Origin: Nitrososphaerota archaeon
Lineage (GTDB): Archaea > Thermoproteota > Nitrososphaeria > Conexivisphaerales > UBA164
Assembly: GCA_029786595.1 (NCBI GenBank)
Contig: JAFLXO010000011.1
Coordinates: 1-32,573 of the forward strand
Reading direction: 5' to 3'
DNA length: 32,573 bases
The position numbers were made by a program, and so were the translations under genes. Within the stretch, counting starts at the first letter, position 1. Each line of letters opens with the position of its first letter. Positions 1 through 32,573 of the stretch are shown piece by piece. The notes under the pieces are model-generated. The model saw nothing but the letters and a program-made list of their open reading frames with translations, ran no database searches and was not told where the DNA came from.

Positions 1-2
1 AG

Positions 3-935
3 GAAAACAGGCGACGCTGGTGGTTCAGTAGAAAGCATGCAGATAAGCTGGTCAGATCGACGCCTTTGACAGAAGTTGAAATTATGAAAGGCGCGCCGGA
101 CGCTATTAGGGATATCGTCGATTCAGTACCAATGGAATTCGATAAAATGACCGATGAGATATCCTCTGTCGGTGAAACGCCCATAGCGATATCTAAGGAT
201 GGAAAGGCGATAGGAATGATAAGGCTGAAGGATGTCCTTAAGCAGGGGGTAAAGGGAAAAATCGCGGACCTAAAGTTGATGGGCATTGAACCCATAATGA
301 TAACGGGCGACCAACCACTTACGGCTGAAAGTATAGCACATGAGGTCGGCATTGATAAATATGTACCGCGCGCCAAGCCTGCTGACAAATATGATATAGT
401 AAGAGCTCAACAGGCTGAGTCAAAGATCGTAGCTATGATAGGCGATGGTACCAATGACGCCCCGGCGCTGTCAGTGGCTGACGTCGGTCTTGCCATGAAT
501 TCCGGTACAGAGCCTGCAAAGGAGGCTGCAAACATGATCGACCTTGAGTCGAATCCTGCTAAAGTTATGGATGTGGTAATGCTTGGAAAACAGCTGCTGA
601 TGACGAGGGGGGCCATAACCACCTTCAGTATAGCCAATGATGTAGCAAAGTATTTTGCCATAGTGCCCGTACTTTTTGCAGCCACAATCCCACAGCTACA
701 AGCGCTGAATATCCTTGGGCTAGGGCTACACACGGCCGTGCTTTCAGCATTGATATTTAACGCTGCAATAATACCGGCTCTGATACCCTTGGCCATGAGA
801 GGCATATCATTCAAACCTGCAAATACTATGACTCTTTTTCTAAGGAATGCACTTATATTCGGGGTTGGCGGTGTCATATTACCCTTTATAGGTATAAAGG
901 CCATTGATATACTCCTTATAATTCTAAGAATTTAG
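3..935 (+). CDS. kdpB: K+-transporting ATPase subunit B, C-terminal part (5' end outside window)
   Basis: Catalytic P-type ATPase subunit of the Kdp high-affinity K+ pump, in the cytoplasmic membrane. The reading frame is open to the left edge, so the N-terminus and the phosphorylated Asp loop are missing. Visible family blocks are EIMKGAPDAI (nucleotide-binding domain), TGDQPLTAESIA (family usually TGDNPLTA), the hinge GDGTNDAPAL, then LAMNSGT and GKQLLMTRGAITTFSIAND, followed by hydrophobic C-terminal helices ending in PFIGIKAID. A TTG at 66 could be mistaken for a start, but the frame continues upstream and matches no natural N-terminus. kdpC follows after 14 nt, so the two are one operon. 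Identity is secure; only the first 20 or so residues at the edge are hard to align. Confidence 0.95.
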   Translation, partial: ENRRRWWFSRKHADKLVRSTPLTEVEIMKGAPDAIRDIVDSVPMEFDKMTDEISSVGETPIAISKDGKAIGMIRLKDVLKQGVKGKIADLKLMGIEPIMITGDQPLTAESIAHEVGIDKYVPRAKPADKYDIVRAQQAESKIVAMIGDGTNDAPALSVADVGLAMNSGTEPAKEAANMIDLESNPAKVMDVVMLGKQLLMTRGAITTFSIANDVAKYFAIVPVLFAATIPQLQALNILGLGLHTAVLSALIFNAAIIPALIPLAMRGISFKPANTMTLFLRNALIFGVGGVILPFIGIKAIDILLIILRI

Positions 936-949
936 TTGGGTGATAAAAA

Positions 950-1408
950 TTGAGTAAAATTAAAGGTAACAAGTTTGGCCAAAGGGTCAGGCCCCTGATA
1001 ATCATATCTCTTATATTCTTGCTTATCTGTGGCGTTGCTTATCCGCTACTCATCACGGGCGTTTCACAGATATTTGTTCCATATCAGGCGAACGGTGAAC
1101 TGGTACACTACAACGGTAGTACGGTGGGATCTCACCTGATAGCGCAGAATTTCACGCAGCCCGAATTCTTCCATAATGTAGTTGGGTCAGCATCAGGCGT
1201 GGACCCTGACATCACCCTGCAACAAGCTTATGCGCAGGTGCCAAGAATAAGCCGGTCAACGGGTATTCCATCGGCTTCCCTTATAGCGCTGGTGAACGCA
1301 AACGTCAATCCGATATCCAAGCTCTTCGGCAATCCTTATGTTAATGTACTTGCGCTAAACCTTGCGCTCATAAAAGTATACCCATCAGTTTACGCATTTG
1401 TAGAATGA
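950..1408 (+). CDS. kdpC: K+-transporting ATPase subunit C
   Basis: Small single-span subunit that stabilises the KdpA-KdpB pump. The TTG start at 950 has GGTGA about 6 nt upstream and follows the kdpB stop by 14 nt. Residues 13-35 form the one membrane helix and contain the KdpC block CGVAYPLLITGVSQ. After it come GSHLIAQNFTQPEFFH, SASGVDPDIT and PYVNVLALNLALI, which are the conserved KdpC sequence blocks. At 152 residues it is shorter than many bacterial KdpC proteins (about 190), mainly in the middle of the extracellular part. No kdpD/kdpE sensor genes follow. Confidence 0.95.
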   Translation: MSKIKGNKFGQRVRPLIIISLIFLLICGVAYPLLITGVSQIFVPYQANGELVHYNGSTVGSHLIAQNFTQPEFFHNVVGSASGVDPDITLQQAYAQVPRISRSTGIPSASLIALVNANVNPISKLFGNPYVNVLALNLALIKVYPSVYAFVE

Positions 1409-1442
1409 CATAGTATAATCACACCTGAATGAGGGCCCTTAA

Positions 1443-1448
1443 TTTTTT
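1443..1448 (+). terminator. Poly-T terminator of kdp operon
   Basis: A run of six T lies 35 nt after the kdpC stop and just after a GC-rich GGGCCC. U-tracts of this kind terminate archaeal transcription. The next gene is on the other strand. Confidence 0.5.
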
Positions 1449-1634
1449 ATCAGCCACGGTCAAACTCTTTGATGCTAACGTGGGCTATCTAAGGCAGTAA
1501 GGAATAATAGGAAGATATGGCCCGCATAGCCAAGTGGACTTAAATAAATCCTGACTTACAAGGAATCTAATTGTAAAAAAAATAGGTTAATGTTTGATTA
1601 GAGAGGTACACTTAGCACGCGTCAAGTTCCGAAG

Positions 1635-2123
1635 CTACTTGCCCCTTATTTTGGAAATGAGATTTTCATACCAGGGGGGCAACGATAAGCCAGAAACGAC
1701 CCTCTCCGGAGTGTATGGTTTGATATCTAGGATAGGCGTATTATTAAATATGTCTAGCCCCTTTACTGTAAGCACATTCTTGTCAATTTGAAGAAGTCTA
1801 GCGATAGAAATAGCAATAGGATTCGGTCTATTTGGAGAATCAGAAGCGAAGACCCCAATCAATGGTAATTCCTCAAGGGTAAACCCGTGCTTTGTGAATC
1901 TCCTCATTTTGATCTGCATGACATTTCTCTCAAACGCCCTCAATTCCGTAAGAAAAGAAAGAATTATAATATGAGAAAATCCATTTAGCCCGACCAAACC
2001 ATCGACAAACTCGGCTTTTATTATGAGTTTTGATGTTACCATGTCTGGATCTTCCTTTATTGTTTTTATTGGCGCATCAGTCAGGACATAACCTATCGGA
2101 CTGATTTTATATTCTTCCATCAT
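1635..2123 (-). CDS. trmO: tRNA (N6-threonylcarbamoyladenosine37-N6)-methyltransferase family, TrmO/TsaA
   Basis: SAM-dependent methyltransferase of the TsaA/YaeB/VirR beta-barrel family, which methylates t6A37 in tRNA. Residues 5-15 give the opening IGYV strand, 46-57 match the GLNGFSHIIIL block, 89-104 match the signature GVFASDSPNRPNPIAI, and 122-137 match GLDIFNNTPILDIKPY. The family signature normally has Arg after the Ser/Thr (TRSxxRPNPIG); here it is Asp95, which is worth noting. Two consecutive ATG codons (2123 and 2120) sit at the start, and a TATA box at 2142-2156 predicts a nearly leaderless message. Composition is more AT-rich than the neighbours. Family assignment is firm; activity is inferred. 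Confidence 0.88.
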   Translation of the reverse strand: MMEEYKISPIGYVLTDAPIKTIKEDPDMVTSKLIIKAEFVDGLVGLNGFSHIIILSFLTELRAFERNVMQIKMRRFTKHGFTLEELPLIGVFASDSPNRPNPIAISIARLLQIDKNVLTVKGLDIFNNTPILDIKPYTPERVVSGLSLPPWYENLISKIRGK

Positions 2124-2141
2124 GATATTACCATCGTTTTT

Positions 2142-2156
2142 GATAATATAAATATG
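2142..2156 (-). promoter_or_regulatory. TATA box for trmO
   Basis: On the minus strand the sequence reads CATATTTATATTATC, centred about 26 nt before the ATG at 2123. This is the spacing of an archaeal box A with a leaderless transcript. Confidence 0.5.
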
Positions 2157-2405
2157 TTATATTTGCCAAATAAAATCCCGGACATTCAACTGGTTCTAAT
2201 AACAACCTGCCAGCCTGAACACGTAATTATAGTATATTAACAATTGTAAAAATCGTAATAATTGCAAATCAAACTGAGGGCTAAAATATCAATTTGTAAC
2301 TGTCTGAACTAATAATCAAATTTCCTTTAGTCTAATACTAAGCTATATTGAATGCCATATAAAACGCTTAGGCTAGGGGCTCATTCAATTTCTATGCCAC
2401 CAACC

Positions 2406-3191
2406 TTACGTAATATCTCTCTCCTTTTGATAAATTGCCAAGGCCTCTCTAACGTTGGCCCTCTCCTTAACAATAGCCCTAACTGCCTTTATCATAGCTA
2501 CTGGATAGTCGGACTGGAATATGTTTCTACCCATATCTACCCCTACAGCCCCGGCATTGATCGCATCATATGCCAGTTTTAGGGCGTCTGGCTCAGGGAC
2601 CTTCTTACCTCCTGCAATGACCACGGGCACAGGGCAACCTTCCACCACCTTATCAAAGTTCTCACAATAGTATGTTTTTACTATGTGTGCTCCCAATTCT
2701 GCAGCTATCCTAGTTGCCAGCCCAAGATATCGAGCATCCCTGTTCATATCACGACCCACAGCTGTGACTGCTAGAACCGGCATACCATATCTTTCCCCTT
2801 GATTTACTAATTCGGCAAGGTTACTGAGGCTTTCCTTCTCATGCTCCCCGCCCACGAATATTGATACAGCCACCGCCGAAGCGTTCAACCTTATAGCCTC
2901 TTCAATGGAAGTGGTTATAACTTCGTTAGATAGCTCCTTTAATACGCTGGTTCCACCCGAAACTCTGAGCACTATTGGAACTTTACTCGATGGATCTACG
3001 GAAGTGCGGAGTATGCCCCTGGTCAGCATCAGGCTATCAGCGTAAGGAAGCAATGGAGTTATGGTCTTTCGCGGAACTTCCAACCCGCTAGTCGGACCCT
3101 GAAAGTACCCATGATCAACGGCTAGCATCACGGTATTTCCAGTATTAGGATCCAATATCTTAGCCAGCCGATTTCTTAAGCCCCAGCTCAA
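2406..3191 (-). CDS. Class I aldolase of DeoC/LacD family, LsrF-like
   Basis: A 261-residue TIM-barrel Schiff-base aldolase or thiolase. It follows LsrF closely: LAVDHGYFQGPTSGLE (24-38), LTRGILR (56-62), VLRVSGGTSVLKELSNE (74-90), RIAAELGAHIVKTYY (161-175) with the likely Schiff-base Lys172, PVVIAGGKK (189-197) and GVDMGRNIFQ (217-226). LsrF is the thiolase for phosphorylated AI-2 products. Archaeal relatives include fructose-1,6-bisphosphate aldolase and the aminodideoxyheptulosonate synthase of the archaeal shikimate route, so the substrate is open. The TTG at 3191 is the only possible start because a TAA lies two codons upstream in frame; GGTGA sits about 8 nt before it. An alcohol dehydrogenase gene lies 61 nt upstream on the same strand. 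No lsr transport or kinase genes are nearby. Confidence 0.88.
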   Translation of the reverse strand: MSWGLRNRLAKILDPNTGNTVMLAVDHGYFQGPTSGLEVPRKTITPLLPYADSLMLTRGILRTSVDPSSKVPIVLRVSGGTSVLKELSNEVITTSIEEAIRLNASAVAVSIFVGGEHEKESLSNLAELVNQGERYGMPVLAVTAVGRDMNRDARYLGLATRIAAELGAHIVKTYYCENFDKVVEGCPVPVVIAGGKKVPEPDALKLAYDAINAGAVGVDMGRNIFQSDYPVAMIKAVRAIVKERANVREALAIYQKERDIT

Positions 3192-3252
3192 ATTTTATTC
3201 ACCATCTCAAATAAGCACTTCGGCATATTATTAGGCTCAATTTTTATCGTCA

Positions 3253-4275
3253 TCACGGCACCATGATCACCTTCATCGCGTCCCCCTTTGATGCTGTAGC
3301 AACAGCATCATTAAACCTTTCCAATGAGAACCTATGGGTTACAAGATCATCTAGATTTAGATTACCACTTTCCATAAGTCTTAACGCCTCCTTGGTTTCC
3401 TTCTCAGTTCCCCCATAATTAGTACATATCTTAACCTCTGAATTAAATATATCGCTTATATCGTAATCCAACCTGGAGCCCTTAACTGGGACGCCGAAGA
3501 GACAAACTGTACCGCCCTTTCTTACTACTTTGAAGGCCTGAGCTATAGCGGCCGGATTGCCGGTAGCGATGACAGCTAGATCTATACCCCTATTTTCCGT
3601 TTCACCTTTGATCGCCTGCAAATAGTCTGGTTTAGAAGCGTTTAACAACAGCCTGCCACCTAGTTTCTTTGCCATTGCTAAGCGCTCATCCTTGATGTCG
3701 CTAATGATAACCTTAGCGCCTCTCTCTTCCAGGAGCCTACTATGAATTAGGCCAAGCGGGCCGGCCCCGGATACCAGTACTACATCACCCTTTTCCACTC
3801 TGGCCCTATTGAGGGCACGTATACAGCAAGCCGCAGGTTCTATGAAGCTAGCGGCCTCATCAGATATACTCGGCGGCAAGGTAAGCATACCTCCCCTTTC
3901 TATGTTCCAAGCCGGGACTCTAAAATATTCGGAGAACCCGCCTGGGTGTATATTACTGGTCCTATAATGGTCACACATCGTTTCGCTTCCATGCTTACAG
4001 TAATAACAGTTGTAACATGGAACGTGGTGATGTACGAATACTCGATCACCTACGTTAAATCCGCGGACGTTTGCACCTAGCTTGTCTATTATTCCGACAG
4101 GTTCGTGGCCTAATATCGGTGCAGAGGCCGTATACTGCCCTCGTAACTTCTCTATGTCGGTTCCGCACAAACCACAGACCTTCATCCTAATCAACGCCTC
4201 GCCCTCGGATATTGTCGGAATAGGTAGTTCCTTCACAACGGCTCCGACTCCACCCTCTATGATAACTGACTTCAT
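3253..4275 (-). CDS. Zinc-dependent alcohol/polyol dehydrogenase (MDR family)
   Basis: A 340-residue medium-chain dehydrogenase. The catalytic zinc site is Cys37 (CGLCGTD), His57-Glu58 (GHEP) and Glu146 (IEPAACC). The structural zinc lobe has Cys87, Cys90, Cys93 and Cys101. The Rossmann fold begins at VLVSGAGPLGL (about 167-176), suited to NAD(P). It resembles sorbitol, threonine or erythritol-type dehydrogenases; the substrate cannot be fixed from sequence. It starts with ATG at 4275 after a TTATATT motif about 20 nt upstream, so the transcript may be leaderless. The LsrF-like aldolase follows in the same direction after 61 nt, so the two may act on related sugars or sugar alcohols. Confidence 0.9.
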   Translation of the reverse strand: MKSVIIEGGVGAVVKELPIPTISEGEALIRMKVCGLCGTDIEKLRGQYTASAPILGHEPVGIIDKLGANVRGFNVGDRVFVHHHVPCYNCYYCKHGSETMCDHYRTSNIHPGGFSEYFRVPAWNIERGGMLTLPPSISDEAASFIEPAACCIRALNRARVEKGDVVLVSGAGPLGLIHSRLLEERGAKVIISDIKDERLAMAKKLGGRLLLNASKPDYLQAIKGETENRGIDLAVIATGNPAAIAQAFKVVRKGGTVCLFGVPVKGSRLDYDISDIFNSEVKICTNYGGTEKETKEALRLMESGNLNLDDLVTHRFSLERFNDAVATASKGDAMKVIMVP

Positions 4276-4404
4276 AATATGACTGTAGAGTAGAATATAA
4301 GAGCAATATAAGCTCTTCCAATCCGACCGGCCTCCCTAAATAGTAACATGGGTAGACGAACATCGAATTATTCAAGAGGTATTAGTTGAACTGTTGATCT
4401 TCGT

Positions 4405-4570
4405 TTACTTCCAGCTTAACATGGACGCCTTAATAACCATCATTACGTCACCCAAGTGATTCTTACCAAATGCCAAAAGTCTGAGGCTGATATGTGCACC
4501 TTCCAAGTTCGGTGATGTCTAGGGCTACCCATTTTAATACGCTTAAAACGGCGTAAGTAGGTTCTATCAT
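4405..4570 (-). pseudogene. Possible decayed small gene of unknown family
   Basis: From an ATG at 4570 the minus strand reads MIEPTYAVLSVLKWVALDIT, then loses frame at about 4507. Skipping one base there continues in GAHISLRLLAFGKNHLGDVM and further to a TAA at 4405. The joined product would be about 55 residues with a protein-like alternation of hydrophobic and charged residues. I do not recognise the family. Because the reading relies on one assumed frameshift, it may be chance. Confidence 0.22.
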
Positions 4571-4796
4571 GTAGGCCTATAGATTATTAGCCCAAAATTA
4601 TATGGCTAAGGAAGCTTAACGGGACACGGAATATAAGGTTCTATTGGGCTATAAGCCTATTACTCTACTGCACAAATGCTTACCTATAGGCCGACGATGA
4701 TGAGCCACCTAGCCTTAAAACATTTATATGAACTTACTTAATTTTCTGCATTGTATTGATTAGAGCCAAGATAACCGCTTTATGTAATTTTTAGCT

Positions 4797-4809
4797 AAAT
4801 ATTTATATT
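4797..4809 (+). promoter_or_regulatory. TATA box for thermopsin gene
   Basis: AAATATTTATATT lies 22-34 nt before the ATG at 4831 and 33-45 nt before the TTG at 4842. A second TATA-like stretch (4718-4730) would instead give a leader of about 80 nt that contains the GAGGTG motif at 4818-4823. Confidence 0.45.
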
Positions 4810-4841
4810 GTATCGAAGAGGTGAAATTTAATGTCCATTAA

Positions 4842-6401
4842 TTGCTCAAGTCAACTAAGCATATAATATTAATAGTGGCAATAGGCGTACTATTACTGCT
4901 TAACCCCGCTATCTATCCGATTTATACCCGGGCGCAGGCCGGGGCAGGGATAAGCTCCATGGACTCACCTTCTCTTCCCTTTATTGAATATCCAACTTCC
5001 TCTAATCAGATTTTGATCCCGCCAAACTCATACTATAATCAAATTGTGCAAACAATTGGAAAAAATACAACGTTAGTTTTCAGTATTCAATCCACAGAGC
5101 CTATGGATATTTATATCATGAACCAACAGCAGTTCGCTCAATTTAGGCTAAGAGGTACAATTGATTCACTCTATAACTATACCGGTGTATTAAATTTGTC
5201 TACTACGGCCACCCTAGCGACTGCTGGAATCTACGAACTTTTGATGGTAAATTATATACAAACCTTTACATCTCTGATATTCAGTTATTCAACTATCCCG
5301 GTGAACATATATCTTCTGTACGATTCAGCGCCAGCTCCAGTCGGCATTGTAGATTATGGCGTATTAAATTCTTCGGGGGTACTGACACCCTATATTCTGA
5401 TGTTGAGCCAGGTGATAGGAAAGGCAAAAATAGGTGCCATGCAGGCATATAATTCATCATTTTCATCCCCATATGGAGCCAGCCTTCAGCTCAATGCAGT
5501 ATTGCAAGTTAATACTACGAGCGGACAATACAACTATTTCCTTCAGAATGTGGCCGAGTTCACAACCAACTATGATAACCTCTATTTTGCAGATAACATC
5601 TGGAACGATTCGTCGGCATCATCGCTCCTATCGAACTCGGCAATACAAGGAGGGGGATCGGTTACCAACTCGATAGGTTACCAGCCAGTATTAAATCATC
5701 TCATATCATTTTATAGTTACACTACAGAAAATATATCGTATAAATTACCACTTGACCTGCTTTTGCCCATTGCCGTTTCTTATTCAGGGAAAGAGGTCAC
5801 TGTGTATTTTGGATACCAAATCTATAACAGCAGTTCGGTCACCTATGATCGTGTAACAATAACAGAGCCAAGTTCAGTTTTAAATGCGGCCATAATTGTT
5901 GATGGCCTCGTTAGAACACCCCTAGAAAACTATTATGATGTAGAACTGGTGTTCGGTGGTGAAAACAGTGGCGAACTTACTACATTCACCTCAATGAACG
6001 CGTCGCTAGACCTTTATTATGCTATGCCTAATGGAACTGTAACTTCTCCTGAATCGCTCTACACTTTTGGAAGTGATACGGCAGAGGCTGCTTACAATTT
6101 GAAAACTGTACTGGTTAACGGAACCCCGTCTGTTGTCATAGGAACACCGAACTTTGGGGCTAGCCTGACTGGGATAACCGGTAAGCCTCCGGAAATAAAT
6201 GGCTTTCCTGCCGGAATTAAAATGGGAGGAAGTTATGTAGTAGTAATAATAGTTGTTCTTTTAGTGGTGGCACTTATACTAGCTGGCATCATTCTTATCG
6301 AAAGGAAGTTTTCACGGAATAACAAATTGGAAAATAATGAACGCGGTCAGTGCCCTAGCGAACCGGCTAACGAAGAAAATCCGGACCACAGTTCCTCTTA
6401 A
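4842..6401 (+). CDS. Membrane-anchored thermopsin-type acid protease (peptidase family A5)
   Basis: A 519-residue secreted protein. Residues 1-32 form a signal peptide ending near TRAQA; about 468-490 form a membrane helix, followed by a short charged cytoplasmic tail. The outer part carries thermopsin blocks: SAPAPVGIVDYGV (about 161-173), SLQLNAVLQV, YFLQNVAEFTTNYDNLYFAD, NYYDVELVFGGE and the ending YTFGSDTAEAAYNL. Thermopsins digest protein at low pH outside the cell in Sulfolobales and Thermoplasmatales. Many N-x-S/T sites suggest glycosylation. The start is uncertain: TTG at 4842 directly follows an in-frame TAA, while a well-placed ATG at 4831 with GAGGTG before it is in another frame and stops after 11 codons. 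Confidence 0.88.
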   Translation: MLKSTKHIILIVAIGVLLLLNPAIYPIYTRAQAGAGISSMDSPSLPFIEYPTSSNQILIPPNSYYNQIVQTIGKNTTLVFSIQSTEPMDIYIMNQQQFAQFRLRGTIDSLYNYTGVLNLSTTATLATAGIYELLMVNYIQTFTSLIFSYSTIPVNIYLLYDSAPAPVGIVDYGVLNSSGVLTPYILMLSQVIGKAKIGAMQAYNSSFSSPYGASLQLNAVLQVNTTSGQYNYFLQNVAEFTTNYDNLYFADNIWNDSSASSLLSNSAIQGGGSVTNSIGYQPVLNHLISFYSYTTENISYKLPLDLLLPIAVSYSGKEVTVYFGYQIYNSSSVTYDRVTITEPSSVLNAAIIVDGLVRTPLENYYDVELVFGGENSGELTTFTSMNASLDLYYAMPNGTVTSPESLYTFGSDTAEAAYNLKTVLVNGTPSVVIGTPNFGASLTGITGKPPEINGFPAGIKMGGSYVVVIIVVLLVVALILAGIILIERKFSRNNKLENNERGQCPSEPANEENPDHSSS

Positions 6402-6471
6402 TATCCTCTACCAGTTAACTTTCTATGCAACCCTTGATCGTTTTAAATGGTTAACTCCAATATCATCGAAC

Positions 6472-6687
6472 TTAACAACCGGATTTACCATTCGAACATT
6501 TCGCGGGTTTGCGTACTGTCCGGTATATCTTCTGACCAAGCTCCTGGGGAGCCTCAAAATCGAAGATATGAGCCGCCGTACATACATCTTCAGCCAGCAT
6601 CCCCAGCCTTACAAAAGCTGTTTCGAGCGCTAGATGCGTAATCATTAGGGCCTCGAGCACTTTTATTCCATTCTTGCTGATGGCCAC
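6472..6687 (-). CDS. Small hypothetical protein
   Basis: A 71-codon GTG-start frame with mostly helical character, including LEALMITHLALETAFVRLG in the middle and a basic Cys-containing tail. I do not recognise the family. It lies 9 nt downstream of another small frame (6697-6822) on the same strand and in the same reading phase, separated only by a TAA and a TGA, so the two may be a small operon or one gene broken by nonsense codons. Confidence 0.33.
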   Translation of the reverse strand: MAISKNGIKVLEALMITHLALETAFVRLGMLAEDVCTAAHIFDFEAPQELGQKIYRTVRKPAKCSNGKSGC

Positions 6688-6696
6688 CCTTCAACC

Positions 6697-6822
6697 TTAG
6701 TTCATAAGTAACGCCTTTTGCAGGTGCCTGGCTTCCTCTAGAGCGCTCGAGGACAAGCCCCACCCTTTTGTGAGCTTATTCAGCCTGACCGCTTGTACAC
6801 CACCTCTGTAAATTTCTTTCAT
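6697..6822 (-). CDS. Small hypothetical protein, 41 residues
   Basis: Reads MKEIYRGGVQAVRLNKLTK and then an amphipathic helix-like SSSALEEARHLQKALL before TAA. It starts with ATG, and an AT-rich stretch (ACTTTTAATTAT on the minus strand) lies about 20-40 nt upstream. No known family is recognised. It shares phase with the frame at 6472-6687, two stop codons away. Confidence 0.3.
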   Translation of the reverse strand: MKEIYRGGVQAVRLNKLTKGWGLSSSALEEARHLQKALLMN

Positions 6823-6994
6823 ATAGATCAGCTTCCAATGGCATAATTAAAAGTTATAGGCCAAGTATGCTCATCTGGGGTTACTCCGTTGCACTTTATC
6901 CCTTTGATGCATTCATAGAGTAGGTAGGTTTGCGCTCTCGATTGTTAAAATTGAGCCTAAGAATACAAAAGCTAGAATTAATCCGAGGAAATAG

Positions 6995-7004
6995 AATATA
7001 TATA
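6995..7004 (+). promoter_or_regulatory. TATA box for small membrane protein gene
   Basis: AATATATATA is centred about 21 nt before the ATG at 7021, matching a leaderless archaeal promoter and supporting that small gene as real. Confidence 0.45.
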
Positions 7005-7020
7005 CTGGCATAATTTCCTT

Positions 7021-7278
7021 ATGTTAAAAATGAAAAGTGCAGAAAGGGAAATGGCTGGGTTTTTTTCAAGGGTGAGATGGGGGCCAGGATCCATAATATT
7101 TATTGCTATACTCCTCGCATTGGCCATTTCGCTGTTGGTAATAGGAAGGAATGGAGGAATATACATTGTTGAAGCAGCTGTCATATTTATTTTAATAGCC
7201 GTATTTGTATTGGTAAAACGCGGCGAAAGGATATCAACTGTAATTGCAAATTTTTCCTGTAGCTCGCGAATAGAATAA
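7021..7278 (+). CDS. Small two-helix membrane protein
   Basis: An 85-residue hypothetical protein. A basic N-terminus (MLKMKSAEREMAG) is followed by membrane helices at about 24-42 and 47-65 and a short basic tail. No conserved enzyme motif is visible. The ATG at 7021 lies at the right distance from a TATA box, the main support for the call. It stands alone, convergent with the SIS-domain gene. Confidence 0.5.
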   Translation: MLKMKSAEREMAGFFSRVRWGPGSIIFIAILLALAISLLVIGRNGGIYIVEAAVIFILIAVFVLVKRGERISTVIANFSCSSRIE

Positions 7279-7344
7279 TTACACGCCTGGCAGAATTAAA
7301 CAGGCTTGCAATTAAACTTGTCCTGCTTGAAATTTATTGGCTAG

Positions 7345-7362
7345 AAAAAAGGGGACCACCCC
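7345..7362 (-). terminator. Hairpin plus T-tract terminator after the SIS-domain gene
   Basis: On the minus strand GGGG-TGGT-CCCC is followed directly by TTTTTT, about 28 nt after the stop codon at 7391. This is the form of a bacterial intrinsic terminator. Archaeal terminators usually need only the T-tract. Confidence 0.55.
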
Positions 7363-7390
7363 TGATTATCTAACTCATCACTCAAAGAGA

Positions 7391-8000
7391 CTAATTTATT
7401 GCAACCCTTGTTCTGCCTAAACTTCCACCGGGATGATTTTTTATAAAATCATTCTTGGTAAAATTTCTTTCTGAACTCAATTGAACAGCTATAGCATCAA
7501 GTAGTACACCAAAAATCATTGTAGAAGAAATAGGGGCTAAGTTTAGATGATCCCCTTCTTTTAATATTTTTACTGTAATAACTTTTTTTACCATTTTAGC
7601 CAATGTTGAGTTACTATTAGATGTAAAAAGAATTATATCACCGTAACCTAAACTTTTATAAGTTTTTATGAAATTAATAAGTTCTTCTGTTTCTCCACTC
7701 TTTGATATCGCAATTAATATTTCCTTGCCTGTAAAAATTCCCATATTACCATGTAATGTCTCTATCGGATCAACAAATATGGATCTAATTCCTAATGAAT
7801 TAAAGGTATCTGAAACTCTAGCTGCTACATGCATATTTTTTTCCTATTCCAGTAAAATAAATAATATCCTTGAAATTTTTTAAATAATTAAAAATCAAAT
7901 CATCCATGTCTTTTCTTAAATTTTTATCATTGAAAGCAGATAAAAGCGCTTTTGCTTGTCTTTCTACGCTATCACTCCATTTCACAGTAATTTTTATCAC
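7391..8000 (-). pseudogene. SIS-domain sugar-phosphate isomerase (KpsF/GutQ type), frameshifted
   Basis: Two overlapping frames together give one SIS-domain protein of about 200 residues, similar to arabinose-5-phosphate isomerase without its CBS domains. The first (8000 to 7818) starts MIKITVKWSDSVERQ and breaks off at YFTGIGKK. The second (from 7834) continues with HVAARVSDTFNSLG, ETLHGNMGIF, ISKSGETEELINF, LAPISSTMIFGVLLDAIA and KNHPGGSLGR, all typical of the family. The break is in a run of seven A on the coding strand (7836-7842); six A would restore the frame. It could be a true pseudogene, a phase-variable tract or a sequencing error. Base composition is much more AT-rich than most of the window. 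A related enzyme could be 6-phospho-3-hexuloisomerase. Confidence 0.8.
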
Positions 8001-8108
8001 TTTTTTATTTATAAATTTTTCTCAACGTATTGCACGATTAGAATTGATTATCGGATGATTTTTGATTTAATTCTATTTATACTTAACATAGACAACATAT
8101 AGCTGACT

Positions 8109-8290
8109 ATGGAAACTAGCCCCGAACTTGATTCCGCTAGAAGCATTTCTAATCAAGCGTGTATCTATTTCATCCAACCTCTTGTGGCCACAGGGGTTCG
8201 GAGCGATGAGGCCAAGCCCCTGTTGGAGATGGATTGTACAGAAAGATAAGCGCTTTAGACCTCGGGCTGGAAGCCAGAGGCATCCTTTTA
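8109..8290 (+). mobile_element. Possible remnant of the 3' end of an IS605-family tnpB
   Basis: A frame from 8109 ends in LVATGVRSDEAKPLLEMD before TAA, resembling the variable tail of TnpB/OrfB proteins, and another frame just after it reads RPRAGSQRHP. A small GGCT-GGA-AGCC hairpin precedes a T-rich stretch, as at the right end of such elements. The zinc-finger and RuvC parts are absent. Its GC content differs sharply from its surroundings. The call rests on resemblance in a poorly conserved region. Confidence 0.3.
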
Positions 8291-8327
8291 ATATATTAAA
8301 AAAGGATAATTTAGAAGCTATTTTATA

Positions 8328-8339
8328 ATATTTATATTT
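8328..8339 (+). promoter_or_regulatory. TATA box for Rieske oxygenase gene
   Basis: An AT-only stretch TAATATTTATATTTA is centred about 36 nt before the ATG at 8370, so the leader would be around 10 nt. In this AT-rich island the signal is only moderately specific. Confidence 0.35.
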
Positions 8340-8369
8340 ACCAATTAGCCAAACCTTGATGTTAATAGC

Positions 8370-9373
8370 ATGATTAATACGCAATTGAACAGAATCCAAA
8401 TGATGTTAAAAAACAAATGGTATATTGTTCTGAGTTCAGACGAATTAAAAAAGAATGAAGTAATTAAAATTAAGCGCTTTAGTAAGGATATAATTTTCTG
8501 GAGAGATAGTAAAAATAAGGTTCACGCATTGGAAGCTAGATGCCCACACAGACGGGCGGATTTAGGTTTAGGAAAAATAATAAATGATTGTATTCAATGC
8601 CCTTACCACGGTTTTTTATTCAATGGCGATGGAGATGCTGTTTTAATTCCATCTTTTGGTAAATCTGCAACAATAAATCCCAATTACAAAGTAAAAAGTT
8701 ACAAAGTTAAGGAATATAAAAATTTCATATTTTTATGGTACGGGGATGATAATGCAACTGATGAAATCAGTTGGCTTGAAGGCATTGATGATTTATTTTC
8801 TTTTTCAACAATGAAGGCTGTTTGGGATGTTAATTATACAAGAGCTATAGAAAATCAATTAGATGTATCACACCTTCCATTTGTTCATAGAACTACAATC
8901 GGGAGGGGTAAAAAGACTATTGTAAATGGGCCTATTGTAGAGCTAAACGGTAATATATTGAATGTTTGGGTATGCAATGAAATAGACAAAGGCCAAAAGC
9001 CTAAGAAATCAAATGAAATAAAAAAGGAGGAATGCATAGGAAGATTGCAGTTCATTTTCCCTAATTATTGGCAAATATTATAAGTAATAAATTAAGAGTA
9101 ATGGCTGCATTTGTTCCGGAAAATGATGGAACAACTATTATATATATTAGGGTATACCAAAAATTTGTTAGATTTCCAATAATAAGCACTTTAATAAATT
9201 CAATAATAATGAGATTTAACAAGTTAGTCTTAAATCAAGATAAGAACGTAGTCACATCACAGATACCGAAAGTAAGTGATATTTACAATAGGGAACTGTT
9301 GGTACAATCAGATGCGCCAATTATTTTATTTAGAAAATATCTTCACGAAAACGCTAAAATAGATAAAAATTAA
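8370..9373 (+). pseudogene. Rieske [2Fe-2S] oxygenase, frameshifted near the C-terminus
   Basis: A Rieske non-haem iron oxygenase of the VanA/pheophorbide-oxygenase type. Cys58-His60 (CPHRRAD) and Cys77-His80 (CPYHG) bind the [2Fe-2S] cluster; NQLDVSHLPFVHRTT (about 162-176) supplies the His pair of the mononuclear iron site. The first frame stops at 9083 after FPNYWQIL. A second frame from about 9068 continues with SNKLRVMAAFVPENDGTT and YQKFVRFP to 9373, as expected for the family. One missing base near 9080 explains both. Such enzymes hydroxylate or demethylate ring compounds using a reductase partner, and none is present here. The start may be ATG 8370 or the Met pair at residues 11-12. 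Strongly AT-rich; probably acquired. Confidence 0.82.
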
Positions 9374-9746
9374 TTAATTTATTAATAAACACAAAAAGAT
9401 TAGTCAGAGGCGGATGTCAGACGCTTTCCATACCATATAAGCTAGCAGGTCCATTATTAAGCATAATCCAAGCTACCGGCTCTAACTAGTAGTATCCTGA
9501 GCTGCTAATGAGTTGGACATAGCATCCGGATTAGTAAATATAGCCCGCTGTTAGCCATATAAGAAAAATGAATAAAATGAAAGAAAAAGGACCAAAGCTT
9601 GTAAAATTAAGGTTTAAAAAATAGACCAAGCTTGCTTTCGCAACTATTTCAACCAGTTTTTCCCAAAACGAAACTTATTAATAGACTCGATTGCCCTTTA
9701 CATAGTTTTTCGTGGAAATATAAATTGATAAATATAGAATTTAGCG
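9374..9746. other. 373-bp spacer without recognisable gene
   Basis: Frames on both strands are short or carry stop codons. GACCAAAGCTTGT and GACCAAGCTTGCT form a loose direct repeat around 9590-9640. An AT-rich stretch separates the tRNA 3' end from the Rieske gene. Nothing functional is visible. Confidence 0.5.
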
Positions 9747-9824
9747 TGGCGGGCCCGGTGGGATTTGAACCCACGGTCTCCGGCTTCGGGGGCCAGCGCC
9801 TTATCCATCCTAGGCCACGGGCCC
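9747..9824 (-). tRNA. tRNA-Arg (anticodon CCG), CCA encoded
   Basis: The minus strand folds as a cloverleaf: acceptor GGGCCCG paired with CGGGCCC, TG linker, D-stem GCCT/AGGC, anticodon stem CTGGC/GCCGG around loop CCCCGAA, T-arm GTGGG-TTCAAAT-CCCAC, discriminator G73 and encoded CCA. Loop positions 34-36 are CCG, so it reads Arg CGG. C35 and the A after GG in the D-loop (A20) fit Arg identity. Position 33, almost always U, is C. No intron is seen. The 5' end overlaps the last 15 nt of the upstream nuclease gene, including its stop codon. Confidence 0.9.
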
Positions 9825-10460
9825 GCTTCTGATCAGGGTGAATAGCTCCAGATCACCGGGAAGGCTTAATGAAAATTCCGAAAGTTCATTTATGACCACC
9901 ACTGGAACTCCCTCTATTATTCTTTGTGGGGGAACGACTAGGGTTACTATTGACGGTAGAATTACTGAAACGCCAGTAAAAGCTGATGACATTTTCTTGG
10001 TTCTTTCGATCTGGTTAACAGCGGCGTTTCTAAGTGCCGTAAAGGAGGCCCTTGACCAGTGCTTGCAGTCTATCGATAGAGCGAAATGGTCTTTCATTGC
10101 GGTCACGTCTATCTCATTCCTTCTAATTCTGACATTCCTGCTTGTAATAAATCCGTTATTAGATAATATGTCATCAACTAAGGCTTCAAACCCCCTCCAG
10201 TTTAACGCCTTGGCCAGTTCATCAGTTGTAAGACCTCTATTCACTATAAAGGTAAGAAGGTCGTTGAACCTCCCTCTTCTGATGGACAGGTCTTGGTCGA
10301 GTATACCAATATCCGTTAGCTCATCTAGAAGCGGAGTCAGTGGATTGATCATTACGTGAGGCAGTGAGTCAGTTATAATAACCCGCCCTCCATCCATAGA
10401 AGCAGCGAGTAACGACAACAGGCTTTTATCCGTCGTGCCCCTAAGGGTCAAACATTTCAC
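9810..10460 (-). CDS. PD-(D/E)XK nuclease, Mrr-like
   Basis: A 216-residue protein of the restriction-endonuclease fold. Residues 88-104 read WRGFEALVDDILSNNGF, the usual first helix of Mrr and Holliday-junction-resolvase-like nucleases. Metal and catalytic residues fit Asp118 (NEIDVTA) and Asp131-x-Lys133 (IDCKHW). The N-terminal third may bind DNA. A GTG start overlaps the stop codon of the upstream methyltransferase gene by 4 nt, so translation is probably coupled. The C-terminal codons and TAG stop lie within the tRNA-Arg gene, so tRNA 5' maturation would cut the message before its stop codon. The target is unknown; repair or defence are both possible. Confidence 0.7.
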   Translation of the reverse strand: MKCLTLRGTTDKSLLSLLAASMDGGRVIITDSLPHVMINPLTPLLDELTDIGILDQDLSIRRGRFNDLLTFIVNRGLTTDELAKALNWRGFEALVDDILSNNGFITSRNVRIRRNEIDVTAMKDHFALSIDCKHWSRASFTALRNAAVNQIERTKKMSSAFTGVSVILPSIVTLVVPPQRIIEGVPVVVINELSEFSLSLPGDLELFTLIRSGPVA

Positions 10461-11026
10461 ATCTGCTTTATAGGCATCCTTGAATATACAGAAAGATAAT
10501 GGAACCTAAAATCCTGTCTACCTATTAAATGAAATTCACCTCTTTTCATTAATCTATCAAGTTCGTCAGTTGATAATCTTATCGAAGCCGGGGGCCCGAA
10601 GGGGGTGTCTTGCTTAAACTCTATCATGGCTATCTTAGCAGGGTTTACAAGTCTATTTGACATTTCGGCTATTAGCTTTTCTTTACAATCTAAGTCATGA
10701 AAACTGTTGGAAAAGAAAGCATAAGTAGCGTCATCAACTGGCCAGCCTTGGCATATATCCATGTTAAGGACGACTACGCCATTGAGTTTTTTGGCCGTTA
10801 TGAGCGCGGCCGCTGATTTATCCACTTCTATAGCATACACTTTGCTGCAACGCTTTGAAAAAAGAGCCGCGTAATATCCATCCCCTGCTCCAATATCAGC
10901 CACCACGTCATTTTCTCTGATTGCCATACTTTTCAGTATATCCGCTAACGGCATGAAAATGTCCCGGCTGGCGCCCATTAAACCCATTAAATGGTGTTGG
11001 GCTCCATGATGTGTATTATCTGCCAA
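10457..11026 (-). CDS. Class I SAM-dependent methyltransferase
   Basis: A 189-residue Rossmann-fold methyltransferase. Motif I is VVADIGAGDGYYAALF (41-56), an acidic residue that would bind ribose is in YAIEVD (64-69), and SNSFHDLD follows strand 4 as in UbiE-like enzymes. The substrate is unknown. The start is TTG at 11026 (MADNTHHGAQ); a later Met at residue 14 is an alternative. It sits 35 nt after the MFS gene, overlapping the nuclease gene by 4 nt. The pairing with a nuclease recalls restriction-modification, but the sequence lacks an NPPY/DPPY-type DNA methylase motif, so a small-molecule or protein substrate is more likely. Confidence 0.85.
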   Translation of the reverse strand: MADNTHHGAQHHLMGLMGASRDIFMPLADILKSMAIRENDVVADIGAGDGYYAALFSKRCSKVYAIEVDKSAAALITAKKLNGVVVLNMDICQGWPVDDATYAFFSNSFHDLDCKEKLIAEMSNRLVNPAKIAMIEFKQDTPFGPPASIRLSTDELDRLMKRGEFHLIGRQDFRFHYLSVYSRMPIKQM

Positions 11027-11061
11027 ATTCTACCACGGCTACCATAGGTCATAATGTATAT

Positions 11062-12204
11062 TTATCGTTCGTGGTCAAGGCCTCCGGCCGACCGCAGGTT
11101 CCGTGCAGAAGAACGGAAGGCATTAAATACGGAATATACAAGGGCCAATACCGAGATTACCGTGGCAAATACGAACACGCCATTGATTTCTGAGCCAATC
11201 GCTATAACTGAGCCAATAGTAGGGGCGAGGAATTCGGCCATACTGGATGAAGAGGAGTATACAAAATTTGAGTTCATTATGTCATCACCACCGGTCCTGA
11301 GCGCATTCCACGTTAGAACCGGGTAACCTATGCCCTGGTTGAGGCCATATAGCAAGAACCCGATCATATAGATTAATGGTGAATTGGATATGGCGATCAA
11401 TCCGAAGGATAAAGCCATACTTAAAAATGAAATAGTTAGCAGCACGTTGGATCGTCTCATACCTATTCTTATCAACAGAAACCTTGTTGATAACGAAATA
11501 AAAAACATCGATATAAAAGCGAGGAAGATGGCCAGACTTGATATATGATACCTTTCTATGCCATAAACTCCTGCAAAGGTAGTGAATAGTGGAAGGAAGA
11601 TACTGTTAATGAAATTCATACCGAACACTGACCTAAATTCACTCGACCTGAATGGCCGAAATATAGAAAGCCCTGTAGACCCCCTATGCACATAGGTTAT
11701 ACGTATCGCTATCACCATCGCCGCACCGCAAAGCAGGGCAAGCAGGTATGGGGCAAAATCCTCAATTGAAGCGTTTGAATAGAGCAAATTGATGGAAGTG
11801 CCCAATATGGCACCTAGTGAAAGTCCCGCTCCATAGATAGATATTCCGGCGCCACTATCCTCCTTCTTGAAGGCAAAAACTGGCAGAAACTGATACCCCA
11901 TGGAGATACCGAAACCCACCATGGAGAAGATCACTATGGAGGCTATAGCCGATCTAAAAACATTAAGGAGGAGCAGGGATGCTATCGATAAAGCTAGCCC
12001 TATATCCAATAATATTTTCTTCTTCCAATAGCTGCTAACTAACCCCCCAAATGAACTCAATAGCCAGTAGGCCGATATCGCAAATCCTACATAGGCAGGC
12101 GCTAAATGGTAATATGTGGCCAAGATGATCGGCAGTCCAACTTGAATTGAAATGCCAACGGCCCTGAATATCATCGTCAGGGGAAGAACTCTAAATTGAT
12201 TCAT
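11062..12204 (-). CDS. MFS transporter
   Basis: A 380-residue integral membrane protein with about 10-12 helices in two halves separated by a basic loop (about residues 170-190, containing YVHRGSTGLSIFRPFRSS). The pattern of short loops, glycine-rich helices (YGAGLSLGAILGTS, YGLNQGIGYP) and overall length fits the major facilitator superfamily. Substrate unknown; drug or metabolite efflux is possible. The ATG at 12204 lies 14 nt inside the end of the glycosyltransferase gene, so the two are in one transcript. The C-terminus is a short charged tail. Confidence 0.8.
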   Translation of the reverse strand: MNQFRVLPLTMIFRAVGISIQVGLPIILATYYHLAPAYVGFAISAYWLLSSFGGLVSSYWKKKILLDIGLALSIASLLLLNVFRSAIASIVIFSMVGFGISMGYQFLPVFAFKKEDSGAGISIYGAGLSLGAILGTSINLLYSNASIEDFAPYLLALLCGAAMVIAIRITYVHRGSTGLSIFRPFRSSEFRSVFGMNFINSIFLPLFTTFAGVYGIERYHISSLAIFLAFISMFFISLSTRFLLIRIGMRRSNVLLTISFLSMALSFGLIAISNSPLIYMIGFLLYGLNQGIGYPVLTWNALRTGGDDIMNSNFVYSSSSSMAEFLAPTIGSVIAIGSEINGVFVFATVISVLALVYSVFNAFRSSARNLRSAGGLDHER

Positions 12205-13228
12205 ATAGAGCCCTCACTTCTTCCGCTATCTTACATGGGTCATGTTCCCTCCTAACTTTTTCAGCACCATTTATACCCATCGTTTCCCTCCTGTGCGGGT
12301 CTTCTAGAAGCTTCTCAAGCGCAGAAATATAGCCGTCCAGATCCATAGCCAGATAACCGCTTTTTCCGTCCTCCACTATCTCGGGGATTGATGCTATTGA
12401 GCTGGCCACCACGGGCATCCCATGGCTCATAGCTTCGACTATGCCCAGGCCATAGGCCTCGGAACGCGTAGGCAAGAAAAATACATCACCATCCTGATAA
12501 ATCTTTTCCAAAAGCGGCCTGGATACCTCCTGATAGTGTATCATCCAATCTGGTTTTGAACGAAGCAGAGGTAATTTGCCAACATATATCAGCCTTGCAT
12601 CATTAAAATCCGCGTGCAGGCGTTCAAAGGCGCGAATAGCTATATCCCCTCCTTTCCTGAGAGGCTCTCTTCCTACGAAAACCACTTTTAATCCAGAACG
12701 TTTAGTATTATTCGGAGTGGGTGTTGGAAGGCTCATTGGCACATTGATAACTCTTACCTTTTGTCTTTCTACCCCATCACCTATAAAGCCATTCCTAGCC
12801 CACCTGGACCAGACAACTACGGCCTTGCAGTTATCCATGTTCAGGCTATCAGCGAACCTCCTAGCGGCCAACTGGCTAAATGGGCGGTTCAGATTGGTAT
12901 AGTTAAGCAAAAGCTGTGACGGTGACTGGTCATTTTCATGAATCCATGGAAGCTTATATCTGTACATTGTCCAGAAGAAAGAATGTACCAGATCGTGTTC
13001 GCGCTCATCAACTACCATCAGCCTCTGCATGATAACCTTAAGTAGCATATAGAAGGCCGTCATGCTATTAAATTCATAATTCCTGACGTGCGACGTATAG
13101 GAAAGCCGATCCACCATAACGGTGTATTTGTACCCAGTTGGGGGATACCTTAATCTCATTGCAGGGCCCGTCTTGACCTTCCCTGTCAACGGATCGATTT
13201 CTGTTACCAGTAAGACGCGCCTGGTCAA
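12191..13228 (-). CDS. Glycosyltransferase family 4 (GT-B fold)
   Basis: A 345-residue retaining glycosyltransferase. The C-terminal half has the family features: VVFVGREPLRKGGDIAIRAF (donor-domain start), LIYVGKLP, the EX7E motif EAYGLGIVE inside FLPTRSEAYGLGIVEAM, then GMPVVASSIASIPEIVEDG and GYLA. The N-terminal acceptor domain is unlike any family I can name. It probably transfers a nucleotide-activated sugar to a lipid or glycan at the cytoplasmic side of the membrane. The TTG start at 13228 is 7 nt after the zinc-ribbon gene; an ATG upstream is out of frame. Spacing and overlap put it in one operon with the downstream MFS gene. Confidence 0.88.
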   Translation of the reverse strand: MTRRVLLVTEIDPLTGKVKTGPAMRLRYPPTGYKYTVMVDRLSYTSHVRNYEFNSMTAFYMLLKVIMQRLMVVDEREHDLVHSFFWTMYRYKLPWIHENDQSPSQLLLNYTNLNRPFSQLAARRFADSLNMDNCKAVVVWSRWARNGFIGDGVERQKVRVINVPMSLPTPTPNNTKRSGLKVVFVGREPLRKGGDIAIRAFERLHADFNDARLIYVGKLPLLRSKPDWMIHYQEVSRPLLEKIYQDGDVFFLPTRSEAYGLGIVEAMSHGMPVVASSIASIPEIVEDGKSGYLAMDLDGYISALEKLLEDPHRRETMGINGAEKVRREHDPCKIAEEVRALYESI

Positions 13229-13234
13229 TCTTGC

Positions 13235-13396
13235 TCATTCCGCTGGCTTGACTGTTATTACTGGATCACGGGCGGAAAGCTTGACGTTACAATATTTGCA
13301 CTTGGCTCCATTCTGTTTGAGGATAGTTTTTATTGGTATTATTTCATAACCTACGGAGATAGGCTTGCCGCAAGATCTGCACGCAACCTTATACAT
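13235..13396 (-). CDS. Small zinc-ribbon protein, 53 residues
   Basis: Reads from ATG at 13396 with two CxxC knuckles: Cys6-Cys9 (ACRSCGK) and Cys33-Cys36 (KCKYCNV), spaced 23 residues apart, as in a rubredoxin-like zinc ribbon. It ends KPAE before TGA. The gene precedes the glycosyltransferase start by 7 nt and heads the operon. The four spaced cysteines and tight spacing support a real gene despite its length. Role unknown; nucleic-acid or protein binding is the usual use of such ribbons. Confidence 0.7.
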   Translation of the reverse strand: MYKVACRSCGKPISVGYEIIPIKTILKQNGAKCKYCNVKLSARDPVITVKPAE

Positions 13397-13515
13397 ATCC
13401 CATGGTTTAAAGACGTATCAATTAAAGGTTCTTGATGATATTTCAATAACATTTTCCGTTGATAAAAGAATATATTCGACTGTAAAATCTTAATTATTTA
13501 ATATTAATATTAATA

Positions 13516-13558
13516 ATAAACGATTTAGATAATGTAAGAAAAGTATATAAACGATTTA
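13516..13558 (+). promoter_or_regulatory. leuC promoter with paired direct repeat
   Basis: TATA element GTATATAA at 13543-13550 lies 23-30 nt before the leuC ATG, so the message is probably leaderless. ATAAACGATTTA occurs twice, at 13516-13527 and 13547-13558, with starts 31 bp apart (about three helical turns). The second copy overlaps the end of the TATA box, a suitable place for a repressor such as an Lrp-family protein. Confidence 0.5.
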
Positions 13559-13572
13559 CGGATAGCGTCAAC

Positions 13573-14985
13573 ATGGCGACGACCATAATAGAAAAGATAT
13601 GGAAGGAGCATGAACTTGCAGTCGATGACGATGGCCGATCTCTGATATATATTGATAGACATTTGACGCATGAAGTCACGTCACCTGTAGCCTTCGAAGA
13701 TCTCAGGATAAGGGGGAGAAAGCTCAGGAGGCCCGACCTCACCGTAGCGGTCATGGATCACAATGTGCCGACTGGCCCAAGAGAGGAGCCAATACGGGAC
13801 GAGCTATCTTACAAACAGATGCAGGCGCTCTATAAAAATAGTGAAGATTTCGAAACAATGCTGCTTGACTATTACAGCCCATTTCAGGGTATAATACATA
13901 TCATCGGACCTGAACTTGGCCTTACTCTCCCTGGCATGACGCTGGCGGCAGGCGATAGCCACACCAGTACGCATGGTGCCTTGGGGGCACTGGCATTTGG
14001 AATAGGTACGAGCGAGGTTGAACATGTTTTCGCTACACAGACTCTCTGGCTAAAGAAACCTAAAACTATGGAAATCAAAGTTTCGGGAAGCTTGAGGCGG
14101 GGAGTATACTCCAAGGATTTAGCACTATTCCTAATTGGCCAGCTAGGTACTGGCGGAGGAATAGGACATATTCTAGAGTATACCGGTGAGACCATCAGGT
14201 CTATGACCCCCGATGAAAGGATGACGCTGTGCAACCTTTCTACAGAAGCTGGCGCTAGGTCTTCGATAATTTCGCCCGATGATAAAACCTTTAATTATGT
14301 CCGAGGAAGGGCATTCGCACCGGATGAAGATGACTTCAATGAAGCCGTTGAATACTGGAGGACTCTGGCCTCTGACCCTAACGCCACCTATGACAAGTCC
14401 TATAGTTTCGACGTGTCAGGTTTGAAGCCGATGGTTACATGGGGTACAAACCCCTCTATGGTAGTCCCTGTAAATGGATCTATTCCGTCCCCAGACCAAT
14501 TTGAAGCGTCAAGGAGGCCAGGCATTGAGGCAGCTCTTAAATATATGGGGTTAACCCCTGGTCAGGCAATAACGGACATAAAGGTTGATCGCGTCTTTAT
14601 AGGCTCCTGCACTAATTCAAGGCTTTCTGACCTGACCATAGCGGCCAGGGTAGTAAAGGGTAGGAAGGTGTCCAATTCGGTAAGGGCTATGGTCGTACCT
14701 GGTTCCCAGTACGTGAAGAGAAACGCCGAAAGGAAGGGACTGCATTCCATATTCCTCGAAGCCGGATTTGAATGGAGGAACGCAGGATGTAGCATGTGCA
14801 TAGGTATGAACGAAGATCAGCTTTTACCAGGTGAAAGGGCCGCCAGCACAACCAATCGCAATTTCGAAAATAGGCAGGGACCCGGCGGAAGGACGCATCT
14901 TGTAAGTCCAGCAATGGCGGCGGCGGCGGCCATAGAAGGGCATTTTGTAGATATAACACAATGGGATATGCCGGAGGCGATCTAG
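13573..14985 (+). CDS. leuC: 3-isopropylmalate dehydratase large subunit
   Basis: Isomerises 2- and 3-isopropylmalate in leucine synthesis, together with LeuD. The 470 residues match the bacterial-type LeuC: VMDHNVPT (60-67), GDSHTSTHGALGALAFGIGTSE (128 on), FIGSCTNSR with Cys346, and AGCSMCIGMNED with Cys406 and Cys409. These three cysteines bind the [4Fe-4S] cluster. Archaeal-type LeuC proteins are usually about 420 residues. leuD follows after one nucleotide. The TATA box just upstream and the ATG at 13573 agree on the start. Homoaconitase is an alternative for short archaeal forms but less likely at this length. Confidence 0.95.
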   Translation: MATTIIEKIWKEHELAVDDDGRSLIYIDRHLTHEVTSPVAFEDLRIRGRKLRRPDLTVAVMDHNVPTGPREEPIRDELSYKQMQALYKNSEDFETMLLDYYSPFQGIIHIIGPELGLTLPGMTLAAGDSHTSTHGALGALAFGIGTSEVEHVFATQTLWLKKPKTMEIKVSGSLRRGVYSKDLALFLIGQLGTGGGIGHILEYTGETIRSMTPDERMTLCNLSTEAGARSSIISPDDKTFNYVRGRAFAPDEDDFNEAVEYWRTLASDPNATYDKSYSFDVSGLKPMVTWGTNPSMVVPVNGSIPSPDQFEASRRPGIEAALKYMGLTPGQAITDIKVDRVFIGSCTNSRLSDLTIAARVVKGRKVSNSVRAMVVPGSQYVKRNAERKGLHSIFLEAGFEWRNAGCSMCIGMNEDQLLPGERAASTTNRNFENRQGPGGRTHLVSPAMAAAAAIEGHFVDITQWDMPEAI

Positions 14986-14986
14986 T

Positions 14987-15598
14987 ATGGAAGTAATAGT
15001 GGGCCTTGCAGTGCCGTTGCTACGTGAGAACGTGGATACCGATCAGATAATTCCAGCGCAGTTCCTGCGAATACTTACAAAGAACGGGCTGGGCAGGTAC
15101 CTTTTTTATAGATGGAGGTATGATCAGGATGGCAAACCCAAGCCCGAATTCGTTCTTAACGATGAACGGTTCAAGCAGGCTACAGTGCTTCTTGCGCTTA
15201 AAAATTTTGGAATAGGCTCATCCAGGGAGAACGCCGTCTGGGCACTTACAGATTACGGGATCAAGGCCGTTATAGCCCCTTCATTTGGGGATATATTCTA
15301 TGAGAATGCGGTGAAGAACGGGCTGGCATGCATAAGGATGGATGAAAAACTCATCCAGCAGATTGGAAGGGAGGCGGAAGCAGGTGGACTTACGGTGAGG
15401 ATAAACATTAAGGAGCAAAGCCTGAGTTACGGATCACAGTCAGTACATTATACAATGGAACCATCAGTTAGAAGAAGGCTGATGAGCGGGGAGGACGAAA
15501 TTGAAAACACGATGAAGTATGAAAATAAGATAATGGCCTACGAACAAAGGATGAAAAAATTCTACCATGTCGATAGGAAGAGGCTGCTTTACGAATAA
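14987..15598 (+). CDS. leuD: 3-isopropylmalate dehydratase small subunit
   Basis: Supplies the swivelling domain that completes the active site of LeuC. At 203 residues it is the bacterial type, not the roughly 165-residue archaeal type. The blocks VDTDQIIPAQFL (17-28), LALKNFGIGSSRENAVWAL (68 on) and APSFGDIFYENAVKNGLA are characteristic. The C-terminal part (about 150-203) is charged and ends in KRLLYE. The ATG follows the leuC stop by a single base, so translation is coupled. No leuA or leuB lies in the window. Confidence 0.95.
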   Translation: MEVIVGLAVPLLRENVDTDQIIPAQFLRILTKNGLGRYLFYRWRYDQDGKPKPEFVLNDERFKQATVLLALKNFGIGSSRENAVWALTDYGIKAVIAPSFGDIFYENAVKNGLACIRMDEKLIQQIGREAEAGGLTVRINIKEQSLSYGSQSVHYTMEPSVRRRLMSGEDEIENTMKYENKIMAYEQRMKKFYHVDRKRLLYE

Positions 15599-15648
15599 TG
15601 GACGAATAATGGGCAGCCCTAAAGGATAAATAGCTATTACAAATTATA

Positions 15649-16227
15649 TCATGACCGGGCGGACTTTAGCAACCTTGTGAGCACGGTGAGTTCGGCGCAC
15701 CGTTCAGTGGCAATGGACCTCATGACCGCCGTGGTCATGTCCTCTCCTACGGATACTAGGCCGTGGGCTTTCATTACCACGGCTAGTGCACCATGTTCAA
15801 ATACATCAGTTACAGCTGATGCTAGTTCTTGCGTCCCTGGCATAATTATAGGAATAACCGGCACCCTCTTCCCCAGATAGAACTGTGATTCAGTTGTTAT
15901 GGTATCTATTTCATCCTCCACGTAACTGAGCGCTGTTGAATAAGTTGGATGAGTATGTATCACATAATTGATGGAAGGCAACCTTTTGTATATTTCAAGA
16001 TGAAGCCTGTACTCGGAGGAGGGCTGGGGACCCGAAATTAATGACCCATCCAGACCCATAATGGAAAAGTCAATTGACGAAGCCCTTTCTAGGAAAATGT
16101 TGGTCGCCTTGATAACGATCCCCTTTTCAGATCTGGCGCTTAGATTCCCTTCCCGGCCTTCAACGTAACCCAGCTCGGCCAGATACCTCCCGGCCTGAAC
16201 CAGTTCCTTTCTTATTTTATTTATCAT
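15649..16227 (-). CDS. Class II aldolase/adducin family protein
   Basis: A 192-residue zinc-dependent aldolase-type protein related to L-fuculose-1-phosphate aldolase. GREGNLSAR (24-32) is the phosphate-binding start, Glu72 in SSEYRLH matches the catalytic acid, and zinc ligands are His91 and His93 (HTHPTYS) and His155 (KAHGLVSVG). The usual chain is about 200-215 residues. Its ATG overlaps the pheA stop by 4 nt (ATGA), so it is translated with pheA and probably ilvE. The link to amino-acid genes does not fix the substrate; sugar-phosphate aldol cleavage or methylthioribulose-phosphate dehydratase-like activity are options. Confidence 0.88.
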   Translation of the reverse strand: MINKIRKELVQAGRYLAELGYVEGREGNLSARSEKGIVIKATNIFLERASSIDFSIMGLDGSLISGPQPSSEYRLHLEIYKRLPSINYVIHTHPTYSTALSYVEDEIDTITTESQFYLGKRVPVIPIIMPGTQELASAVTDVFEHGALAVVMKAHGLVSVGEDMTTAVMRSIATERCAELTVLTRLLKSARS

Positions 16228-17054
16228 AAGATTTCCCCTCTTTTATAGGAGCCAAGCACCTTTATAAAAATAGCCTTCCTTTCAAGCTCTTCAAGTGTTT
16301 TCTTGATATTTTCCATCTTGACATGACCTTCAAAATCTACGAAAAAGTAGTATTCCCAAGGGGTTGATCTCGTCGGCCTGCTTTCTATCTTTGTAAGATT
16401 GACTCCGTTTTTTGCGAATACACCAAGTGAACTGTACAGTGAACCTGGCATGTGTTTTACCGAATAGATTATAGAAGTCTTGTATTTCACCTGTGTCACG
16501 TACTCACCATCAACCTCCCTTCTGCTCATTACGAAGAATCTGGTGTAATTGTTTACGGAATCCTCGATACCTCTCTTAATGATTTCGAGCCCATAATACT
16601 GTGCAGCCCTCTGACTGGCTATGGCCGCGCAGCCCGTAGCTTTCCTTTCAGCCAAAAGCTTAGCACTTCCCGCGGTATCATAAAGCGAAACCGGCACAAA
16701 GCCACCGGCTTGGATGAACTTCCTGCACTGAGAAAGCGCCTGAGGGTGGGACCAGACCTCCTTTATATCATTTAGCGACTGGCCAGGTAGCGCCATCAGG
16801 CAATGGTTTACCCGGTACACTATTTCACCTATAATTGAAAGTTTTGAATTAAGCAGTAGGTCATAGGTTTCATTTACGCTTCCCTCGAGGGAGTTTTCAA
16901 CAGGAACCACAGCGAAATCAGAATCGCCGTTTTCGGCCGACCTGAATACATCGGCTAGAAAAGGCTTTGGAAGCAATGATACACCGCTGGGGAAGTAGGT
17001 TGCGGCTGCCTCCTCGCTATATGCCCCCCGTTCTCCTTGAAAGCTGACCTTCAT
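16224..17054 (-). CDS. pheA: Prephenate dehydratase
   Basis: Converts prephenate to phenylpyruvate in phenylalanine synthesis. The catalytic domain (1-180) starts MKVSFQGERGAYSEEAA and holds VPVENSLEGSV (50-60), WSHPQALSQC (101-110) and the catalytic TRF (171-173). An ACT domain follows (about 192-265) with PGSLYSSLGVFAKNGVNLT and ESRP (224-227), the phenylalanine-binding motifs that give feedback inhibition. There is no fused chorismate mutase, and the 276-residue length is normal for the single-function form. The gene begins 5 nt after ilvE, whose product could aminate phenylpyruvate. Confidence 0.95.
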   Translation of the reverse strand: MKVSFQGERGAYSEEAAATYFPSGVSLLPKPFLADVFRSAENGDSDFAVVPVENSLEGSVNETYDLLLNSKLSIIGEIVYRVNHCLMALPGQSLNDIKEVWSHPQALSQCRKFIQAGGFVPVSLYDTAGSAKLLAERKATGCAAIASQRAAQYYGLEIIKRGIEDSVNNYTRFFVMSRREVDGEYVTQVKYKTSIIYSVKHMPGSLYSSLGVFAKNGVNLTKIESRPTRSTPWEYYFFVDFEGHVKMENIKKTLEELERKAIFIKVLGSYKRGEIL

Positions 17055-17059
17055 CGATC

Positions 17060-17983
17060 CTAATACACCGGTTCCAGCCAGTCCATGTATTTATTATCCA
17101 TACCTCGTACTATAAGGCCAAATTTACTTTTTATCCTTTCAGTGATAGGCCCTACCGTGCCTCCCCCCACCTTCCTTCTATCCACTTCAAAGATGGGTGT
17201 AACCTCAGCTGCAGTTCCCACGAAGAATAGCTCTTCTGCCGAATATAGCTCCGACCTTTCTATACTCCTTTCGCTTACATTCAACCCCATATCCCGGGCC
17301 ACTTTGATTATGGATGACCTGGTTATCCCATCAAGCGTTCCGGACGATATGGGTGGCGTGGTGAGTTCTCCATCCCTCACCATGAATATGTTCTCACCGC
17401 TGCCCTCGCATACTTCGCCTCTATCGTTTAAGAGTATGGCATCATCATACCCGCCGTTCAACGCCTCATTTTTTGCCATAACGCTGTTGGTGTAATGCCC
17501 AGTAACCTTAGCTGTAATGGGGTTACTCTGGATGCTGAGCCGTCTCCAGCTGGAGACGACCACAGAAATGCCGGCCTTTTCAAAATAACGCCCCAACCTC
17601 ACAACTATTATTATGGTGCTAGCCTTGAGCTTCCTTATGTCCAGACCCACCGGCCCATACCCAGTTATTACCAACGGCCGTATGTAAACGTCAGACCTGA
17701 TCGAGTTAGCCTTAACCGTTTCAATAACAGCCGATCTAAGCTCTTCTAGGCTTAACGGTGAATTAAATCCGTATATCTTCTCTGAATTTATCAACCTTTG
17801 GATGTGTTTGGTGAGCCTAAATATATAGAGTTGAGGTTCATTCCAGTAAGCCCTGATACCTTCAAACGCCCCCGTTCCATAGTGCAAGGCATTTGTCATT
17901 ACATGAACCTTGGCATCCTTCCAGGGGACAAGTTCCCCGTCAATCCATATCAAATCAGTTTCAAATGATTGACTCATTTTCAT
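17060..17983 (-). CDS. ilvE: Branched-chain amino-acid aminotransferase
   Basis: Fold-type IV PLP aminotransferase acting on Val, Ile and Leu and their 2-oxo acids. HYGTGAFEGIRAY (34-46) is the standard N-terminal motif, Arg102 follows in YIRPLV, the PLP lysine is Lys159 in AKVTGHYTNSVMAK, and EGSGENIFMV (193-202) and FVGTAAEVTPI are family blocks. The length of 307 is normal. An ATG at 17983 or the Met at residue 3 may be used; a TATA box lies about 30 nt upstream. It leads a three-gene operon with pheA and a class II aldolase. Confidence 0.95.
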   Translation of the reverse strand: MKMSQSFETDLIWIDGELVPWKDAKVHVMTNALHYGTGAFEGIRAYWNEPQLYIFRLTKHIQRLINSEKIYGFNSPLSLEELRSAVIETVKANSIRSDVYIRPLVITGYGPVGLDIRKLKASTIIIVVRLGRYFEKAGISVVVSSWRRLSIQSNPITAKVTGHYTNSVMAKNEALNGGYDDAILLNDRGEVCEGSGENIFMVRDGELTTPPISSGTLDGITRSSIIKVARDMGLNVSERSIERSELYSAEELFFVGTAAEVTPIFEVDRRKVGGGTVGPITERIKSKFGLIVRGMDNKYMDWLEPVY

Positions 17984-18010
17984 ATACCTGTGTCAGATTG
18001 TCAAGTGCTG

Positions 18011-18021
18011 TTATAAAAACC
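18011..18021 (-). promoter_or_regulatory. TATA box for ilvE operon
   Basis: GGTTTTTATAA on the minus strand is centred about 32 nt before the ATG at 17983, giving a leader of only a few nucleotides. Confidence 0.45.
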
Positions 18022-18283
18022 TTGGGTGAGGTCTATGAAAGAGCACTACGTTCTTTCACACCAAATACGTGAGCTTCCCATACCTCTATGCCCATGTTTA
18101 CCTATGGTTTGCATGGCAAACTGGACATTCCTGCGTATAATATTAAAGCTCCACAGCAACTTTAAGTGCGCCGTTCTGCTCTGCCTTCCAGTTAACCATT
18201 TATCAGAACTTGGCCCACGGTGTATCCTGTATCGCCCTAACAAGGCTGTGGTCTTTCATCATCATGCTGTTCGCAGAAAGGCC
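18011..18283 (-). pseudogene. Decayed tnpB (IS200/IS605 family) fragment
   Basis: One minus-strand phase over 91 codons gives MMMKDHSLVRAIQDTPWAKF, two stops, MVNWKAEQNGALKVAVEL, a stop, then YYTQECPVCHANHR, with three more in-frame stops before the terminal TAA. The order DHSLxRAIxDxxWxxF, YKAExxG, VxxVxxYYTxxCPxC is that of TnpB/OrfB from late RuvC into the first zinc-finger Cys pair. Only this piece remains, and it lies directly downstream of rnhB. The nonsense codons show a dead element. Confidence 0.65.
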
Positions 18284-18294
18284 TTAATAGGCAA

Positions 18295-18936
18295 TTAATC
18301 CTGTGGGATATCCAAAATCTTTAGAGTCTTCCAACTTCTTCTGACTATAGGAGGAAGGGTGCCATCCGCAATGTGCTTCCGCAAATAGCTTCTGGTTTTA
18401 GGGTCTGATGGGTACCCTGAACCGAAATCGCCATAAGCGCGCTTGAGGCCTTCCACTATCATATCCCTATTTACCTTTGCAACTATGCTGGCGGCCGATA
18501 CTGGAGGAAATAGTAGGTCTGCATGATGCGAACTCACCAGCATTATATCTCGATCAAGTTCGTCTTTTATCTGATCTGAGAATAGTTCGGCGTCCGTATC
18601 GGCTGCATCAACCATGGCTAACTCACCGTCCAAGCTATTTACAAGTTTAGCCATATAGCGAGCTTCCAGAAAGTTCAACCTTCTGTGCTTTTTACCATGG
18701 AGAACGTATCTGTCAATGGTGGATGGAGGTATAGCAATGTATTTGATTTTGATATCGGTCAAAGTCATACTCCTAAATATGTCAGCCCTTCTTTCCGGTG
18801 TAAGAAGCTTCGAATCCTTTACGCCAAGGCTCCTTAAAAGCGGAATATCATCTGTAGAAATAGCTCCTATAACTAGCGGGCCAATGACGCTCCCCCTACC
18901 AGCTTCATCTATCCCAATTACCTTCATGATCTTCAC
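18295..18936 (-). CDS. rnhB: Ribonuclease HII
   Basis: Cleaves RNA in RNA-DNA hybrids and at single ribonucleotides in DNA. The opening VIGIDEAGRGSVIGPLVIG carries catalytic Asp10 and Glu11. VKDSKLLTPERR follows, then LAMVDAADTDAE with the next acidic site, and SAASIVAKVNRD near the end. At 213 residues the length is normal for archaeal RNase HII. Start codons at 18936 or 18927 (second Met) both fall inside the preceding gene, which ends at 18905, so the two are translationally coupled. Confidence 0.95.
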   Translation of the reverse strand: MKIMKVIGIDEAGRGSVIGPLVIGAISTDDIPLLRSLGVKDSKLLTPERRADIFRSMTLTDIKIKYIAIPPSTIDRYVLHGKKHRRLNFLEARYMAKLVNSLDGELAMVDAADTDAELFSDQIKDELDRDIMLVSSHHADLLFPPVSAASIVAKVNRDMIVEGLKRAYGDFGSGYPSDPKTRSYLRKHIADGTLPPIVRRSWKTLKILDIPQD

Positions 18937-19408
18937 CCATCAAAACCTTTTCAACATCGTCAAGAGTTAGGACTTTGAAGGTTGACGTAATCAATTCTAC
19001 AAGCGGATCCAAAAATCCGAATTTATAGGTAAAGACCAATTCAGCATCACTATGGACGGCCTTCTCCAAAGTCTTCCTGAGTTCGGGGCTGACAAGCCCC
19101 AATGGTTCTATTTCATGAAAGACCGTTACTTCCAAGCCTGAAACTGAACTTTCAACCGCTTCCGTCGCGAATTTTGATAGTGAATTCAGGTCCAAGCGGC
19201 GGCCGCCGAATCTCGCACCGCTTCCGGATGGAGCTGACAGTCGCCTTCTTTCTCCGCTAGCCAGATCGACTACAAGTAGAGAATATTTTGGTTCCCTGAG
19301 GATGATGGCGCCACCTACCCCCTTGCCGTTATCCCTGAGCCGTTTAACCAGGCTCATCAATATCTTTTGCCCCTTAGATGGCTTATCTATCCCTATTGCA
19401 ATCTTCAT
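18905..19408 (-). CDS. THEP1-like NTPase homologue with degraded nucleotide-binding motifs
   Basis: The 167-residue protein keeps the layout of the archaeal nucleoside-triphosphatase THEP1: an N-terminal strand and loop (GIDKPSKGQK, residues 6-15) where the P-loop GxPGxGKTT should be, GKGVGGAIILRE (28-39), SLLVVDLASGERRRLS (43-58), and VTVFHEIEPLGLVSPELRKTLEKAV (from 94) where the Walker B region DEIGxMEL should be. The GKT/S of Walker A and the DE of Walker B are lost, so NTP hydrolysis is unlikely. Its 3' end overlaps rnhB by up to 32 nt. It could be a binding protein for RNA, DNA or RNase HII. Homology is inferred by eye. Confidence 0.6.
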   Translation of the reverse strand: MKIAIGIDKPSKGQKILMSLVKRLRDNGKGVGGAIILREPKYSLLVVDLASGERRRLSAPSGSGARFGGRRLDLNSLSKFATEAVESSVSGLEVTVFHEIEPLGLVSPELRKTLEKAVHSDAELVFTYKFGFLDPLVELITSTFKVLTLDDVEKVLMGEDHEGNWDR

Positions 19409-19680
19409 AGCCGGTACTATGCCGCGAAGCTTATTAAATATGTAATAAACATATGTGTTCCATCAAAGACAGCAAACAGCGCTGATAAATGGAGTTCATC
19501 CATTCATTGAGGAATCTCTAGCCACAAACTTGTGCCTTAAATCGACCAGAAAGCTACTAAAGCCATCGAAATACCCTACTGCAGAAACGCCATTCTAGAT
19601 TGGCCTCGATGTCATTTAGAACCAGCTTATCCCAGGAAAAATTAGTCAAACTTTAAAAGGCTAAAGGGTAAACTCGAAGC

Positions 19681-20652
19681 ATGCTGGAGAAGGCGCGTCT
19701 GGTAAGCGGCTTCCTTAAATACAAGTATCTCAAGAGAGGGCCTTTATACGCTTCATACAACGTAACTTTCAGGTGCAATTCAAGATGTACGTACTGTGAC
19801 TATTGGAAGAGCGACCCCCCAGAATTGGGAACCGCAGACGCCTTGAAAATAGTGGATCGCATAGCAGAATCTGGAGTCCCAATGATGGACTTCAGTGGAG
19901 GAGAGCCGCTATTAAGGAATGATATGGTTGAACTTTCAAAAAGGGCCAAGGAGGATGGCATGTTGGCCACGATGAACACCAGTGGCCTGATCAGGAAGGA
20001 GGCTGTGGTCAAAGAACTATCCAGATATCTGGACACAGTAACCATATCCTTGGACGGCCTGCCCGATGTGCATGATGAACAGAGGGGAATAAAGGGGGCA
20101 TTCGTAAGGTCATTTGGCACAATGAAGCTGTATAAGGCGGCAGGGCTCCGGGTAGGTATAAACTTGGTGATAACTAAAAGGAACGCCGATACCCTTCATG
20201 AATTCTTCGATTATATTGCTGATTCTGTGGATTTCATAACAGTACAGCCTGTGAACCCATCTGTGAGGTTCAAGTTCAGCGACGAAGCTATGGGAGCGCT
20301 GATTTCGATGAAAGATAAGGGAAAGCTTCCGCTGGATTACAAGTATATAATGGGCATTCGAGATTACTTCGATGGGAATTTTACCAAGGTGTGCGAGGCA
20401 ACCAAACTTTACTTCGCAGTGGACCCAATGGGACAGTTGACTGCATGCCCACCCCGGCATGACATCAAGCTAGGCAGCCTGTTGGAGAAAAGCTTCTGGG
20501 AGCTCCTTGATGAGCATGGGGCCGAAGCAATGAAGGAGATCGATAAATGCAGCGGTTGTTATCTGGCTTGTACTGTCGGCTGGTCTTATCAAATTGATTC
20601 TCCCTTAATAACGAGCGCCTATAACGGCGCAAGGACTTACCTTTCGCATTAA
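19681..20652 (+). CDS. Radical SAM protein with SPASM-like C-terminal cysteines
   Basis: A 323-residue radical SAM enzyme. The [4Fe-4S]-SAM motif is Cys32-x3-Cys36-x2-Cys39 (RCNSRCTYCDYW). MDFSGGEPLLR (69-79) is the SAM-binding GGE motif, and TISLDG (121-126) is typical. The C-terminal part has Cys238, Cys256 and Cys290-x2-Cys293-x3-Cys297, which would bind an auxiliary cluster. The substrate is unknown; relatives work in peptide maturation and haem or cofactor synthesis. There is no partner gene in the same direction and no small precursor peptide. It is convergent with the CLC gene. Confidence 0.88.
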   Translation: MLEKARLVSGFLKYKYLKRGPLYASYNVTFRCNSRCTYCDYWKSDPPELGTADALKIVDRIAESGVPMMDFSGGEPLLRNDMVELSKRAKEDGMLATMNTSGLIRKEAVVKELSRYLDTVTISLDGLPDVHDEQRGIKGAFVRSFGTMKLYKAAGLRVGINLVITKRNADTLHEFFDYIADSVDFITVQPVNPSVRFKFSDEAMGALISMKDKGKLPLDYKYIMGIRDYFDGNFTKVCEATKLYFAVDPMGQLTACPPRHDIKLGSLLEKSFWELLDEHGAEAMKEIDKCSGCYLACTVGWSYQIDSPLITSAYNGARTYLSH

Positions 20653-20676
20653 TGTAAAAGGCGTGCTTGAATCAGT

Positions 20677-22350
20677 TTATGATGACACTACATTCATTAG
20701 CATCCTGATCAGATCTATGTTGGCTACTATGCCCACGAGCTGTCCTGTTAGATTTATAACAAAGATATGATCCTCATTTCTTTCTATCATAGTTTGTATT
20801 ACCTCCTCGAGTGCGGCATCCTCTGTAAAGGTCAGCCCTTTCTTTATAGCTAGGGTATATAGCGGTCTATCGTAGGCAGAAGTGGGCAAGGCCGAAAGGT
20901 CCTCTAAAGTGGTATAGCCAAAGAATAGCCCGCCTTCGGCGACCAACGGAATTACCCTTATAGATTTCTCCTCCAAGAGCTTTCGCGTATCCCTAACTGA
21001 ACTGCTGCTTTCAACAGCCAGCGGGTTACGCGTCATAACATCTTTCACCCGCCTGCTGAGCATTATATGCGGATCCATTGAGATAGCCCTTCTATAGAAC
21101 CTCTCCAGCGCCAGACCTTCGTGTTCCCTCTTCGAAGTGCCTTGTACAGGATAAATCGAAAAGTTGTTGGAAACAAAGTAGGCTATTATGGAGGCAAGCA
21201 GCACCGGTATGATAGCATTTGAACCAACTATCTCTGCAACGAATGCTATCGGCGCAAGGACCACTTTATTAACTCCAGAGGCTGCCGCTCCCATTCCTAG
21301 GAGCGCAAAAAAAGGTACATAGATTGGGGAGAAGATAAGGCCAAAGGCGGCCCCAATGAGCATCCCCATTTCTATGGCCGGCAAAAAGGTTCCACCGGTG
21401 CCGCCAAAGTTAAGCGTGGTAATGACCGCGAATGACTTAAACAGGAGGATAATTATTATGGAAGTTAACGCCAGGCCGCCCGCAATGGTGATGGAGATCA
21501 GGTTCAAGCCCGGCCCTATCGATAGCGGTTCTAAGTAACCTAATGTCCCAAGGATAAGGCCGCCGATCAGCACCAGTAAAGGGAGGCTGGCTTTAGAAAC
21601 CAAAAGGGTGGAGAGCCTGCCAAACAGCTGATAAAGCTTGACAAAGGCTATGCTAAGCCCACCAACAATAAAGCCAAACAGGATGGTCAGGAGGATGAGC
21701 CCAACGTTTAATTGCGGAAGAGTAAAAGCTACGTTGATTATCGATGGTGTATTCAGAAAGAATGAAACTAAATACGCGGCGGCTGAGGCTATCGCTGCTG
21801 CAATGAATGGCTCCTTCTCAAGGTCTCGCTTATAGGGTAGCTCTAGAGCCAGCAGGAAGCCGCTCAGAGGCGTCTTGAATACAGCTGAAAAACCTGCTGC
21901 CAAACCGGTCAGCAGCATGACCTGATAGGTCATGTTTATGGTGAATTTCCTCTTGAACCAGGAGCTTATGCCGGCACCCATCAGCACTGATGCCCCTTCC
22001 GGGCCAACCGGTGCCCCGAACATAAAAGCGCCTAAGGAAGCGAGCGAATAAACAAGGGCATCCCTTAATCTTAGCTTTTCAGGAGATAAATGGTAATACT
22101 CGAGAAACGTTTCGAACGAATCTTCCGCCTTTTTCCTTAGAAAGAGTCTTACTAGCAGGCTCGAAATCAGAAGCGCCATGAGTGCAAATATCAAGAAAAG
22201 CTGTGGTTCCCTCGTCAGCAGAGGGGAAAACCCATTCCATACGGCCAGTGATACCCTGTAGGCTATCGATACGGCGCCCCCGATTATAGCGCCGATGATG
22301 AGGGTGAATACAATGGGTTTTATCGACCCTGGATTTAGAACCCACTTCAA
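20677..22350 (-). CDS. CLC-type chloride channel/antiporter with CBS domain pair
   Basis: A 557-residue membrane protein. Residues 1-410 have the CLC fold: APVGPEGASVLMGAG (113-127) with Glu118 at the gating position (family GREGP), and GGTGGTFLPAIEMG (about 316-329) matching the GxFxP anion-site motif. Residues about 435-555 hold two CBS domains (VKDVMTRNPLAVESS and the final FVINLTGQLVGIVANIDLI), which bind adenine nucleotides and tune transport. Keeping the gating glutamate suggests Cl-/H+ exchange, relevant to acid resistance. The start is ATG at 22350, 50 nt from the divergent MFS gene. Confidence 0.93.
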   Translation of the reverse strand: MKWVLNPGSIKPIVFTLIIGAIIGGAVSIAYRVSLAVWNGFSPLLTREPQLFLIFALMALLISSLLVRLFLRKKAEDSFETFLEYYHLSPEKLRLRDALVYSLASLGAFMFGAPVGPEGASVLMGAGISSWFKRKFTINMTYQVMLLTGLAAGFSAVFKTPLSGFLLALELPYKRDLEKEPFIAAAIASAAAYLVSFFLNTPSIINVAFTLPQLNVGLILLTILFGFIVGGLSIAFVKLYQLFGRLSTLLVSKASLPLLVLIGGLILGTLGYLEPLSIGPGLNLISITIAGGLALTSIIIILLFKSFAVITTLNFGGTGGTFLPAIEMGMLIGAAFGLIFSPIYVPFFALLGMGAAASGVNKVVLAPIAFVAEIVGSNAIIPVLLASIIAYFVSNNFSIYPVQGTSKREHEGLALERFYRRAISMDPHIMLSRRVKDVMTRNPLAVESSSSVRDTRKLLEEKSIRVIPLVAEGGLFFGYTTLEDLSALPTSAYDRPLYTLAIKKGLTFTEDAALEEVIQTMIERNEDHIFVINLTGQLVGIVANIDLIRMLMNVVSS

Positions 22351-22400
22351 TCTGCGCTGTTAACTTTATTAGTGCCGCTTTTAAAGCTATTCTCGGTGCC

Positions 22401-23684
22401 TTGGCAAGAGAGCTTCCGGGATGGTTCTACTTTCTTATACCTTTCTATGCTATTCAAGAGATAATATATACTTTCACTCCAATATACATATTGCACATCG
22501 GGGGCAATGTCGTTGATGTAGGCATCGCCGTGGCTTTATACAGCATCGCATATATGCCCGCCTCAATCATTGGAGGCAAACTTGCCGATACTTTAGGGAA
22601 GAGAAGGTCCCTCGCGCTGCTCGGGCTAGCTTTTCAGGCCGTTAGTATAGTGGGCATGTCATTGCTAAGGTCCATTTATTCCATAGAAGGATTCTTTACG
22701 GTGTATTCATTCGGCTATTCCATTACAATACCGATTGTCGGACTATTGGTGATGGAAACGCTGCCAAAGGAGAAGTGGGGCGAAGGCAACTCGATTTCAT
22801 TTAGGTTTATGATCATCGGCTATATATTGGGGCTTGTCCCCGCCATAGCTTTCCTTCTATATCTTCCATTCTACGATTTCTTCATCATACCCTTCCTTTT
22901 CCTGATAATAGGTTTTCTTTTCGCAGTCAGGCTTATAAAGGAACCACTGGTTACCTTCGAAAGACGTACCCAGATTTCCAATTTCAGCGGTTTTATAGAG
23001 AGGCTTTCAAAATATCCAGTGCTCTTTTTGCGCCTTCCAAAGTTGCTGGACTTTAAGGCCATATACAGGTCCAGTAAAAATAGCATGACGAGAGACCTGC
23101 CCGTCATCATGCTGAGCGCAGGTCTGTTCTTCTTTGCATCAAACCTCCTTTTCACTTCTTACACTCCATTTCTTTATTCGAACAATATATCATTCGGCCT
23201 AATAATGCTCTCAAGCCTCTATTTGACCATCATCAACTATATAGGCACAGTTAAGCCAATCAAGGCCCCAGCAGAGAAGGGCGATGTAAAATTCATTGTC
23301 AACATGATCATGGTCAGGGCGCTCGGAGCCCTTTCCGCTGCCTTGCTCGCTGCCTACATATTTGGATTTAATACGCTGCTTTATACGTTTGTCATCTACA
23401 GCGTGCTCGGCATGGCTTATACGCCCATATTTATAGGGATGAACTCCCTCCTCTATTATAGGCTGCCAAGTGGGGGCAGGGGTGGCATGTTGGGCGTTTA
23501 CAGCGCCATCAGCAGCCTGAGCCTCTTCTTCGGGTCATACTTATCGGGCTTGATCTCATTCTATTTGGGTTATTTCATGACATACTTCCTAGCCGCAATA
23601 TTCTTTTTTATCGCCGCCATATCGATCGAATGGCATTTTAAGTCTCATACGCCCGATGATAAGGAAATATCCTTATCCATTTAA
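22401..23684 (+). CDS. MFS transporter
   Basis: A 427-residue transporter with about 12 helices. Residues 58-69 (GGKLADTLGKRR) match MFS motif A, between helices 2 and 3. A long central basic loop (about 175-240) separates the halves. The start is TTG at 22401, with a TTTTAAAG element about 20 nt upstream; no ATG is close. Substrate unknown. It is divergent from the CLC gene with a 50-bp shared promoter region, and it is not related in detail to the other MFS protein in the window (11062-12204). Confidence 0.88.
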   Translation: MARELPGWFYFLIPFYAIQEIIYTFTPIYILHIGGNVVDVGIAVALYSIAYMPASIIGGKLADTLGKRRSLALLGLAFQAVSIVGMSLLRSIYSIEGFFTVYSFGYSITIPIVGLLVMETLPKEKWGEGNSISFRFMIIGYILGLVPAIAFLLYLPFYDFFIIPFLFLIIGFLFAVRLIKEPLVTFERRTQISNFSGFIERLSKYPVLFLRLPKLLDFKAIYRSSKNSMTRDLPVIMLSAGLFFFASNLLFTSYTPFLYSNNISFGLIMLSSLYLTIINYIGTVKPIKAPAEKGDVKFIVNMIMVRALGALSAALLAAYIFGFNTLLYTFVIYSVLGMAYTPIFIGMNSLLYYRLPSGGRGGMLGVYSAISSLSLFFGSYLSGLISFYLGYFMTYFLAAIFFFIAAISIEWHFKSHTPDDKEISLSI

Positions 23685-23732
23685 GTCGACGGTGTTCCCA
23701 GTAGCTCTATCCTGGGATCATGGTAATTGACA

Positions 23733-24512
23733 TCAGTATAGCGTCTTGATATAATCAATGAGTTGGCCGGTTAGGTCGAGTTTTCTGACATCCCACGCTA
23801 TCGTGTTTGTAGAAGTAACCTCGCCAAAGCTCTTTAACTCAGATGGATCGTCAAGAAAATAGGTGGCATAAAAGCGCACATTGTTGGCCTTTTTGAGATA
23901 CACTGAAGCTACCGGCTTCAGCTCACTTGAACGGCTTACAAGGTTATCAATAATGAGTACGTTGCCGTCTTCAACTCCAACCTGATGTTCGATGACCTCA
24001 ACTGCTATGTTCAGGTCCGGGTTGAAGGTTATAACCTTGGCCCTATAATTGTCCCTTTTTAATTGTTCTATCAAGAGTGGAAATGTTGAAAGGCTAACCG
24101 ATTCAGCTGCAGTTATCCCCAACCTCTTTATAGGCGTCAGGTCCACAAACACTAATCTCTGTACCTTAAACTGATTTATTAAATCCATGTATTGAGTAAA
24201 TCCTTCCTCTGAGTCGGGTAGACCTCCCTTCTGATAAGCCATCGGGAGAAGGATAAGCACGCTTGTAGAATTGAGCCTCGAAAGTGTAAGGCATAACTTG
24301 AACATATCCCTGTCATATGGGGGGACAATACTCCATATGACGATAGGCCTGTTTCCAGATGAGCCGCCTATATTGCTAGTTAACCCCGAGTCCGAACTGA
24401 ACTTGACAGCGTTAGACTCAAGCTTAAGGGAAGCCGATATGCTATTAGATATTTCTTCGATTTTCTCATCATAATAGATAACAAATTCGCCGGAACTCCC
24501 CATGATGCCCAT
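23733..24512 (-). CDS. Catalytically degraded PRPP synthetase paralogue
   Basis: The 259 residues follow the two-domain plan of ribose-phosphate pyrophosphokinase: IVIWSIVPPYDRDMFKLCLTL (57-77), SVLILLPMAYQKGG (84-97) aligned with the PYxxYxRQD loop, RLVFVDLTP (119-127) where the catalytic His of VDLH is missing, VITFNPDLNIA (160-170), VLIIDNLVSRSSEL (185-198) in place of the PRPP-binding DDxxxTGGT loop, and EVTSTNTIAWD (231-241). The ATP and PRPP loops are lost, so it is probably not an active synthetase, but it could join or regulate an active one, as PRPP synthetase-associated proteins do. A perfect palindrome lies one base before the ATG. A later Met (residue 4) could also start it. Confidence 0.65.
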   Translation of the reverse strand: MGIMGSSGEFVIYYDEKIEEISNSISASLKLESNAVKFSSDSGLTSNIGGSSGNRPIVIWSIVPPYDRDMFKLCLTLSRLNSTSVLILLPMAYQKGGLPDSEEGFTQYMDLINQFKVQRLVFVDLTPIKRLGITAAESVSLSTFPLLIEQLKRDNYRAKVITFNPDLNIAVEVIEHQVGVEDGNVLIIDNLVSRSSELKPVASVYLKKANNVRFYATYFLDDPSELKSFGEVTSTNTIAWDVRKLDLTGQLIDYIKTLY

Positions 24513-24513
24513 C

Positions 24514-24529
24514 GGTATTAATTAATACC
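24514..24529. promoter_or_regulatory. Perfect 16-bp palindrome at the start of the PRPP-synthetase-like gene
   Basis: GGTATTAATTAATACC is identical on both strands and is separated from the start codon at 24512 by a single base. TTTAA just beyond it could be the TATA element. This is where an archaeal repressor would block TFB/RNA polymerase, so an operator is likely. Confidence 0.55.
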
Positions 24530-24717
24530 TTAAATCGTTTTCTTAACCCTTACAAATTAGAATATCGGGTTCGGTTAAGAACTCACCCCGATCATTGACA
24601 AGTTTGCAGAACTAACCTTGGTTACGAAAAATCCGATATTAAACTTCAATGATCATTACAATTACTCTTATCCAAGCTAGTAGAAGAGATCAGATCAGTG
24701 AAAAAACTGAAAATGGA

Positions 24718-25746
24718 TCAGCCATTCTCGGTTAGGATTTTATCCACCATCTTGATATGCGTTGCCTTTTCGGCATTAGGTAGGAACGAGGCTTCAATAG
24801 AATTCTTAGCCAGCCTCACTACTTCGTCCTTCCTCAGCCGCAGGCCATCTATAACAGCGGCATAATTTTCAGCCAGATAGCCCTTGAAGTATGCCGGATC
24901 GTCTGAATTGACCGTCGCAACTATTCCCAAATCAAGCATCTTCCTTATTGGGACGTCCTCTATTCTTTTAAAATAGTTTACACCAACCGACGAAATTGGA
25001 CAGGCGGTGACCGGGATCTTTTCCTTTGCCACCCTTTCTACAAGCTTTTGATCCTCAAACATATGATAACCGTGATCTATCCTTGAAATCTTAAGAAGGT
25101 CTAATGCTTCCCATATATATTCTGCAGGTGCCTCCTCACCAGCGTGCGCTACTGCAAGAAACCCCGAGTTTCTAGCATCTTCAAATACTGTTGTAAACTT
25201 GTGAGGGGGGTTACCAAGCTCCTTCGAATCCATCCCAACCGCCTTAATCCAAGGTTTATACTTCTTGGCCTCCTGAAGTACATCCATAGCGGATTCGGCG
25301 CTCTGGTCTCTTAGAAAGCACATGATTAGATAGGACGATATCCCGTACTTGCTTTTTGCATCCTCCAGGGCCCTATGAATCCCGTAGACCACAGTCTTGA
25401 ATGAAATGCCTCTAGATAGGTGTGCTTGTGGATCGAAAAAAATTTCGGCGTGAACCAGCCCTTGCGCAGCAACCCTCCTGATATAAGCCATGGTCAGATC
25501 GTAGAAATCGGTTTCAGTGACCAGAGATTTCATTGCGTTATAGTATATGTTAAGGAAATCCTGAAGGTCACTAAAATTGTATGCCCTTCTCGCTTCTTCT
25601 GTTGATTTATAGGGCAGCTTAACACGGTTCTTCTGAGCCAGCTCAAACATAAGCTCAGGTTCAAGCGTTCCTTCTATATGCAGGTGCAACTCAGCCTTGG
25701 GCAGAAGCCTCGCAAGCTCCTTTAAATCGGTGGATTTTGGACCCAT
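24718..25746 (-). CDS. Adenine deaminase (adenosine-deaminase-like, Aah1 type)
   Basis: A 342-residue amidohydrolase. Metal and catalytic residues are His21-x-His23 (ELHLHIEG), His201-Glu204 (VAHAGEE), His225 (RIDHGYHMFED) and Asp282-Asp283 (NSDDPAYFKGY). The blocks FSDLQDFLNIYYNAM, AEIFFDPQAHLSRG and GMDSKELGNPPHKF match the fungal and bacterial adenine deaminase subgroup better than adenosine deaminases proper. It converts adenine to hypoxanthine in the cytoplasm. A TATA box centred 27 nt upstream indicates a leaderless message. It is divergent from a second type of adenine deaminase. Confidence 0.88.
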   Translation of the reverse strand: MGPKSTDLKELARLLPKAELHLHIEGTLEPELMFELAQKNRVKLPYKSTEEARRAYNFSDLQDFLNIYYNAMKSLVTETDFYDLTMAYIRRVAAQGLVHAEIFFDPQAHLSRGISFKTVVYGIHRALEDAKSKYGISSYLIMCFLRDQSAESAMDVLQEAKKYKPWIKAVGMDSKELGNPPHKFTTVFEDARNSGFLAVAHAGEEAPAEYIWEALDLLKISRIDHGYHMFEDQKLVERVAKEKIPVTACPISSVGVNYFKRIEDVPIRKMLDLGIVATVNSDDPAYFKGYLAENYAAVIDGLRLRKDEVVRLAKNSIEASFLPNAEKATHIKMVDKILTENG

Positions 25747-25764
25747 GATTCTAATATGCCGATG

Positions 25765-25780
25765 CCATATATAAATATGC
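25765..25780 (-). promoter_or_regulatory. TATA box for Aah1-type adenine deaminase
   Basis: GCATATTTATATATGG on the minus strand is centred 27 nt before the ATG at 25746, as for leaderless archaeal promoters. Confidence 0.55.
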
Positions 25781-25899
25781 GGCGCCGAAGTTGGTGACCA
25801 TCCCTAATGGGTTTCTATACACTAGCGACGGGTGAACAACGTCAGACCCAGTAAATGTACGGCGCAACAATTATCTAGCAGATCGATGTCCTCCTTTGC

Positions 25900-27660
25900 A
25901 TGGAACTTGAGGATCTGATTGATGCAGCGCTGGGAAACAAGAAGGCCGATATAATAATCAAAAACGGCAAATTGATCAACGTATTCACAAAAGAGGTCTA
26001 CAAGTCTGACATTTCGATTTACAAGGATAAGGTAGTTTCTACAGGTGACTCATCAAAATATAAGGGCCCGAATACAAGGGAAATCAACGGTGAAGGCCTA
26101 TTTCTATCCCCAGGATTCATAGATGGCCATCTGCATTTTGAAGTGAGCAAGCTATCCTTTACCATGTTATCTAAACTTCTGGTACCTCATGGCACAACAT
26201 CAATAGTTAGTGGAGTAGATGAAACATACAGCGTATTAGGTGAGGACGGCGTCTACAGTACCATAAGTGAATCTGCTGCATCACCTCTTAGGCTGTTCTT
26301 TGCCATACCCTCCAAGTTACCCTACACAATTCCTTCGTCAACCCTTAATCATACCGTTAACTACGAGGTAGTAAGGAGACAGCTACCCATGGAACATACA
26401 TATGGCCTCTGGGAGACTATTACAGAATTCATAACAAATAAGGATGTGGACCAGTTAAAGGCGCTCTCAATGGCTAAAAGGTTGCATAAACACGCGTTCG
26501 GTTGTCTCCCGCTGGCCAGAAACAATATCCTCAATGCTGCGACCGCAGCGGGCGTTCGCCTGGACCATGAAAGTTATAGCCCCGATGAGATGAGAGAAAA
26601 GGTAAGGAATGGGCTATACGTGATGATAAGGGAGTCAACTGTAACGCACTTTCTGGATAAGAATATCAAGATAATAACTGAGTACGGGATTCCATCAAGC
26701 AGGGTCGGATTCTGCACAGATGATGTGATGAGTTATGACGTGCTTAGAAGGGGGCATCTGGATAACGTCATAAGGATGGCCATCATGGCTGGCGTGCCTC
26801 CGATAGAGGCATATCAGATGGCTACTATCAATACGGCGGCAATGTACATGGTAGACGATGAAATCGGCATTATAGCGCCTGGAAGGTACGCAGACATAGT
26901 GCTGCTAACCGATATGGAAAAGGTGGCCATCAAGGGGGTGATATCTCACGGTTCAATTGTCACATGGGATGGAAGATTCCTAACTGAGGTTGTCCCCCCT
27001 AAAAGGGAAGCGTGGATGCTTAATACATTTAATGTCAAAAGGATGATCGAACCTTCTTTTATCAAAGTTCCAGCGCCTGCTGAACGGCAGGCTATGGCTT
27101 TGGCAATAAAGGTCAGTGATGAAAACCCGTTCAAGAGGCCTAGTGTAAGGCTGCTTACAAAGGTTTCTGATGGCGAGGCTATGGCAGACCCCTCACAGGA
27201 CCTTTTATATGTAACCATAGTAGAGAGACACAAAGGCACTGGCCTAGTTGCCTCGGCGTTTGTTACAGGGTTCGGGTTAAAAGAGGGGGCTATGGCCTCT
27301 TCAACAGCCCCCGATGACAACAACATAGTGGCTGTTGGAACTAACAAGGCCGATATTGCACTTGCAGTGAATAGTCTAATAGACATGAAGGGAGGGCAGG
27401 TTGTGACGCGCGGAGGGTCAATAGAGATGAAGCTACCTCTACCAATAGGCGGTATAATAGCAGATATGGAACCTGCGGAAATGGCAAAGCAAGAGTTAGC
27501 AGTAGATGAACTGTTAAGGCGAATGGGATCAGGGCTCACATCGCCTATGAGCACCATGATCTTTCTGCCGGTGACCGCCATACCTGACTACGCTATGACT
27601 GATAAGGGGCTCGTAGATTGTGTGGGACTTAAAATAGTGCCTCCGATAGAGAAGGCCTAG
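25900..27660 (+). CDS. AdeC-type adenine deaminase or related amidohydrolase
   Basis: A 586-residue member of the AdeC family. DIIIKNGKLINVFT (18-30) begins the composite domain; SPGFIDGHLHFEVS (70-83) holds His77 and His79; LVPHGTTSIV (94-103) follows; FCTDDV (about 275) gives the catalytic Asp; the C-terminal domain has GLVASAFVTGFGLKEGAMASS, GGSIEMKLPLPIGGI and PVTAIPDYAMTDKGLVD, typical of AdeC. The usual DPHEIANV motif after PHGTT is replaced by GVDETYSV (105-112), and ESS by EVS, so metal binding or substrate may differ. The ATG at 25900 has no clear ribosome site. Divergent from another adenine deaminase 153 bp away. Confidence 0.85.
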   Translation: MELEDLIDAALGNKKADIIIKNGKLINVFTKEVYKSDISIYKDKVVSTGDSSKYKGPNTREINGEGLFLSPGFIDGHLHFEVSKLSFTMLSKLLVPHGTTSIVSGVDETYSVLGEDGVYSTISESAASPLRLFFAIPSKLPYTIPSSTLNHTVNYEVVRRQLPMEHTYGLWETITEFITNKDVDQLKALSMAKRLHKHAFGCLPLARNNILNAATAAGVRLDHESYSPDEMREKVRNGLYVMIRESTVTHFLDKNIKIITEYGIPSSRVGFCTDDVMSYDVLRRGHLDNVIRMAIMAGVPPIEAYQMATINTAAMYMVDDEIGIIAPGRYADIVLLTDMEKVAIKGVISHGSIVTWDGRFLTEVVPPKREAWMLNTFNVKRMIEPSFIKVPAPAERQAMALAIKVSDENPFKRPSVRLLTKVSDGEAMADPSQDLLYVTIVERHKGTGLVASAFVTGFGLKEGAMASSTAPDDNNIVAVGTNKADIALAVNSLIDMKGGQVVTRGGSIEMKLPLPIGGIIADMEPAEMAKQELAVDELLRRMGSGLTSPMSTMIFLPVTAIPDYAMTDKGLVDCVGLKIVPPIEKA

Positions 27661-27856
27661 CCCACAAGCAATTTATTTTATATTGATCTGATTATCCAGT
27701 TGAAATTCTATAAATACATTTGAGATTATGTCTATAATTCTTAGATTAAAAATAAAATAATCAAGCCGCGCTTACAAGTCCAACATTAGTTTTGGCTATC
27801 TTTGAGTTATTTTTATTACAATACAAGTTAACCGCGGTTTATTAAAATCATTTAAT

Positions 27857-27863
27857 AAAAAAA
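27857..27863 (-). terminator. Poly-T terminator after the ECF-S-like gene
   Basis: Seven A on the plus strand give TTTTTTT on the coding strand, starting 18 nt after the stop codon at 27881. This is the usual archaeal termination signal. Confidence 0.5.
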
Positions 27864-27880
27864 TAGGTAGAGGATTGACC

Positions 27881-28573
27881 TTAGGTCAGCCAACCCTCAT
27901 TGACAAGATTTGCTCGAAGGACGATTTCTGAAAGGCCCTTTACGAGTATTGGAGTAAATATAAGCATCGGGAATATACCACTCGCAACCCAGCCCCACCA
28001 CCAGTACCAGTAAAGTGACGGTGGAATAAGGCCAAGCCAGTATTCAATTCCGACGCCAACCTGCGCGCCAAGCAAATTTACAAGTACAGTGGGGATAAGT
28101 ATGAACCAGAACCATGCTTCACGCCTCTTCATCTTTACCCCTTCCACTTCTTTATCTACAAGGTCTCTGAACAGGGGGTCTATTCCCCTTCTAGAAAGTA
28201 TACCCCTATAAATCAGGAAAACCGGAAGTGCTGTAAGAAGATCTGCAACTGAATAGAGAAGAGATGGTACAACGCCAAGCCCCACCATTAATCCAGCTCC
28301 TATGACGCATCCAATATATGCCCCGAGTAATCCCCAAGCTCCCCACCACATGGTGAATAGTACAAAAAATGGCGTTACAAAGTAAAATAGTGAAATGCCA
28401 GAGTAACTGAGTGGACCCAGTAGTACTACGCTAAGATATGAAAGTACTATCACGACAGCTATTTGAGTTATATAGAGGACATAACGAGTAGTGCTAACCC
28501 TTTGCTTGGATCGTAGAGATAACCCGTACCTTAACCATGGATATTTTTTGTTGGTATCCATTTTTTCAGCCAT
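27881..28573 (-). CDS. Six-helix membrane protein, ECF S-component-like
   Basis: A 230-residue membrane protein with about six helices: 30-50, 60-80, 83-100, 103-123, 155-175 and 187-212. The stretch WWGAWGLLGAYIGCVIGAG followed by a VPSLLYSVADLLTALPVFLIYRG helix resembles substrate-capture (S) components of energy-coupling factor transporters. A Trp/Tyr-rich loop (LYWYWWWGWV) precedes the last helix. No EcfA or EcfT gene is in the window, so it would need shared energising subunits. Its position next to two adenine deaminases suggests, without proof, a purine or nucleoside substrate. A TATA element lies about 35 nt upstream of the ATG. Confidence 0.55.
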   Translation of the reverse strand: MAEKMDTNKKYPWLRYGLSLRSKQRVSTTRYVLYITQIAVVIVLSYLSVVLLGPLSYSGISLFYFVTPFFVLFTMWWGAWGLLGAYIGCVIGAGLMVGLGVVPSLLYSVADLLTALPVFLIYRGILSRRGIDPLFRDLVDKEVEGVKMKRREAWFWFILIPTVLVNLLGAQVGVGIEYWLGLIPPSLYWYWWWGWVASGIFPMLIFTPILVKGLSEIVLRANLVNEGWLT

Positions 28574-29033
28574 TTGGATATCGCCTATTATTACATTGGT
28601 ACCTATATAAGCCTATACTATTCGAAACGCGCTTCAGCATGCCATGCCTTAGTCATGGTAAAATCAACAAATAAAGTATGAAAAGGAGGTTAAATATGAG
28701 CGTCTAAAGCGACCGTTTAAAACACATGAAGCGGGGATGTCCGCGATAACCGGAGAGACACAAGGCCGTGAATGCCTTCGTTTTATTGCACAGTTCGAGG
28801 CCCAGGCATATAAAGCAAAGAGACAATAATGGAGTGGCCCATGTACTTGAACCTGTTCCGGCTGAACTCAGGGCTGGCATAAGAGAAGTTACGGCTATGC
28901 TGATCCATACCTTATAGGCCATTGAATTGGGAAAGGAGTTGCCCATAAGCGTACAAACCTTAGAAGGCTATCAAGCTGGTACATAAGGGCATAGCTTATA
29001 TGGATGTCAGCGGTTTAGGTTATTGGATGATAA
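28574..29033. other. 460-bp spacer with probable gene remnant
   Basis: Contains the promoter of the ECF-S-like gene at the left and, in the middle and right, broken plus-strand frames that look like remains of a small gene (listed separately). The minus-strand frame at 28704-28946 has no protein-like features. Confidence 0.45.
28696..28986 (+). pseudogene. Possible decayed small gene of unknown family
   Basis: AAAGGAGGT (28683-28690, approximately) sits just before an ATG at 28696 whose frame stops after three codons. The overlapping phase is open and gives ERLKRPFKTHEAGMSAITGE and RECLRFIAQFEAQAYKAKR up to a TAA at 28827. The original phase then gives NNGVAHVLEPVPAELRAGIR, EVTAMLIHTL, a TAG at 28915, and AIELGKELPISVQTLEG to a TAA at 28984. 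Two shifts and one nonsense codon would explain it. The family is not recognised; open stretches of 50-odd codons can occur by chance. Confidence 0.28.
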
Positions 29034-29960
29034 ATGCCCTTACATAAAAATGTGCGAAGCGCCGTGCTTGCCAGTTATAACTCAACGTTCGTTATCGTTC
29101 CCGAAAGGGCCGCGGTTATAGGAGAAACGGTCAGAATATCGAAGCTAAGAAGAGAACATGGAGGGAAGGGGTCAAATCAGGCAATCGCCCTAGCGAGGCT
29201 GGGCTCCAAAGTTAATATCATAGCAAGCGTAGGGGCCGATACTTTCGGGCAAGAGGCCATAGAAAAGTGGCACAGGGAAGGATTGGACTGCACCGGGGTT
29301 AAAGTGTCCAAGAAGGAAACTGGTACTGCTTATGTATTTGTGTTTAATAAAGGGGCGAACCTGATGTACATAAACACAGGCGCAAACGGGGATATAGATA
29401 GGCCATTTCTAAGCGATTCGCTTAAAGATATGGATACAGACTACTTTCTGACCAACTTTGAACTGCCAGTTCCCATTGCGATGTATGGTTCAAGGCTTAT
29501 GATGAAAAAATCAAAGGCAATAATTAATCCAGCACCAGCTGTGCCTATCGAACCACGGAATTTTAAAGGCCTTTACGCACTAGTCCCCAATGAAACCGAG
29601 ATGAAAATCCTGGCGGGGTATGCTCCTGATGCAAATGTTGATGTATTTCAACTTGCGCGAAAATACTCCAAATACGTGGAGATTGTAGCCTTGACCCTTG
29701 GCGCCCATGGGGCCTTTATAGTGTCCAGAAACAGGGAAGAACGTATACCTGCTGTACGCGTCAAGGAAACGGAAACCACCGGTGCTGGAGATGAATGGTG
29801 CGCTGCATTCACGTTTTTTATAGGACAAGGCCGTGATCCCTTCTCCGCAGCCAGTCTTGCCAACAGGGCAGCGGCATTTCTCATACAGAGGATCAGAGGC
29901 CCGTCTCTTGTTGATAACCTACCATATTATGATGATATCAAAGATATTGCAAATTCCTAA
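29034..29960 (+). CDS. PfkB-family carbohydrate/nucleoside kinase, ribokinase-like
   Basis: A 308-residue kinase. HGGKGSNQAIALARLG (42-57) is the first PfkB signature, as in ribokinase, and ETTGAGDEWCAAF (247-259) is the second, with catalytic base Asp253 and the anion-hole GAGD. NPAPA (165-169) and PNETE (185-189) are also ribokinase blocks. It would phosphorylate ribose, a nucleoside or a related sugar using ATP. The N-terminal strand is slightly unusual: VLASYNSTFV in place of the common VVGSxNxD. No other gene shares its transcript. It fits the nearby purine/ribose context. Confidence 0.85.
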   Translation: MPLHKNVRSAVLASYNSTFVIVPERAAVIGETVRISKLRREHGGKGSNQAIALARLGSKVNIIASVGADTFGQEAIEKWHREGLDCTGVKVSKKETGTAYVFVFNKGANLMYINTGANGDIDRPFLSDSLKDMDTDYFLTNFELPVPIAMYGSRLMMKKSKAIINPAPAVPIEPRNFKGLYALVPNETEMKILAGYAPDANVDVFQLARKYSKYVEIVALTLGAHGAFIVSRNREERIPAVRVKETETTGAGDEWCAAFTFFIGQGRDPFSAASLANRAAAFLIQRIRGPSLVDNLPYYDDIKDIANS

Positions 29961-29988
29961 ATAATACCGAACCGTATCATAAAATTAT

Positions 29989-30705
29989 TCAGTCTGATTT
30001 AAGCTTAACGTGCCCTCCGTTAGGAGATCCGTTGAGGTTGCCCTGCTCCAGCCCGTCAATAAGGCCAAGGGCGGCCGTCAGACTACCCACTTTCCTGACA
30101 TCCAGTTCGCCATAAAAATCGCCGCGGTCTAGGAGGATAGCGCCAAGGCCTGCTAGCTTTGCCCCCACATAGTCAACTTCATACAAATCTCCTATGTGTA
30201 TCCCTCCACAGCCAGCCCTCCTTCTTGCGATCTCAAATATCTGTCTACCCGGTTTAACCGCACCCACATCGCAGGACGCAACCACATCGTCTACATATCT
30301 TCCGAGGTCCAATTCCGTGATAATACGATGGATGGATTTAGTGGCGTTTGTTACCAGCACGACCTTAAATCCCCTATTTTTTACCTCCTTTATGAACTCT
30401 AGTGCATCATCGTACAATGTATATTGATTCGAAAGTATGTCAAGAGATCCTAACCCTCTTATCAATGCCCCATCGCCGGAATCTATGCCAAGGTATGACA
30501 ATAGGTCCTTATAATCGAGCTTTGGTATGCCATTACCAATATATGCATCTTCAGCCCTACCGTATTGCAATGCCATCCCTCTAAATACGTCCTTCTCGCC
30601 TATATTATACCCTGCACTCTTCAGGTAGCTGTAGATGTTGTAGTGAAATGGTGGTTCAAAATCAACCAGAGTCCCGCCTATGTCCAAGAATATAGCTTGT
30701 TCCAT
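29989..30705 (-). CDS. HAD-superfamily phosphatase
   Basis: A haloacid-dehalogenase-type hydrolase of about 238 residues. Motif I is FLDIGGTLVDF (the DxD second Asp is Gly, as in some HAD proteins), motif II VLVTNAT, motif III Lys in GAVKPGRQIF, and motif IV IHIGDLYEVDYVGA. A helical cap lies between motifs I and II. I chose the ATG at 30705, not 30735: the TATA box TTTTTAAATA ends at the upstream ATG, so transcripts would start after it. Substrate unknown; small sugar or nucleotide phosphates are likely. Without the DxD acid it may work differently or slowly. Confidence 0.85.
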   Translation of the reverse strand: MEQAIFLDIGGTLVDFEPPFHYNIYSYLKSAGYNIGEKDVFRGMALQYGRAEDAYIGNGIPKLDYKDLLSYLGIDSGDGALIRGLGSLDILSNQYTLYDDALEFIKEVKNRGFKVVLVTNATKSIHRIITELDLGRYVDDVVASCDVGAVKPGRQIFEIARRRAGCGGIHIGDLYEVDYVGAKLAGLGAILLDRGDFYGELDVRKVGSLTAALGLIDGLEQGNLNGSPNGGHVKLKSD

Positions 30706-30734
30706 GGCTATCCAAGGAGTTATTCGGTTAATCA

Positions 30735-30744
30735 TTTTTAAATA
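30735..30744 (-). promoter_or_regulatory. TATA box for HAD phosphatase
   Basis: TATTTAAAAA on the minus strand is centred about 34 nt before the ATG at 30705. It overlaps the in-frame ATG at 30735 and therefore argues against that start. Confidence 0.5.
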
Positions 30745-30779
30745 GCGCGAACAAATCTAGTACACCCATATAGTACAAC

Positions 30780-30802
30780 AAAGGCGCTTGCTAGAGCGCT
30801 TT
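30780..30802. repeat. Inverted repeat between HAD and ABC genes
   Basis: AAAGGCGCT (30780-30788) pairs with AGCGCTTT (30795-30802) around a 6-nt loop, with one bulged G. It lies between divergent promoters and could be an operator or an RNA hairpin. Confidence 0.35.
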
Positions 30803-30941
30803 GGAGCTAGAGCGGTGGCAAATGGCAAAAATGATTATATTCTAAATAACCAAAACAGTGGCGTCATATTTTATGGATAGTGGGAATTTTCACTCAGTTG
30901 TAGTCTGCAGCCACATGGTTGGTACCGGGGCATAGGTAGAA

Positions 30942-31781
30942 ATGATTAGAACGGAAGGACTTTCAAAGGTGTATCCTGATGGGACCAAGGCGCTTGATGG
31001 TGTCAGCCTTAACATTGATAGTCGCTTCACCGCTATTATCGGCAGGAACGGTGCCGGCAAGACAACCCTTGTGAGGATACTTTCTACCCAGCTGGAACCA
31101 TCTTCAGGAAGGGCATTCATAGACGACCTCGACGTAATCAAGAACGCTGACAGGATAAGGAAGAAGGTGGTTAGCATTCCCCAAGAGGCCTCCCCAATCG
31201 GCATACTTACCCCCTTTGAACAGGTTAAACTTTACCTTATAGCGAGAGGAATGACGTCGAGTGAATCATCGTTGGCCGCAAAAAAATCCTTGGAAGATGT
31301 CGGGTTGAGCGATAGCCTTGACAAACCAACGGATATGTTGTCAGGGGGCACAAAAAGAAAGGTATTTGTGGCCATGGCTCTGGCTTCTAATGCCGAAATA
31401 GTATTTTTAGATGAGCCCACCACAGGGCTGGATCCCATTTCAAGGCTGGAAGTCTGGGCCGCAGTAAGGAAACTGGATGGAAAGATAATACTAACTACAC
31501 ACTACATGGAGGAGGCGGAAAATCTATCAAAAGATGTAATCATGATAGACTCCGGGACAATTCTAGAACGCGGGAGCGTCGCTGAACTCTTAAACAGATT
31601 CAAAGGCAGGGTCCGAATAGAGAGCCTGAATGTTATCGAGGATGCCTTTAAGGTAGGCGACCTATATATCAAATATGTAAATGAGAAGGAGGCTGCGGAA
31701 TTCATCAACAAAGGGGTAACTATAAGGAGGATATCTCTGGATGACCTGTTCGTAATAAGGGGGGTTACAGTTGAACATTAG
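30942..31781 (+). CDS. ABC transporter ATP-binding protein
   Basis: A 279-residue ATPase of the ABC-2 exporter type. Walker A is GRNGAGKTT (34-42), the Q-loop is IPQEAS, the signature is LSGGTKRK (about 133-140), Walker B is IVFLDEPTTGLDP, and the switch His is in LTTHYMEEAE. After about 215 a small C-terminal domain follows, as in DrrA- or NatA-like proteins. The start ATG at 30942 is preceded by GGTAG. The permease gene overlaps its 3' end by 11 nt, so the two are translated together and form one exporter; the substrate is unknown. Confidence 0.93.
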   Translation: MIRTEGLSKVYPDGTKALDGVSLNIDSRFTAIIGRNGAGKTTLVRILSTQLEPSSGRAFIDDLDVIKNADRIRKKVVSIPQEASPIGILTPFEQVKLYLIARGMTSSESSLAAKKSLEDVGLSDSLDKPTDMLSGGTKRKVFVAMALASNAEIVFLDEPTTGLDPISRLEVWAAVRKLDGKIILTTHYMEEAENLSKDVIMIDSGTILERGSVAELLNRFKGRVRIESLNVIEDAFKVGDLYIKYVNEKEAAEFINKGVTIRRISLDDLFVIRGVTVEH

Positions 31782-32493
31782 GTATATCTTCTCAATGGCA
31801 TGGTTTTATGGCTTTAAGACCATAAGGAGGGCCTATTCATATGTAATAGCATCACTCATTACGCCGCTGACGCTGCTCTTCCTCATATATATAATATCTG
31901 ATGGAAGGCTGGTCGCATATGCTATAACTGGCGGCTTTATAGCTATAATAGCTTCAAATGGCCTTGCAAGTGCCGGTGACGCCGCGTTCTTCAGACTTCA
32001 ATTAAAGATCCAGGACCTTTTTGTAGCCACAAATATAGGCCCGCTAGATTATATGCTGGGGCTCACATTTAGCTTCATAGTGTTCTCAATTCCAGGCCTC
32101 GTGCTCTATGCCGTCCTTGGAGCCTGGTATCATCTGTTCAGCCTTACAAATTCACTCATACTTATAGGCATACTCCTGCTCTTAACGTTCGCAACCTCGG
32201 CGATCTCCTTCATTATTGCTGGATTGGTAGGTCATGTAAGGAACGTCTGGGGCATAATTAGCATACTCTCAGTAGTAATGACCGTCCTTCCACCGACCTT
32301 CTATCCTTATCGGCTTATTCCTCAGTATCTGCTGTATTTATTGGCCATTTCACCAGCTACGCCAGCAGCGGTGCTTGCACAGGGTGTGTTCAATCTCTCG
32401 CCGTTCGACCCTGTAATGATCCCAGTACTACTGATCGAGACGATAGCTTACGTAGGGCTTGCAATACACTTTACTAGATGGCGCGAAAAGTAG
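31771..32493 (+). CDS. ABC-2 type transporter permease
   Basis: A 240-residue membrane protein with about six helices, partner of the preceding ATPase. The ABC-2 pattern shows in the cytoplasmic N-terminal segment (FYGFKTIRRAYSYV), the central helices around LVGHVRNVWGIISILSVVMTVLPPTFYP, and PATPAAVLAQGVF near the end. A TTG start at 31771 lies inside the ATPase gene (11-nt overlap), directly after GGGGTTACAG. Likely a small exporter of drugs, lipids or glycans in the cytoplasmic membrane. Confidence 0.88.
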   Translation: MNIRYIFSMAWFYGFKTIRRAYSYVIASLITPLTLLFLIYIISDGRLVAYAITGGFIAIIASNGLASAGDAAFFRLQLKIQDLFVATNIGPLDYMLGLTFSFIVFSIPGLVLYAVLGAWYHLFSLTNSLILIGILLLLTFATSAISFIIAGLVGHVRNVWGIISILSVVMTVLPPTFYPYRLIPQYLLYLLAISPATPAAVLAQGVFNLSPFDPVMIPVLLIETIAYVGLAIHFTRWREK

Positions 32494-32573
32494 TAACCTA
32501 CAGTTAAGGTCCTCCTGTGGTAAACGGTGCATTTACCAAGCTACCAGCAATTAATTTCAAGTGCGTGCCCGTG

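Follow-up and report, generated by a model that had tools for sequence, protein, structure and literature searches.

We show that, in three of four families of its order, a vertically inherited archaeal PRPP synthetase (PRPPS) gene has been stripped of its catalytic apparatus. One of the descendants, encoding 259 aa, lies at 23733..24512 on the minus strand of the window, the whole stretch of 32,573 nucleotides analysed here (Nitrososphaerota archaeon, Conexivisphaerales; GCA_029786595.1, contig JAFLXO010000011.1, positions 1 to 32,573). Its open frame, orthologues, dN/dS and PRPPS fold indicate that its product is almost certainly a fold-retaining pseudoenzyme under selection.

Fold and family membership

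The window protein is a PRPP synthetase homologue, as the initial annotation had claimed; the predicted fold, the TIGR01251 match and direct protein search agree on this. TIGR01251 (ribose-phosphate diphosphokinase) was its sole NCBIfam match, a weak one of 15.3 bits that missed the curated-family cut-off of 113, and the related degenerate genes of families f4 and f3 scored better against this model (2.8e-8 and 1.1e-6, respectively). The Pfam scan of the window protein gave no match, and the sequence search of the PDB gave no usable match. Direct protein search from the window protein reached intact PRPPS with E-values down to 5.8e-8. The AlphaFold2 model, computed from an alignment of 11 relatives, had a mean pLDDT of 82 and a pTM of 0.81 and displayed the two-domain phosphoribosyltransferase-type PRPPS fold. 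In Foldseek, the best 50 PDB matches listed for this model were PRPPS throughout (E from 6e-11), with TM-scores by query length of 0.72–0.80. Prediction of the protein alone thus returned the PRPPS fold and not an unrelated one. The model of an f3 protein likewise had the PRPPS fold; its top match was the Sulfolobus enzyme 4twb, and human PAP41 (2ji4) was among the matches listed.

Loss of the active-site loops

Conserved positions were defined from an alignment of 34 intact PRPPS of the class, in which 26 positions reached 90% conservation or more. Of these 26, four were retained in the window protein (Tyr93, Asp124, Asp189, and Ser193) and 22 were lost. The initial annotation had described the RQD loop, the catalytic His of VDLH and the PRPP loop as changed. 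Residues 92-97, AYQKGG (24222..24239, minus strand), align with the ATP-binding ARQD/ARQH loop of intact PRPPS, which reads YQKGG in the window protein, with R replaced by K, Q by G and the remainder 3 residues shorter. At the VDxH site, residues 122-127, FVDLTP (24132..24149, minus strand), kept Asp124 and lost the His. The literal VDLH is absent and the change is from VDIH to VDLT; among all degenerate proteins compared, the Asp was present in every one and the His in none. The ribose-5-phosphate loop DDxxSTGG became DNLVSRSS, within residues 188-196, IDNLVSRSS (23925..23951, minus strand), where the first Asp was kept, in agreement with the described change of the PRPP loop.

Further losses went beyond those already described. 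The FPDGE loop became SSDSG. The pyrophosphate loop PDxG became FNPD at residues 162-166, TFNPD (24015..24029, minus strand), and the new TFN was invariant across family f1, the window's own family. At residues 179-182 (23967..23978, minus strand), a deletion removed the flexible loop of about 30 residues that carries the catalytic K-x-R, as seen from an alignment gap common to all f1 and f4 proteins, so the reference residues K192 and R194 have no counterpart. The human PRPS1 residues D171, K194, R196, and T225 are discussed in PMC12238573. Residues 234-240, STNTIAW (23793..23813, minus strand), are the counterpart of S/ATDTVP, and T235, N236, and I238 were invariant in f1. The alignment also showed a shortened form of the hairpin by which one PRPPS subunit extends into the next.

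As the catalytic loops were lost, established enzymology makes PRPP formation by the window protein very unlikely. A PRPP synthetase working with an unusual active site would account for the retained fold and the two retained catalytic-site aspartates, but such an enzyme would have to act without the Lys/Arg catalytic loop, the His, the ribose-5-phosphate loop, and RQD, and an intact enzyme is encoded elsewhere. We therefore regard continued synthetase activity as extremely improbable.

Selection and distribution

The Nei-Gojobori dN/dS of the window gene against its G002 relative was 0.086 (dN 0.017, dS 0.195). The two other measurable degenerate pairs gave 0.119 and 0.081, the remaining pairs being saturated at silent sites, and three intact PRPPS-A pairs gave 0.039–0.066 for comparison. 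Open-frame relatives were present in 11 of 11 genomes of f1 and in G013 of family f4, and the frame was intact in all 16 genomes examined except for one split at a contig edge (G017). The collection scan found an identical protein (100%) in the MAG DX2.bin21. The MAGs with relatives carry the labels Thaumarchaeota, Nitrososphaeria, Nitrososphaerales, and Conexivisphaerales and come from independent samples. Plasmids gave no match. A 250-genome sample of the phylum contained no relative of the degenerate family outside the order; the one weak match, a 301-aa frame in G335, resembles an ordinary PRPPS in length.

The loss of most conserved motifs and the long tree branches could also be explained by a decaying pseudogene or by an assembly or ORF artefact. 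The intact frame across genomes, the dN/dS of about 0.1, the confident fold prediction and the occurrence in independent samples all oppose this, and both readings, largely refuted by the selection result, were discarded on dN/dS and distribution as scarcely credible. The window protein combines disruptive catalytic changes with selection, as is characteristic of a PRPS pseudoenzyme. The retained role that had been claimed from degeneration in an open frame is borne out by this purifying selection.

Ancestral locus and origin

The order of genes at the ancestral locus across the class is intact PRPPS, THUMP methyltransferase (TIGR01177-like), and RNase Z, as observed in families f2, f6, and f7; in f2, intact PRPPS precedes the THUMP methyltransferase at L065-L067 and L137. 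The degenerate relative of f4 (L064 4899-5675) occupies exactly this place, followed by the methyltransferase and RNase Z genes. In f3, the degenerate gene was found at the ancestral locus in all four genomes: it directly precedes the THUMP methyltransferase in G015 (L136 4062-4838), has the same gene order with a longer gap in G012 and G019, and is split over contig ends in G017. Besides L064 and L136, degenerate genes at this locus lie at L133 5352-6101, L134 3574-4323, and L051 1399-1971. The degenerate genes of f3 and f4 possibly carry a PRPP synthetase annotation in public records. In f1, including the window, the gene has moved away from the ancestral locus.

In the tree, the f1 proteins grouped with the f4 protein (support 100/99), and a single clade of all degenerate proteins had a support of only 70/52. 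Topology tests rejected neither placement of the degenerate proteins, p-AU being 0.31 for a grouping with B and 0.39 for one with A. As the tree by itself leaves these proteins unplaced, the origin was assigned by locus position. Because the f4 and f3 genes hold the position that intact PRPPS has in other families of the class, the degenerate gene is read as the descendant of the ancestral PRPPS. The remnants of the loops differed between the f3 and the f1/f4 proteins. The simplest history is that the ancestor of the order already had a second PRPPS and the ancestral gene then lost catalysis in f1, f3, and f4. This history is not that of a plain additional paralogue: it is the degenerate gene that descends from the original occupant of the locus, the other copy being the working enzyme.

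In f4 and G015, where the two adjoining genes have more genes of RNA-processing type nearby, the protein might be suspected of serving tRNA processing together with the THUMP methyltransferase and RNase Z. However, this adjacency is common to intact PRPPS throughout the class and so is inherited, and f1 retained the protein without it; the f1 genomes gave no homologue of the ancestral-locus THUMP methyltransferase at E 1e-5. A role in tRNA processing is accordingly improbable.

The intact second PRPPS

The separate intact PRPPS forms clade A, which is supported by 99/99 together with a divergent copy, A2, and is encoded elsewhere in the genomes of families f1 to f4. All f2, f3, and f4 genomes had an intact PRPPS (A or A2), as did G001, G002, G004-G007, and G010. 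In the window's own assembly, clade A PRPPS is represented by its first 61 residues at a contig end, and the near-identical G001 holds it complete (L027:1486-2403). The further divergent intact copy A2 was observed in two f1 genomes, at G005:C2:239063-239401 (L034) and G006:C3:2098-2436 (L043), and G006 carries both A and A2. With these predicted intact clade A/A2 copies, the lineage of the pseudoenzyme has the active PRPPS that is expected beside a PRPS pseudoenzyme.

In three incomplete MAGs of genus g2 (G003, G008, and G009), the pseudoenzyme was present and intact PRPPS was not found. The usual neighbour gene of intact PRPPS was also absent from the G003 and G009 assemblies and had no close match in G008; because this match is missing too, the missing PRPPS is probably a result of assembly incompleteness. 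The completeness of G003 is 92%.

Gene neighbourhood

Upstream, and separated from the pseudoenzyme gene by 205 bases, an adenosine deaminase gene (24718-25746) likewise lies on the minus strand; an adenine deaminase gene (25900-27660, plus strand) diverges from the adenosine deaminase gene. These two form a purine-salvage pair retained in the three genomes of the window's genus. Also beside the pseudoenzyme gene are a ClC-type chloride channel homologue, recognised by eye (20677-22350, minus strand), and an MFS transporter gene (Pfam MFS_1; 22401-23684, plus strand), whose order is conserved in the genus.

Genera g2-g4 of f1 have the gene tightly flanked by those of a ROK-family sugar kinase and a small membrane protein, with 4-bp overlaps in L056. 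The small membrane protein (75-100 aa) is encoded directly upstream of the pseudoenzyme gene, at 7763-8008 in L056, where the overlap is 4 bases, and in the same place in L057-L063; it showed a weak holin-family resemblance below the cut-off. In f3 and f4, tRNA-processing genes flank the pseudoenzyme gene. Operon partners were rejected as evidence on function, since the ROK kinase is near-universal in the order and lies close to the gene in some f1 genera only, being encoded elsewhere in the window's genus. The neighbours varied between the f1 genera, f3, and f4 and shared no common pathway, while the protein persisted.

Possible roles of the pseudoenzyme

Since the neighbours change between lineages while the protein persists, a partner encoded elsewhere is favoured, and the obvious one is PRPPS-A. 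The initial annotation had suggested an inhibitory partner or a nucleotide sensor, and a regulatory partner is plausible. We tentatively propose that the pseudoenzyme acts as a partner or regulator of intact PRPPS-A, a role to which we give somewhat less than an even chance. The window protein would join the oligomer of PRPPS-A as a non-catalytic subunit, and its remodelled pocket would bind a nucleotide or pentose phosphate. The ligand-bound pseudoenzyme would then set the activity or assembly of PRPPS-A, like the animal PRPSAP proteins, and would act on PRPP supply without catalysis. The PRPSAP precedent and the direct conversion with a backup enzyme known from eukaryotes (PMC12238573, PMC13252144) argue for a regulator. 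Several observations argue against a partner. Eukaryotic PRPS pseudoenzymes are thought to bind their class of origin; here the partner would be clade A, and the activity of the parent (B) is gone. The large deletions include part of the hairpin to the next subunit, unlike in PRPSAPs, and three MAGs (G003, G008, and G009) hold the pseudoenzyme where intact PRPPS was not found.

A purely structural partner would have no need of conserved former active-site loops, and these loops were more conserved than the rest. In f1, 14 of the 36 former active-site loop columns were conserved versus 35 of the 199 others (Fisher p 0.007), a test that is indicative only, as the loop set was defined after the alignment was seen. 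The contrast weakened when f4 was added (p 0.11). From these sequence patterns, the former active-site pocket may serve ligand binding or a new use.

Such a pocket might instead belong to a stand-alone protein, a phosphosugar or nucleotide sensor or adaptor or an enzyme of a new reaction, that works independently of PRPPS. The residues that replaced the old catalytic ones, Q94, T126-P127, T162-F163-N164, and N190, did not vary among the genera of f1, whose overall identity is about 35%, and the two old-site acidic residues D124 and D189 were retained. The tight coupling to the small membrane protein and the ROK-family sugar kinase in g2-g4 and the adenosine deaminase gene preceding the window gene would also fit. 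On the other hand, a common new activity is unlikely because the new invariant residues differ in f3 and match f4 only partly, and the neighbours were not conserved between the f1 genera, f3, and f4, the ROK kinase lying elsewhere in the window's genus. An independent function of this kind is a serious possibility, at roughly one chance in three.

Relation to known PRPPS systems

The window protein and the archaeal Class III PRPPS (TIGR01251; 1u9y, 3mbi, 4twb) have the same two-domain fold, domain order, and derivation as judged by locus and sequence, but in the window protein the active site is lost and the chain is 40-60 residues shorter. With the opisthokont PRPSAP1/2 (PAP39/PAP41) it has in common the PRPPS fold, replaced catalytic residues, and an active PRPPS in the genome. 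PRPSAP1/2 derive from the bacterial-type Class I; both of their dimer interfaces are preserved, and many of them show extended loops. In contrast, the window protein, known here from its sequence and predicted fold, comes from an archaeal gene and carries deletions. PRPSAPs descend from Class I PRPS duplication in eukaryotes, and the host and the ancestral PRPPS locus here are archaeal, so the window protein is not a PRPSAP by descent; by analogy, its working may be PRPSAP-like. In eukaryotes, 37 PRPS pseudoenzymification events have been described, including cases in which a gene was converted directly in the presence of a backup enzyme (PMC13252144), and this direct-conversion-with-backup route is common to those pseudoenzymes and the window protein. 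Pcc2, a paralogue subunit of the archaeal KEOPS complex (PMC9889334), is a precedent from an unrelated family for a paralogue serving as an extra subunit of the parent complex.

A preprint of June 2026 (PMC13252144), which surveyed more than 35,000 PRPS sequences from all domains, 4,686 of them archaeal, found Archaea with Classes III and XII only and reported no archaeal or bacterial pseudoenzyme. It concluded that prokaryotes made new active classes and eukaryotes made pseudoenzymes. No prokaryotic PRPS pseudoenzyme was found in the literature searched, most subscription journals lying outside it; within that literature, the suggestion of the initial annotation that an archaeal counterpart would be new holds, the host being archaeal.

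For genome annotation this is a warning, since the working enzyme of these archaea is not the one encoded at the conserved PRPPS locus. The archaeal family, invisible to Pfam and under the NCBIfam cut-off, offers an independent and compact test of dead-enzyme retention, and an order-wide archaeal PRPS pseudoenzyme contradicts the division between prokaryotes and eukaryotes drawn in PMC13252144. It is conceivable, although we would put it below evens, that this is the first prokaryotic PRPPS pseudoenzyme lineage, in which the order relies on its second PRPPS and the ancestral gene now acts as a non-catalytic regulator of PRPP synthesis. If this is true, pseudoenzyme control of PRPS would not be a eukaryotic invention.
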